A stretch of DNA of 54,185 nucleotides from Acidovorax sp. (GTDB taxonomy: Bacteria; Pseudomonadota; Gammaproteobacteria; Burkholderiales; Burkholderiaceae_C). Every line of letters begins with the position of its first letter. Position 1 is the stretch's first letter. A program made the position numbers and the translations under genes. The notes under the pieces are model-generated. The model ran no database searches, was not told where the DNA came from, and saw only the letters and a program-made list of their open reading frames with translations. The DNA is taken from the NCBI RefSeq assembly GCF_027492855.1, contig NZ_JAPUDY010000082.1, positions 1-54,185 on the forward strand, given 5' to 3'. Shown here piece by piece: positions 1 to 54,185 of this stretch.

Positions 1-582
1 TCGCGCAACGTGCACCAGTCGGTCACGCTGCTCGAAGCGATTGAAGAGTTCCGCTTCGACGCGCTGATCGGCGGTGCCCGCCGCGATGAAGAAAAGGCCC
101 GCGCCAAGGAGCGCATCTTCAGCCACCGCGACAGCTTCGGCCAGTGGCAGCCCAAGGCCCAGCGCCCCGAACTGTGGACGCTGTTCAACACCCGCCTGCA
201 GCCCGGCGAGCATTTCCGCGTGTTCCCGATCAGCAACTGGACGGAGCTCGATGTGTGGCAATACATCGACCGCGAGAACATCGCCCTGCCCTCGCTGTAC
301 TACACCCACCAGCGCCAGGTGGTGGAACGCAAGGGCCTGCTTGTGCCCGTGACCGAACTCACCCCGCCGCGCGATGGCGAGCAGGTTGAAACCCGCCAGG
401 TGCGCTTTCGCACCGTGGGCGACATCACCTGCACCTGCCCGGTGGAAAGCCCTGCCGCGTCTGCCGCCGACATCGTGATCGAAACCCTGGCCGCCGACGT
501 GAGCGAGCGCGGCGCCACGCGCATGGACGACAAGACCTCAGACGCCTCGATGGAAAAGCGCAAGAAAGATGGGTACTTCTGA
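1..582 (+). CDS. cysD: Sulfate adenylyltransferase subunit 2 (CysD), 3' part
   Basis: The reading frame is open from the first base, so the 5' end lies outside the window; about 193 C-terminal residues are present. CysD is the catalytic subunit of the CysDN ATP sulfurylase, which makes adenosine 5'-phosphosulfate from ATP and sulfate in assimilatory sulfur metabolism. The visible part has the family blocks GGARRDEEKARAKER, PELW, FRVFPISNWTELDVWQYI and the C-terminal RKKDGYF ending. The stop codon overlaps the cysN start (TGATG), which indicates translational coupling of the two subunits. The conserved blocks make the identification secure. Confidence 0.95.
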   Translation, partial: SRNVHQSVTLLEAIEEFRFDALIGGARRDEEKARAKERIFSHRDSFGQWQPKAQRPELWTLFNTRLQPGEHFRVFPISNWTELDVWQYIDRENIALPSLYYTHQRQVVERKGLLVPVTELTPPRDGEQVETRQVRFRTVGDITCTCPVESPAASAADIVIETLAADVSERGATRMDDKTSDASMEKRKKDGYF

Positions 583-1955
583 TGACCACTATTAATTCGA
601 TAGCTGCTAGCGCTTATCCAACAAGCGCTACAGGCATAAATGACCACAAATCCGCCCTCAAATTCATCACCTGCGGCAGCGTGGACGATGGCAAGAGCAC
701 GCTGATCGGCCGCCTGCTGGTGGACAGCCGCGCGGTGCTGCAAGACCATCTGGCGGGCGTGCAGCGTGGTGGCGAGACCGACCTGGCCCTGCTGACCGAC
801 GGCCTCAGCGCCGAGCGCGAACAAGGCATCACCATCGACGTGGCCTACCGCTACTTCGCCACCGAAGAGCGCAAGTTCATCATCGGCGACGCCCCCGGCC
901 ACGAGCAGTACACCCGCAACATGGTCACCGCCGCCAGCAGCGCCGACGCCGCCGTGGTGCTGGTCGATGCCACCAAGCTCGACTGGAAGAACCCGCACCT
1001 GGCCCTGCTGCCGCAAACCCGCCGCCACAGCCTGCTGGCGCATTTGCTGCGCGTGCATTCGCTGGTGTTTGCCGTGAACAAGCTCGACGCGGTGGAAGAC
1101 CCCGTGCTGGCCTGGAAACACATCCAGGGCGCGCTGCAGTCCTTCGCCCAGGCGGCCGGCATCACCGTGCGCGCCACCGTGCCGGTCTCTGCCCTCAAGG
1201 GCTGGAACGTGGTGGATGCCCACCACGGCTGGTGCGGCTACGAAGGCCCCACGCTGCTGCAGGTGCTCGAAGCCCTGCCCAACACACCCGCCGACACCGC
1301 GCTGCCGCTGGCCTTTCCGGTGCAATGGGTTGAGAAATTCTCGTCCTCGTCCGACACCACCCAGGGCCGCCGCGTGTTCTGGGGCCGCGTGGCGGCAGGC
1401 AGCGTAGCGCCCGGCACCGCCGTGCAGGTTTTCCCCAGCGGCCAGCTCGCCACCGTGGCCCAGGTGCTCGACCATGCGCGCCGCCCCACCGGCGTGCCCG
1501 CAGGCACCAGCGCGGGCATCATCCTCGACCGCGAGGTGGACGTATCGCGCGGCGACTGGATTCTGGCAGCGCCCACCACGGCCGCTGCAGCCCCTGCCGA
1601 CGACGACTTTGGCGACACTCCCGCCGCCACGCCCGCCTGGCCCGGAAGCCGCGAGCTCGCCACCACCGTGGCCTGGATGGACGACGAACCCCTGGTCGCG
1701 GGCCGCGTGTACTGGGCGCTGCACGGCCACCGCTGGGTCAAGGCCAAGGTGAAAGCCGTGGTGCACAAGCTCGACGTCAACACCCTGGCCGAAGAAGCCG
1801 CCACGCAGCTCGACCCCAATGCCATCGGCCATGTCCAGCTCGTGCTGCAAGAGGCCATTCCGGCCGCGGCCTTCAGCCAGGCCCGCGTGCTGGGCTCGCT
1901 GATTCTGGTGGACACCGCCAGCCACAAAACCGCTGGTGCGGTGCTGGTGAACTGA
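582..1955 (+). CDS. cysN: Sulfate adenylyltransferase subunit 1 (CysN), GTPase
   Basis: CysN is the GTPase subunit that drives sulfate adenylylation by its partner CysD. The 457-residue protein has the EF-Tu-like G-domain: P-loop GSVDDGKST at residues 32-40, DAPGH near 103-107 and NKLD near 166-169, followed by beta-barrel domains. There is no fused CysC kinase. The ATG overlaps the cysD stop, and no other Met lies between it and the P-loop, so the start is well fixed. The first ~20 residues are odd. They are encoded by a copy of the dispersed repeat found elsewhere in this window (bases 600-634), which gives the stretch IAASAYPTSA before the conserved HKSALKFITCGSVDDGKS. Confidence 0.95.
   Translation: MTTINSIAASAYPTSATGINDHKSALKFITCGSVDDGKSTLIGRLLVDSRAVLQDHLAGVQRGGETDLALLTDGLSAEREQGITIDVAYRYFATEERKFIIGDAPGHEQYTRNMVTAASSADAAVVLVDATKLDWKNPHLALLPQTRRHSLLAHLLRVHSLVFAVNKLDAVEDPVLAWKHIQGALQSFAQAAGITVRATVPVSALKGWNVVDAHHGWCGYEGPTLLQVLEALPNTPADTALPLAFPVQWVEKFSSSSDTTQGRRVFWGRVAAGSVAPGTAVQVFPSGQLATVAQVLDHARRPTGVPAGTSAGIILDREVDVSRGDWILAAPTTAAAAPADDDFGDTPAATPAWPGSRELATTVAWMDDEPLVAGRVYWALHGHRWVKAKVKAVVHKLDVNTLAEEAATQLDPNAIGHVQLVLQEAIPAAAFSQARVLGSLILVDTASHKTAGAVLVN
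600..634 (+). repeat. Dispersed repeat (atagctgctagcgcttat family), copy inside cysN
   Basis: The core atagctgctagcgcttat is followed by an inverted half, forming an 8-bp stem: tagcgctt at 608-615 pairs with aagcgcta at 623-630 across a 7-base loop. Related copies lie at about 6441, 9127, 20361, 24516 and 47197. This copy is translated as codons 7-17 of cysN. The family is visible by direct comparison within the window; its wider distribution in Comamonadaceae is from memory. Confidence 0.8.
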
Positions 1956-1983
1956 TCCAGATCAGCCCAGCCAGGCCCAGACA

Positions 1984-2001
1984 CCCCTCTTGCGAGAGGG
2001 G
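1984..2001 (+). terminator. Hairpin after cysN, possible terminator
   Basis: A perfect 7-bp stem (cccctct / agagggg) with loop tgcg lies 29 bases after the cysN stop. No T-run follows, so intrinsic termination is uncertain. It may instead be a 3'-end stabilising hairpin. Confidence 0.35.
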
Positions 2002-2016
2002 CCCTGTAACCAATCG

Positions 2017-2052
2017 TCGGTGAAAGCTTCTAAAATCAAGGGTTTTCACCGA
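2017..2052 (+). promoter_or_regulatory. Inverted repeat around a possible fdxA promoter
   Basis: A 9-bp perfect inverted repeat (tcggtgaaa at 2017-2025, tttcaccga at 2044-2052) encloses taaaat at 2031-2036, which could serve as a -10 element. It sits 20 bases before the fdxA start. No convincing -35 is visible. The arrangement would suit an operator or a 5'-UTR hairpin; the function is inference. Confidence 0.35.
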
Positions 2053-2072
2053 CCCACACAACAATCCCTCCC

Positions 2073-2402
2073 ATGACCCACGTCGTCTCTGAAAATTGCA
2101 TCAAGTGCAAGTACACCGATTGTGTGGACGTGTGCCCCGTGGACTGCTTCCGCGAAGGCCCGAACATGCTCGTCATCGACCCTGACGAATGCATCGACTG
2201 CGCCGTCTGCATCCCCGAGTGCCCGGCCAACGCCATCTTTGCCGAAGAAGACCTGCCCGCAGACCAGATCGCCTTCATCAAACTCAACGCCGACCTGGCT
2301 TTTGCCGACGGCTGGAAGAGCATCACCAAGCGCAAGCCCGCCCTGCCCGACGCCGACGAGTGGAACGGCAAGCCCGGCAAAGTCAACGACCTGGTTAAGT
2401 GA
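2073..2402 (+). CDS. fdxA: 7Fe ferredoxin (FdxA type)
   Basis: This is a small soluble electron carrier of 109 residues with one 3Fe-4S and one 4Fe-4S cluster. The cysteine pattern is C9-x2-C12-x4-C17-x3-C21-P and C40-x2-C43-x2-C46-x3-C50-P, the bacterial Azotobacter FdI-like arrangement in which the first motif is altered. The C-terminal tail with [17 protein letters not shown] is typical of proteobacterial FdxA. A TrxR-type ferredoxin-NADP reductase lies immediately downstream beyond a palindromic repeat, so the two may form a redox pair (inference). Confidence 0.92.
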
Positions 2403-2418
2403 TCTTCCACCCCCACCA

Positions 2419-2480
2419 ACCGTTCACGCTGAGCCTGTCGAAGCGCTGCGCAGGGCTTCGACAAGCTCAGCCCGAACGGT
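2419..2480 (+). repeat. Palindromic repeat (gagcctgtcgaag family), copy 1
   Basis: Arms accgttcacgctgagc...tgtcgaagc and gcttcgacaagctcagcccgaacggt pair around a short GC loop to make a long hairpin in the fdxA-reductase gap. Similar elements lie at 9021-9096, 38601-38663 and 38718-38777. Such elements may act as mRNA 3'-end structures. Confidence 0.85.
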
Positions 2481-2517
2481 GTTGGCCCATGGGCGCCGCA
2501 AACCTGATGGCGCAAAA

Positions 2518-3567
2518 ATGATCCAAGAAACCGACGCCGTCGTCATTGGCGCAGGCCCTGTGGGCCTGTTTCAGGTCTTCCAGCTCGGGCTGCAGGGCAT
2601 CACCGCCCATCTGATTGATGCCCTGCCCCACGCGGGCGGCCAGTGTGTCGAGCTGTATGGCGACAAACCCATCTACGACATTCCGGGCGTCCCGGTGTGC
2701 ACCGGGCGCGAGTTGGCGGATTTGCTGCTCCAGCAGATTGCGCCCTTCAAAACCCATTGGCATCTGAACGCGCTGGTGGCGGCGCTCACCGCACAGCCCG
2801 ACGGACGCCTGCTTGTCGAAACGTCGCAAGGCGCGCAGCTTTTGGCCCGCAGCGTGTTCATCGCCGCAGGCGTGGGCGCTTTTGTGCCGCGCACGCTCAA
2901 AATCGAGGGCATCGAGCGTTTTGTGGGCGCGCAGGTCCACTACCAAAACATCCCCGCCAACGTGGACCTGACCGGGCGCCATGTCGTCGTGCATGGCGGC
3001 GACGAGCCCGCCGTGGCCCGCGCCGTGGAACTGGCAGAACAAGGCCAGGCAGCCCGCGTCAGCCTGCTGCACCGCCGCGATGTATTCCAGGCCCCCGACG
3101 CGCTGCTGCAACGCCTGCAGCAGTTGCGCGACGCAAAACGCATCCATGTCGAAACCGCGCAGATCACCGGCATTGAAGCCCCTGGCGACCGGCTGATGGC
3201 CTTGCAGGTGGTGGATGCCGATGGCAACACCCGCGCCTTGCCGCTGGACCTGCTCATCCCCGTGCTCGGCATCTCGCCCCGCCTCGGCCCCATCGCTGAT
3301 TGGGGCCTGGCCATGGACCGCAAACAACTGGTGGTGGACACCGAAGCCTTCCGCACCAGCGTGCCCGGCATCTACGCCGTGGGCGACATCAACACTTACC
3401 CCGGCAAACGCAAGCTCATCCTGTGCGGCTTCCACGAGGCCACGCTGGCCGCGTTTGGCGCGGCCGAGGCACTCAAGGGCGACAAGGTGGCACTCCAATA
3501 CACCACCACCAGCCCGCGCCTGCACCAGTTGCTGGGCGTGGCGCCCATGCCTTCCGCTCAGGCGTAG
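2518..3567 (+). CDS. Ferredoxin--NADP+ reductase, thioredoxin-reductase-like (YumC type)
   Basis: This flavoprotein moves electrons between NADPH and ferredoxin or flavodoxin. The 349-residue protein starts with the FAD-binding VVIGAGPVG motif at residues 8-16, carries HAGGQCVELYGDKPIYDIPG, a second nucleotide-binding region (HVVVHGGDEPA), and the C-terminal GIYAVGDINTYPGKRKLILCGFHEA. It lacks the CxxC redox pair of true thioredoxin reductase, which matches the YumC/FNR subgroup. I chose the ATG at 2518 because the conserved N-terminus begins there; the open frame further upstream runs through fdxA in another frame and through the palindromic repeat. It lies next to fdxA, a plausible partner. 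Confidence 0.9.
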   Translation: MIQETDAVVIGAGPVGLFQVFQLGLQGITAHLIDALPHAGGQCVELYGDKPIYDIPGVPVCTGRELADLLLQQIAPFKTHWHLNALVAALTAQPDGRLLVETSQGAQLLARSVFIAAGVGAFVPRTLKIEGIERFVGAQVHYQNIPANVDLTGRHVVVHGGDEPAVARAVELAEQGQAARVSLLHRRDVFQAPDALLQRLQQLRDAKRIHVETAQITGIEAPGDRLMALQVVDADGNTRALPLDLLIPVLGISPRLGPIADWGLAMDRKQLVVDTEAFRTSVPGIYAVGDINTYPGKRKLILCGFHEATLAAFGAAEALKGDKVALQYTTTSPRLHQLLGVAPMPSAQA

Positions 3568-3664
3568 CCGTTGGGCGTTGCGCCCACAAAAAAGCACAAA
3601 ATGTCAAAAGGGCGCATGGGCGCTCGGCACGATGGTGTCTCCATTCACCCATCAGGAGCACACC

Positions 3665-4027
3665 ATGAGCCAACAACATTCCCTTCAAGCCATCTGGGAC
3701 ACCTACACCGCGTCGTGGAAGGCAGAATCGGCCGCAGACAAGGAGGCCTTGTTTGCCCAGTCCCTCGACCCTGCCTGCACCTACAACGACCCGTTGACCG
3801 CCGCTCAGGGCTGGGCACAATTGACCGCCTACATGGACGACTTCCACCGCCAGGTGCCCGGCGGCCATTTTGTGACCCACTACTTCGCCAGCCACCACCA
3901 GCAGAGCATCGCCAAATGGAACATGGTGGACGGCAGCGGGCAGGTGATCGGGGAAGGTGTGAGCTATGGCCGGTACAACGACCAGAACCGGCTCGTTGCC
4001 ATGACTGGTTTCTTTGAAACCCCTTGA
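3665..4027 (+). CDS. SnoaL/NTF2-like protein
   Basis: A 120-residue protein of the nuclear-transport-factor-2 fold: an N-terminal helix (IWDTYTASWKAESAADKEALFAQ) followed by a YNDP block, as in SnoaL-like polyketide-cyclase relatives. No enzymatic activity can be assigned. The start is the ATG after the aggag-type site (atcaggagcacaccatg). Its 3' end overlaps the TTG start of the downstream AraC regulator by 14 bases, so the two are probably co-transcribed. Confidence 0.75.
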   Translation: MSQQHSLQAIWDTYTASWKAESAADKEALFAQSLDPACTYNDPLTAAQGWAQLTAYMDDFHRQVPGGHFVTHYFASHHQQSIAKWNMVDGSGQVIGEGVSYGRYNDQNRLVAMTGFFETP

Positions 4028-4931
4028 GCGCCAGTGGACTGAAACAACCGTGCTTTATCTCCGGCAAATACAGGAGGGCATCGATTTCATCGAAGCGCAC
4101 CTGGAATCCGATATTCAGCTGTCCGAGGTAGCACGGGCGGCAGGCATGAGCCAGTGGCACTTCCAGCGGATCTTCAAGGCGCTCACTAACGAAACCCTCA
4201 AAACCTACATCCGCTCGCGCCGATTCGCTCGCGCGCTGGAGCAGTTGACCAACACGCGGCTGAGCATGCTCGACATCGCGCTGACGGCGGGGTACGAGAC
4301 ACAAGAGAGTTTCACGCGCGCGTTCAAGGATTGTTTTCGGCTCACGCCGTCGCAGTACCGCAAGATGGGCAATCGCTCGCTGTTCGTGCGCAAGATCAGG
4401 CTGGACGAAAGCTACCTCGCGCACCTGCGCCACAACATCTCCCTGGTACCCGACATAAAGGAGCAGCCCGCCATGCAATTGGTGGGGCTGCCTACGCATT
4501 ACTACGGCATCGATTCTGAAAAGAACAACCTGGGCGAGAAACTGCCGCCCTTGTGGGCCAACTTTCTGCCCCGGTTGGAAGAGATTCCCGACACCGTGCC
4601 CGGCGTCTGCTACGGCGTCGTGGCACCGGCAGGGCCACACACCGAAGAGCTGCGCTACCTGGCATGCATCGAGGTGCAAAGCCTCGGCACGCTGCCACCG
4701 GGCATGGTGGCCATGGAAATCCCCGCATCGACCTACGCGCGTTTTACCCACCGGGGGCCTGCGCAGAATGTCAATGCGACGGTGAACTACATCTATTCGA
4801 ACTGGCTGCTGTCTGCCAACCAATCGCACACCCAGGGGCCGGATCTGGAAATCTATGACTCGCAGTACCACCCGACGGCCGACGACTCCGTGATGCACTA
4901 CGCCATCCCCATCACCCTCGCCGGGCGCTGA
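4014..4931 (+). CDS. AraC-family regulator with GyrI-like ligand domain
   Basis: A DNA-binding transcription regulator of about 305 residues. Residues ~15-115 form the AraC double helix-turn-helix (HLESDIQLSEVARAAGMS, then ALTAGYETQESFTRAFKDCF, ending RLTPSQYRK). The C-terminal ~150 residues resemble the GyrI/SbmC effector-binding domain seen in Rob-like regulators, which senses small molecules. The start used is TTG at 4014; an in-frame GTG about 13 codons later is an alternative. It may control its SnoaL-like neighbour. The effector is unknown. Confidence 0.85.
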   Translation: MKPLERQWTETTVLYLRQIQEGIDFIEAHLESDIQLSEVARAAGMSQWHFQRIFKALTNETLKTYIRSRRFARALEQLTNTRLSMLDIALTAGYETQESFTRAFKDCFRLTPSQYRKMGNRSLFVRKIRLDESYLAHLRHNISLVPDIKEQPAMQLVGLPTHYYGIDSEKNNLGEKLPPLWANFLPRLEEIPDTVPGVCYGVVAPAGPHTEELRYLACIEVQSLGTLPPGMVAMEIPASTYARFTHRGPAQNVNATVNYIYSNWLLSANQSHTQGPDLEIYDSQYHPTADDSVMHYAIPITLAGR

Positions 4932-4969
4932 CTCGCCCCCTACAATGGGCACCGCGCTCCTTCGGGTGC

Positions 4970-5066
4970 GCCACCGCTAGGGGTGTCGAAACCGGCCCGC
5001 CGGAGTCGACTGAGAGAGTCCCTTTGAACCTGATTGAGATCATCCTCGCGCAGGGAAGCAAGTCCG
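4970..5066 (+). promoter_or_regulatory. TPP riboswitch (thi box) upstream of cytX
   Basis: The conserved thi-box parts are readable in order: aggggtg at 4979-4985, ctgagaga near 5010, then ttgaacctgattgagatcat, and cgcgcagggaagcaa ending near 5061. These are the pyrimidine- and pyrophosphate-sensing helices of the thiamin pyrophosphate aptamer. An insert in the P2 arm forms an extra GC hairpin. About 80 bases separate it from the transporter start and hold GC-rich sequence that could be the expression platform. A TACAAT at 4941-4946 is a possible -10. Confidence 0.92.
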
Positions 5067-5147
5067 CCAACGCCATGCCCTGGGCCTCGATGCCGGGCAC
5101 CAGCCCTGCGGGCGGCCCCTGCTCTGTACCAACTTACGGAGCCTTCC

Positions 5148-6428
5148 ATGACCCTTTCCACCGCCGCGCCCGCCGCCAACGAAGCGCTGGCCCCTATCTC
5201 GCCCGACCGCCGCGTCTTCCAGTGGCACGACCACGCCTCGCTCTGGTTCAGCCTGGGCGTGGGCCTGTTGGTCATGCAGGTGGGCGCCTACCTGATGCCC
5301 GCGTTGGGCACCAAAGAGGCGCTCATCGCCATCGTCTGCGGCTCCATCGTGGGCGCGGGCCTGCTGGGCTGGGTGGCCAAGCTGGGCTGTGACAGCGGCC
5401 TGGCCAGCGCGGGCCTGATGCACGCCGTGTATGGCCGCACATTCGCCAGCTTGCCCATCATCCTGAACATCGTGCAACTGGTGGGCTGGGGCACGTTTGA
5501 GCTGGTGGTGATGCGTGATGCCACGGTGGCCATCGGCCAGCAGTCAGGCAGCATGGCCGGTGCGCATTGGCCGGTGCTGGCCACGCTGCTGTGGGGCGGC
5601 GTGGTGATGTTGCTGATCAGTGGATCGATGGTGCAACTGGTGCGCAAGGTGATCGCGCGCGTGGCGCTGCCGCTGGTGGTGCTGTCGCTGCTGTGGCTCT
5701 CGTGGCAGTTTTTGTCGCTGGCGCAGGCGCAAGGTTTTGAAGCGCTGTGGACGCGCAAGGGCGAAGGCGGCATGGGCGTGTTGCCCGCACTCGACCTGGT
5801 GATCGCCATGCCCATCTCGTGGCTGCCCCTGGTGGCCGACTACGCGCGCCACGGCAAAAACGGCAGCTCGGCCCTGCGCGGCACCTGGCTGGGCTATGCG
5901 CTGGCCAATATGTGGTGCTACACGCTCGGTGTGCTGGTGGCGCTGACCTTGCCCAGCAAAGACCTGGTGCAGGCCCTGCTGCTGGCCCAGGGCGGGCTGA
6001 TCGCGTTGTCGCTGATCCTGATCGACGAGGTGGACAACGCCTACGGCGACACTTACTCAGGCGCCGTGTCGGCCCACAGCCTGCTGCCGCGCTGGGGTGT
6101 GCGCGCCTGGGGCCTGCTGGTGGCCGCGCTGTGCACCGGGCTGGCCCTGGTGCTGCCCATGCACAGCCTGGAGCCCTTTTTGCTGCTGCTCAGTTCGGTG
6201 TTCGTGCCACTGTTCGGCGTGATTCTGGGGCGCCTGGCCTTTGGCACGGATGCGCCCGCGCTGTTGGCCAAGGCGAGCAAGGTGAATGCCGTGCCTGTGG
6301 CGATCTGGCTGGCGGGCATCGCCATGTACCACCTGGCGCCCAAGCTGCTGCCGGGCGCAGGCTCGGCCCTGCCCGCGCTGGCGTTCAGCTTTGCGTTGGC
6401 CTGGGGCACGCGGCCGCGCGCAAGCTGA
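5148..6428 (+). CDS. cytX: Putative hydroxymethylpyrimidine transporter (CytX, NCS1 family)
   Basis: An inner-membrane permease of 426 residues with about 12 hydrophobic segments, for example SLGVGLLVMQVGAYLMPALG and LALVLPMHSLEPFLLLLSSV. It belongs to the purine-cytosine/NCS1 permease class. Its position directly behind a TPP riboswitch points to import of the thiamin pyrimidine precursor, as in other CytX proteins. The start at ATG 5148 lies after the riboswitch; the longer open frame runs through the aptamer and is rejected. It is convergent with thiD, whose kinase would use the imported pyrimidine. Confidence 0.85.
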   Translation: MTLSTAAPAANEALAPISPDRRVFQWHDHASLWFSLGVGLLVMQVGAYLMPALGTKEALIAIVCGSIVGAGLLGWVAKLGCDSGLASAGLMHAVYGRTFASLPIILNIVQLVGWGTFELVVMRDATVAIGQQSGSMAGAHWPVLATLLWGGVVMLLISGSMVQLVRKVIARVALPLVVLSLLWLSWQFLSLAQAQGFEALWTRKGEGGMGVLPALDLVIAMPISWLPLVADYARHGKNGSSALRGTWLGYALANMWCYTLGVLVALTLPSKDLVQALLLAQGGLIALSLILIDEVDNAYGDTYSGAVSAHSLLPRWGVRAWGLLVAALCTGLALVLPMHSLEPFLLLLSSVFVPLFGVILGRLAFGTDAPALLAKASKVNAVPVAIWLAGIAMYHLAPKLLPGAGSALPALAFSFALAWGTRPRAS

Positions 6429-6440
6429 TGCGGGAATCAA

Positions 6441-6497
6441 TTGCTATATTTTTTATAGCTGCTAGCGATTGATGAATAAGCGGTAGCAGCCAAAAAT
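6441..6497 (+). repeat. Dispersed repeat (atagctgctagcg family), between cytX and thiD
   Basis: The sequence ttttatagctgctagcgatt followed by gatgaataagcggtagcagcc is a diverged copy of the repeat, in the 83-base gap between the convergent stops of cytX and thiD. The inverted halves could act as a 3'-end hairpin for both genes. Confidence 0.7.
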
Positions 6498-6511
6498 ACC
6501 AAAACTTTCGG

Positions 6512-7372
6512 CTACAAAAACACCCGCTGCGCCACGGGCGCATGGCCATGGTTGAGGGGGCCGTGCCCCTTTCCGGTGGTCACATCCGCCCCTGCGGCAA
6601 TGGCGCCGAGGATGTAGGCGCGGGCTTGCTCCACCGCCTGCGCCAGCGGCAGGCCCAGCGCCAGGTGTGCGGCAATGGCGGACGACAGGGTGCAGCCCGT
6701 GCCGTGCCCGTTGTGGGTGGCAATGCGCTGCGATTGCAGCCGGTGACCCAGCGGGTTGCCCTGCACCGCCAGCACATCCACCACCCAATCGCCTGGCAGA
6801 TGCCCGCCCTTGAGAAGCGCGGCGCGGGCGCCCAGGCGCAGCAGGTCTTGCGCGGCCTGCTCCAGCGCATCCACGCCGCCAATGCTGCGGCCCAAAAGCC
6901 ATCCTGCCTCGTCCAGGTTGGGGGTCACCACCTCGGCCAGCGGGAACAGCTCCTTCACCAACACGCCCACCGTTTCCTGGGCGATCAGGCGGTCGCCGCT
7001 GGTGGCCACCATCACCGGGTCGAGCACCACATGCGGCAGCTGGTAGCTGCGAATGGCGTCGGCCACCACGTGCACCACCTCGGGCGAATGCAGCATGCCG
7101 ATCTTGACGGCATCGACGCCGATGTCTTGCACCACGGCGTCGATCTGGGCCTTGAGCATCTCGGGCGGAATGCCGTGAATGCCCGTGACGCCACAGGTGT
7201 TCTGCGCCGTGATGGCGGTGATGGCCGTCATGCCGTAGCAGCCCAGGGCGCTGAAGGTCTTGAGGTCGGCCTGGATGCCCGCGCCGCCTCCGCTGTCGGA
7301 GCCCGCGATGGAGAGCACACGCGCATAGCGGCGTGTGGATGTTGCGGTGGGCGGCGAGGTCAAAGAAGTCAT
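6512..7372 (-). CDS. thiD: Hydroxymethylpyrimidine / phosphomethylpyrimidine kinase (ThiD)
   Basis: ThiD phosphorylates HMP to HMP-P and then HMP-PP in thiamin biosynthesis and salvage. The 286-residue protein has the ribokinase-fold signatures: SIAGSDSGGGAGIQADLKTF near residues 21-40, VVLDPVMVATSGD, VTPNLDEAGWLLG, LLKGGHL, and the anion hole HGTGCTLSSAIAA. The ATG at 7372 leaves a ~17-residue Ser/Thr-rich leader before the conserved part. It is transcribed divergently from the riboswitch-led thiO operon and has no aptamer of its own that I can see. Confidence 0.95.
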   Translation of the reverse strand: MTSLTSPPTATSTRRYARVLSIAGSDSGGGAGIQADLKTFSALGCYGMTAITAITAQNTCGVTGIHGIPPEMLKAQIDAVVQDIGVDAVKIGMLHSPEVVHVVADAIRSYQLPHVVLDPVMVATSGDRLIAQETVGVLVKELFPLAEVVTPNLDEAGWLLGRSIGGVDALEQAAQDLLRLGARAALLKGGHLPGDWVVDVLAVQGNPLGHRLQSQRIATHNGHGTGCTLSSAIAAHLALGLPLAQAVEQARAYILGAIAAGADVTTGKGHGPLNHGHAPVAQRVFL

Positions 7373-7445
7373 GGCAAAAATTATGGCCTATGCGCTAGCG
7401 CAAAAAGAGCGGCGCGGGCTTGTGCTGTAATTGATTTTTCCGGAC

Positions 7446-7579
7446 GAAACAGGGGTGTCCCGCCAACATGGTCACGAATCATGCATGGGACTGAGAAATA
7501 CCCTGGGGCCGCGCAACACACTGATTGCTTGCCAATGGCCCCGCTACCCGATCCAGGTCATGCTGGCGTGGGGAGTTTC
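7446..7579 (+). promoter_or_regulatory. TPP riboswitch upstream of thiO
   Basis: A second thi box: gaaac (7446-7450) pairs with gtttc (7575-7579) as P1, with aggggtg, gggactgagaaatacc, then acccgatccaggtcatgctg and ggcgtggggag in canonical order. Between ctgagaaatacc and tacccgatc lies an extended P3-type stem (tggggcc near 7504 against ggcccc near 7538). It precedes thiO by 65 bases and should repress thiOSGE when TPP is abundant. Confidence 0.92.
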
Positions 7580-7644
7580 CTAGAGCGGCACAGCCCCGTT
7601 TTGTCCATTGTTGCCTGCCAGCACACGGACACACCGACGGACTT

Positions 7645-8760
7645 ATGCCACTTCAACCCTCTTCTTTTGCCATTCTGGGCGCGGGCCTCATGGGTCGGCT
7701 GCTTGCCGTGGAACTGGCCCGCCAAGGCCACCGGGTCACCATTCACGACGCTGGCAGCCCTGCGGCCGAAGGATCTGCAGCCACAGTGGCCGCCGCCATG
7801 CTGGCCCCGCTGGCCGAATCCGCCATCACCGAGCCCGGCGTGGTGCGCATGGGGCACCACGCCCTCAGCCGCTGGCCCCAGTTGCTGGCCACGCTGGCCG
7901 AGCCCGTGTTCTTCCAGCAGGCGGGCACGCTGATTGTCTGGCACCGCCAGGACGCCGCCGAAGCCCAGCGGCTGACCCGCCAACTGGAGGCCAACCAGCG
8001 CACCGTGCCCGAACTACCCGCCCTGCAAAAGCTCGGCAGCGATGCCCTCGCGCAGGCCGAACCCACGCTGGCCCACCGCTTCGCACAGGGCCTGTACCTG
8101 CCCGGCGAAGGTCAGCTCGACAACCGCCAGTTGCTGGCAGCGCTGGTGGTGGAGATGGAGCGGCTTGGCGTGCGCACGCATTGGCACAGCCCCCAATCGC
8201 CCGACACTTTTACCCCTGGCACCCCCGGCCAGCCCGACTGGGTGCTGGACTGCCGAGGCCTGGGCGCCAAGCCTCAGTGGCCCGCACTGCGCGGAGTGCG
8301 CGGCGAGGTGGTGCGCATCCATGCGCCCGACGTGACACTGCAGCGCCCCACACGGCTGGTGCACCCGCGCTACCCCATCTACATCGCACCCAAGGAAGAC
8401 CACCTTTTTGTGATCGGCGCCACCGAGATCGAGTCGGACGACCTCTCGCCCGCCAGCGTGCGCTCTACGCTGGAGCTGCTCAGTGCCGCCTATGCCGTGC
8501 ACCCCGGCTTTGCCGAGGGCCGCATCCTGGAGCTGGCCACGCAGTGCCGCCCCACACTGCCCGACAACCTGCCCGCCATCCGCCAGACACGCAAGGGGGT
8601 GCTGGAGATCAACGGCCTGTACCGCCACGGCTTCATGATTGCGCCCGCAATGCTCGACGTGACCCTGCAAGTGCTGAACGCGGGACAATCGGAGCTTTCG
8701 CAACGTTTTGACCTTGCGCTAGACCTGGAACCCGCCAGCGCAGCCACCGCCCTCGCATGA
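7645..8760 (+). CDS. thiO: FAD-dependent glycine oxidase (ThiO)
   Basis: ThiO oxidises glycine to dehydroglycine, the imine that enters thiazole synthesis with ThiS-thiocarboxylate and DXP. The 371-residue protein opens with the Rossmann motif ILGAGLMGRLLAVELARQG and has the DAO-family blocks VRGEVVRIHAP, PRYPIYIAPKEDHLFVIGATE and the C-terminal LEINGLYRHGFMIAPA. The start at ATG 7645, just after the riboswitch, gives the expected N-terminus. Its stop overlaps the thiS start by four bases. Confidence 0.93.
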   Translation: MPLQPSSFAILGAGLMGRLLAVELARQGHRVTIHDAGSPAAEGSAATVAAAMLAPLAESAITEPGVVRMGHHALSRWPQLLATLAEPVFFQQAGTLIVWHRQDAAEAQRLTRQLEANQRTVPELPALQKLGSDALAQAEPTLAHRFAQGLYLPGEGQLDNRQLLAALVVEMERLGVRTHWHSPQSPDTFTPGTPGQPDWVLDCRGLGAKPQWPALRGVRGEVVRIHAPDVTLQRPTRLVHPRYPIYIAPKEDHLFVIGATEIESDDLSPASVRSTLELLSAAYAVHPGFAEGRILELATQCRPTLPDNLPAIRQTRKGVLEINGLYRHGFMIAPAMLDVTLQVLNAGQSELSQRFDLALDLEPASAATALA

Positions 8761-8954
8761 ACATTTCCATCAACCAGATTCCGCACGAACTGCCCGAAGG
8801 CGCCACCGTGGCCGATGCCGTGGCGGCCATCGAGGCCCGACCGCCTTTTGCCGTGGCGGTCAACACCACCTTCGTGCCCAACACCCGCTACGCCGCACAG
8901 GCCCTGCAGCCCGGCGACCGCGTGGAAGTCATCTCGCCCGTGACGGGTGGCTGA
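8757..8954 (+). CDS. thiS: Sulfur carrier protein ThiS
   Basis: A 65-residue ubiquitin-like sulfur carrier ending in the required Gly-Gly (VISPVTGG), where the thiocarboxylate forms after adenylation. The blocks EGATVADAV and VAVNTTFVP match the family. The adenylating partner ThiF is not in this window. It overlaps thiO by four bases but is separated from thiG by 228 bases holding two repeats. Confidence 0.95.
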   Translation: MNISINQIPHELPEGATVADAVAAIEARPPFAVAVNTTFVPNTRYAAQALQPGDRVEVISPVTGG

Positions 8955-9020
8955 CCTCCTTCCAGACCATTTGAAAGCAACAGGCCTGACCATGTACATG
9001 TCTCAGACACCTCTCCCAAA

Positions 9021-9096
9021 TCCGTTCGGGCTGAGCCTGTCGAAGCCAGGGCGCCCCTTGCCAACAGCCCTTGGACAGGCTCAGGGCGAACCGGTC
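9021..9096 (+). repeat. Palindromic repeat (gagcctgtcgaag family), copy 2
   Basis: Arms ccgttcgggctgagcctgtcgaag and ggacaggctcagggcgaaccgg form an imperfect long hairpin within the thiS-thiG gap. It is the longest-looped of the four copies in the window. It may partly uncouple thiS from thiG by mRNA processing or termination (inference). Confidence 0.8.
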
Positions 9097-9126
9097 TATC
9101 CGAGATAAGTATCCAATCAGGGAAAT

Positions 9127-9176
9127 ATGCCTCTAGCGCTTATTCATCAAGCGCAAGCAGCTATCAAAAACATAGT
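9127..9176 (-). repeat. Dispersed repeat (atagctgctagcgcttat family), inverted copy before thiG
   Basis: Read on the minus strand this gives gatagctgcttgcgcttgatgaataagcgctagaggc, a copy of the repeat in opposite orientation to the others. It ends a few bases before the thiG ATG, so it occupies the region where the thiG ribosome-binding site should be. Confidence 0.78.
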
Positions 9177-9182
9177 AAACAC

Positions 9183-9992
9183 ATGACCACACCGACGCCC
9201 CAAGACCCCCTGGTGCTGTACGGCCAGCAGTTCGCCAGCCGACTGCTGCTGGGCACCTCCCGCTACCCCTCGCCCGCCGTGCTGGAGGCCGCCGTGGTCC
9301 GCGCCCGGCCAGCCATGGTCACCGCATCGCTGCGCCGCCAGGGCAGCAACCCGGCCGAGAGCGGCAGCAGCTTCTGGGAGCTGCTGCGCAAGCTCAACGT
9401 GCCCGTGCTACCCAACACCGCGGGCTGCCACAGCGCGCAAGAGGCCATCACCACCGCACAGATGGCACGCGAGGTGTTCAACACCCCCTGGATCAAGCTG
9501 GAGCTGATCGGCGACGACTACACCCTGCAGCCCGACACGCTGAACCTGGTGGGTGTGGCCGAACACCTCATCAAAGAGGGTTTTCAGGTACTGCCCTACT
9601 GCACCGAAGACCTGGTGTTGTGCCAGCGCCTGGTCGATGTAGGCTGCCAGGCCGTGATGCCCTGGGCGGCGCCCATCGGCACAGGGCGCGGCCCCGTCAA
9701 CCCCTATGCGCTGCAAACGCTGCGCGAGCGCCTGAATGTGCCGCTGCTGGTGGATGCGGGCCTGGGCCTGCCATCGCATGCCTGCCAGGTGATGGAATGG
9801 GGCTTTGACGGCGTGCTACTCAACACCGCCGTTGCCCTGGCACAAGACCCGGTGGCCATGGCTGGGGCCTTTGCCGACGCAGTGAACGCCGGGCGGGCAG
9901 CGCGCCAGGCGGGTGCTATGACGGCGCAAGATTCCGCCCAACCCAGCACCCCTGTGCTGGGCACCCCTTTTTGGCACCACGCCCATGCATGA
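9183..9992 (+). CDS. thiG: Thiazole synthase (ThiG)
   Basis: ThiG condenses DXP, dehydroglycine and ThiS sulfur to the thiazole phosphate. The 269-residue TIM-barrel protein shows the conserved [18 protein letters not shown] start, [19 protein letters not shown], and WIKLELIGD with the Schiff-base lysine near residue 105. Later come [24 protein letters not shown] and [14 protein letters not shown]. The C-terminus overlaps thiE by eight bases, showing co-translation. No strong Shine-Dalgarno is visible before the ATG, because the repeat lies there. Confidence 0.95.
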
Positions 9993-10896
9993 CACCGCCA
10001 CCCTAGCGCAAGCCATCCTGAACCACCACGCGGCCAGCTTCGCGGGTTTCTCGCCAGAGCCCGTGCCCGCGTCCACCTCCACGGAGCCAGCCTATCTTGC
10101 TGCCCTGCAAGCCTGCAGCGCGCTGGGGTTCATCGCACACGACGCCGAATGCCTGGCCCGCGCCTGGCAGGCGCGCACGCTGCGCGCGGGTGTCTTCGAT
10201 GCGCAAGAGTGGCCGAGCGAGCCACAGGATTTTGGCCTGCAGCCCCTGCCACGCAAGCGGCAATTTGCCCCCTGCCCCGAGCACCTGGGCCTGTACGCGG
10301 TGCTGCCCGACGCCGACTGGGTGGGCCGCATGGCACGCGCCGGGGTGCCCACGGTGCAACTGCGCTACAAATCCACCGACGCTGAGGCGATCCGGCAGGA
10401 GGTGAAAGCCGCCGTGCAGGCGGTGCAAGGCACGGGCGCGCTTTTGTTCATCAACGACCACTGGCAAGTCGCCATCGAGGCGGGCGCCTACGGCATCCAC
10501 CTGGGCCAGGAAGACCTGGACGCACTGAGCGCCCAGGAGCTGCAGACGCTGCACGGCTCGGGCCTGCGCCTGGGTGTCAGCACCCATGGCTACGCAGAAA
10601 TGGTGCGCGCAGACGCCGTGGGCCCCAGCTATGTGGCCATGGGCGCCGTGTTTCCTACCACGCTCAAGAAGATGGCCACGGCCCCACAGGGCGTTGGAAG
10701 GCTGGGGGTGTATGCGCGCCTGATGTGCCACTACCCACAGGTGGCCATCGGTGGCATTGGGGCCGAGCAGTTTTCCGAGGTGCTGGCCACGGGCGTGGGG
10801 TCGATCGCCGTGGTGAGGGCCCTTGTCAACGCGCCCCACCCCGAAGACGCCGCCACACAACTGATGCAGTGCATGGCTGCGACTGCGCCACCCTGA
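9985..10896 (+). CDS. thiE: Thiamin-phosphate synthase (ThiE) with N-terminal extension
   Basis: ThiE joins HMP-PP and thiazole phosphate to thiamin phosphate. The conserved TIM-barrel covers residues ~97-300: [68 protein letters not shown] and IGGIGAEQ. At 303 residues it is about 90 longer than a standard ThiE. The first ~95 residues are not part of the catalytic fold and I do not recognise them. The pyrophosphate-loop and Mg2+-binding Asp regions look intact. It is the last gene of the thiOSGE group. Confidence 0.9.
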
Positions 10897-10910
10897 TTCT
10901 TTATTGGCAG

Positions 10911-10976
10911 CGGACCGCTACACGCTGCTATCTATCTACCTCTTTACCTATCTATCGATTTATTTGTTGCGGTCCG
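10911..10976. repeat. CTAT-rich microsatellite framed by an inverted repeat
   Basis: The arms cggaccgc (10911-10918) and gcggtccg (10969-10976) are perfect complements. Between them lies an AT-richer run of imperfect ctat/tatc units around ctatctatctacctctttacctatctatc. It lies between the convergent thiE and FimV-like genes and overlaps the latter's stop codon. It could be a bidirectional 3'-end structure. Confidence 0.5.
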
Positions 10977-13155
10977 GCTTGTCCTTCATCTGCTCCAGCT
11001 CCAGGCGCAGTTCCATCAGATCGTTCTCCATGCCAAAACCCACGGGCTGTCCCGCTGGTGGTGGTGGGGTCGCGGGAACCGGTGGCAAATCGCTGAGGGT
11101 CAGGTGCAGAGGCTGTGACAGGTCCAGATCCAGGTCCAGCGGGCTGCTGGCGCTGTCTGCACCGATCGCTGCGGGCGCCGTGGTGACAGGCGCAGCGGGT
11201 GCCGGGCGCGATGGCGCCAGGTCAAAGTCGAACTCCAGGCTGGCAGCCAGCGAATCCAGATACTGCTCGTCCTGCGTTGCCGCGGGGGGCGGTGGCGGGG
11301 CCACGGCCATCAGCGCTTCGGCAGGGGGTGGCGCCAGAGGGGTCGTTCTCTTTCGGGGGGGCGGCTCGCCCCGCGCGCTTGCTGGCGTTGTCTGCGCAAT
11401 GGCCAGCAGCAGCAGCAAATCGTCGTAGGCTGCCAGGTCGAACGGCTCCACGGCCTCGTCCCCCGTGCGGCGGAACAACAACTTCTCCAGCACCGGCAGC
11501 ACCACAGGCGTGGTCCACTCGGCCTCGATGTCGGCCAGCGCATCGGTGTAGTGGTACAGCGCACGCCCCGTGCGGTGGAACCCCGAGAAATCAGGCACCT
11601 GCGCGTTGAAGGACTGCATGAACTGCTCGCGCAACTGCGCAAATTCTTCGACCCGGCCCAGCGCGTGGTACAGCCGCAAAAGCTCCAGATAGGCCAGCGG
11701 CGAGGTTTCGCTGTGCTCGGCGATATAGCTCTTCAAGACCTCGATGGCTTGCTGATGCTCTCCCACCGAGACAAAAAAATCGGCCTGCTGCTGGATGTCG
11801 AAAAGCTCTTCCGGGTTAGCAATGTGCAGCGCCGGTGACGGAGCCACGGCAGCGGGCTTTTTTGGCGCGGGTATTGCGGCAGCGCTGACCACGGGGCGGC
11901 TCGCGGTATGAGCAACCGCCGCAGGCGCGGGCACGGGCGCCGCAACAACCGCAGGGGCTGGGGCTTTCGCTGCCGGGGCTTCGTCGGGTGCGGGGTGAAG
12001 GTCGGGCGGCGCCCAGGTGTCTCCGGGATGCGGCTCCAGGTCCAGGGCCTCCTCATGGCCCGGCGCTGGATGGCGTCCCAAGGCTACGGATTCGTCCCAT
12101 GCCCGCAGGGCCTGCTCGGACGCGCTGCGCAGCCGAACCCAAAGCCACGCGACCAGCAGCAACGCCAAAAGCGCCAGAGCCCCCAGTGCATACACGACGG
12201 AGGCTGGGAAACGCTCTTGCTCGACCACCACCAGTTGCTGCTGCAGCTGAGCCGCCGCCGCACGGTCTTTTTCAGCCTGCGCGCGCGCGGCTGCAGCCTC
12301 GGCCTCCAGGGCCTTCAGGCGCTCGCCGTCCTTGCGCAGCTCTTCTGGCTGCGCGTTCAAGGATTTCCACAGCGCAATGGCTTGCGCACGTTGCTCCGAC
12401 ATTTCTTCTGACGGCGTGGCCGACAACTCTGGCGTTGCACGCAACGGAACCGGGCTGTCCAGCCAGATATCGAGGGGCTCCACCACCAGGCGCGAACGGG
12501 CCGCGCGGGAGGCCTCGGCCTTCACCGGCGCTTTGGCGGGCGCTTGGACGCGCGCCGGGGGGCGCGCAGGCGCGGGAGCCGCTGGCCGCGCCGCCACCGG
12601 CGCGCGCGGCACTGGCGGCGGATTGCTGGCTTGGCCGGACGGCACTGCCTGTGGCGCGAAGCGGCTGTCTGCCTCTTTCGACTGGGGCCGGGTCGGCGCC
12701 ACCGCAGCAGCCCCTGCAGCCCCTACGGCCGACGGCAGGCGCGACAGATCGACCGGTTGCGCGGACAAAGAACGTGGCGTGTTGGTGGGAAGATCAGAGA
12801 GAAACGTGTAGGTGCGCGTGGTCTGGCCCGTGCATCCCGCAGAGAGCGTGACCGTGAGCACGGGCTCATCCAGCGCGATCGAAGCCATCACGCGGACCCC
12901 TGAAGGGCGCCCCCGCACCTCGGGCAACGGAATGACGCGCACCTTGCTGTCGCCGATCTGATTGTCACCAGCGACCAGCTTGGCGGTAACGCAGGACGAA
13001 GCCACATCAGACCCAGGGTCTGGCTGCAGTTCAAACGCCAAGTCCACGGGAGCGCCCAGCACCACCTTGCCGCTGCCGCTTCCCAAAGACAACGCCCAGG
13101 CTCCCGCTGTCAACACCCACAGCCCTGGTCCAAAAATAGCGTTACGAATTTTCAC
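10960..13155 (-). CDS. FimV/HubP-like membrane protein
   Basis: A ~731-residue protein with FimV-like architecture. A short N-terminal hydrophobic segment (IFGPGLWVLTAGAWALSLG) leads into an export-type region VDLAFELQPDPGSDV...YTFLSDLPTN that resembles the FimV N-terminal domain. A long Ala/Pro-rich linker follows, then a coiled coil (residues rich in LKALEAEAAAARAQAEKDRAAAAQLQQQ), one transmembrane segment (VVYALGALALLALLLVAWLW), and a C-terminal TPR-like block (FFVSVGEHQQAIEVLKSYI). FimV proteins organise polar structures and type IV pili. The start is uncertain; GTG at 13155 (MKIRNAIFG) fits a signal sequence. The upstream ORF extension would overlap the divergent dehydrogenase gene. Confidence 0.6.
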   Translation of the reverse strand: MKIRNAIFGPGLWVLTAGAWALSLGSGSGKVVLGAPVDLAFELQPDPGSDVASSCVTAKLVAGDNQIGDSKVRVIPLPEVRGRPSGVRVMASIALDEPVLTVTLSAGCTGQTTRTYTFLSDLPTNTPRSLSAQPVDLSRLPSAVGAAGAAAVAPTRPQSKEADSRFAPQAVPSGQASNPPPVPRAPVAARPAAPAPARPPARVQAPAKAPVKAEASRAARSRLVVEPLDIWLDSPVPLRATPELSATPSEEMSEQRAQAIALWKSLNAQPEELRKDGERLKALEAEAAAARAQAEKDRAAAAQLQQQLVVVEQERFPASVVYALGALALLALLLVAWLWVRLRSASEQALRAWDESVALGRHPAPGHEEALDLEPHPGDTWAPPDLHPAPDEAPAAKAPAPAVVAAPVPAPAAVAHTASRPVVSAAAIPAPKKPAAVAPSPALHIANPEELFDIQQQADFFVSVGEHQQAIEVLKSYIAEHSETSPLAYLELLRLYHALGRVEEFAQLREQFMQSFNAQVPDFSGFHRTGRALYHYTDALADIEAEWTTPVVLPVLEKLLFRRTGDEAVEPFDLAAYDDLLLLLAIAQTTPASARGEPPPRKRTTPLAPPPAEALMAVAPPPPPAATQDEQYLDSLAASLEFDFDLAPSRPAPAAPVTTAPAAIGADSASSPLDLDLDLSQPLHLTLSDLPPVPATPPPPAGQPVGFGMENDLMELRLELEQMKDKPDRNK

Positions 13156-13227
13156 AATGAGTTCTGTTTCTTGTCCGAGGCATTCTTGCACATAAGTTAT
13201 AGACAAGGCCAGAGCCATAATGGCGCT

Positions 13228-14751
13228 ATGAAAATTCAGTTTCACAACGTTGCCATCGTGGGCACCGGCGCCATGGGCCGGGGCATTGCTCAAATCGCTG
13301 CCCAGGCTGGCAGCCAGGTTTTTCTGCTGGATGCCAACCCCGGCGCCGCCGATGCGGCCAAGGTAGCACTCCAGGAGCAATGGGCCAAGCTGGCTGCCAA
13401 AGGTCGAATTGATTCAGATCAAGAAAATATCCTGGCGGCGCGGCTGCATCCCGTGCAAGCCGTGGCCGACCTGGCCGCTTGCGACCTGGTGATCGAAGCC
13501 ATCGTCGAGCGGCTGGATGTGAAAAAAGCGCTGTTCGCCGAGCTGGAAGCCGTGGTGCGCCCGGATGCCGTGCTGGCCACCAACACCTCGTCCCTGTCCG
13601 TCACCGCCATCGGCGCAAGCCTGCAGCACCCCGAGCGCCTGGCGGGCTTCCACTTCTTCAACCCCGTGCCGCTCATGAAGGTGGTCGAGGTGATTGCAGG
13701 CCTCAAGACCGACCCCGCCGTTGGCGCCAGGCTGGCAGCCTACGCCAAGGAAATGGGCCACACCCCCGTGCAGGCCCAAGACACACCCGGCTTCATCGTC
13801 AACCATGCGGGGCGTGGCTTTGGCACCGAGGCCCTGCGTATCGTGGGCGAAGGCGTGGCCGATTTCGCCACCATCGACCGCATCCTGCGCGACCAGGTGG
13901 GCTTCAAGCTCGGGCCCTTCGAGTTGATGGACCTCACGGCGCTCGATGTATCGCACCCCGTCATGGAGTCCATCTACCGCCAGTTCTACGACGAGCCGCG
14001 CTTTCGCCCCAGTGTGATCACGGCGCAACGCCTGGCCGGCGGCATGGTGGGCAAAAAGGTGGGCGAGGGCTTTTACCGCTATGTGGACGGCGTGGCACAG
14101 GTGCCCGCCGAACCGCCTGTGCCCGTGGTTAACGAAATCCCCCCCGTTTGGGTGTCGCCCCGCGCGGCACGGCGCGCCGAGCTGTACCAGTTGCTCAAGG
14201 ACCTGGGCGCCACCATCGAGACGGGGCAATCGCCCTCGCCCCACGCCATCACGCTGGTGGCCCCGCTGGGCTTTGACGTGACCACGGTGGCCGTGGTCGA
14301 GCGCCTGGACCCGGCCCGCACCATCGGCATCGACATGCTGATCGACGATGTCGCCACCAAGCGCCGCGTGCTGGCCACCAACCCCGCGACACGCGTAGAC
14401 ATCCGCAATGCAGCGCATGCGTTGTTTGCACGCGACGGCAAGGCCGTGAGCGTGATCCGCGACAGCGGTGGCTTTGTCACACAACGCGTGGTAGCCACCA
14501 TCGTCAACATCGCAGCCGACATCTGCCAGCAAGGCATCTGCTCGCCCAAGGACCTGGAAACCGCCGTGACCCTGGGCCTGGGCTATCCGCTGGGCCCGCT
14601 GGCCATGGGCGACCGCTGGGGCCCCACCAACATCCTCGAAGTGCTGTTCAACATGCAGACCGTGTACGGCGACACCCGCTACCGCCCCAGCCCGTGGTTG
14701 CGCAGGCGCGGCGCCATTGGCCTGAGCCTGACGCATGTAGAAGAAAACTGA
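13228..14751 (+). CDS. 3-hydroxyacyl-CoA dehydrogenase
   Basis: An NAD-dependent beta-oxidation enzyme oxidising 3-hydroxyacyl-CoA to 3-ketoacyl-CoA. The 507-residue protein has the Rossmann motif VAIVGTGAMGRGIAQIAAQAG near residue 8, catalytic-region GFHFFNPVPLMKVVEVIAG, the NTSSLSVT block, and DTPGFIVNHAGR. It contains two C-terminal HCDH domains (GFKLGPFELMDLTALDV and GYPLGPLAMGDRWGPTN), as in the PaaH type. No crotonase domain is fused; the hydratase is the next gene, 21 bases downstream. The ATG at 13228 starts the conserved part. Confidence 0.92.
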   Translation: MKIQFHNVAIVGTGAMGRGIAQIAAQAGSQVFLLDANPGAADAAKVALQEQWAKLAAKGRIDSDQENILAARLHPVQAVADLAACDLVIEAIVERLDVKKALFAELEAVVRPDAVLATNTSSLSVTAIGASLQHPERLAGFHFFNPVPLMKVVEVIAGLKTDPAVGARLAAYAKEMGHTPVQAQDTPGFIVNHAGRGFGTEALRIVGEGVADFATIDRILRDQVGFKLGPFELMDLTALDVSHPVMESIYRQFYDEPRFRPSVITAQRLAGGMVGKKVGEGFYRYVDGVAQVPAEPPVPVVNEIPPVWVSPRAARRAELYQLLKDLGATIETGQSPSPHAITLVAPLGFDVTTVAVVERLDPARTIGIDMLIDDVATKRRVLATNPATRVDIRNAAHALFARDGKAVSVIRDSGGFVTQRVVATIVNIAADICQQGICSPKDLETAVTLGLGYPLGPLAMGDRWGPTNILEVLFNMQTVYGDTRYRPSPWLRRRGAIGLSLTHVEEN

Positions 14752-14772
14752 ACGCCCGCACCAAGGCCACAC

Positions 14773-15552
14773 ATGCCCGCAGAACTCCAAAGCACCAGCC
14801 AGGGTCAGACCCTGATCCTGACCCTTCGCAACCCCGAGTTGCGCAACGCCATCGACCCGGTGATGTACGCAGCGGGCGTGGAGGCGCTGGGCGTGGCCGA
14901 GCGAAGCCCCGACATCCGCAGCGTGGTCATCACGGGCGCCGATGGCATGTTCTGCGCGGGCGGCAACCTGCAGCGGCTGCTGGCCAACCGGCAGCAGCCG
15001 CGTGAGGTGCAGGCACAAAGCATCGAAGGCCTGCACAACTGGATCGAAACCATCCGCACCTACCCCAAGCCGGTGATTGCGGCCGTGGAAGGCGCAGCGG
15101 CGGGCGCGGGCTTTTCGCTGGCGCTGGCCTGCGACTTCATCGTGGCGGCCCGCAATGCGGTGTTCGTGATGGCCTACAGCAACGTGGCGCTGTCCCCGGA
15201 TGGCGGCGCGAGCTGGAGCCTCTCGCAAGCCCTGCCCCGCCAGATCGCCACTGAAATCCTGATGTGCGGCGACCGCATCGGCGCCGAGCGCCTGCACGCG
15301 CTGGGCGTGGTCAACCGTATTGCCGACCCGGGCAGCGCGCTCGATGCAGCCCTGGCGCTGGCCGAACAGCTCAATGCGCGCGCACCCAACGCACTGGCCA
15401 GCATCAAGGAACTGCTGAACGATGCGCCCCACGCCCACCTCACACACCACCTGAACCAGGAACGCGATCACTTCGTGAAAAACCTGCACCACGCCAACGG
15501 CGGCGCAGGCATATCGGCCTTCCTTGAAAAGCGCACACCGCGCTACGAATAA
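14773..15552 (+). CDS. Enoyl-CoA hydratase/isomerase family protein
   Basis: A crotonase-fold enzyme of 259 residues acting on acyl-CoA thioesters. The oxyanion-hole elements are visible as MFCAGGNLQ and EGAAAGAGFSLALACD. The active-site loop reads ALSPDGGASWSLSQ, with Asp where classical hydratases have Glu in the GAGG region. This resembles PaaG-like isomerases, so isomerase or unusual hydratase activity is possible. It follows the 3-hydroxyacyl-CoA dehydrogenase closely and is closed by a strong terminator. Confidence 0.85.
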   Translation: MPAELQSTSQGQTLILTLRNPELRNAIDPVMYAAGVEALGVAERSPDIRSVVITGADGMFCAGGNLQRLLANRQQPREVQAQSIEGLHNWIETIRTYPKPVIAAVEGAAAGAGFSLALACDFIVAARNAVFVMAYSNVALSPDGGASWSLSQALPRQIATEILMCGDRIGAERLHALGVVNRIADPGSALDAALALAEQLNARAPNALASIKELLNDAPHAHLTHHLNQERDHFVKNLHHANGGAGISAFLEKRTPRYE

Positions 15553-15569
15553 ACCACTTCCGCATTCGC

Positions 15570-15616
15570 GGCAAAAAGCCCCTGGCAGCCCGCGTGGCCG
15601 CCAGGGGCTTTTTGCC
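15570..15616. terminator. Strong intrinsic terminator hairpin
   Basis: A 16-bp perfect inverted repeat: ggcaaaaagcccctgg at 15570-15585 against ccaggggctttttgcc at 15601-15616. The stem carries a T-run on the 3' side and an A-run on the 5' side, so it can work in both directions. It ends the dehydrogenase-hydratase transcript 17 bases after the stop. Confidence 0.9.
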
Positions 15617-15703
15617 GTCAGACACTCAGGTGACAACCCTGACCTGGCACGCCGGTCCCTGACGCGACAATGGACCCGTTTCCAGTCACACAAAAGACAG
15701 ACC

Positions 15704-16423
15704 ATGGACGACCCGATTCTTACTATTGAAGAACGTGAAGCGATCAATTCCGGTCGCTGGTTTTCTTCTCTCTCACCCTCACTACGGCACGACATCCTTC
15801 GATGTGCATACGTCAAACGTTTCAAGGACGGCAGTCTCATCTGCGCACGCGGCGACCCGCCCGAGGAGTGGATTGCCTGCGCCAAGGGCGCAGTGCGGGT
15901 GAGTTCCACCTCCATCTCGGGCAAGCAGATCACGCTGACCTACGTGGAGCCGGGCATCTGGTTCGGCGACGTGGCGATCTTCGACGGGGACCGGCGCACG
16001 CACGATGCCTATGCACATGGCGACACCACCATCCTGTGCGTGGCCAAGGCCGACTTCAAGAAGATCCTCGACTCGCACGTGGAGTTCTACGAAGCCATGC
16101 TGCGCCTGCATGCGCGGCGCATTCGCCAGCTCTACGGCCTGGTGGAAGACCTCAACACCCTGCCCCTGCGCGCACGGCTGGCCAAGCAACTCGTGCACCT
16201 GATGCGCAGCTACGGCATTCCCAGCCTGTCGGATGGCAGCGAGACACGCATTGGCCTGCAACTGGCGCAAGAGGAGCTGGCCCAGTTGCTGGGTGCATCG
16301 CGCCAGCGGGTGAACCAAGAGCTCAAGACCATGGAGCGCGAAGAGGCCATCCGCATCGAGCCGGGCGGCCTGGTGGTGCGCGATCGCGACGCGCTCATGC
16401 GCATTGCTGAAGCCGACAACTGA
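15704..16423 (+). CDS. Crp/Fnr-family transcription regulator
   Basis: A 239-residue regulator with an N-terminal cyclic-nucleotide-binding-like beta-barrel (ICARGDPPEEWIACAKGAVRVS, then GIWFGDVAIFDG) and a C-terminal winged helix (LQLAQEELAQLLGASRQRVNQELKTMER). It lacks the N-terminal Cys cluster of FNR, so direct oxygen sensing by FeS is unlikely. The recognition helix reads SRQRVNQE and lacks the E-x-x-S-R pattern of FNR/Dnr, so its site should differ from the TTGAA palindromes near the nir genes. It stands before a kinase-acyl-CoA dehydrogenase pair, which it may control (inference). Confidence 0.88.
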   Translation: MDDPILTIEEREAINSGRWFSSLSPSLRHDILRCAYVKRFKDGSLICARGDPPEEWIACAKGAVRVSSTSISGKQITLTYVEPGIWFGDVAIFDGDRRTHDAYAHGDTTILCVAKADFKKILDSHVEFYEAMLRLHARRIRQLYGLVEDLNTLPLRARLAKQLVHLMRSYGIPSLSDGSETRIGLQLAQEELAQLLGASRQRVNQELKTMEREEAIRIEPGGLVVRDRDALMRIAEADN

Positions 16424-16447
16424 CACGCAGCCCTACTCCATTCCGCC

Positions 16448-17533
16448 ATGAGCAACTTTGACCATTTCGTCGGCACCCGCCCCGTTTCTGACCAGCATGC
16501 ATTCGACATCGCCACGCTGAGCACCTGGCTCACGCAGAACATGGAGGGCTTTGCCGGCCCCCTCACGGTGGAGATGTTCAAGGGCGGGCAGTCCAACCCT
16601 ACCTACAAGCTCATCACGCCCAGCATGAGCTACGTGATGCGCTCCAAGCCCGGCCCCGTGGCCAAGCTACTGCCCTCGGCCCACGCCATCGAGCGCGAGT
16701 TCGCGGTGATGAGCGGCCTGTATGGAACCGACGTACCCGTGCCGCGCATGTTCGTGCTGTGCGAGGACGAATCGGTGATCGGCCGCGCCTTCTACGTGAT
16801 GGAGTGTATGGAGGGCCGCGTGTTGTGGGATCAGTCCCTGCCCGGCATGGCGCCCGCCGAGCGCGGCGCCATCTATGACGAGATGAACCGCGTGATCGCC
16901 GCGCTGCACACCGTGAAGTTCGCCGACCGGGGCCTGGCCAGCTACGGCAAGCCCGGCAACTACTTCGACCGCCAGATCGGCCGCTGGAGCAAGCAGTACG
17001 TGGCCTCCATCACGCAGCCCATCCCCGAGATGGACAAGCTCATGGAATGGCTGCCCGCGCACATGCCCGCCAGTGCGCGCGACGAGAGCCAAGTGTCCAT
17101 CGTGCATGGCGACTACCGGCTCGACAACCTCATGTTCCACCCCACCGAGCCCCGCGTGATCGCCGTGCTTGACTGGGAGCTGTCCACCTTGGGCCACCCC
17201 CTGGCCGACTTCAGCTACCACTGCATGAGCTGGCACATCCCCGCCGCCATGGGCCGAGGCATTGCGGGCCAGGACCTGGCCGCGCTTGGCATCCCCAGCG
17301 AAGACAGCTACATCCGCCTGTACTGCGAGCGCACCGGCATCGCCACGCCCGAAGCGCTCGCCGCCGACTGGAATTTTTACCTCGCCTACAACATGTTCCG
17401 CATCGCGGCCATCCTGCAGGGCATTGCCAAGCGCGTCGAAGCGGGCACTGCCTCCAGCGCGCAGGCCAAGGCCTCGGGCGACACCGCGCGGCCCATGGCC
17501 GAACTGGCCTGGTCGTTTGCGCAGCGCGGCTGA
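16448..17533 (+). CDS. Aminoglycoside-phosphotransferase-like kinase (LvaA/ACAD10-11 kinase type)
   Basis: A 361-residue APH-fold kinase. The nucleotide-binding region [12 protein letters not shown], the catalytic loop [12 protein letters not shown] and the metal-binding [10 protein letters not shown] are intact. Family members with this context are not antibiotic kinases. They correspond to the kinase domain of ACAD10/ACAD11 and to LvaA of Pseudomonas putida, which phosphorylates 4-hydroxyacyl-CoA. The acyl-CoA dehydrogenase partner starts 37 bases downstream. The substrate here is inferred from context only. Confidence 0.85.
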
Positions 17534-17570
17534 AGCAAACGGCCCATCGATTACCAAAGGAGAAGAACCC

Positions 17571-18845
17571 ATGGACTTTGACTACTCGCCCAAAACCAAG
17601 CAACTGCAGGCCAAGCTGCTCCAGTTCATGGACGACCACATCTACCCGAACGAAGCCAGCTACACCGCCGAACTGGCGGCCAACACGGCAGCGGGCAAGC
17701 GCTGGAGCGCGCTCAAGACCATCGAAGACCTCAAGCCCAAGGCCCAGGCTGCAGGCCTGTGGAACCTGTTTCTGCCGGTGGACAGCGCAGCCGCATCGGG
17801 CTACGACGGCGCGGGCCTGACCAACCAGGAATATGCCCCCCTGGCCGAAATCATGGGCCGCGTGCCATGGGCCAGCGAGGTGTTCAACTGCTCCGCACCC
17901 GACACCGGCAACATGGAAACCATCGCCCGCTACGGCGACGAAGCCAACAAGGCCCGCTGGCTCAAGCCGCTGCTCGAAGGCAAGATCCGCTCGGCCTTTG
18001 CCATGACCGAACCCGACGTGGCATCCAGCGACGCCACCAACATCGAAACGCGCATCGAACGCCAGGGCGACGAGTACGTGATCAATGGCCGCAAGTGGTG
18101 GATCTCTGGCGCGGCCGATCCGCGCTGCGCCGTGTTCGTGACCATGGGCAAGACAGACCCCGAGGCCCCCAGGCACTCGCAACAAAGCATGGTGCTGGTG
18201 CCCGCCGACACCAAGGGCATCACCATCGTCCGCCCGCTCAACGTGCTGGGCTATGACGACGCACCCCACGGCCACGTGGAGATGACGTTCGAGAACGTGC
18301 GCGTGCCCGTCTCCAACATCCTGCTGGGCGAAGGCCGTGGTTTCGAGATCGCACAAGGGCGCCTTGGCCCCGGCCGCATCCACCACTGCATGCGCCTCAT
18401 CGGCCTGGCCGAGCGTGCGCTGGAGCTGATGTGCAAGCGCGCCAGCTCGCGCATTGCCTTCGGCAAGAGTGTGGCCCAGCAGACAGTGACGCAGGAGCGC
18501 ATTGCCGAAGCGCGCTGCAAGATCGACATGGCCCGCCTGCTCACGCTCAAGGCCGCCTGGCTGATGGACGTGGCTGGCAACAAGGTCGCCAAGACCGAGA
18601 TCGCCATGATCAAGGTGGTGGCCCCCAGCATGGCCTGCCAGGTGATCGACTGGGCCATGCAGGTGCATGGCGGCGGCGGCATGTGCGACGACTTCCCGCT
18701 GGCCTATGCCTACGCTGGCGCACGCACGCTGCGTTTTGCCGACGGCCCGGACGAAGTGCACCGCAACGCCATCGCCAAGTGGGAACTGGGCAAATACGGC
18801 GCCTACGGCCGCGATGCCGCAGTGCCGGTGACGCGCGGCGGCTGA
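17571..18845 (+). CDS. Acyl-CoA dehydrogenase, ACAD11/LvaC-like
   Basis: A 424-residue FAD enzyme. The family blocks [17 protein letters not shown]-like (here [17 protein letters not shown]), [39 protein letters not shown] and the C-terminal [33 protein letters not shown] are clear. The start follows a good Shine-Dalgarno (aaaggagaag). Adjacent to an APH-type kinase it reconstitutes the two-domain arrangement of ACAD10/11, where phosphorylated 4-hydroxyacyl-CoA is converted towards 3-hydroxyacyl-CoA. With the dehydrogenase and hydratase upstream this could form a short hydroxyacid degradation route. Confidence 0.9.
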
Positions 18846-18884
18846 TCACAAGGGCTGCTGGCGGCTTGCCGCCCGTCGCATGGG

Positions 18885-19625
18885 CTAGGCCTGTTGTGGC
18901 GGTTGCGGCGGGTCTGCCTCGTCCATCGGCGCGGACAGTTGGGGTGGCTGCAGGTTCAGCAGCGCCCCCTGGGCCGCTGCCAATAACAATTGCGTGGCCT
19001 GGGCGATTTCGGGCAGGCTGCGCTGCGTATGCTCCATGCGCAGATAGACCTTGCCACGCACCAGCATCAACAGCAGGGGTGACTGCGCCCGCAGCGCCCC
19101 GCCCTCACCTTCCACGATGTTGAGCAACTGAGATACCACCGGCGCGAGAACCCAGCGCTGCGCTGGCTCGATCCGCTCCGCCACCACCGCAAAATGCTGC
19201 CGAAACGACGTTGGCAGGCCGGGCCAGGTCACCTCTTCATACATCGCGAGCCAGCGCATTTCCTCGGGCAGGCTGTCGCTCACTGTGGTCTGCATGGTGT
19301 CGGTGATGGCGCTGTAAGCATTGCCCTCCAGCGCCTCCTGCAGCGACCGGTTGAGCACCATCACCGCCGCATCGGGGTCGGCCGCCACATCCGCGCGGCC
19401 CCGCAGCTCCAGGCCGCGCACATAGTCCCGCGTGGGGGTTCCGCACTCCAGCCGCCAGGGATGGCCGTTCAGGTCGCCGCCCAGGTCGAAATGCCCCTCC
19501 ACCGCCTGGGGCACGATGGCCAGACGCTGGGTGGCGGCCCACCGGACCACCTCCTGGTTGGACACCGGCCGGGCCGCCGTTGGGCTGCCCGACGGACTGA
19601 ATGCTTTGCGGAGGCGGTCAAACAT
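18885..19625 (-). CDS. Conserved-looking hypothetical protein
   Basis: A 246-residue protein starting MFDRLRKAF. I see no signal peptide, transmembrane segment or known catalytic motif. It is mixed alpha/beta with a Gln/Pro-rich C-terminal tail (PPQLSAPMDEADPPQPPQQ). Codon usage matches the neighbours, so it is likely a real gene. It is convergent with the acyl-CoA dehydrogenase and divergent from the L,D-transpeptidase-like gene. No function is proposed. Confidence 0.7.
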   Translation of the reverse strand: MFDRLRKAFSPSGSPTAARPVSNQEVVRWAATQRLAIVPQAVEGHFDLGGDLNGHPWRLECGTPTRDYVRGLELRGRADVAADPDAAVMVLNRSLQEALEGNAYSAITDTMQTTVSDSLPEEMRWLAMYEEVTWPGLPTSFRQHFAVVAERIEPAQRWVLAPVVSQLLNIVEGEGGALRAQSPLLLMLVRGKVYLRMEHTQRSLPEIAQATQLLLAAAQGALLNLQPPQLSAPMDEADPPQPPQQA

Positions 19626-19717
19626 GGTGATTCAAAGCAGTGCGCTTCGCGTAAGTCAGGGATGAAGGCATTATTGAGGGCATTGGCCGCCGCAGCAAAC
19701 CGTTGGATCAATCCTTG

Positions 19718-20398
19718 ATGACCGTCAGTTCCTCCCACCGCACCGCTCACCCCCCATCTACCCTGCCGCGCCGCCGCTGGCTGGCGCAGGCTGCCGCAGT
19801 GGCCTGCGCGCTGATGGCTGCGGCAGCGGCACCAGCCCATGCCGCCCAGTGGGCAGATGCCACCCCCTCGGCCCAGCGCCTGGTGCGTTGGGCCCGCGAA
19901 ACCCGTGACCACCAGGGCCTGCCTTTTGCCGTCATCGACAAGCCCGCCGCGCGCATCCATGTGTTTTCTGCCAGCGCGCAGTGGCTGGGCAGCGCACCGG
20001 TGCTGCTGGGCGCGGCGCTGGGCGACCGCTCAGCGCCCGGCATCGGTATCCGGCCGCTATCGCAAATCCGCCCGCAGGAACGCACCACCCCCGCAGGCCG
20101 CTTCGTGACCGAACCCGGCCGCAACCTGCGGGGCGAAGACATCGTGTGGATCGACTACGAATCCGCCGTGTCACTGCACCGGGTTCGCAGCGTGCACGCC
20201 GCAGAACGCCGACACCAGCGCCTGGCCAGCCAGGGCACGCGCGACAAGCGCATCAGCTACGGTTGTGTGAACGCACCCGAAGCGTTCTACGACCAGTTCA
20301 TCGCACCCTTGTTCGGCCAGTCGGCCGGGGTGGTGTACGTGCTGCCAGATACAGAATCGTTTGCTACTATTTTTATAGCTGCTAGCGCTTATCCATAA
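19718..20398 (+). CDS. L,D-transpeptidase (YkuD)-like exported protein with repeat-encoded C-terminus
   Basis: A 226-residue protein with a twin-arginine-like leader (RRRWLAQAAAVACALMAAAAAPAHA) and a YkuD-type active-site block ending RISYGCVNAPEAFYDQ, where the Cys would be the catalytic nucleophile for peptidoglycan cross-linking. The upstream His of the family motif is less clear. The start is ATG 19718; an in-frame TTG lies 15 bases earlier. After the natural-looking end VVYVLPDTE the last ~12 residues (SFATIFIAASAYP) and the stop codon come from a copy of the dispersed repeat. Confidence 0.75.
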   Translation: MTVSSSHRTAHPPSTLPRRRWLAQAAAVACALMAAAAAPAHAAQWADATPSAQRLVRWARETRDHQGLPFAVIDKPAARIHVFSASAQWLGSAPVLLGAALGDRSAPGIGIRPLSQIRPQERTTPAGRFVTEPGRNLRGEDIVWIDYESAVSLHRVRSVHAAERRHQRLASQGTRDKRISYGCVNAPEAFYDQFIAPLFGQSAGVVYVLPDTESFATIFIAASAYP

Positions 20399-20417
20399 AG
20401 CGCCAGGTGCCAATTTT
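20361..20417 (+). repeat. Dispersed repeat (atagctgctagcgcttat family), 3' end of the YkuD-like gene
   Basis: The sequence ttgctactatttttatagct, then gctagcgcttatccataaag and cgccaggtgccaattttt, is a full-length copy. Its first half is coding (…IFIAASAYP stop) and its second half is untranslated. The downstream part gcgccaggtgccaattt is shared word for word with the copy at 47197-47253. Confidence 0.85.
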
Positions 20418-20485
20418 TCTCAAATCATTCGCATAGTTCAAGCACGGGCTGACTACAGCTTGAAGACCGGTGTCCAGCGCGAGGT

Positions 20486-21415
20486 TCAGCCCAGGTGAAC
20501 GCTGGTCCCCACCACCTGAAAATTCATGACCGGAGCGCTGGGTTCGGAGAATGACACCCCAAGGGCAATCTTCCCGGAGCCGTGCAGGATGCAAGCGTCC
20601 CGGCGCAACCGCACGGGTGCGTCGCTTCCATCAAACCGCACCCAGGTGCCAAAGCTGCTCAGGTCGGTAAGCACAAAGCCGCTGTTGCGCCAGTCGATGC
20701 GCGCATGCAGGCGCGACACGCGGGGGTCGTTGACGCACAGTTGCACATCCGTGGCCCGCCCCACGTGGACCGGTGCGTCCGACGATGAGAACGACAGGTT
20801 CACGCCATGCCATGAGAACTGGATCTGCCCCAGGATCGAATCCATCGGCGCATAGTTGCTGACCAGGGCAGCCTGCATGGTGAGAGAGTCCGGTTCCTGG
20901 TTTTCGCGCCACTCCACCTGGTAGAGCATCAGTGAATCTGCCTTGCCCCGGATTTCCATCAGGCCCAACTTGCGGTACCGGGCATCGGACGCATCCCCCG
21001 CCTGCAGCACGGTGGCTTCGGTGGCCCAAATTTCGGCCGGGCCGGCCCTTTCGCACAGGCGGGAAGCCACGTTGACCGCATCGCCATAACAGTCGCCGTC
21101 CACATCCACCACTTCGCCCGTAGATACGCCCACGCGGATTTCCATGCGCAGCGGTTGTGGCCAGCGGCTCAGCCGCGCTTGGTGCAAGCGCTGCATGGCG
21201 GTGGTGGCCGCCACGGCGCTGGCCGCATCGCCGAAGACGCACAGGGCTCCGTCGCCCAGCTTCTTGACCACCCGCCCGCCATGGGACTCGATGGTGTCGC
21301 CTATCCACTGGGTGACCTGGGTCACGACTTCCGTGGCCCGCTCGTTGCCCAGCGTTTCATACAACGACGTGCTGCCCGAGATGTCCGCGAAGACCACCGT
21401 TGACAACAAGCTCAT
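20486..21415 (-). CDS. Class III adenylate/guanylate cyclase with C-terminal FHA domain
   Basis: A 309-residue signalling protein. Residues 1-~175 form the cyclase catalytic domain: VVFADISGSTSLYE with the metal-binding Asp11, GGRVVKKLGDGALCVF with the second Asp, and GDAVNVASRLCERAGPAEI. Residues ~215-290 are an FHA domain (VHVGRATDVQLCVNDPRVSRLHARIDW…LTDLSSFGTWV), which binds phosphothreonine peptides. It has no transmembrane segment. The pairing suggests cyclic-nucleotide production tied to a Ser/Thr kinase partner; no kinase is nearby. Substrate (ATP or GTP) is not decided from the sequence. Confidence 0.88.
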   Translation of the reverse strand: MSLLSTVVFADISGSTSLYETLGNERATEVVTQVTQWIGDTIESHGGRVVKKLGDGALCVFGDAASAVAATTAMQRLHQARLSRWPQPLRMEIRVGVSTGEVVDVDGDCYGDAVNVASRLCERAGPAEIWATEATVLQAGDASDARYRKLGLMEIRGKADSLMLYQVEWRENQEPDSLTMQAALVSNYAPMDSILGQIQFSWHGVNLSFSSSDAPVHVGRATDVQLCVNDPRVSRLHARIDWRNSGFVLTDLSSFGTWVRFDGSDAPVRLRRDACILHGSGKIALGVSFSEPSAPVMNFQVVGTSVHLG

Positions 21416-21491
21416 GAACGATAGTTTCTTAATAACATCATGCGGCGCAGTTTAGTGCAAGCCGAATGAACTCGCATTAATCCAATGCGCA

Positions 21492-21543
21492 GGTGTCTTT
21501 CGCCAAGGCGGGTGCCTGGCAGACACCCCTGAGAGAAACAGGG
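21492..21543. other. Structured intergenic segment of unknown role
   Basis: In the 265-base gap between the divergent cyclase and a small hypothetical gene, ggtgtct (21492-21498) pairs with agacacc (21521-21527) around an inner hairpin cgcc-aa-ggcg (21501-21510). A second small hairpin ccctg/caggg follows at 21527-21543. It could be a leader RNA structure or an operator; nothing known was recognised. Confidence 0.3.
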
Positions 21544-21680
21544 TAAGCGCGTAAAAATTCGCGAAAAAACCCATCCAGCGTGTTGTCTTTATGCAAAAAC
21601 AGGAGCACTGCCCTTGCACCGTTCCTTGCGCGCGCTTATTTTGACTGGCTCTGCTACAAAAAGGTGTTTTGCCGCCCGCC

Positions 21681-22043
21681 ATGCGCTGGAACAAACCCAA
21701 TCTTCGCAACAACCTGCACGACCTCCTGGGCCGCGATAAGCCGTCCTCGACGGCCTGGGTGTGCGACCAGGGCCTGGAGACCGTCCGCCGGGCCATGCTG
21801 CAAAGCCTGATTGGCCTGTCGGGCTGCGAAGTGGCGCGCATGGGCATGCGCTTGCGCTATGCGGGTGACATCGAGGCCCTGTGGTACCTGCGCACTGACC
21901 TGTTCAACACCCTGGTGCCCTTGCGCGGCGAGGTCTCAGCCCAGAACGTGCTGGAGGCGGTCACTCCGATGTTCCAGGGGCAGTTGCCCCTGTCCCTGCG
22001 CATGCCGCTGGCGCCCCCGCCGCCCCACGCACGGCGCTTCTGA
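21681..22043 (+). CDS. Small hypothetical protein
   Basis: A 120-residue protein beginning MRWNKPNLRNNLHDLLGRDKP and ending in a proline/arginine tail. There is no signal peptide or transmembrane segment and no recognised motif. The pattern WVCDQGLETVRRAMLQSL and the paired Leu/Arg residues suggest a compact helical protein. Codon bias is consistent with coding. It lies between two minus-strand genes, cyclase-FHA and LD-carboxypeptidase. Confidence 0.6.
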   Translation: MRWNKPNLRNNLHDLLGRDKPSSTAWVCDQGLETVRRAMLQSLIGLSGCEVARMGMRLRYAGDIEALWYLRTDLFNTLVPLRGEVSAQNVLEAVTPMFQGQLPLSLRMPLAPPPPHARRF

Positions 22044-22074
22044 GCGGCCCGCCCGCAGCGCAGCGCCAAGCGTC

Positions 22075-23058
22075 TCAGTGCTGGTGCCCCCAGTAAATCA
22101 GTGCATCCCGCGCCTCCACCGACAACGACACCGTTGCGCCCACCGGCAAGAGCACCTTGGTCTCGACATGGCCGAACGGCAGGTTGGTCAGCACCGGCGC
22201 CTTGATCTGGGTGCGCAGCCAGTCCACCACCGACTGCAGCTTGTAGCCCTTGTCGTGCGGCGCCAGCTTGAAGTTGGTGAACTGCCCCAGCACCACAGCC
22301 TTTTGCTGGGCCAGCACACCCGCATGCAGCAGCTGGGTGAGCATGCGCTCAACGCGATAGGGGTGCTCGTGCACGTCTTCCAGAAACAGCACACCACCCT
22401 TTACCGCCGGGAAATACGGCGAGCCCACTAGCGAGGCCAGCACCGACAGATTGCCGCCCCACAGCGTGGCGCTTTTCACATACACGTTGGGCACGGCAGG
22501 CTTGCCGTTGGTGGCGTTGGGCTTTTCGTTGTTCATGCGCCAGCCCGTGCCTTCGCCGTGGCCGGTCAGCAGGTCGTCGAAGCAGGCTTCCATGATGTCG
22601 TCGGGCTCGCCCGCCACGCCAAAGTCGGCGCCCACCGAGGGGCCGGCCCATGACGTAGCACCTGTCTTGGCCAGCAGGGCGAGCTGGAAGGCGGTGAAGT
22701 CGCTCACACCGATAAAGTGTGTCCCTTTTTCAATCGCCTTGGCCACCGCCTTGTAGCGGATGCCCGGCAGGATGCGCGACAGGCCGTAGCCGCCGCGCGA
22801 GATCAGAGCCACATCGGCACCGCTGGCGGCTGCGCGGTGGATGGCGGCCAGGCGCGTGGCGTCGTCGCCTGCAAAGCGGGTGTGAGTGGCCAGGGCGTCG
22901 GCGTCCACTTCCACCTCATGGCCCAGGGCCTTCAGGCGGGCGATGCCGCGCTTGAAGGCCGCCTTGTCGCGCACGGCGCTGGAGGGCGAATAAATGTAAA
23001 TGTGCTTGGGACCGTGGTCGTGGTCGCACTGGGAATGGTCGTGATGGTGATCGTGCAA
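22075..23058 (-). CDS. ldcA: LD-carboxypeptidase (LdcA, peptidase S66) with His-rich N-terminus
   Basis: LD-carboxypeptidases remove the terminal D-Ala from murein tetrapeptides during cytoplasmic peptidoglycan recycling. The 327-residue protein has the S66 fold blocks IYSPSSAV, ALISRGGYGLSRILP, the nucleophile motif FIGVSDFTA (Ser119), and the catalytic Glu/His region LFLEDVHEHPYRVERML. The first 19 residues are extremely rich in His and Asp (MHDHHHDHSQCDHDHGPKH) and precede the normal start of the fold. This looks like a metal-binding tail. No signal peptide is present, consistent with a cytoplasmic location. Confidence 0.9.
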   Translation of the reverse strand: MHDHHHDHSQCDHDHGPKHIYIYSPSSAVRDKAAFKRGIARLKALGHEVEVDADALATHTRFAGDDATRLAAIHRAAASGADVALISRGGYGLSRILPGIRYKAVAKAIEKGTHFIGVSDFTAFQLALLAKTGATSWAGPSVGADFGVAGEPDDIMEACFDDLLTGHGEGTGWRMNNEKPNATNGKPAVPNVYVKSATLWGGNLSVLASLVGSPYFPAVKGGVLFLEDVHEHPYRVERMLTQLLHAGVLAQQKAVVLGQFTNFKLAPHDKGYKLQSVVDWLRTQIKAPVLTNLPFGHVETKVLLPVGATVSLSVEARDALIYWGHQH

Positions 23059-23113
23059 AGCGCTCAGGCCCCGAGGGGGCCTGCTCCGTCAAAATGAGAA
23101 ATCCGGCAGCCCG

Positions 23114-24570
<1,457 letters not shown>

Positions 24571-24571
24571 T

Positions 24572-24823
24572 TCAATTTTTAGGTTCCTCGGGCATGGGCC
24601 GGGCCTGCTGCATCAGGGCTTCCATCTGCTGCTTGACCTGTTGCTGCACCTGTTGGCTCTGCTCGCGCACCGTGCCCGAGGCGGCCGATGCAGGCGCTGC
24701 GGCGCCGGTGGCCGTGGGCAGCGCGGGCACCGGCGCGCGCGTGGCAGACAGCTGCTTCTTGGCCAACAGACCCACGATGGCCAGCACCACCACCAACCCG
24801 ACCAATCCAAACAGTGCGCGCAT
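24572..24823 (-). CDS. Small membrane-anchored hypothetical protein
   Basis: An 83-residue protein with one N-terminal transmembrane segment (LFGLVGLVVVLAIVGLLA), an Ala/Pro-rich linker and a Gln-rich amphipathic C-terminus (QSQQVQQQVKQQMEALMQQA) likely to form a coiled coil. The ATG at 24823 has a clear aaggag site 9 bases upstream; longer upstream frames are rejected on that ground. It lies directly before tadA on the same strand and may share its transcript. The function is unknown. Confidence 0.72.
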   Translation of the reverse strand: MRALFGLVGLVVVLAIVGLLAKKQLSATRAPVPALPTATGAAAPASAASGTVREQSQQVQQQVKQQMEALMQQARPMPEEPKN

Positions 24824-24893
24824 ACCCTTGCTCCTTGCCGGGCACAGGCTGCCCGCTTGCCACGGACCTGACTGTAAAGCCAAACCCCGGACA

Positions 24894-24918
24894 CAAAAAC
24901 GGCCGCTCGCGGCGGCCG
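24894..24918 (-). terminator. Intrinsic terminator after the livK-like gene
   Basis: Read on the minus strand, the stem cggccgc / gcggccg (24918-24912 with 24906-24900) is followed at once by TTTTT (24899-24895). It lies about 28 bases after the stop codon of the binding-protein gene. Confidence 0.82.
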
Positions 24919-24945
24919 TCAGGTACAGCACGGAGGCCGTCGGCT

Positions 24946-26106
24946 TTAATTGAGCGCCACGCGGCTGCCGTCCTTGAAGGTATAGAGCGTCACAGCGGGT
25001 GTGGTCAGCTCGCCCTTGGCCGTGAAGGCGATGTTGGCCGTCACGCCCTTGTACTCGGTCTTGGCGAGGAAGGCGGTGAACACCTTGGGGTCTACCGAGT
25101 TGGCGCGCTTCATGGCGTCGGCCAGCACCATGGCGGCGTCATAAGCGTAGGGGCTGTAGATCTGGAACTGGCCGGGGAACTTGGCGTCGTAGCGCTTTTT
25201 CCACTCCACGCCGCCCTGCATCTTGTCCACCGATGCGCCGCCCGTGGCACAGGTCACGTTCTTGAGCGCCGGGGTCTTGCCCGACAGCTCGGGCAGCTTT
25301 TCGGTGCACAGTGCGTCGCCACCAAAGAACTTCACGTTGCCCAGGCCCAGTTGCTCCATCTGGCGCAGCATGGGGCCAGCTTGCGCGTCCAGGCCGCCGT
25401 AGAAGATCGCGTCGGGCTTCTTGTTCTTGATGGACGTGAGGATGGCCATGAAATCGGTGGCCTTGTCGTTGGTGAACTCCTCGCCCACCACCTTCAAGCC
25501 CTTTTGCAGTGCGGTGGCCTTGAAGACAGACGCTACGCCCTGGCCGTAGGCCGTGCGGTCGTCGATGATGGCCACACTCTTGAGCTTGAGGTGGTCGGCA
25601 CCAAACAGCGCCAGCGCCGCGCCCAGCGCGTTGTCGTTGGCAATGAGGCGGAAGGATGTCTTGTAGCCAGGCTTGGTCAGGTCGGGGTTGGAGGCCGATG
25701 CCGTGATGTGTGGCAGGCCACACCTGTCATACACCGACGAAGCCGGGATGGACGTGCCCGACTGCAGGTGGCCCACCACACCCGCCACCTTCTGGTCGCA
25801 CAGCTTTTGCGCCACGGCAGTGGCCTGGCGCGGGTCGCCCGCGTCGTCTTCGGCCGCGATCACGAATTGGATCTTCTTGCCGCCGATCACGAGGTTCTGG
25901 GCGTTGAGGTCGTCAATGGCCAGGCGCACGCCGTTTTCGGTGTCCTTGCCGATGTGGGCAATGCCGCCCGACAAAGGACCGGCATGGGCGATCTTGACGG
26001 TCTGCACGTCCTGGGCCATGGCACTGGCCGGGGCCAGCGCGCAAGCGACCAAGGCGGCCAGCGAAGAGAGCGAGAAAAGGGGCGAAGAAGGAAGAAGGCG
26101 CAGCAC
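24946..26106 (-). CDS. Branched-chain amino acid ABC transporter substrate-binding protein
   Basis: A periplasmic type I binding protein of 386 residues (LivK/BraC family). It has a signal peptide ending ALAPASAMAQ, then VKIAHAGPLSGGIAHIGKDTENGVRLAIDDLN, and conserved ligand-lobe blocks such as GHLQSGTSIPASSVYDRCGLPHIT and IYSPYAYDAAMVLADAM. I placed the start at GTG 26106 because a ggag site lies 9 bases before it; TTG at 26121 would also be possible. No permease or ATPase genes are adjacent, so this is an orphan receptor here. It ends with an intrinsic terminator. Confidence 0.9.
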   Translation of the reverse strand: MLRLLPSSPLFSLSSLAALVACALAPASAMAQDVQTVKIAHAGPLSGGIAHIGKDTENGVRLAIDDLNAQNLVIGGKKIQFVIAAEDDAGDPRQATAVAQKLCDQKVAGVVGHLQSGTSIPASSVYDRCGLPHITASASNPDLTKPGYKTSFRLIANDNALGAALALFGADHLKLKSVAIIDDRTAYGQGVASVFKATALQKGLKVVGEEFTNDKATDFMAILTSIKNKKPDAIFYGGLDAQAGPMLRQMEQLGLGNVKFFGGDALCTEKLPELSGKTPALKNVTCATGGASVDKMQGGVEWKKRYDAKFPGQFQIYSPYAYDAAMVLADAMKRANSVDPKVFTAFLAKTEYKGVTANIAFTAKGELTTPAVTLYTFKDGSRVALN

Positions 26107-26282
26107 GGTGAAGAACTCCAAAGTCAGTAAACGCGGCCCTGCAGCGCACCCATTGAATGAGCAGCAAGGCCCCGCATCCTAGCCACCCTTGCTTCTGTTT
26201 GATGGAACTGCTATGCAAACATAGCAATTTGTCCGGCCATTAATTTCGCTAATGCGGAAGGCCAGGCTGGGATAATCTCCCC

Positions 26283-28292
26283 ATGTCTCTCCTGCCCCAC
26301 CAGCTCGAACTGCTCTCGCCCGCACGCGACGCCGACATTGGCATCGAAGCCATCAACCACGGCGCCGACGCCGTCTATATCGGCGGCCCCGCCTTTGGCG
26401 CACGGGCCAGCGCGGGCAATGACATCCGGGGCATCGAGCGCTTGGCGCGCCACGCGCACCGCTTCAACAGCCGCATCTTCATCACGCTCAACACCATCCT
26501 GCGCGACGACGAACTGGAGGCAGCGCGCCAGATGGCCTGGCAGGTCTACGAAGCGGGCGCCGACGCGCTCATCATCCAGGACATGGGTCTCTTGGAAATC
26601 GACCTGCCGCCCATCCAGCTGCACGCCAGCACCCAGACCGACATCCGTACGCCCGAAAAAGCGCGTTTTCTGCAAGACGCAGGCCTGTCGCAGATCGTGC
26701 TGGCGCGCGAGCTGACGGTGCAGCAGATCGCCGCCGTGCACAAGGCCCTGGGCCCGGTGGATGCGCCGGGCCGCGCCAACATCGAGTTTTTCATCCACGG
26801 TGCGCTGTGTGTGGCCTACAGCGGCCAGTGCAACATCAGCCATGCGCAAACTGGCCGCAGCGCCAACCGGGGCGACTGCAGCCAGGCCTGCCGCCTGCCC
26901 TACCAGGTGACCGACGCGCAGGGCCGCTTCATCGCCCACGACAAACATGTGCTGAGCATGAAGGACAACAACCAGAGCGACAACCTGCGCGCCCTGATCG
27001 ACGCGGGCGTGCGCAGCTTCAAGATCGAGGGGCGCTACAAGGACATGGGCTACGTGAAGAACATCACCGCCCACTACCGCACGCTGATCGACGAAATCCT
27101 GGAAGAGCGCGACAGCGCCGGGCGGCCGCTGGCACGCTCGTCCAGTGGCAGCACCACCTTCACCTTCACGCCCGACCCGCTGCAAAACTTCAACCGCGAG
27201 TTCACCGACTACTTCGTGACGGGCCGCAAGGAAGACATCGGCGCCTTCGACACGCCCAAGAACCCCGGCCAGGCCATCGGCTGGGTGACCAAGGTAGGCC
27301 CCGACTTTGTGGAGCTGGAGCTGAGCGACCCCAGCATGGTGCTGCACAACGGCGACGGCCTGTGCTACTACGACCTGCACAAGGAGCTGATCGGCATGGC
27401 CATCAACGTGGCCGAGCCCGCGTCGGCCCGCAGCGTAGGCCAGTGGCGGGTGTACCCCAAAGACCCCATGGACGGCTTCAAGGACCTGCGCAAGGGCACC
27501 GAAGTCAACCGCAACCGCGACATGGACTGGGTGCGCACGCTCGAGAAAAAATCCAGCGACCGCCGCATCGGCCTGTGGGCGCACCTGAGCGAAACACCTT
27601 CAGGCTTCAGCCTGATGCTGACCGACGAGGACGGCAACGTGGGCTGTGCGGACGTGCGGCACGCCCACCAGGCCGCCACCGATACCGCCAAGGCCGAGGC
27701 CAGCCTGCGCGAACAGCTGGGCCGCTTTGGTGCCACCATCTTCGCGGTGCACGACATTGCGCTGCAGCTCTCGCAGCCCTGGTTCGTGCCCGCATCGGTG
27801 CTCAACGCGCTGCGCCGCGATGCGCTGGCCGAGTTGGAAACCCAGCGCGCACGCAACTTTGTGCGCCTGCAGCGTGCCACGCCAGTGATGCCCCCCGCAC
27901 CCTACCCCGACGACACGCTCTCGTTCCTGGGCAACGTGTTCAACCACAAGGCGCACGACTTTTACGTACGCCACGGCGTGAAGGTGATCGACGCCGCCTA
28001 CGAAGCGCACGAGGAAGAAGACGAAGTCAGCCTCATGATCACCAAGCACTGCGTGCGCTTTTCGATGAGCCTGTGCCCCAAGCAGGCCAAGGGCGTGACG
28101 GGCGTGCAGGGCACGATCAAGGCCGAGCCGCTGATGCTCATCAACGGCAAAGAAAAACTCACCCTGCGCTTTGACTGTAAGCCCTGCGAAATGCATGTGG
28201 TGGGCAAGATCAAGCGCCAGGTGCTGAACCAGGCGCACGGCACGCCGCTGACCTTCTACCGGACCCGGCCCACGCCAACGCCTCAGCGCTAA
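26283..28292 (+). CDS. rlhA: Peptidase U32 family protein, RlhA-like
   Basis: A 669-residue U32 protein. The family signature is GRYKDMGYVKNI (here EGRYKDMGYVKN) with the Cys-rich site IEFFIHGALCVAYSGQCNISHAQTGRSANRGDCSQACRLPY and further cysteines near the end (SLCPKQAKG, FDCKPCEMHV). The length matches E. coli RlhA (YdcP), needed for 5-hydroxycytidine at 23S rRNA C2501, better than the ~450-residue TrhP (YegQ) type. The Cys residues would bind an FeS cluster. The specific RlhA assignment rests on length and domain order. Confidence 0.8.
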   Translation: MSLLPHQLELLSPARDADIGIEAINHGADAVYIGGPAFGARASAGNDIRGIERLARHAHRFNSRIFITLNTILRDDELEAARQMAWQVYEAGADALIIQDMGLLEIDLPPIQLHASTQTDIRTPEKARFLQDAGLSQIVLARELTVQQIAAVHKALGPVDAPGRANIEFFIHGALCVAYSGQCNISHAQTGRSANRGDCSQACRLPYQVTDAQGRFIAHDKHVLSMKDNNQSDNLRALIDAGVRSFKIEGRYKDMGYVKNITAHYRTLIDEILEERDSAGRPLARSSSGSTTFTFTPDPLQNFNREFTDYFVTGRKEDIGAFDTPKNPGQAIGWVTKVGPDFVELELSDPSMVLHNGDGLCYYDLHKELIGMAINVAEPASARSVGQWRVYPKDPMDGFKDLRKGTEVNRNRDMDWVRTLEKKSSDRRIGLWAHLSETPSGFSLMLTDEDGNVGCADVRHAHQAATDTAKAEASLREQLGRFGATIFAVHDIALQLSQPWFVPASVLNALRRDALAELETQRARNFVRLQRATPVMPPAPYPDDTLSFLGNVFNHKAHDFYVRHGVKVIDAAYEAHEEEDEVSLMITKHCVRFSMSLCPKQAKGVTGVQGTIKAEPLMLINGKEKLTLRFDCKPCEMHVVGKIKRQVLNQAHGTPLTFYRTRPTPTPQR

Positions 28293-28759
28293 GAGTCGGC
28301 GCGGCATCACAGGCCCCGCGCAATCCGAAACCCATCACACAGGCGGTGCACGACATGTCGCACCGGCGCAGCCATGGGCGGGCGCTGCGCAGGCCCACGG
28401 GCTTTGATGCACCCCATGTTGGCCAACGCCTCGCCACGTCACGTCACGGTGGGCCGCTTCGGCAAGAACCCTGTCCCGGACATTGTCGACCGGCATTCGC
28501 CTGCGCTCCCTGCCCTGCGCTCTGTTGGGGGCGTCTTATCAGCTGGACAAATAAACAGGTCAAACCGCAGATCCGCCTTGACAAAATCAATTACTCCGCA
28601 CTATTTACACCGTCAATTTGAAATCTTAAACCAGGTTAAGTTATTAATAACCCGCTTGGCTATGATGAATTTAACCGGATCGACTTGTTGTGGCCGTCAC
28701 CGGATTTTGATTGCCGCCTCTGGGCGGATTGGCTGCAAGGTACCTATGGAGTAAGCACG
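28293..28759. other. 467-base intergenic region before nirS
   Basis: No convincing gene is present. A 126-residue open frame (28374-28754) has poor codon bias and no motif. The right half is clearly AT-richer than the surroundings and carries the promoter and operator described separately. An additional TTGACA at 28578-28583 with tattta 18 bases further may be a second sigma-70 promoter. Confidence 0.6.
28625..28666 (+). promoter_or_regulatory. nirS promoter with Crp/Fnr-type operator
   Basis: CTTAAACCAGGTTAAG lies at 28625-28640 and a -10 TATGAT at 28661-28666. If transcription starts at about 28673, the palindrome is centred near -40.5, the position of class II FNR/Dnr activation. The half-sites (TTAAA, GTTAA) differ from the TTGAA sites before norC and nirE/nirC but keep the CCAG spacer. 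Activation by the Dnr-type regulator at the right end of the window is inference. Confidence 0.6.
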
Positions 28760-30448
28760 ATGAAATTCCCCCACCTTTCGAGCATTGCAGCAGTGGTGAT
28801 GCTGACGGGTTTTGCAGGTCCCACAATGGCTCAGAATATCAAGGCTGAAGCGCCCGCCATGACGATTGCCGAAAAAGAGGCTGCCAAGAAGATCTACTTC
28901 GAGCGTTGTGCTGGCTGCCACGGTGTTTTGCGCAAGGGAGCCACTGGCAAAAATCTCGAACCGCACTGGAGCAAGACCGACAAGGACGGCAACAAGACCG
29001 AAGGCGGTACGCTGGCTCTGGGCCAATCGCGTCTGGAGAAGATCATCGGTTACGGCACCGATGGCGGCATGGTCAATTTCGACGACATTCTGACCAAGGA
29101 AGAGCTGACGCTCATGGCCAAGTACATCCAGAACACCCCGGATGTACCGCCCGAATACAGCTTCAAGGACACCATGGATTCCTGGAAGCTCATGGTGCCG
29201 GTCGACAAGCGTCCGACCAAGCAGATGAACAAGATCAACCTGCAGAACGTGTTCTCTGTCACCCTGCGCGATACCGGCGAAGTGGCCCTGATCGACGGCG
29301 ACACCAAGGAAATCGTCAACATCGTCAAGACCGGCTACGCCGTGCACATCTCGCGCCTGTCTGCCTCTGGGCGCTATGTGTATGTGATCGGCCGCGACGG
29401 CCGCCTGTCGCTGATCGACCTGTGGATGGAAAAGCCTGCCGTGGTGGCGGAGCTCAAGATCGGCTACGACGCACGCTCGGTGGACACCTCCAAGTTCAAG
29501 GGTTTCGAAGACAAGTACGCGATTGCAGGCTCCTACTGGCCGCCGCAGTTCGTGATCATGGACGGCGACACGCTCAAGCCCCGCAAGGTGGTGGGCACCC
29601 GCGGCATGACGGTGGACGGCGAATACCACCCCGAACCCCGCGTGGCCTCGATCGTGGCTTCGTTCATCAAGCCTGAGTGGGTGGTCAACATCAAGGAAAC
29701 CGGCCAGATTCTGCTGGTCGATTACTCCGACATCGAAAACCTGAAGACCACCACGATTGCTTCCGCCAAGTTCCTGCACGACGGCGGCTGGGATGCTTCC
29801 AAGCGCTACTTCCTGGTCGCGGCCAACGCCTCGAACAAGATCGCCGCGGTGGACACCAAGACCGGCAAGCTCGCGGCCCTGGTGGACACGGCCAAGATCC
29901 CCCACCCCGGCCGTGGCGCGAACTTCGTGCACTCCAAGTTCGGTCCCGTCTGGGCCACCGGGCACCTGGGCGCCGATGTCGTGACGCTGATCTCCACCCC
30001 TTCGGAAGACCCGAAGCACAAGCAGTTCAAGCAATACAACTGGAAGGTGGTTCAGGAAATGAAACACGTTCCCGGCAACCTGTTCGTGAAGACCCATCCG
30101 AAGTCCAAGCACTTCTGGGCTGACGCTCCACAGAACCCCGACAAGGATCTGGCCGAGTCCGTGGTGGTGTGGGACATGGCCGACCTGTCCAAGCCCAAGG
30201 CCGTGCTGAACGTCGCCAAGGATTCAGGACTGCCCGAAACCAAGGCCGTCAAACGTGCCGTGCACCCCGAGTACTCGGCAGACGGCAAGGAAGTCTGGAT
30301 CTCCCTGTGGGGCGGAAAGACCGACCAGTCCGCCATCGTGGTGTACGACGACGCAACGCTGAAAGTGAAAAAGGTAATCACCGATCCCAAAATGATTACC
30401 CCCACCGGCAAGTTCAATGTGTACAACACACAGCACGACATCTATTAA
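28760..30448 (+). CDS. nirS: Cytochrome cd1 nitrite reductase (NirS)
   Basis: NirS is the periplasmic respiratory enzyme reducing nitrite to nitric oxide. The 562-residue protein has a Sec signal peptide ending GPTMAQ, a heme c site CAGCH at residues 50-54, and an eight-bladed propeller that binds heme d1. The d1-domain segments TGYAVHISRLSASGRYVYVIGRDG, EYHPEPRVASIVAS, FVHSKFGPVWATGHLGAD and the C-terminal GKFNVYNTQHDIY match the family closely. The start follows a taccatgg-like leader with gtaag; the ATG at 28760 gives the correct signal peptide. It heads the nirS-nirT-nirB group. Confidence 0.97.
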   Translation: MKFPHLSSIAAVVMLTGFAGPTMAQNIKAEAPAMTIAEKEAAKKIYFERCAGCHGVLRKGATGKNLEPHWSKTDKDGNKTEGGTLALGQSRLEKIIGYGTDGGMVNFDDILTKEELTLMAKYIQNTPDVPPEYSFKDTMDSWKLMVPVDKRPTKQMNKINLQNVFSVTLRDTGEVALIDGDTKEIVNIVKTGYAVHISRLSASGRYVYVIGRDGRLSLIDLWMEKPAVVAELKIGYDARSVDTSKFKGFEDKYAIAGSYWPPQFVIMDGDTLKPRKVVGTRGMTVDGEYHPEPRVASIVASFIKPEWVVNIKETGQILLVDYSDIENLKTTTIASAKFLHDGGWDASKRYFLVAANASNKIAAVDTKTGKLAALVDTAKIPHPGRGANFVHSKFGPVWATGHLGADVVTLISTPSEDPKHKQFKQYNWKVVQEMKHVPGNLFVKTHPKSKHFWADAPQNPDKDLAESVVVWDMADLSKPKAVLNVAKDSGLPETKAVKRAVHPEYSADGKEVWISLWGGKTDQSAIVVYDDATLKVKKVITDPKMITPTGKFNVYNTQHDIY

Positions 30449-30472
30449 TTAGAAAGTCTTGACCTGAAGCAA

Positions 30473-30500
30473 TAATCCGAGGGACCTTTCCCTCGGATTA
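30473..30500 (+). other. Strong hairpin between nirS and nirT
   Basis: A perfect 12-bp stem, taatccgaggga (30473-30484) and tccctcggatta (30489-30500), with loop cctt lies in the 91-base gap. It is not followed by a T-run, so it is more likely an mRNA-stabilising or processing hairpin that sets nirS above nirT than a full terminator. Confidence 0.75.
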
Positions 30501-30539
30501 CATGCCGTCGTGCCAAAATAAAAAGCGGGAACCATTGCA

Positions 30540-31133
30540 ATGGCTGGAAAAATATCAACCCTATGGGGAAAACTAAAAAAGCCGAGCGCTAAATATTCCC
30601 TCATTGGCCTGCTAATGACGGGATTTATCTCCGGCATCCTGTTTTGGGGTGGTTTCAACACCGGGATGGAGGCCACCAACACGATGGATTTCTGTATCTC
30701 CTGCCACGAGATGCATGACAACGTCTATCAGGAATACAAAAAAACGATCCACTACAGCAACCGCACAGGTGTGCGTGCCGCCTGCTCGGACTGCCACGTG
30801 CCCAAAGACTGGACGCACAAGGTGGTACGCAAGATCCAGGCCAGCCGCGAGGTATGGGGCAAGCTGACAGGTTCCATCGACACCAAGGAAAAATTCGAGG
30901 CCAAACGACTGGTTCTGGCGGAACGGGAATGGGCCCGGATGAAAGCGGCCGATTCGCGTGAATGCCGCAATTGCCACAGCTTTGAAGGCATGGACACCGA
31001 GAAGCAAAAGATGCGTGGCGCAAAGATGCACAAGATCGCGCAGGAAGAAAAGCAGACCTGCATCGACTGCCACAAGGGCATTGCGCACACCAAGCCCAAA
31101 GGCATGAAGGAAGACACAGACGAAGACCTGTGA
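30540..31133 (+). CDS. nirT: Membrane tetraheme cytochrome c (NirT, NapC/NirT family)
   Basis: NirT takes electrons from the quinol pool to periplasmic nitrite reductase. The 197-residue protein has an uncleaved N-terminal anchor (LIGLLMTGFISGILFWGGFN) and four CxxCH heme sites: CISCH 52-56, CSDCH 82-86, CRNCH 142-146 and CIDCH 174-178. The DFCISCHEMHDNVYQEYKKTIHY block is typical of the family. It follows nirS, as in the Pseudomonas stutzeri nirSTB order. Confidence 0.94.
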   Translation: MAGKISTLWGKLKKPSAKYSLIGLLMTGFISGILFWGGFNTGMEATNTMDFCISCHEMHDNVYQEYKKTIHYSNRTGVRAACSDCHVPKDWTHKVVRKIQASREVWGKLTGSIDTKEKFEAKRLVLAEREWARMKAADSRECRNCHSFEGMDTEKQKMRGAKMHKIAQEEKQTCIDCHKGIAHTKPKGMKEDTDEDL

Positions 31134-31204
31134 GCTTGCGCTTGTACGGGGTGACTGGTCCTGGCTGGGTCAGCTCCCTCCAGAACACCTACTAGGAGTT
31201 ATCG

Positions 31205-32032
31205 ATGAAAAAATCCTCCCTTTCCATGTTGCTCTTGGGTTCGCTGCTGGCCCTGGGCACGCAGACCGCTTTTGCCGCACCCGATTGGGCCAAGGTTCCC
31301 AAACGCGACATCCAAGTTTTCCATCCCGGTGTTTCGCCCATGGAGTGGGTGGGAAAAAAATCCGACCACAGTGGCACGGCTGGCCTCAAAAAGGGCGAAA
31401 CCTGCATCGGCTGCCATGAAGAGAAGGGTTCGCTGAACTTCGACTTCAAGCGCCTGGCAGGCAAGGACATGGAGCCCAAGGGCGCGCCCAAAACCATGAC
31501 CTACCCCGTGGCAGTGCAAGCGGCTTACGACGCCAGCAACCTCTACATCCGCCTGACCTTCAAGGCCCCCACCGGTGGCGCTGACCAAAGCGACAAAGAC
31601 AACGAGGTCAAGGCGACCGTGATGTTCCCGGATGCGCAGGTGCAATTGGCCAACCAGGCCGGCTGCTGGGCGTCTTGCCACAATGACGCCCGCACCATGC
31701 CGGGCGCCGATGACAAGAAGACCAAGTACACCAAGGCGGGCTCGTACCAACTGATGCAGTGGAAGAGCACCAAGGGCGCCAAGGTGGCCAACGGGTCCGT
31801 GACCACTGATCGCAAGATGGACGGCGGCACCCTGGGCGCGCAAGCCGAGGGCGCCAAGGCGGGCGATACCTACACCGTCACGTTCACCAGCAAGAACCCT
31901 GGCGAAGGCAAGGCCGTGCCGTTCGGGATCGCTATTCACGGCGACCATGCGTCCGGCCGCTTCCACCACGTATCCCTGGGCTACACGCTGGGCCTGGGCG
32001 TGGATGGCGACGTCAAAGCGCTCAAGCAGTAG
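31205..32032 (+). CDS. nirB: Diheme cytochrome c-552 (NirB-like)
   Basis: A periplasmic cytochrome of 275 residues with signal peptide (LLLGSLLALGTQTAFA). It has one normal heme site, CIGCH 67-71, and a second motif CWASCH at 154-159, which has three residues between the cysteines. The rest is a beta-sandwich (DNEVKATVMFPDAQ, ending GRFHHVSLGYTLGLGVDGDV) of the cytochrome c-552/DMSO-reductase-like heme-binding family (ethylbenzene dehydrogenase gamma-like). P. stutzeri NirB belongs there and follows nirT in the same order. This nirB is unrelated to the NADH nitrite reductase of that name. Confidence 0.82.
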   Translation: MKKSSLSMLLLGSLLALGTQTAFAAPDWAKVPKRDIQVFHPGVSPMEWVGKKSDHSGTAGLKKGETCIGCHEEKGSLNFDFKRLAGKDMEPKGAPKTMTYPVAVQAAYDASNLYIRLTFKAPTGGADQSDKDNEVKATVMFPDAQVQLANQAGCWASCHNDARTMPGADDKKTKYTKAGSYQLMQWKSTKGAKVANGSVTTDRKMDGGTLGAQAEGAKAGDTYTVTFTSKNPGEGKAVPFGIAIHGDHASGRFHHVSLGYTLGLGVDGDVKALKQ

Positions 32033-32068
32033 CGGTTGGCGCCTGGCCTGCGACTGGAGAGCTACACA

Positions 32069-32701
32069 TTGAAAGCAGAGCCACCCCTTGCCTTGGACAA
32101 TGTCGGTTGCAGCAAAGGCGGCCGCCCCCTGTTCCAGGGCATCCAGTGCACCCTGCATTCCGGTCGCTGGCTGCACGTGGCGGGCGCCAACGGCATAGGC
32201 AAGACCAGTTTGCTGCGCATGCTGTGCGGCCTGGCCCCGATCGAATCGGGAGACATCCTCTGGAATGGCCAGCCCATCCGCACCCAACGCACCGCATTCC
32301 AGCAAGACCTCTGCTATCTGGGGCACCTCAACTGCCTGCAGGAGTCCATGACGGTGCTTGAAAACCTGGCATTCGCCACCGCCCTGCGGGGCCACGCCGC
32401 CGACCCAGCGCAGATGTCCGACACCTTGGCCCGCTTTGGTGTAGCCGGGCGGGGCCAGCAGTTGGTGCGCCATCTTTCCCAGGGGCAAAAGCGGCGCGTC
32501 GCGCTGTCCAAGCTGGCACTCGCGCCCGCAAAGCTATGGGTGCTGGACGAACCCTTCGTGGCCATGGACGATGCGGGCATCCACATGCTGGCGGAGTTGA
32601 TCACCGAGCACCTGGACCACGGCGGACTGGCCGTGCTGACCAGCCACCAGCCGGTGAACATCGGCACCACACCCGCGCAGACGCTGGAGCTGCGCGCATG
32701 A
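32069..32701 (+). CDS. ccmA: Heme exporter ATPase CcmA
   Basis: CcmA is the ATP-binding subunit of CcmABCD, which releases holo-CcmE during c-type cytochrome maturation. The 210-residue protein has the Walker A GANGIGKTS, signature LSQGQKRRVALSKLAL, and Walker B LWVLDEPF. I chose TTG 32069 because ggag lies 9 bases before it and the length then fits the family; TTG 32036 is an alternative. It begins 36 bases after nirB, so ccm is probably read from the nir promoter as well. Confidence 0.92.
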   Translation: MKAEPPLALDNVGCSKGGRPLFQGIQCTLHSGRWLHVAGANGIGKTSLLRMLCGLAPIESGDILWNGQPIRTQRTAFQQDLCYLGHLNCLQESMTVLENLAFATALRGHAADPAQMSDTLARFGVAGRGQQLVRHLSQGQKRRVALSKLALAPAKLWVLDEPFVAMDDAGIHMLAELITEHLDHGGLAVLTSHQPVNIGTTPAQTLELRA

Positions 32702-33399
32702 AGCCCCCGAACCCGCCCCGCCCCCTCGGGACAGGTGCCGTCCTGCTTGCCATGCTGCGGCGGGAAATCGCCCTGGCCCTGCGCCAAAAGGGTGAGGTGC
32801 TGACGCCGCTGGTGTTCTTCATCGTCATCGCCAGCCTGTTCCCGCTGGGGGTGGGCCCCGAATCGAGCTTGCTGCAGCGCATGGCACCCGGCGTGCTGTG
32901 GGTCAGCGCCTTGCTCGCGGCCATGCTGTCGCTGCAGCGCATGTTTGCCAGCGACTATGCCGACGGCTCGCTAGAGCAGATGCTGCTGTCGCCCACGCCC
33001 CTGGCGCTGCTGGTGGCCGCCAAGGCGCTCTCCCACTTCGTGCTGTCGGGCCTGCCACTGGTGCTGGTGGCGCCGGTGCTCGGCCTGCAGTTCGGGCTCG
33101 ATGGCCAGTCCCTGGGCATTCTGATGCTCTCGCTTTTGCTGGGCACGCCCACGCTGAGCCTGGTCGGCAGCATCGGGGCCGCGCTGACCTTGGGTGTGCG
33201 CGGCGCAGGGGTTCTGCTTTCGCTCTTGGTCCTGCCGCTCTACATCCCCGTGCTGATCTTTGGCGCGGGCGCCGTGGAGGCTGACGCCTCCGGCCTGGGC
33301 GCCAGCGGCCATTTGTCTTTGCTGGCCGCGCTGCTGGTGCTTTCCATCTTCTTCGCGCCGCTGGCCACCACGGCGGCTTTGAAAATTTCCCTCGAATGA
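32698..33399 (+). CDS. ccmB: Heme exporter membrane protein CcmB
   Basis: A 233-residue inner-membrane subunit with about six hydrophobic segments (PLVFFIVIASLFPLGVG, GVLWVSALLAAMLSLQRMF, GLPLVLVAPVLGLQFG, TLSLVGSIGAALTLG, AGVLLSLLVLPLYIPVLIFG). The family motif FASDYADGSLEQMLLSP is present. The ATG overlaps the ccmA stop by four bases. It partners CcmA and CcmC. Confidence 0.93.
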   Translation: MKPPNPPRPLGTGAVLLAMLRREIALALRQKGEVLTPLVFFIVIASLFPLGVGPESSLLQRMAPGVLWVSALLAAMLSLQRMFASDYADGSLEQMLLSPTPLALLVAAKALSHFVLSGLPLVLVAPVLGLQFGLDGQSLGILMLSLLLGTPTLSLVGSIGAALTLGVRGAGVLLSLLVLPLYIPVLIFGAGAVEADASGLGASGHLSLLAALLVLSIFFAPLATTAALKISLE

Positions 33400-34136
33400 A
33401 AACACCCGGCTTTTCGTGGTTCAAATATGCCGCCCCCCAGAACTTCTACTTTCTGGCGGGACGGATGTGGCCCTGGTTTGCCGCCCTGTCGGCCGTGCTG
33501 ATGGTGGCGGGCCTGTGGGTCTCCTTCTTTGTCGCGCCCGTCGATGCCCAGCAGGGCCAGGGCTACCGCATCATCTTCGTGCATGTCCCGACATCCCAGA
33601 TGTCGATGTTCATCTACCTGGTGATGGCCGGATGGGCCGCCATCGGCCTGGCCTTCAATACCCGGCTGTCCGGCATGATGGCCTCGGCGCTGGCGCCCAC
33701 TGGCGCCCTGTTCGCCTTCCTGTCGCTGCTCACGGGTTCGCTGTGGGGCAAACCGATGTGGGGCACCTGGTGGGTCTGGGATGCACGGCTCACGTCCGAG
33801 CTGATCCTGCTGTTTTTGTACCTGGGGTTCCTGGCGCTGCAATCGAGCATCGACGACCCGCGCCGCGCCGACAAGGCCTGCGCCGTCCTCGCGCTGGTCG
33901 GCGTGGTGAACGTGCCCATCATCTATTTCTCGGTGACCTGGTGGAACACCTTGCACCAGGGTGCCTCGGTCTCGCTGACCAGCGCGCCCTCGATGGCCGT
34001 GCCCATGCTGTCGGGCATGTTGATCATGGTGCTGGCCTTCTGGATGTACGCCATCGCCGCCGCACTGGCCCGGGTGCGCAACATCATTCTCGATCGGGAA
34101 CGCCATACCGAGTGGGTGAAACATGCAATGGAATAG
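33396..34136 (+). CDS. ccmC: Heme handling protein CcmC
   Basis: CcmC loads heme onto CcmE at the periplasmic face. The 246-residue protein has six transmembrane segments and the tryptophan-rich heme-binding WGTWWVWDARLTSELIL motif. Conserved histidines lie in FVHVPTSQMS and NTLHQGASVS. It overlaps ccmB by four bases and ccmD by 14. Confidence 0.95.
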   Translation: MKTPGFSWFKYAAPQNFYFLAGRMWPWFAALSAVLMVAGLWVSFFVAPVDAQQGQGYRIIFVHVPTSQMSMFIYLVMAGWAAIGLAFNTRLSGMMASALAPTGALFAFLSLLTGSLWGKPMWGTWWVWDARLTSELILLFLYLGFLALQSSIDDPRRADKACAVLALVGVVNVPIIYFSVTWWNTLHQGASVSLTSAPSMAVPMLSGMLIMVLAFWMYAIAAALARVRNIILDRERHTEWVKHAME

Positions 34137-34302
34137 CTTTTCAGAATTCTTCGCCATGGGCGGCTACGCCGTCTACGTCTGGGGCAGCTTCGGGGCCACG
34201 GCCCTGGTGATGGGGGTGGAGTCACTATTGATCCACATCAAGCGCAAGGAAATGCGACGAAACCTTCGCGCCGAACTCCAACCCAACGGCCTCCAACCAT
34301 GA
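34123..34302 (+). CDS. ccmD: Small heme exporter protein CcmD
   Basis: A 59-residue membrane protein that stabilises the CcmC-CcmE complex and is easily missed because it is so short. It reads [20 protein letters not shown] with one hydrophobic segment ([19 protein letters not shown]) and a basic tail ([13 protein letters not shown]). The start overlaps the end of ccmC and its stop overlaps the ccmE ATG by four bases. The MGGYAxYVWxS pattern is the family hallmark. Confidence 0.92.
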
Positions 34303-34736
34303 AACCACGTCACAAACGCGCCGCCATCATCGCCGGTGGGCTGGCCGCAATCTCCCTGGCCGCCTTTCTCGTGCTCAACGCATTCGAGAGCAATCTGGTC
34401 TTCTTCTTCAGCCCCAGCCAGGTGGCTGCGGGCGAAGCCCCCAAGAACCGAACCTTCCGCGTGGGCGGCATGGTCAAGGTGGGCTCCATCGTGCGCAAGG
34501 ACCTGACCGTCTCCTTCATCGTCACCGACACAGCCCAGGAGATGCCCGTGACCTACACCGGCATCCTGCCGGACCTGTTTCGCGAGGGCAAAGGCGTGGT
34601 CGCCCAGGGCAAGCTGAACAACGATGGTCTCTTCACCGCCGCCGAAGTGCTAGCCAAGCACGACGAGAACTACATGCCGCCCGAGGCCCAGCACGCAGTT
34701 GACCAAGCCCAGAAAACCATCCAGACGCTGAAGTAA
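34299..34736 (+). CDS. ccmE: Heme chaperone CcmE
   Basis: CcmE covalently binds heme in transit and hands it to CcmF. The 145-residue protein has an N-terminal membrane anchor ([20 protein letters not shown]), an OB-fold, and the heme-attachment motif [11 protein letters not shown] with His121 and Tyr125. All key residues are present. Confidence 0.95.
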
Positions 34737-34740
34737 TTCC

Positions 34741-36708
34741 ATGATTCCCGAACTAGGCCATTTCGCGCTGATCCTGTCCGTCTTCGTCGCGCTGGTGCTG
34801 GGCATCCTGGGCCTGGCGGGCGGGCAGACCGGGCGCCGCGACTGGATGGCCCTGGCACGGCCCGCGACGCAGGCGCTGTGGCTGCTGACCGCCTTTTCCT
34901 ACGGCTGCCTGACCTACGCCTTCTATACCAACGACTTCTCGGTCGTCTACGTGGCGCAGCACTCCAACTCCAGCCTGCCCACCATCTACCGGATCGCCGG
35001 GGTCTGGGGCGGGCACGAGGGCTCGCTGCTGCTCTGGCACTTCATGCTGACCACCTGGATGCTGGCCGTATCGCTGTTCTCACGCCAGTTGCCCGACGCC
35101 ATGGTCTCCCGCGTGCTGGGTGTGCTGGGCCTGGTGGCCGTGGGTTTTCTGCTGTTCATGCTGGTCACCTCCAACCCCTTCCTGCGGCTGATCGAGGCGC
35201 CAGCGGACGGGCGCGACCTCAACCCGCTGCTGCAAGACCCCGGCCTGGTGTTCCACCCCCCCATGCTGTACATGGGCTATGTGGGCCTGGCCATTCCCTT
35301 CGCCTTCGCCATTGCCGCCCTACTCAACGGGCGGCTGGATGCCGCCTGGGCGCGCTGGTCGCGCCCCTGGGCCACCACGGCGTGGATCTTCCTCACGCTG
35401 GGCATCGCCCTGGGCTCGTGGTGGGCCTACTACGAGCTGGGCTGGGGCGGTTGGTGGTTCTGGGACCCGGTGGAAAACGCCTCCTTCCTGCCCTGGCTGG
35501 TGAGCGCGGCGCTCATCCATTCGCTGGCGGTCACGGAAAAACGCGGTCTGTTCCGCAACTGGACCATCGTGCTGGCCATCACCGCTTTCTCGCTGAGCCT
35601 GCTGGGCACCTTCCTCGTGCGCTCGGGCGTACTCACGTCGGTGCACGCCTTTGCCACCGATCCACGGCGTGGCGTGTTCATCCTGATCTTTTTGTGCGTC
35701 GTGGTCGGCGGCTCGCTCACGCTGTTTGCCATGCGCGCCAGCAAGGTCCGCTCTAGCGGCAGCTTCGCACTGCTCTCGCGCGAGACCTTTCTGATGCTCA
35801 ACAACGTGCTGCTCACCACCGCTGCGGCCGCCGTGCTGCTGGGCACGCTGTACCCGCTGCTGGTGGATGCGCTCAACCTGGGCAAGCTGTCGGTGGGGCC
35901 GCCCTACTTCAACGCCGTGTTCGTGCCCATCATGGTGCCGGTGCTGCTGTTCATGGTGGTCGGCACCTACGCCCGCTGGAAGAGCGACAGCCTGGCCGAC
36001 CTGGCCCGCAAGCTCGGTGGCGCGGCGCTGGTTTCGCTGCTGCTGGGCTGCGGCCTGCCGCTGCTGGCGGGCCGCTGGTCCGCGATGGCCGCACTGGGCC
36101 TGAGCCTGGCGCTGTGGATCGTGCTGACCTCGCTGCAGCAGATTTACCGGCAACTGCGCGACACCCTCCACTGGAAAAGCACGCCCTGGTCGTTCTGGGG
36201 CATGCACATCGCACACATCGGCATCGCCGTCAGCGTGGTGGGCGTCACCATGGTCAAGGGCTACGAAACCGAAAAGGACGTGCGCATGGGCGTGGGCGAC
36301 ACCGTGGCCGTGGGCGGCTACACCTTCAAGCTCACCGGCATCCGTGAAGCCAAGGGCCCGAACTACAGCGCCGACGTGGGCGATGTGGAGCTGAGCCAGG
36401 GTGGCCAGGTGCTGCGCACGCTGCACCCGGAAAAGCGGACCTATTTCTCATCCACCATGCCCATGACCGAAGCGGCCATCGACACGGGCCTGACCCGCGA
36501 CGTGTATGTCTCGCTGGGCGAGCGCCTGCAAGGCGGCGACCACCCGGCCTGGGCCATGCGCGTTTACTACAAGCCGTTTGTGAGCTGGATCTGGGGCGGT
36601 TGCCTGCTGATGGCCATGGGTGGCGCCCTGGCAGCGCTGGACCGCCGCTACCGCAAGAAGCGCGCGGTCGTTGCCTCGGGGGTGCAGATCAAGGGCGTGA
36701 CAGCATGA
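34741..36708 (+). CDS. ccmF: Heme lyase CcmF
   Basis: CcmF, with CcmH and CcmI, ligates heme to apocytochrome c. The 655-residue membrane protein has many transmembrane segments, the WGGHEGSLLLWHF block, the heme-binding GWGGWWFWDPVENASFLPWL motif, and FLVRSGVLTSVHAFA. It begins four bases after the ccmE stop and overlaps ccmG by four bases. Confidence 0.95.
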   Translation: MIPELGHFALILSVFVALVLGILGLAGGQTGRRDWMALARPATQALWLLTAFSYGCLTYAFYTNDFSVVYVAQHSNSSLPTIYRIAGVWGGHEGSLLLWHFMLTTWMLAVSLFSRQLPDAMVSRVLGVLGLVAVGFLLFMLVTSNPFLRLIEAPADGRDLNPLLQDPGLVFHPPMLYMGYVGLAIPFAFAIAALLNGRLDAAWARWSRPWATTAWIFLTLGIALGSWWAYYELGWGGWWFWDPVENASFLPWLVSAALIHSLAVTEKRGLFRNWTIVLAITAFSLSLLGTFLVRSGVLTSVHAFATDPRRGVFILIFLCVVVGGSLTLFAMRASKVRSSGSFALLSRETFLMLNNVLLTTAAAAVLLGTLYPLLVDALNLGKLSVGPPYFNAVFVPIMVPVLLFMVVGTYARWKSDSLADLARKLGGAALVSLLLGCGLPLLAGRWSAMAALGLSLALWIVLTSLQQIYRQLRDTLHWKSTPWSFWGMHIAHIGIAVSVVGVTMVKGYETEKDVRMGVGDTVAVGGYTFKLTGIREAKGPNYSADVGDVELSQGGQVLRTLHPEKRTYFSSTMPMTEAAIDTGLTRDVYVSLGERLQGGDHPAWAMRVYYKPFVSWIWGGCLLMAMGGALAALDRRYRKKRAVVASGVQIKGVTA

Positions 36709-37229
36709 AAAAGGCGCTCATCCCATTGGGTGTATTTCTGGTCTTGGCCGTGTTCCTGGCCATCGGCCTGACGCGCGATCCACGCACCGTGCCCTCGCCG
36801 CTGATCGGCAAGGACGCCCCCGCCTTCACTGCCCCCCTGTTGTTCACCCCCGACAAGCCGTTTGCGGCGCAAGACATGCGGGGCAAGGTCTGGCTGCTCA
36901 ATGTCTGGGCCTCCTGGTGCACAGCCTGCCTGCAAGAGCACCCGGTGCTGATGGAATACGCCAAGCGCAAGAACATCCCCCTCATCGGCCTCAACTACAA
37001 GGACCAACCCACCAACGCCCTGAAGTGGCTGGCGCGCCAGGGGGACCCTTATGACCTGTCCGTCATCGACCAGGACGGGCGCATCGGCATCGACTTCGGC
37101 GTCTACGGCGTGCCCGAGACTTTCCTGATCGACCAAGCCGGCAAGATCCGCTTCAAGCAGATCGGCCCCGTCACCGAGGAAGCGCTGGAAAAGGACATCC
37201 TGCCCCTGATCCGGGAGCTGCAGAAATGA
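36705..37229 (+). CDS. ccmG: Thiol:disulfide reductant CcmG (DsbE)
   Basis: CcmG keeps apocytochrome cysteines reduced. The 174-residue periplasmic thioredoxin-like protein has an N-terminal anchor (PLGVFLVLAVFLAIGL), the active site WCTAC at residues 71-75, and the cis-Pro region GVYGVPETFLID. The ATG overlaps the ccmF stop. Confidence 0.94.
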   Translation: MKKALIPLGVFLVLAVFLAIGLTRDPRTVPSPLIGKDAPAFTAPLLFTPDKPFAAQDMRGKVWLLNVWASWCTACLQEHPVLMEYAKRKNIPLIGLNYKDQPTNALKWLARQGDPYDLSVIDQDGRIGIDFGVYGVPETFLIDQAGKIRFKQIGPVTEEALEKDILPLIRELQK

Positions 37230-37696
37230 AGTTCTGGCTTGCCCTTGTGCTGGCGCTGCAATGCGCCCTGGCCGCGCATGCCGGTGAGGCACAGCCCCTG
37301 GCCGAGGACCCGGTGGTCGAACAGCGCATGGTGCTTATCTCCGAAGAACTGCGCTGCCTGGTCTGCCAGAACGAGTCGCTGGCGGGCTCCCGGGCCGACC
37401 TGGCGATGGACCTCAAGCGCGAGATCCGTACCCTTATCCAATCGGGCAAAACCGATTCGGAAATCATGGACTTCATGGTCAGCCGCTACGGCGACTTCGT
37501 GCGCTACCGCCCCCCCGTCAATCCCGTCACCTGGCTGCTCTGGTTCGGCCCCTTTCTGCTGTTGGCTGGCGCCGTCTTCGCGCTCGTGCGCGTGGTGCAG
37601 AGCAGCCAGCACGCCAATGCGGCGCCCCCCGTGCTCGACGCCGCCCGGCGCGCCAAGGCGCAGTCTCTTCTTCAGGATCCGGATAACCTTCCATGA
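37226..37696 (+). CDS. ccmH: Cytochrome c maturation protein CcmH (CcmL type)
   Basis: A 156-residue membrane protein with signal peptide and the redox motif LRCLVCQN (Cys44 and Cys47), which reduces apocytochrome thiols. A C-terminal transmembrane segment (WLLWFGPFLLLAGAVFALV) is present. This is the short form of CcmH; the CcmI part is the next gene rather than a fusion. Confidence 0.94.
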   Translation: MKFWLALVLALQCALAAHAGEAQPLAEDPVVEQRMVLISEELRCLVCQNESLAGSRADLAMDLKREIRTLIQSGKTDSEIMDFMVSRYGDFVRYRPPVNPVTWLLWFGPFLLLAGAVFALVRVVQSSQHANAAPPVLDAARRAKAQSLLQDPDNLP

Positions 37697-38559
37697 GCAT
37701 TTTTATTGCGATTGCAGCGGCGCTGACGCTGCTGGTCATTGCCTGGCTCGTGCTGCCCCTGCTTCGGCCAACCCCGTCGGATGGCGTGTCCAGCCAGCGC
37801 CTGAACGCAGCCATCTACCGCGACCAGTTGGCCGCACTCGACCAGGACCTGGCCCACGGCGCCATCAGCCCCGCCGACCACGAAAGCACACGCGACGAGC
37901 TGCAATTGCGCCTACTCGACGACACCGCCGAACCCGATGCGCCCACCCCCAGCATCAACCTCCCATTCCGGTCGGCGCGCCGCACGGCGCTTTTGATTGC
38001 CCTCACGCTGCCGCTGCTGTCGGCCGGCATGTACCGCTGGCTGGGCAACCCGGCTGCGCTGGACCCTGTGGCAGCAAAAAGCGCAGCCAATGAGCAGGTC
38101 GTACAAATGGTCGAATCCCTGGCCGCCAAGCTGCAGGCCAACCCCAACAACCCCAAGGGTTGGGCCATGCTGGCACGCTCCTACAAGGTGATGGGCCGCC
38201 TGGATGAAGCTGAGCAGGCCTACGACAAGGCCACCGACGCCATCAACAACCACCCCGACCTGCTGGTCGACTTTGCCGAGCTGCTGGCCTTGCGATCCCA
38301 CAACCGCATGGAGGGCCGCCCCACGGCGCTGGTCCGCCAGGCCCTGGCCATCGACCCCGAGCACCCCAGCGCGCTGATGATGTCTGGCGTGGCGGCGTAT
38401 CAACAGGCCGATTTCGACGGCGCCGCGCGGGAATGGGAAAAGCTCTTGTCCCTGCTAGAGCCCGGTTCCGAAGATGCCAAGCTGACCCAGGAGAACCTGG
38501 ACGACGCACGCGCCCAAAGCGCCATGGCAAAGAAGCAGAAAGAGAAAGTCCGGCCCTGA
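37693..38559 (+). CDS. ccmI: Cytochrome c maturation chaperone CcmI (CycH)
   Basis: A 288-residue protein with two N-terminal transmembrane segments flanking a cytoplasmic loop (YRDQLAALDQDLAHGAISPADHESTRDELQLRLL) and a periplasmic TPR domain (NPKGWAMLARSYKVMGRLDEAEQAYDKA…). It holds apocytochrome for CcmFH. It overlaps ccmH by four bases and ends the ccm set. Confidence 0.92.
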   Translation: MSIFIAIAAALTLLVIAWLVLPLLRPTPSDGVSSQRLNAAIYRDQLAALDQDLAHGAISPADHESTRDELQLRLLDDTAEPDAPTPSINLPFRSARRTALLIALTLPLLSAGMYRWLGNPAALDPVAAKSAANEQVVQMVESLAAKLQANPNNPKGWAMLARSYKVMGRLDEAEQAYDKATDAINNHPDLLVDFAELLALRSHNRMEGRPTALVRQALAIDPEHPSALMMSGVAAYQQADFDGAAREWEKLLSLLEPGSEDAKLTQENLDDARAQSAMAKKQKEKVRP

Positions 38560-38600
38560 TGGTTTAACTATTGATACCAATGCGCCTTCAAAAATATAAA

Positions 38601-38663
38601 TCCGTTCACGCTGAGCTTGTCGAAGCGCCACGCGAGGCTTCGACAAGCTCAGCCCGAACGGTT
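38601..38663. repeat. Palindromic repeat (gagcttgtcgaag family), copy 3
   Basis: ccgttcacgctgagcttgtc then gaagcg pairs with cgaggcttcgacaagctcagcccgaacgg, giving a ~25-bp hairpin. It lies after ccmI in the gap shared with the convergent nirE gene. Confidence 0.88.
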
Positions 38664-38717
38664 CTGATCGATTGAACGCGAATCTGTATGAGTAGTCGGC
38701 ATCAACCAGCGTGAAGC

Positions 38718-38777
38718 CGTTCACTCTGATCCGGTCGAAGCGCTGCGCGAGGCTTCGACCGGATCAGCACGAACGGG
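38718..38777. repeat. Palindromic repeat, copy 4 with compensatory changes
   Basis: ccgttcactctgatccggtc then gaagcg pairs with gcttcgaccggatcagcacgaacgg. Compared with copy 3 the central arm is changed from gagcttgtc to gatccggtc, and the opposite arm carries the matching changes, so pairing is preserved. It lies 54 bases downstream of copy 3. Confidence 0.88.
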
Positions 38778-38801
38778 TGTTTCAAGTTTCAAGATGCCGA
38801 C

Positions 38802-39617
38802 TCAATACACCGGCACCAGCGTCTGCGCCAGCACGGGCTGCAGCGCCACCACCTCGCCCACGATCACCAGCGCGGGCGCCTGCACCTTCTGGGCTAGGGC
38901 CAACGCGGGCAGCGTGTCCAGGGTGCCGGTGATGCAGCGCTGGCCGGGCATGGTGGCGCGCTCGACAATGGCCGCCGGGGTGCGGCCCGGCAAGCCATGG
39001 GCCTGCAGTTGCGCACAAATGGTGGGCAGTGTGGCCACGCCCATGTAGAACACCACCGTCTGCCGGGGGCGCGCCAATAGCGGCCAGTCGAGCGCGGCCT
39101 CGTGCTCGCCGCGCAAGTGGCCCGTGGCCAGCACCAGCGTGCCCGCGTGGTCGCGGTGAGTCAGCGGTATGCCTGCGCAAGCCCCCGCGCCCTGCGCGGC
39201 CGACACGCCCGGCACCACCTCAAACGGAATGCCCGCCTGCGCCAGCGCCACGGCCTCCTCGCCGCCACGGCCAAAGATGAAGCTGTCGCCCCCCTTGAGC
39301 CGCACCAGCGGCGTGCCCGCGCGCGCCATCTGCAGCATCAGGGCAATGATGTCGGCTTGCGGCATGCTGTGGCAGGCCGATTCCTTGCCCACATAGATGC
39401 GCTGGGCACAAGGCCCCAGCAAAGCCAACACCTCGGCGCTGACCAGGTGGTCGTACAGCACGGCCTGGGCCTCGCCCAGCACACGTGCCGCGCGCACCGT
39501 GAGCAGATCCACCGGCCCCGGCCCCGCCCCCACGAGCGTCACTTTGCCAGGCTGGCCGCTGCCCTCGGGTGCGGCGGGTACAGGTTCAAACCTGCGGAAG
39601 TCGTCCATGAAGCTCAT
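38802..39617 (-). CDS. nirE: Uroporphyrinogen-III C-methyltransferase (NirE / CobA type)
   Basis: A 271-residue SAM-dependent enzyme making precorrin-2, the branch precursor of heme d1 and siroheme. Motifs: VTLVGAGPGPVDLLTVRA near the N-terminus, YDHLVSAEVL, LVRLKGGDSFIFGRGGEEA, VVPGVSAAQGAGACAGIPLTHRD and VVFYMGVATL. The single-domain form next to nir genes suggests the d1-dedicated enzyme NirE rather than CysG; sequence alone cannot prove that. The ATG at 39617 gives an N-terminus that precedes the fold by ~20 residues. It is divergent from nirC and shares a Dnr-like palindrome. Confidence 0.88.
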   Translation of the reverse strand: MSFMDDFRRFEPVPAAPEGSGQPGKVTLVGAGPGPVDLLTVRAARVLGEAQAVLYDHLVSAEVLALLGPCAQRIYVGKESACHSMPQADIIALMLQMARAGTPLVRLKGGDSFIFGRGGEEAVALAQAGIPFEVVPGVSAAQGAGACAGIPLTHRDHAGTLVLATGHLRGEHEAALDWPLLARPRQTVVFYMGVATLPTICAQLQAHGLPGRTPAAIVERATMPGQRCITGTLDTLPALALAQKVQAPALVIVGEVVALQPVLAQTLVPVY

Positions 39618-39679
39618 CGTGGCGCTTTCTTGTGTCGGCGGTGAGATGGCCCATTGTTCAAATACCAAGCTCTGCGCGT

Positions 39680-39697
39680 CCTTGAACCAGTTCAAGG
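39680..39697. promoter_or_regulatory. Dnr/FNR-like operator between nirE and nirC
   Basis: CCTTGAACCAGTTCAAGG is a near-perfect palindrome with core TTGAACCAGTTCAA (39682-39695). It is almost identical to the norC site. It lies in the 162-base divergent region, 63 bases from the nirE start and about 85 from nirC, and could control both. Possible -10 elements are weak on the nirC side; tatttg (minus strand, 39664-39659) is a candidate for nirE. Confidence 0.75.
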
Positions 39698-39779
39698 ACA
39701 GGCACGAAGGCACGCACGACGATGCTCATGCCCGCACGAAATGAAAGATGCAAGCGTTGCTCCACAACGCAGAGAACCG

Positions 39780-40208
39780 ATGATGAAGCAGAACAAGAAC
39801 GGTCGGCCGGTGCGTGAACGACGGGATTTGTGCCGTGAAATTCATCCCGGAGTTTTGAACGCCCTGCCACGCGCGATGGCAGGCCTGCTGTGCACCCTGG
39901 CCTGCGCCAGCGCCCTGGCCCAGGCCGCGCCACCATCCACCGATCGCCAGCAAGCGCTTGTGCGCATGGTGCGGCAAGACTGCGGCTCGTGCCACGGCCT
40001 GCACCTCACGGGCGGGCTGGGGCCACCCCTCACACCGGCGGCCCTGGCGGACAAGCCCACGTCTTCCATGGCCGCCACCATCTTCCACGGCCGCCCCGGC
40101 ACCCCCATGCCCGGCTGGAGCGGCCTGCTCACCGAAGCCGAGGCGCAGTGGATTGCAGAGCAACTGCTGACCCGCTTTCCCAACGAAGCCCCCCGGACCA
40201 CACCATGA
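39780..40208 (+). CDS. nirC: Periplasmic c-type cytochrome NirC-like
   Basis: A small monoheme cytochrome of ~142 residues. The CGSCH site is at residues 68-72, with a methionine-ligand region TPMPGWSGLL. NirC proteins are thought to act as electron carrier for NirS or in heme d1 delivery. The N-terminus is uncertain. ATG 39780 or 39783 are likely, an ATG at 39741 is possible, and an internal Met (39876) directly begins a good signal sequence (MAGLLCTLACASALAQ). Its stop overlaps nirF. Confidence 0.82.
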   Translation: MMKQNKNGRPVRERRDLCREIHPGVLNALPRAMAGLLCTLACASALAQAAPPSTDRQQALVRMVRQDCGSCHGLHLTGGLGPPLTPAALADKPTSSMAATIFHGRPGTPMPGWSGLLTEAEAQWIAEQLLTRFPNEAPRTTP

Positions 40209-41395
40209 AACGACGCGCCCTGCTCTCCTCCCTCGCCGCAACGCCCTGGCTGGCCACAGGCTGCGCCACCGCCGTGCAGACTCCGACCCTCATGGGCACG
40301 GGCGACCTGGGCGTGGTCATCGAGCGCGCCAACGGCAGCGTGCTCATCGTCAACACCAGCCAGCACCGCACCCTGGCGCGCGTGGCCGGGCTGGGCGACC
40401 TGTCGCACGCCTCCGTGGTGTTCTCGCGCGACGGGCGCAGCGCCTATGTGTTTGGGCGCGATGGCGGCCTTACACAGATCGACCTGCTCACCCAGCACAT
40501 CGCCGCGCGCGTGATGCAGGCGGGCAACTCCATCGGTGGCGCCATCAGCGCCGATGGCGCACTGGTGGCCGCGCAGAACTACCAGCCCGGCGGCGTGAAG
40601 GTGTTCGACGCGCGCACCCTGGAGCTGCTGGCCGACCTGCCCGCCACCACGCAAGACGGCCGCCCCTCGCGCGTGGTGGGCCTGGCCGACCTGCCGGGCC
40701 GCCGCTTCATCTACAGCCTGTTCGACGCCGATGCGATCTGCATCGCCGACTGCAGCAACCCGCGCAAACCGCAGGTCACGCGGCTCGACGGCATCGGCCA
40801 CCAGCCCTACGATGCACTGATCACCCCCAACGGGCGCCACTACATCGCCGGCCTGTTTGGCGAAGACGGCCTGGCCCTGGTGGACACCTGGGCACCCACA
40901 CCCCAGGCACGCCGCATTCTGGCGGGCTATGGCCGGGGCGAAAAAGCCCTGCCCGTGTACAAGATGCCGCACCTGCGCGGCTGGGCCGTGGCCGGGCGCC
41001 ATGCCTACTTGCCCGCCATCGGCCGCCACGAGGTGCTGGTGGTGGACACCACCACCTGGGCCGAGGTGGGCCGCATCCCCGTGGCAGGCCAGCCGGTATT
41101 CGTGATGGCGCGGCCCGACGGACGGCAGGTGTGGGTGAACTTCGCCGTGCCCGACTACCACCGTGTGCAGGTGATCGACACAGAGGCCCGACGCGTAGCC
41201 GCTACGCTGGAGCCCGGCAAGGCCGTGATGCACATGGAGTTCACGCCCCGCGGCGAGTCCGTGTGGATCAGTTGCCGCGACGACGACAAGGTGCAGGTGC
41301 TGGACACCGCCACGCTGGCCACCCAGGCCACGCTGCAGGCCCAGGCCCCCAGCGGCATCTTCTTCACGGCGCGTGCCCAGCGCATGGGGTTCTGA
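40205..41395 (+). CDS. nirF: Heme d1 biosynthesis protein NirF
   Basis: NirF is a propeller protein needed for heme d1 synthesis and related to the d1 domain of NirS. The 396-residue protein has a leader MKRRALLSSLAATPWLATGC ending in a lipobox-like LATGC, so it is probably a periplasmic lipoprotein. The repeated blades include VVFSRDGRSAYVFGRDGGLTQIDL, GGAISADGALVAAQNYQPGGV and VMHMEFTPRGESVWISCRDDD. It lacks a CxxCH heme site. It overlaps nirC by four bases. Confidence 0.93.
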   Translation: MKRRALLSSLAATPWLATGCATAVQTPTLMGTGDLGVVIERANGSVLIVNTSQHRTLARVAGLGDLSHASVVFSRDGRSAYVFGRDGGLTQIDLLTQHIAARVMQAGNSIGGAISADGALVAAQNYQPGGVKVFDARTLELLADLPATTQDGRPSRVVGLADLPGRRFIYSLFDADAICIADCSNPRKPQVTRLDGIGHQPYDALITPNGRHYIAGLFGEDGLALVDTWAPTPQARRILAGYGRGEKALPVYKMPHLRGWAVAGRHAYLPAIGRHEVLVVDTTTWAEVGRIPVAGQPVFVMARPDGRQVWVNFAVPDYHRVQVIDTEARRVAATLEPGKAVMHMEFTPRGESVWISCRDDDKVQVLDTATLATQATLQAQAPSGIFFTARAQRMGF

Positions 41396-41396
41396 C

Positions 41397-42392
41397 ATGC
41401 TGGCCCATGGCGGCGACTTGCCGCTGCTCAACGCCTGGCAACGCGGCTTTCCGCTGTGCGCCGAGCCCTTTGCCGTGCTGGGCCACACGCTGGGCCGCTC
41501 TACCCATGATGTCCTTGCGGCGCTGCTGCGGCTGCAGCAGTCGGGCGTGCTGGGGCGCATTGGCGCCGTGTTCGCACCGGGCGCGGGGGGCGCGGGCATG
41601 CTCGCCGCCCTGGCCGTGCCGCCCGAGCGGCTGGATGCGGTGGCGACCTTCGTCTCCAGCCACGCCGGTGTCAACCACAACTACGAACGCGAGAACCCGC
41701 TCAACCTGTGGTTCGTCGTCACCGCGCAGGACCATGCCGCGATGGAGCAAACGCTCGCGCGCATCGAGCAAGGCACGGGCCTGCCCGTGGTGCGCCTGCC
41801 CATGCTGCGGCCCTATCGCATCGACCTGGGGTTCGACCTGGAACGCAGCACGGCCGCCGCAGGCGGCACCACGTCCACAGCGGCCATTCCTGTGGCCGAT
41901 GCCGAAGTCGGCCTGGCCGCGTTGGCCGAGCAGGGGCTGCCCCTGGTCGCGCAGCCCTATGCAGCCTGGGCGCACGCGCTGGAGTGGCCCCAGGAGCGGG
42001 TGCTGGCCACCCTGGCGCGCTGGCTCGCACAGGGCACGCTCAGCCGCTTTGGCATGGTGGTGCGCCACCACGAGGTGGGCTACACCGCCAACGCCATGAC
42101 GGTATTCGATGTGCCGGACGACCAGGTGGATGCCTGCGGCGAGGCGCTGGCCCGCCAGCCGGGCATCACGCTGGCCTACTGCCGCGCGCGCTCGGAGCAC
42201 TGGGCCTACAACCTGTACTGCATGGTGCACGGCCGCGAGCGCGGCGAGGTGCTGGCGTTGATCCAGCAAGCCGCGCAGCAGGCCAACGTCGCCCACCGGC
42301 CCCGCGAGGTTTTGTTCTCGCTGCGCCGCTTCACCCAGCGGGGGCCACGCCGCTTCGCCACGCCCCGAAAGAGCGCCTATGCCCAAGCCTGA
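41397..42392 (+). CDS. nirD: Siroheme decarboxylase NirDL (fused NirD-NirL)
   Basis: Two AsnC/Lrp-like halves in one 331-residue protein: residues 1-~150 (LLNAWQRGFPLC…NHNYERENPLNLWFVV) and ~170-331 (LAALAEQGLPLVAQPY…GYTANAMTVFDV…HWAYNLYCMVHG). With NirG and NirH it decarboxylates siroheme to didecarboxysiroheme, an early step of heme d1 synthesis. NirD and NirL are fused here, a known arrangement in some denitrifiers. The start at ATG 41397 leaves a one-base gap to nirF; the next gene overlaps by 14 bases. Confidence 0.9.
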   Translation: MLAHGGDLPLLNAWQRGFPLCAEPFAVLGHTLGRSTHDVLAALLRLQQSGVLGRIGAVFAPGAGGAGMLAALAVPPERLDAVATFVSSHAGVNHNYERENPLNLWFVVTAQDHAAMEQTLARIEQGTGLPVVRLPMLRPYRIDLGFDLERSTAAAGGTTSTAAIPVADAEVGLAALAEQGLPLVAQPYAAWAHALEWPQERVLATLARWLAQGTLSRFGMVVRHHEVGYTANAMTVFDVPDDQVDACGEALARQPGITLAYCRARSEHWAYNLYCMVHGRERGEVLALIQQAAQQANVAHRPREVLFSLRRFTQRGPRRFATPRKSAYAQA

Positions 42393-42858
42393 CCAACTGC
42401 GGCTCGTGGAATACCTGCACGGCGGCTTTCCCCTGGTGGATCGCCCCTTCGCCGCCGTGGGCACAGTCCTGGGGTGGAGCGAGGAACGCGTCATCGAATG
42501 CCTGCGCCACCTGATTTCGCAGGGCGTGCTCACCCGGTTCGGCCCGCTGTTCCAGATCGAGCGCGCTGGCGGGCAGTTCATGCTGGCGGCGCTGGCCGTG
42601 CCCGAGGACCGCTTCGATGACGTCGCGACACAGGTGAACGCCCTGCCGGAGGTCGCGCACAACTACCGGCGCGACCACCCCTTGCTGAACATGTGGTTTG
42701 TGCTGGCCGCCGAATCCGCCGAAGGCGTGGCCCAGGCGGCGCGGCGCATCGAGGCGGACACGGGCCTGCCCGTGTACCTGTTTCCCAAGGAGCGCGAATA
42801 CCACGTCGAGCTGCGCCTGCCGCTCTCCACCGATACCGGAGCCCCCCATGGCGCTTGA
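42379..42858 (+). CDS. nirG: Siroheme decarboxylase subunit NirG
   Basis: A 159-residue AsnC/Lrp-like protein of the heme d1 pathway. It shows EYLHGGFPLVDRPFAAVG in the HTH-like region, then HNYRRDHPLLNMWFVLAAE. It resembles the first half of NirDL and so pairs with NirH to form the second DL-like half-complex. The helix-turn-helix is not thought to bind DNA in this family. Confidence 0.88.
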   Translation: MPKPDQLRLVEYLHGGFPLVDRPFAAVGTVLGWSEERVIECLRHLISQGVLTRFGPLFQIERAGGQFMLAALAVPEDRFDDVATQVNALPEVAHNYRRDHPLLNMWFVLAAESAEGVAQAARRIEADTGLPVYLFPKEREYHVELRLPLSTDTGAPHGA

Positions 42859-43339
42859 TGCCTTCGACCGCACGCTGATCGCCGCCGTGCAAGGCGGCCT
42901 GCCCCTGGTGACCCGCCCCTACGAGGCCATTGGCGCCATGCTGGGCGTGGATGGTGAGCGCGTGCGCGCCCGCCTCGCATCCATGCTGGACGAAGGCCTG
43001 GTGCGCCGCATCGGCGCCGTGCCAAACCACTACCGCCTGGGCTTTACCGCCAACGGCATGAGCGTGTGGGACGTGGACGACAAGCAGGTGGACGCCCTGG
43101 CCGCACAGGTGGCACGCCTCACAGGCGTGAGCCACTGCTACCGCCGCACCCGCAGCCTGCCCACCTGGCCCTACAACCTGTTTGCCATGCTGCACGGCCG
43201 CACCCGCGCTGAGGTCGAACGCCAGGCCGACGTGGTGGCCGCGCTGCTGGGCACCGCCTGCCGCAGCCGCGACATCCTCTATTCCACGGCCATTCTCAAG
43301 AAAACAGGCCTGCGCCTGAAAGGCACGCACGATGTTTAG
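42848..43339 (+). CDS. nirH: Siroheme decarboxylase subunit NirH
   Basis: A 163-residue AsnC/Lrp-like protein starting MALDAFDRTLIAAVQGGLPLV. The block HYRLGFTANGMSVWDVDD and SLPTWPYNLFAMLHG match NirL/NirH. It resembles the second half of NirDL. It overlaps nirG by 11 bases and nirJ by 8, indicating one transcript. Confidence 0.88.
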   Translation: MALDAFDRTLIAAVQGGLPLVTRPYEAIGAMLGVDGERVRARLASMLDEGLVRRIGAVPNHYRLGFTANGMSVWDVDDKQVDALAAQVARLTGVSHCYRRTRSLPTWPYNLFAMLHGRTRAEVERQADVVAALLGTACRSRDILYSTAILKKTGLRLKGTHDV

Positions 43340-44567
43340 GATCAGCCAATACATGCGAGAGCTTGCCGCTGCCGAGGCAAGCGGCACCTACCCCAGCGTT
43401 CGCGACCGGAAACCCAAAGGGCCGGTGGTGATCTGGAACCTGATCCGCCGCTGCAACCTCACCTGCAAGCACTGCTACGCGCTCTCGGCCGACCACGACT
43501 ATGAGGGCGAGTTGTCCACACAGGAGGTGTTCGGCGTGATGGATGACCTGCGCGCCTATGGCGTGCCGGTGCTCGTCCTCTCGGGCGGCGAGCCGCTGAT
43601 GCGCCCGGACCTGTTCGACATCGCCGCGCGCGCACGCGATCTCGGCTTCTACACCGGCCTGTCCACCAACGGCACGCTCATCGACGAGCCCATGGCCGAG
43701 CGCATCGCGGCCATGGGGTTCGAGTACGTGGGCATCAGCCTGGATGGCCTGCGGGACACTCATGACCGCTTCCGGCGCATGCAGGGCGCCTTCGACAAGA
43801 GCTTGGCCGCCCTGCGCATGCTGCGAGCGCGTGGCGTGAAGGTGGGCATGCGCTTCACCATGACGGCGCTGAACGCGCACGACCTGCCAGCGCTGCTGCA
43901 ATTGATGCGCGAAGAGCAGGTCGACAAGTTCTACTTCTCGCACCTGAACTACGCGGGCCGGGGCAACATCCACCGCGGCAAGGACGCGCAGTTCCAGGCC
44001 ACGCGCGATGCGCTGGACATGTTGTTCGAGCGCGCCTGGCAAGCCGCGCTGGACGGACAGCCCGAGGAGTACGTCACCGGCAACAACGATGCCGACGGCC
44101 CCTACCTGCTGCAATGGGTGCAGGCACGTCTGCCGCGCTGGGCCGCCCACATCGCGCAGCGCCTCGCTGCATGGGGCGGCAATGCCAGCGGCCTGAACGT
44201 GGCCAACATCGACAACCAGGGCCTGGTGCACCCCGATACCATGTGGTGGCACCACACGATTGGCGACGTGCGCCAGCGCCCGTTCTCCAGCATCTGGAGC
44301 GACACCTCCGACCCGCTCATGGCGGGCCTCAAGCACCAGCCGCGCCCGGTGCAGGGCCGCTGCGCCGAATGCCGCTACCTGGCCCTGTGCGGCGGCAACA
44401 CGCGCGTGCGTGCCCAGCAACTCACCGGCAACGCCTGGGCCGAAGACCCCGGCTGCTACCTGGAGGACGACGAGATCGGCCTGGCGCACCCCGCCCTCGC
44501 TGCAGGCACCCACGCACCCGCGCGCCAGCGCATCACCATTCCCATCCGCGAGCAGATCCATGCCTGA
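43332..44567 (+). CDS. nirJ: Heme d1 biosynthesis radical SAM protein NirJ
   Basis: NirJ carries out oxidative steps of side-chain removal on didecarboxysiroheme. The 411-residue protein has the radical SAM motif CNLTCKHC (Cys41, Cys45, Cys48), the GGEPLMRPDLF segment and a C-terminal SPASM-like Cys cluster (GRCAECRYLALCGGN…GCYLED) for a second FeS cluster. The start ATG overlaps nirH by 8 bases. Confidence 0.95.
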   Translation: MFRISQYMRELAAAEASGTYPSVRDRKPKGPVVIWNLIRRCNLTCKHCYALSADHDYEGELSTQEVFGVMDDLRAYGVPVLVLSGGEPLMRPDLFDIAARARDLGFYTGLSTNGTLIDEPMAERIAAMGFEYVGISLDGLRDTHDRFRRMQGAFDKSLAALRMLRARGVKVGMRFTMTALNAHDLPALLQLMREEQVDKFYFSHLNYAGRGNIHRGKDAQFQATRDALDMLFERAWQAALDGQPEEYVTGNNDADGPYLLQWVQARLPRWAAHIAQRLAAWGGNASGLNVANIDNQGLVHPDTMWWHHTIGDVRQRPFSSIWSDTSDPLMAGLKHQPRPVQGRCAECRYLALCGGNTRVRAQQLTGNAWAEDPGCYLEDDEIGLAHPALAAGTHAPARQRITIPIREQIHA

Positions 44568-46179
44568 CAACCGCCCTCCCTCTTCCTGGCGCGCGCTGCT
44601 GGCCAACGCGGGCCGCGCGGCCCTGGCCGCCGGGCTGTGCTGGATGGGCTACGACCTGGCACAAGCCCAGGCCGCCACGCCCACAGCCTCTCCCGCCGCC
44701 CTGTATGCCACCCACTGCGCCAGTTGCCACGGCGCGCAGCGCACCGGCGGCATGGGCCCCGCACTGCTGGCCGAAAGCCTGAGCAGGCTGCCTGCGGCCC
44801 AGGCCACGAAGGTGATTGCCCAGGGCCGCCCCGCCACACAAATGCCTGCGTTCGAAACGCTGCTGGCAGCCGCGGACATAGAGGCCTTGGCGGCCTACAT
44901 CCGCACCCCCGTGGTGCCCGCCCCGCGCTGGACGGATGCCGACATCCGCGCCTCGCGCACGTTTCACACCACGCCCGACCGGACCGGACCAGTGTGGAAG
45001 GCCGACCCCATGAACCTGTTCGTGGTGGTAGAAGGCGGCGACCACCACGTGAGCCTGCTCGACGGCGACCGCTTCGAGGTCATCGCCCGCTTCGCCAGCC
45101 GCTTCGCCCTGCACGGCGGCCCCAAGTTCACGCCCGACGGGCGTTATGTGTACTTTGGCTCGCGCGACGGCTGGATCACCAAATACGACCTGTGGAGCCT
45201 CGCCGTGGTGGCCGAGGTGCGCGCCGGGCTGAACATGCGCAACGTGGCCGTGAGCGCCGATGGCCGCTGGGTGATGGCCGCCAACTACCTGCCCCACACG
45301 CTGGCGCTGTTCGACAGCGATCTGCAACTGGTGCGCACCTACGATGCGCGCACGCTCGACGGCAAGGCCAGCTCGCGCGTGTCGGCCGTGTACGACGCAG
45401 CGCCGCGCCAGAGCTTCGTGGTGGCGCTCAAGGACATTGCCGAGATCTGGGAAATATCCTACGACCCGAAGGCCGCTCCCATCCACGACGGCCCGGCGCA
45501 CGAAGACAAGGTGGGCGAGGCCACCACCACGCCCAGCTACCAGGGCGTGCGCCGCACGCCGCTGTCCGAGCCGCTGGACGACTTCTTCTTCGACCAGAGT
45601 TACCGCCATGTGCTGGGGGCCACGCGCCCCAAGTCCGGCCAGGGCGACGCTACAGCCCAGGTGGTCAACCTTGACCAGCGCCGCAAGATCGCCGACCTGC
45701 CCATCGCGGGCATGCCGCACCTGGGCTCGGGCATCACCTTCGCGTGGAACGGCACCACGGTCATGGCCTCGCCCAACCTCAAGGACGGCAGCATCGATGT
45801 GGTGGACATGAAGACGTGGAAATCGGTGGCCAGCATCCCCACCCCAGGCCCTGGCTTCTTCATGCGCAGCCACGAGAAAACGCCCTACGCCTGGACGGAC
45901 TCCATGATGAGCCCCACCGCCAAGGACACGCTCACACTCATCGACAAGGCCACCCTGAAACCCGTGGCCAGCCTGCGCGAGCCGGGCAAGACGCTGGCCC
46001 ACATCGAGTTCACCCGCGACGGCCGCTACGCCCTGGCCAGCGTGTGGGAGATGGACGGCGCCCTCATCGTGTACAACGCCACGACCCTCAAGGAGGTCAA
46101 GCGCCTGCCCATGAGCAAGCCCGTAGGCAAATACAACGTGTGGAACAAGATCACGCGCTCGGAGGGCACCTCGCATTGA
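44560..46179 (+). CDS. nirN: Dihydro-heme d1 dehydrogenase NirN
   Basis: NirN completes heme d1 by introducing the acrylate double bond. The 539-residue protein has an N-terminal signal-like segment, a heme c site CASCH at 53-57, and a d1-type propeller (FVVVEGGDHHVSLLDGDRFEV, FTPDGRYVYFGSRDGWITKYDLW, GKYNVWNKITRSEG). It resembles NirS but is distinguished by gene position and lower similarity to the NirS ending. It overlaps nirJ by 8 bases and norE by four. Confidence 0.9.
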   Translation: MPDNRPPSSWRALLANAGRAALAAGLCWMGYDLAQAQAATPTASPAALYATHCASCHGAQRTGGMGPALLAESLSRLPAAQATKVIAQGRPATQMPAFETLLAAADIEALAAYIRTPVVPAPRWTDADIRASRTFHTTPDRTGPVWKADPMNLFVVVEGGDHHVSLLDGDRFEVIARFASRFALHGGPKFTPDGRYVYFGSRDGWITKYDLWSLAVVAEVRAGLNMRNVAVSADGRWVMAANYLPHTLALFDSDLQLVRTYDARTLDGKASSRVSAVYDAAPRQSFVVALKDIAEIWEISYDPKAAPIHDGPAHEDKVGEATTTPSYQGVRRTPLSEPLDDFFFDQSYRHVLGATRPKSGQGDATAQVVNLDQRRKIADLPIAGMPHLGSGITFAWNGTTVMASPNLKDGSIDVVDMKTWKSVASIPTPGPGFFMRSHEKTPYAWTDSMMSPTAKDTLTLIDKATLKPVASLREPGKTLAHIEFTRDGRYALASVWEMDGALIVYNATTLKEVKRLPMSKPVGKYNVWNKITRSEGTSH

Positions 46180-46751
46180 GCAGCAACGCAAAGCCAGCGC
46201 CGCGCCTGGCGGGCGACCTGGTGGTCTGGCTGCTGGTGCTGGCCGAACTGCTCACCTTCGGCATCCTGTTTGCCGCATTTGCGGTCACCCGCGTGCGCGA
46301 GGCCTCGCTGTTCGCTGCCGGGCAGGCCACGCTGGAGCTGTCCACGGGCGCCATTAACACCGTGCTGCTGGTGTCGGCCAGTTGGTGCGCAGCGCGCGCC
46401 GTGCATGCCGTGCGCGCCAACGCGTCGCGGCAGGGTGCGCGCTGGCTGCTGGGGGCGCTGGCCTGCGGCTGCGGCTTTTTGCTGCTCAAGAGCCTGGAAT
46501 ACCTGCACAAGTGGCACGAAGGCATCGACGTGGCCGAGAACAGCTTTTACCTGCTGTACGTGATGCTCACGGGCTTTCACTTCCTGCATGCCGCCGTGGG
46601 CTGCATCATCTTCGCCGTGCTGTGGCAGCCCACACGGCGCGGTGCCTATGGCCCCGGCAACTGCCACGCGCTGGAGACCGGTGCGGTCTTCTGGCACATG
46701 GTGGACCTGTTGTGGATGGTCCTCTTCCCCCTGGTGTACGTGCTGCGTTGA
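46176..46751 (+). CDS. norE: NorE-like cytochrome c oxidase subunit III family protein
   Basis: A 191-residue membrane protein with about five transmembrane segments (VVWLLVLAELLTFGILFAAFAV, ELSTGAINTVLLVSASW, WLLGALACGCGFLLLKS, LLYVMLTGFHFLHAAVGCIIFAVLW, VFWHMVDLLWMVLFPLVYVL). The COX3-type LTGFHFLHAAVG and ETGAVFWHMVDLLW blocks are clear. NorE is an auxiliary factor of nitric oxide reductase activity. The start is TTG 46176 with ggagg 10 bases before it; no ATG fits. Confidence 0.88.
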   Translation: MSSNAKPAPRLAGDLVVWLLVLAELLTFGILFAAFAVTRVREASLFAAGQATLELSTGAINTVLLVSASWCAARAVHAVRANASRQGARWLLGALACGCGFLLLKSLEYLHKWHEGIDVAENSFYLLYVMLTGFHFLHAAVGCIIFAVLWQPTRRGAYGPGNCHALETGAVFWHMVDLLWMVLFPLVYVLR

Positions 46752-46756
46752 GATGA

Positions 46757-46905
46757 AACGACACCCCCCTGTGGCGCTTCGCGCCTTCCCCCCGCTCTCG
46801 CGCTACGCGCGGGCAGGGGGACGACGCCCTCGCTGCGGGGCGGCCCTTGCTTGGCGTCCCTCGCTTTGGCCGTGCCAGTTTCATGGGCGGTGAGTGGCGC
46901 ACAGC
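46757..46905. repeat. GC-rich structured intergenic element between norE and norF
   Basis: This 150-base stretch holds no gene. It contains cccccctgtggcgcttcgcg, a cttcgcgccttcccccc run and cgcgctacgcgcg and gacgacgccctcgctgcggg pieces that fold into GC hairpins. From memory, near-identical sequences recur between genes in Comamonadaceae; only one copy is in this window, so the repeat status is unproven here. Confidence 0.45.
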
Positions 46906-46921
46906 GCCGTGGATAACTGAC

Positions 46922-47194
46922 ATGAGAAAAAAACTGCTGCATATCGACTGGATCTGGCTGGCCCTGCTGGCAGCCACCGCCATCACCTGGTGGGTGGGCG
47001 AGCACCCCGGCCCCACGGGCATCGGCCGGGGCGCGGCCTTGGCGGTGCTGGGCCTGGCGCTGGCCAAGGGCGTGCTCATCGTGCTCGACTACATGGAGCT
47101 GCGCCATGCACCCGCGCTGTGGCGGCGGCTGCTGCTGGGCTGGCTCGGCCTCACCCTGCTCATCGTCCTGGTGGCAACACTATGGCCTCGCTAG
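46922..47194 (+). CDS. norF: NorF-like small membrane protein (COX4 family)
   Basis: A 90-residue protein with three hydrophobic segments (WIWLALLAATAITWWVG, GAALAVLGLALAKGVLIVLDYMEL, LLLGWLGLTLLIVLVATLW). The placement between norE and norC and the LAKGVLIVLDYMELRHAP block match NorF / prokaryotic cytochrome c oxidase subunit IV-like proteins. NorE and NorF are needed for full NO reductase activity. I start it at ATG 46922; the upstream open frame runs through the GC-rich element and is rejected. Confidence 0.82.
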   Translation: MRKKLLHIDWIWLALLAATAITWWVGEHPGPTGIGRGAALAVLGLALAKGVLIVLDYMELRHAPALWRRLLLGWLGLTLLIVLVATLWPR

Positions 47195-47196
47195 AT

Positions 47197-47253
47197 TTAC
47201 TATCAAATCTATAGCTACTTGCGCTTGATACAAAAGCGCCAGGTGCCAATTTA
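47197..47253 (+). repeat. Dispersed repeat (atagctacttgcgcttga family), before norC
   Basis: The sequence ttactatcaaatctatagct, then acttgcgcttgatacaaaagcg and ccaggtgccaattta, is a copy of the dispersed repeat. It occupies the space between the norF stop and the norC promoter palindrome. Confidence 0.8.
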
Positions 47254-47293
47254 GTCATCAACTCACCCGCAACACGGGCATTGGCACCAGCGC

Positions 47294-47317
47294 TTTCCTT
47301 GAACCGGTTCAAGGAAA
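47294..47317 (+). promoter_or_regulatory. norC operator: perfect 24-bp palindrome, Dnr-like
   Basis: A perfect palindrome spans 47294-47317 with core TTGAACCGGTTCAA at 47299-47312. It matches the nirE/nirC site except at one base and fits the TTGAN6TCAA shape of the FNR/Dnr group. Possible -10 sequences are weak (ggatat at 47337-47342). The spacing fits activation at about -41 to -43. Confidence 0.8.
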
Positions 47318-47371
47318 AAAACCCAGCAAATTGGGAGGATATGCCCCTCACACTCGAAGGAGGGCTTACGA

Positions 47372-47806
47372 ATGAGCCAGGTACAAAGCGGATTTACCAA
47401 GCAGATGGCCCGCAACATGTTCTATGGGGGCACGGTGTTTTTCGCCTTGCTGTTCGCCGCCATAGTGTTCGACAGCGAGCGCCGCATTCCCGAGCGCTCC
47501 AACGCCCAGGCCATCACACCGGCGGTGGTAGCGGGTAAAAAAATCTGGGAGACGCGCAACTGCATCGGCTGCCACACGCTGCTGGGCGAAGGCGCGTACT
47601 TCGCGCCCGAACTGGGCAACGTCTACAAGCGCCGCGGTGGCGACTTCATCAAGGTCTGGATGAAGGCCCAGCCCACCGGCGCACCCCACCGCCGCCAGAT
47701 GCCGCAGTTCAACCTCAGCGACCAGCAGCTCAATGACCTCGTCGAGTTCCTCAAGTGGACGGGCGAGATCAACACTGAAAAGTGGCCACCGAACATCGAA
47801 GGCTGA
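47372..47806 (+). CDS. norC: Nitric oxide reductase subunit C (NorC)
   Basis: NorC is the membrane-anchored cytochrome c subunit that feeds electrons to NorB. The 144-residue protein has an N-terminal anchor (MFYGGTVFFALLFAAIVFD) and one heme site CIGCHTLLGEGAYFAPEL at 64-68. The ending GEINTEKWPPN is typical. It follows a strong Shine-Dalgarno (aaggagg) and the perfect Dnr palindrome. Confidence 0.96.
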   Translation: MSQVQSGFTKQMARNMFYGGTVFFALLFAAIVFDSERRIPERSNAQAITPAVVAGKKIWETRNCIGCHTLLGEGAYFAPELGNVYKRRGGDFIKVWMKAQPTGAPHRRQMPQFNLSDQQLNDLVEFLKWTGEINTEKWPPNIEG

Positions 47807-49273
<1,467 letters not shown>

Positions 49274-49295
49274 ACCGTTTTGCACGGACCCGCCC

Positions 49296-50102
49296 ATGGA
49301 CCACAGTGAACAGCAGCGCATCGCCCAGGCGGCGCTGCCTTTCTATGCAGAACAAGGCGGCGAGGCCGCCTTGTTCGAAAGCGCCTGGCGCCAGCGCCTG
49401 CCGCTGCTCATCAAGGGCCCCACGGGCTGTGGCAAGACGCGTTTTGTGGAGCACATGGCAGCCCGCCTGCAGCGCCCACTCATCACAGTGAGCTGCCACG
49501 ACGACCTCTCGGCCGCCGACCTGGTGGGCCGCCACCTGCTGGGCCACGACGGCACCGTGTGGGCCGATGGCCCCCTGGCACGCGCCGTGCGCCAAGGCGC
49601 CATCTGCTACCTGGACGAAGTGGTGGAGGCCCGCAAGGACACCACCGTGGTGCTGCACCCGCTGGCCGACGACCGGCGCGTGCTGCCCATCGAGCGCACG
49701 GGCGAACTGCTCGTAGCGCCCCCCGAATTCATGCTGGTGATTTCCTACAACCCCGGCTACCAGAGCCTGCTCAAAAGCCTCAAGCCCAGCACGCGCCAGC
49801 GCTTCGTGGCGCTCAACCTGGGCTACCCGGCCGCTGCGGTGGAGCAGACCATTTTGCAAACCGAAGCCGGTGCCAGCCCCGCGCTGGCCGCCACCCTGGT
49901 GCGCCTGGGCGCGGCACTGCGCAAGCTCACCGACCACGACCTCGAAGAAGTGGCCAGCACCCGCCTGCTGGTGATGGCCGCACGCCTGGCCGCAGCGGGC
50001 GTGCCGCTGGCCCAGGCCTGCCGCGCCGCCATCGTCGATGCCCTCACGGACGACGCCGACACCGCCGCCGCGCTGGACGAGGTGATCTGCGCGCTCCTGT
50101 AG
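49296..50102 (+). CDS. norQ: NorQ, MoxR-like AAA+ ATPase
   Basis: NorQ with NorD remodels apo-NorB to insert its non-heme iron. The 268-residue protein has Walker A GPTGCGKT at residues 41-48, Walker B AICYLDEVVEA and the sensor region FMLVISYNPGYQS. The RFVALNLGYP segment is family-typical. The start ATG is 22 bases after norB. Confidence 0.94.
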   Translation: MDHSEQQRIAQAALPFYAEQGGEAALFESAWRQRLPLLIKGPTGCGKTRFVEHMAARLQRPLITVSCHDDLSAADLVGRHLLGHDGTVWADGPLARAVRQGAICYLDEVVEARKDTTVVLHPLADDRRVLPIERTGELLVAPPEFMLVISYNPGYQSLLKSLKPSTRQRFVALNLGYPAAAVEQTILQTEAGASPALAATLVRLGAALRKLTDHDLEEVASTRLLVMAARLAAAGVPLAQACRAAIVDALTDDADTAAALDEVICALL

Positions 50103-50111
50103 CGCTTCTTC

Positions 50112-51131
50112 ATGCAACGCCAGCGCCGCGCCTTCCAGATCGGTTTTTTTGCGCTGTTTTTGTGCGCGCCCGCGCTCAACCTGCTGCGCTTTGACGTGAC
50201 CGAGGTACAACTGTGGGTGCTGGGCCAGCGCTGGAGCCTGGGGCTGGATGCGTTTCGCCAGGGGCTGATTACACCGACCGAGATGGCGCTGCAACTGGTG
50301 CTGCGCGCCTTTGTGCCTGCCATTGCGCTCGTCGGCCTGTTCCTGGCCGTGGCCTGGCGCTACGGACGGCTGTACTGCGGCTGGCTCTGCCCACATTTCT
50401 CGCTGGTAGAGCTGCTCAACCACGTGCTGCAAAAAGCCTGCGGCCGCCTGTCGCTGTGGAACCGCAAGCCCACGCCCAAAAACGGCCTCACGCCCGACCG
50501 CCGCTGGTGGCCGGTGTTCGTGCTGCTGTGCCTGGTGATGGGTTTTGTGTGGGCCATCACCCTGCTCACCTACCTGCTGCCCCCGGCGGACGTGTGGGGG
50601 CGGCTGCTGCGCGGCGAATCGACACTGGGGCAAGCGCAGTTTTTGGCCGTTTTCACTGCCGTGTTCACGGCCGAATTTCTGTTTGCGCGCCACCTGTTTT
50701 GCCGCTTTGGCTGCGCGGTGGGTTTGTTCCAAAGCCTGGTGTGGATGGCCAATCCGCGCGGGCGCGTGGTGGGTTTTGCACGCGACGGCAAACGCCCCGT
50801 GCCGACAACCGCCAGCGGCCTGCAGGCCGCCCACCCCTCGCACTGCCGCAGTTGCGACGCACCCCACGGCAACGCCTGCGACCGCGCCTGCCCCATGCAT
50901 CTGCCGCCACGCAACTTCAAGCGGCGCAAGTTCTCGTGTGTGCAATGCGGGCTGTGCGTGCAGGCCTGTGACACATCTCAATCGGCGCAGCAGCGCGAGC
51001 CGCTGCTGCAATGGCGCATCGGCGTGGACGCGCTGCGTGAATCGCTGCATGCGCCGCAGCCAGACCCCGCAGCACCATCCCGCCGCCCGGCGGCCATCGC
51101 CAGCGCCATGCCCACCCCCCAGGAAAGCTGA
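50112..51131 (+). CDS. NapH/NosR-like membrane iron-sulfur protein between norQ and norD
   Basis: A 339-residue membrane protein with four or five transmembrane segments. Two CxxxC-type motifs, LYCGWLCPHFSL (Cys89, Cys93) and LFCRFGCAVGLFQS (Cys197, Cys201), are as in NapH, CcoG/RdxA and NosR. Two 4Fe-4S motifs follow in the C-terminal part: CRSCDAPHGNACDRACP (245-261) and CVQCGLCVQAC (276-286). It starts 9 bases after norQ and ends one base before norD, so it belongs to the nor operon. A role in electron transfer to NO reductase or in its metal loading is inference. I have no name for it. Confidence 0.85.
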   Translation: MQRQRRAFQIGFFALFLCAPALNLLRFDVTEVQLWVLGQRWSLGLDAFRQGLITPTEMALQLVLRAFVPAIALVGLFLAVAWRYGRLYCGWLCPHFSLVELLNHVLQKACGRLSLWNRKPTPKNGLTPDRRWWPVFVLLCLVMGFVWAITLLTYLLPPADVWGRLLRGESTLGQAQFLAVFTAVFTAEFLFARHLFCRFGCAVGLFQSLVWMANPRGRVVGFARDGKRPVPTTASGLQAAHPSHCRSCDAPHGNACDRACPMHLPPRNFKRRKFSCVQCGLCVQACDTSQSAQQREPLLQWRIGVDALRESLHAPQPDPAAPSRRPAAIASAMPTPQES

Positions 51132-51132
51132 C

Positions 51133-53022
51133 ATGGAAGAGTGGATCGGCCAGCAATGGCACCGCCTCATCACCCGCTGGGCCGCCCAGGGCCACCCCGA
51201 GGCGGCCGTGACGCTCGAAGAGGTGCGCAAGCCCCTGGGCCTGCTGTTTCGCTGCGGCGGCGGGCCAGCGGCCATGCGCATTGCCCCCGTGGCCGAGCGC
51301 AGGCACGGCGGGCCGCGCGGCTGGGTGCAGCGCGTGGCGGGCGCTGGCACGCACGCTGCGCTGCCCGAGCTCCAGCCCGACGTACTGGCCCTGCCCGCAT
51401 CGCTGGCCGTTTTTCCCGAGCGCGCGCTCAACCGCGACCTGTACCTGTGGCTCGCGACCGTGGGCTCGCAATGGAACACACCCCATGCCGCCGAATACGC
51501 AGGCACCGGCTGGCTGGCGCACAACCTGGCCGCCGCCCGCGCGGCGCGCCTGGCCTTCCCTGGCCTGGCGCCCGCGCACGACCGGCTGCGCGCGGCCCAG
51601 CTTGCACTGCGCCCGCCGCTGGCACAGCTGCGCGGCCCCGCCGCCGAGGCCGAGGCCTGGGTGCAGCGCGCGCTGCGTGGCGAGCTGGACCACATGCAGG
51701 ACGATGCCCCTTGGCCGCCCCTGGCGCCGTCGCAGGTCGCACCCGTGTGGCTGTGGCTGGATGGCGGCCAGCCCCAGCTCCCCGCCACTGCCCGCAGCGC
51801 CCAGCCTACCGAGCCGCCCGAAGGCCGCGAGGCCGCAGCCCCCACGCCCGGCGACGACGCACGCCGCCGCGCCCAGCGCGTGCGCGATGACCGCCACGCC
51901 GCGCCGCTGATGCTGTTCTTCCGCGCCGAATCCATCCTCTCGTGGGGCGAATTCACCAAGGTGCAGCGTGCCGACGACGACAGCGACGACGGCAATGCCC
52001 TGGACGCCGCCCGCGACATGGACGTGCTGGCCATCGCCGAAGACCCCGGCAACGCGCGCCGCCTGGCATCGCGCGTGCGTTTCGACCTGGACCTTCCCAG
52101 CGCCAGCGCCGACGACATGCCCCTGGGCCCCGGCGAGCCCCAGCCCGAGTGGGACTGGAAAGCAGGCCTGCTGCGCCCCGCCCACTGCGCCGTGCAGCGC
52201 ATGGTGGCGCGCGAGACCACACCCTTCACGCCCGACGCCCGGCTGCGCGCCACTGCGCGGCAGGTGCGCAGGCGGCTGGAAGTGCTGCGCGCAGCCCCCC
52301 TGCGCGCCCACGCCCAGCCTGACGGCGACGAGCTGGACCTGGATGCCTGGGTGCGCCACGCCACCGATGCCGCTGCATGGCACAGCGAATCGCCCGCCGT
52401 GTGGCAGCGCCGCGTGCGCGCCGAGCGCAACCTGGCCACGCTGCTGCTGGCGGATCTGTCGCTGTCCACCGACGCGCATGTGGGCGGCGCGGGCCAGCCC
52501 ATGCGCGTGATCGACGTGATCCGGGACGCGCTCTACGTGTTTGGCGAGGCCCTGGCTGCCGGGGGCGACACCTTCGAGATGCTGGGCTTCAGCTCGGTGC
52601 GGCGGCAGAACGTGCGCATCCAGCACCTCAAGGGCTTTGACGAAGCCTGGGCCGTGCCCACACGCGCACGCATCAACGCCATCAAACCCGGCTACTACAC
52701 CCGCATGGGCGCCGCCATCCGCCACGCCACGGCGCGGCTGGCCGCACGGCCCGAGCGCCAGCGCCTCTTGCTGCTGCTGACCGACGGCAAGCCCAACGAC
52801 CTGGACGTGTACGAAGGCCGCTACGGCCTGGAGGACACCCGCCACGCCGTGCAGGCCGCGCGCGCTCAGGGCCTTACGCCTTTTGCCGTGACCATCGACG
52901 ACGCGGGCCACGACTATCTGCCCCACCTGTTCGGCCAACAAGGCTATGCCTTGGTGCACCGCCCGCGCGACCTGGCCCAGCGGCTGGCGGCGGTGTACGC
53001 ACAGATCACACGGCAGGGCTAG
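51133..53022 (+). CDS. norD: NorD, VWA-domain activation protein of NO reductase
   Basis: A 629-residue protein working with NorQ in NorB activation. The N-terminal half is Ala/Pro/Arg-rich helical. The C-terminal von Willebrand A domain has the MIDAS motif LLADLSLSTD near residue 440 and the following conserved LLTDGKPNDLDVYEGRYG region. The start ATG lies one base after the upstream iron-sulfur gene. A long Pro/Arg-rich middle (TEPPEGREAAAPTPGDDARRR) is typical. Confidence 0.93.
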   Translation: MEEWIGQQWHRLITRWAAQGHPEAAVTLEEVRKPLGLLFRCGGGPAAMRIAPVAERRHGGPRGWVQRVAGAGTHAALPELQPDVLALPASLAVFPERALNRDLYLWLATVGSQWNTPHAAEYAGTGWLAHNLAAARAARLAFPGLAPAHDRLRAAQLALRPPLAQLRGPAAEAEAWVQRALRGELDHMQDDAPWPPLAPSQVAPVWLWLDGGQPQLPATARSAQPTEPPEGREAAAPTPGDDARRRAQRVRDDRHAAPLMLFFRAESILSWGEFTKVQRADDDSDDGNALDAARDMDVLAIAEDPGNARRLASRVRFDLDLPSASADDMPLGPGEPQPEWDWKAGLLRPAHCAVQRMVARETTPFTPDARLRATARQVRRRLEVLRAAPLRAHAQPDGDELDLDAWVRHATDAAAWHSESPAVWQRRVRAERNLATLLLADLSLSTDAHVGGAGQPMRVIDVIRDALYVFGEALAAGGDTFEMLGFSSVRRQNVRIQHLKGFDEAWAVPTRARINAIKPGYYTRMGAAIRHATARLAARPERQRLLLLLTDGKPNDLDVYEGRYGLEDTRHAVQAARAQGLTPFAVTIDDAGHDYLPHLFGQQGYALVHRPRDLAQRLAAVYAQITRQG

Positions 53023-53086
53023 GGCCTGGGTTTCATACACCCGCAAAAATCCGGGTTAACCCTTTGATGCGCCGCACCACGATCGT

Positions 53087-53127
53087 TTGACTTCGGTCAT
53101 AACGTGCATCTGACACTCCTATTTAAT
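53087..53127 (+). promoter_or_regulatory. dnr promoter with Dnr/FNR-like site
   Basis: TTGACTTCGGTCAT at 53087-53100 is an FNR-type half-site pair (TTGAC/GTCAT). It is followed by tttaat at 53122-53127 as a possible -10, which places the site centred near -40.5. The geometry equals that of the nirS promoter. It suggests autoregulation of the regulator gene or control by another FNR. Confidence 0.6.
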
Positions 53128-53165
53128 AAGGGAAACTACCAATACACAACAAAGCAGGCCCCACC

Positions 53166-53909
53166 ATGGACATCCGGCAATTTGACATTCCGCGCTACCT
53201 ATCGGCCCTGCCCCTGTTTCAGGAGTCAACCCCCGATGAATTGGAGCGACTGGCCCAGGGTTGCCGCCTGCGCCGTTTCGCGCGGGGCGACAGCGTTTTT
53301 CGCGTGGGCACACCTTGCGAAGAGTTCCACGTCACGGTGCTCGGCCAGGTCAAGCTCTTCGCGCTGTCGCCTGCGGGCCAGGAGAAGGTGATCGAGCTCG
53401 TGGGCCCCGGCAGCAGCTTTGCCGAGGCGCTGATGTTCACCGGCAAGCCCTACATCATCAACGCCCAGGCCCTGGCCGACACCTTGCTGCTGAGCGTGGA
53501 CAAGGCCACCGTCGAGCGCGAAATCCAGGCCGACCCCAAATTCGCCATGCGCATGCTGGCAGGCATCTCGCGGCGGCTGCACGGCCTGGTGCATGACGTG
53601 CAGACCTACACCCTGCACAGCGGCATGCAGCGCGTTATCGGCTACCTGCTGCGCGACCTGCCCGAGGACTCCAGCGATGCCGCAGCCATCGCCCTGGCCT
53701 GCGCTGGCTGCGGCGAGCCGCAAGCCCCCGGCGGCCTGAACGTGACACTGCCGGTGAGCAAAGCCACCATTGCCTCGCGCCTGTCGCTCACGCCCGAATA
53801 TTTCTCGCGTGTGCTGCACGAGCTGGAGGAAGCCGGGCTGATTCATATGGACAAGCGCGACATCCACATCCCCGACGCGGTGCGGCTCGCTGGGCACACG
53901 GTGGGATGA
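53166..53909 (+). CDS. dnr: Dnr/NnrR-type Crp/Fnr regulator of denitrification
   Basis: A 247-residue Crp/Fnr protein. The N-terminal sensor barrel ([54 protein letters not shown]) lacks the FNR four-Cys cluster and is of the NO-responsive Dnr type. The recognition helix reads [15 protein letters not shown], with the E-x-x-S-R pattern that reads TTGA half-sites. That fits the palindromes before norC, nirE/nirC, nirS and itself. A small Cys-rich insert ([10 protein letters not shown]) between the dimer helix and HTH is unusual. Confidence 0.9.
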
Positions 53910-54048
53910 AGCGGTAGAGTGCAGCCTGCGCGAGCCGCATAAGCTCATCACGAACGATTCGATGCCCTGCGGGCGCAGCGCTGCAAGAATGCCTGCAGCG
54001 GCCATCGGCCGCGGCACCATCATCATCACCGAGAAGGACACGCTCACC

Positions 54049-54185
54049 ATGAAGATCGAAACCCTGGCCGTCCACGCAGGCTACAGCCCCGACCCCACCA
54101 CCAAGGCCGTGGCCGTGCCCATCTACCAGACGGTGGCCTATGCCTTCGATAGCGCCCAGCACGGCGCCGACCTGTTCGACCTGAA
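54049..54185 (+). CDS. metY: O-acetylhomoserine sulfhydrylase-like PLP enzyme, 5' part
   Basis: Only the first ~45 residues are in the window, reading [20 protein letters not shown] then [25 protein letters not shown]. The LAVHAG…[10 protein letters not shown] pattern is the start of Cys/Met-metabolism PLP enzymes, and the spacing fits MetY (O-acetylhomoserine aminocarboxypropyltransferase) best. A Shine-Dalgarno (gagaaggaca) precedes the ATG. The catalytic lysine is beyond the window, so the exact family member is not certain. Confidence 0.75.

Follow-up and report, generated by a model that had tools for sequence, protein, structure and literature searches.

norX, a polyferredoxin membrane protein gene between norQ and norD, is associated with one NorB type and may serve nitric oxide reductase maturation

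What does an additional iron-sulfur membrane protein contribute to a nitric oxide reductase (NOR) operon? The question is raised by a gene in an Acidovorax sp. contig stretch of 54,185 nucleotides, which was analysed as a whole and is referred to here as the window. This gene, provisionally named norX (50112..51131, + strand), encodes a polyferredoxin membrane protein of 339 amino acids. The cluster around it runs in the order nirJ, a cytochrome c/d1-domain gene, norE, norF, norC, norB, norQ, norX, norD and a dnr-like gene. It comprises, on the + strand, the norE-like COX3 gene (46188..46751, start codon unsettled), the norF-like COX4_pro gene (46847..47194), norC for the cytochrome c subunit (47372..47806, Pfam domain match), norB for the cNOR catalytic subunit, typed A here (47822..49273; COX1, 240 bits), norQ for a MoxR-type AAA+ ATPase (49296..50102; CbbQ_C 96.8 bits, AAA_5 124.6 bits), norD for a VWA protein (51133..53022; VWA 29.2 bits) and the gene of a Crp/Fnr-type, dnr-like regulator (53166..53909). 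As the initial annotation had described, norX fits tightly between its neighbours, with 9 nt from the norQ stop at 50102 and 1 nt to the norD start at 51133; its frame spans 342 codons from stop to stop and has no in-frame start codon further upstream. The protein encoded between nirJ and norE (44560-46179) carries cytochrome c and cytochrome d1 domains and may be NirN-like or of another kind. A search for TTGATNNNNATCAA palindromes, presumably of Fnr/Anr type, with up to one mismatch gave none near norC; exact copies lie at 13409-13422 and 34228-34241.

The two membrane CxxxC motifs and two 4Fe-4S motifs already noticed in the single sequence are present throughout the family. In an alignment of 95 rows, which include the window's own copy, five duplicates and one contig-cut row, C89, C93, C197 and C201 occur in 100% and the eight ferredoxin cysteines in 99% of rows. 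The first membrane motif, C89-x3-C93-P-H95, is encoded at 50376..50396 (+), and the second, H194-LF-C197-x3-C201, at 50691..50714 (+); the latter lacks the proline of CX3CP, unlike the compared relatives. The ferredoxin domain (Cys 245-286; 50844..50969, +) holds the 4Fe-4S motifs C245/248/256/260 and C276/279/282/286, as indicated by cysteine conservation and by Fer4_18 and Fer4_8 matches just under the cut-off, and the spacing within the first of these motifs differs among family members. NorX belongs to the Pfam family Fer4_5 (PF12801), scoring 36.8 bits, above the cut-off of 22. Both His95 and His194 are invariant in a second alignment (A2, 67 rows), and the membrane motifs CPHF and RHxFC were found in 122/122 norX rows (115 distinct). 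The corresponding places are Gln and Glu in 9/9 CcoG rows; in six NapH rows, NosR and YccM, His never fills the first place but does fill the second in YccM and in 1/6 NapH rows.

Four transmembrane helices are predicted for NorX, at about residues 10-27 (50139..50192, +; hydropathy, with an AF2 helix at 2-22) and, from both hydropathy and AF2, at about residues 57-84 (50280..50363, +), 132-155 (50505..50576, +) and 172-191 (50625..50684, +). Averaged over the 95 rows, the hydrophobic segments are centred at 16, 71, 144 and 186; a fifth stretch, centred at 204 after the second CX3C, is in our judgement a surface helix. The same family averages give 3.0 Lys/Arg against 0 acidic residues for the N terminus, 7.3 against 2.9 for loop 2 and 18.2 against 10.4 for the C terminus, whereas loop 1 is not positive (1.8 against 4.2). 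Charge distribution thus predicts that the N terminus, loop 2 and the C terminus are cytoplasmic; in the four-helix topology predicted on this basis both termini face the cytoplasm, and the conserved cysteines lie towards the same side. The predicted side of the Fe-S domain is less sure because an excerpt of PMC3475470 places the NapH clusters in a periplasmic domain. The AF2 model is of middling quality (pLDDT 74.8), and a fold search with it returned no useful match.

Paired membrane cysteines in 95/95 rows would suit a thiol-disulfide reductase acting on a NOR assembly factor through its CX3C motifs, which the initial annotation had considered. We regard this as very improbable. The predicted topology puts the motifs at the cytoplasmic face, a reducing environment, and the conserved cysteines of NorQ, NorD, NorB and NorC are much alike with and without norX, NorD C352 least so (98% with norX against 15/21 without); in this comparison of Cys and His positions in the four proteins none was confined to norX genomes and no clear partner cysteine emerged. 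Neither the fold search nor the Cys/His comparison of the Nor proteins thus gave a structure or partner signal for NorX.

The distribution of norX is narrower than that of NOR. We called norX at E <= 1e-30 with alignment A1, or at E <= 1e-50 in a search of 60 relatives, where weaker matches were CcoG-like, and grouped NorB by bit score into our own types A (at least 603, together with G484, whose norB is split over two contigs), B (480-546) and a remainder of about 370 or less; Paracoccus NorB we take to be type B. The initial annotation had named as speaking against its proposal that close relatives mostly lack the gene in their nor operons; this is not what was found. Among 36 genomes of the window's genus, norX occurs in 13 of the 14 with norB and in none of the 22 without it, the sole exception (G003) having a contig that ends inside norQ. 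Of the 60 relatives, 18 have type-A norB and 15 of these have norX. Wider samples, some genomes being common to both, covered 200 genomes of the order and 397 of the phylum, with up to 11 and up to 5 scored candidates per genome, respectively, so that a distant norX could escape. In the order sample norX accompanies type A in 21/36 genomes, type B in 0/4, weaker NorB-like matches in 0/8 and no norB match in 1/152; in this last genome (G562) norX lies at the end of a contig that also carries norQ and norE. The phylum sample gave 13/24, 0/27, 0/10 and 0/336 for the same four classes. The contrasts of 21/36 type-A genomes with 1/164 others (Fisher, 8e-18) and of 13/24 with 0/373 (3e-18) have overstated p-values, as the genomes are related. 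norX goes with one of the two NorB types, type A. Its absence from the 27 type-B genomes (seven type-B loci were read in all) agrees with the earlier statement that classical nor operons have no such gene.

Within type A, norX is missing from 15/36 genomes of the order sample and 11/24 of the phylum sample, one of the 11 (G081) being contig-cut after norQ. The X-less type-A loci that we read have norQ directly before norD, a Pseudomonas-like layout, or norQD elsewhere; all five genomes of one family (f33) with type-A norB are without norX, and their layout looks Pseudomonas-like. Since about half of the sampled type-A genomes do without it, norX is not generally needed. On a NorB tree of 63 rows the presence or absence of norX takes 10 changes, and the gene therefore appears optional and often lost or moved.

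Where norX is present, its position is strongly conserved. The order norQ-norX-norD on one strand was found in 80/80 named loci, which are the best 80 of 542 confirmed stretches and therefore near relatives. It recurs in 14/15 loci of the 60-relative search (own copy included), 18/20 further loci of the order sample, 10/12 further loci of the phylum sample and 1/3 plasmid loci, two genomes (G049 and G059) each being counted in two locus sets; the three misses in the 60-relative and order sets are contig-cut loci. In three genomes norCB lies apart from a norQ-norX-norD unit, 30 kb away (G478), on another contig (G457) or on the opposite strand (G495). Deviating arrangements are norB-norX-norD with norQ on the other strand (G216), norX ahead of norQ (G321), norB-norX-norE (Amphritea) and norX followed by nnrS near norCB, with no norQ or norD within 7 kb (Thiothrix); in L212-L216 norX and norD are separated by further genes, spanning as much as about 7 kb. 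The neighbourhood of norX with norQ and norD is more than chance. As to shared presence, norD accompanies norX in 22/22 genomes of the order sample (in G562 as a fragment), but it is also found in the 15 X-less type-A genomes, and its presence in all 36 type-A genomes means that the 22/22 proves little.

To which family does the protein belong? Among NCBIfam models the window copy scores highest with CcoG (TIGR02745), reaching 73.5 bits where the cut-off is 316.7; NapH models give 27 bits (TIGR02163, cut-off 213) and 22.3 bits (NF007013, cut-off 234), and the NosR model, 680 positions long, does not match the 339 residues at E <= 0.01. The CcoG match stops at model position 283 of 435, the C-terminal Ig-like domain is missing, and NorX ends soon after its ferredoxin domain. 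Both the CcoG and the NapH models match every one of the 25 A1 members, six of which also match NosR weakly; hhalign gave 3e-20 against CcoG (seven rows) and 5.6e-16 against NapH (six rows). Among distant copies, L123 scores 56 bits with NapH and 38 with CcoG, L191 59 and 56, and L192 43 and 50. In a tree of 61 rows the norX (44, including two genes entered twice), CcoG (nine) and NapH (six) sequences are each separated from the rest by a branch with good support (100/99, 100/99 and 99/96), while the join of norX with CcoG is weak (93/59) and the branches are long. Judged by its sequence, norX forms a branch of its own, the third next to those of NapH and CcoG, and is neither NapH nor NosR. 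The earlier label NapH/NosR-like is right as to the general kind of Fe-S membrane protein, which includes CcoG; it does not hold as an identity, and although 'NapH-like' is not wrong, CcoG appears about as near or nearer.

Two CX3C motifs, two 4Fe-4S motifs and the membrane core are common to NorX and CcoG/FixG/RdxA, and CcoG is likewise an accessory gene of an enzyme of the haem-copper group. NorX differs from it in having no Ig-like part, His for Gln/Glu by the CX3C motifs, a second motif without Pro and a clade of its own. We rejected CcoG as its identity on the score under cut-off, the lack of the Ig-like domain and the presence, in the loci read, of nor-gene neighbours instead of a cbb3 oxidase cluster. 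NapH, too, combines CX3C motifs in a membrane core with two 4Fe-4S motifs, but NapH and norX are separate genes in a Sphaerotilus plasmid record, and this identity was rejected on scores under both cut-offs and the lack of a NapG partner in the window operon. E. coli K-12 YccM is a short relative that also lacks the Ig-like domain, according to an excerpt of PMC7558416. Like NorX it has His before the second CX3C; it differs in adjoining tor genes, in its best NCBIfam match (NapH, 93.5 bits) and in its long branch outside the norX clade. NosR has the Fer4_5 core in common with NorX and was rejected as its identity because a protein of 339 amino acids has no NosR-model match over its length; the genome's own NosR-like protein, itself under cut-off (593.8 bits against 1000), has 873 amino acids and falls outside the norX clade.

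CcoG being the best-matching model, NorX might be a CcoG-like cupric reductase that stands in the nor operon by chance, which is improbable in the extreme. The same genome has a true CcoG elsewhere (510.1 bits), the cofactors of cNOR are haems and iron according to an excerpt of PMC13036017, and norX adjoins a nor gene in 33/33 norX genomes of the order and phylum samples. Kinship to NapH and the higher NapH than CcoG scores of L123 and L191 could instead point to a quinol-linked route feeding electrons to NOR, as NapH feeds Nap, and norX adjoins norB in Amphritea and G216. This link, also raised in the initial annotation, is disfavoured, and we consider it decidedly unlikely: norC is present in 20/20 norX loci that hold norB, the norC-to-norD interval of the window is filled by norC, norB, norQ, norX and norD with no room for a NapG-like gene, and the Fe-S domain is predicted to be cytoplasmic.

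Of the three roles put forward at the outset, electron delivery for FeB iron fares best, though it is unproven. Our preferred reading, which we advance tentatively and as somewhat short of an even chance, is that NorX is a cNOR maturation factor working with NorQD and making or keeping Fe(II) for the FeB site of NorB. As to electron flow, substrate and step of action, we infer the following: NorX would act beside NorQ and NorD at the cytoplasmic face of the membrane, where a cytoplasmic donor would pass electrons to its two 4Fe-4S clusters, and these to sites in the membrane made up of the two CX3C motifs, His95 and His194. These sites would reduce Fe(III), for example from ferritin, or hold iron as Fe(II), which could enter the FeB site while NorQD keeps NorB open. 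By analogy, NorX would be for FeB of NorB what CcoG is for CuB of cbb3 oxidase. We favour such an Fe(II) factor because norX is placed between norQ and norD, even in the three units apart from norCB, because its occurrence is tied to type-A NorB, because it is kin to an assembly factor in the same haem-copper group, because ferritin or hemerythrin genes lie in the norX region of G454, G492 and G549, and because its predicted cytoplasmic side is the one on which NorD presumably contacts NorB (excerpt of PMC9976466).

Operon placement and predicted topology would equally suit electron transfer from NorX to NorB itself (haem b3/FeB), at assembly or after NO damage, as a reductive conditioning or repair with no free iron involved. 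The gene nnrS, which has a role in NO stress, lies 3' of norX in Thiothrix and fits this as well. There is no direct sign of contact between NorX and NorB, and in G478, G457 and G495 norX belongs to the norQ-norD unit and not to the norCB unit; we therefore regard such conditioning as unlikely.

Iron-related genes occur among the neighbours of norX. In G454 norX is followed by a ferritin gene (120.8 bits) before norD, and its X-less congener G492 has a small membrane protein and ferritin (121.8 bits) between norQ and norD. These ferritin-family, bacterioferritin-like genes inside norQ-norD (L159:9001-9465, L184:4194-4655) belong to one genus only; tblastn with the G492 ferritin over the collected loci, many of them short, matched only L137, L159, L184 and L223, of which L184 and L223 are one place. 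A hemerythrin-domain gene lies between norX and norD in G549 (L216:6755-7207), and in G216 a ferritin-like gene is found 1.2 kb before norC, with an opposite-strand ORF in between. Ferritin genes in the norQ-norD interval fit iron supply in a suggestive, not a statistical, way. A more specific version, in which norX, with ferritin in one lineage, forms a dedicated iron-reduction and supply module, an Fe(II) source for NorQD and iron counterpart of CcoG, is in our estimation doubtful. The ferritin neighbours could also speak for NorX as an iron donor rather than a reductase, whose CX3C/His sites bind Fe(II) and pass it to NorB while the clusters are structural or sensing; the universal CPHF and RHxFC motifs and the restriction of His95 to NorX among the proteins compared agree with this. 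We hold it to be quite unlikely, given that the second His is common to YccM and one NapH row, and we know of no iron-carrying member of the NapH/CcoG group.

Several observations speak against NorX as an Fe(II) factor, the X-less type-A genomes being the largest weakness, as many organisms insert FeB without norX. According to excerpts of PMC9976466, norCBQDEF suffice to obtain active P. denitrificans NOR in E. coli. CcoG, as reported in an excerpt of PMC7558416, reduces Cu(II) and not Fe(III) in vitro; according to the same source CcoN falls without CcoG, which is needed for full cbb3 oxidase. The ferritin genes inside norQ-norD are limited to one genus and that of G216 is not adjacent, gene orders deviate in Thiothrix, Amphritea, G216 and G321, and the Nor proteins compared have no X-specific Cys or His. 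Nor was a fold search with the middling AF2 model of help. We conjecture that norX may count only under scarce Fe(II) or high NO stress.

The NorQD work leaves open whether the Fe2+ of FeB comes from free cytosolic Fe2+ or from iron chaperones or ferritin (excerpt of PMC9976466), and a conserved electron-transfer protein encoded between norQ and norD in numerous denitrifiers gives this question a gene. NorB belongs to the haem-copper group (excerpt of PMC13036017). A further suggestion from norX is that CcoG-type metal-reducing helpers may act on iron sites in this group and not on copper sites alone. Recognition of norX would aid the annotation of denitrifying, N2O-producing bacteria. In line with its initial description as an undescribed gene, three plasmid records name norX only '4Fe-4S binding protein'; no description of it stood in the excerpts consulted of open-licence papers (PMC13036017, PMC9976466, PMC7558416, PMC10256816, PMC2907700, PMC3475470, PMC12883736), and the six nor cluster genes listed in an excerpt of a 2026 paper (PMC13036017) do not include it. 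In the D. aromatica genome paper, NorD is 582097 and NorQ 582100, with two numbers between, and one of these two is, at a guess, norX.

The norQ-norD region also contains a second recurrent gene. A small hydrophobic protein of about 123-140 amino acids, for which no Pfam family scores above cut-off, is repeatedly encoded 3' of norQ, where it sits before norX or, if norX is absent, before norD or ferritin; examples are L142:7656-8051, L147:8654-9073, L185:5963-6340, L159:8472-8840 and L163:3838-4224, and it was matched in 26 norX loci, some counted twice. In one genome (G055; L152, L162, L227) a block of norQ, a small membrane protein and norD lies about 1.1 Mb from norCB, and G554 looks similar, judged from its norB and norD places.
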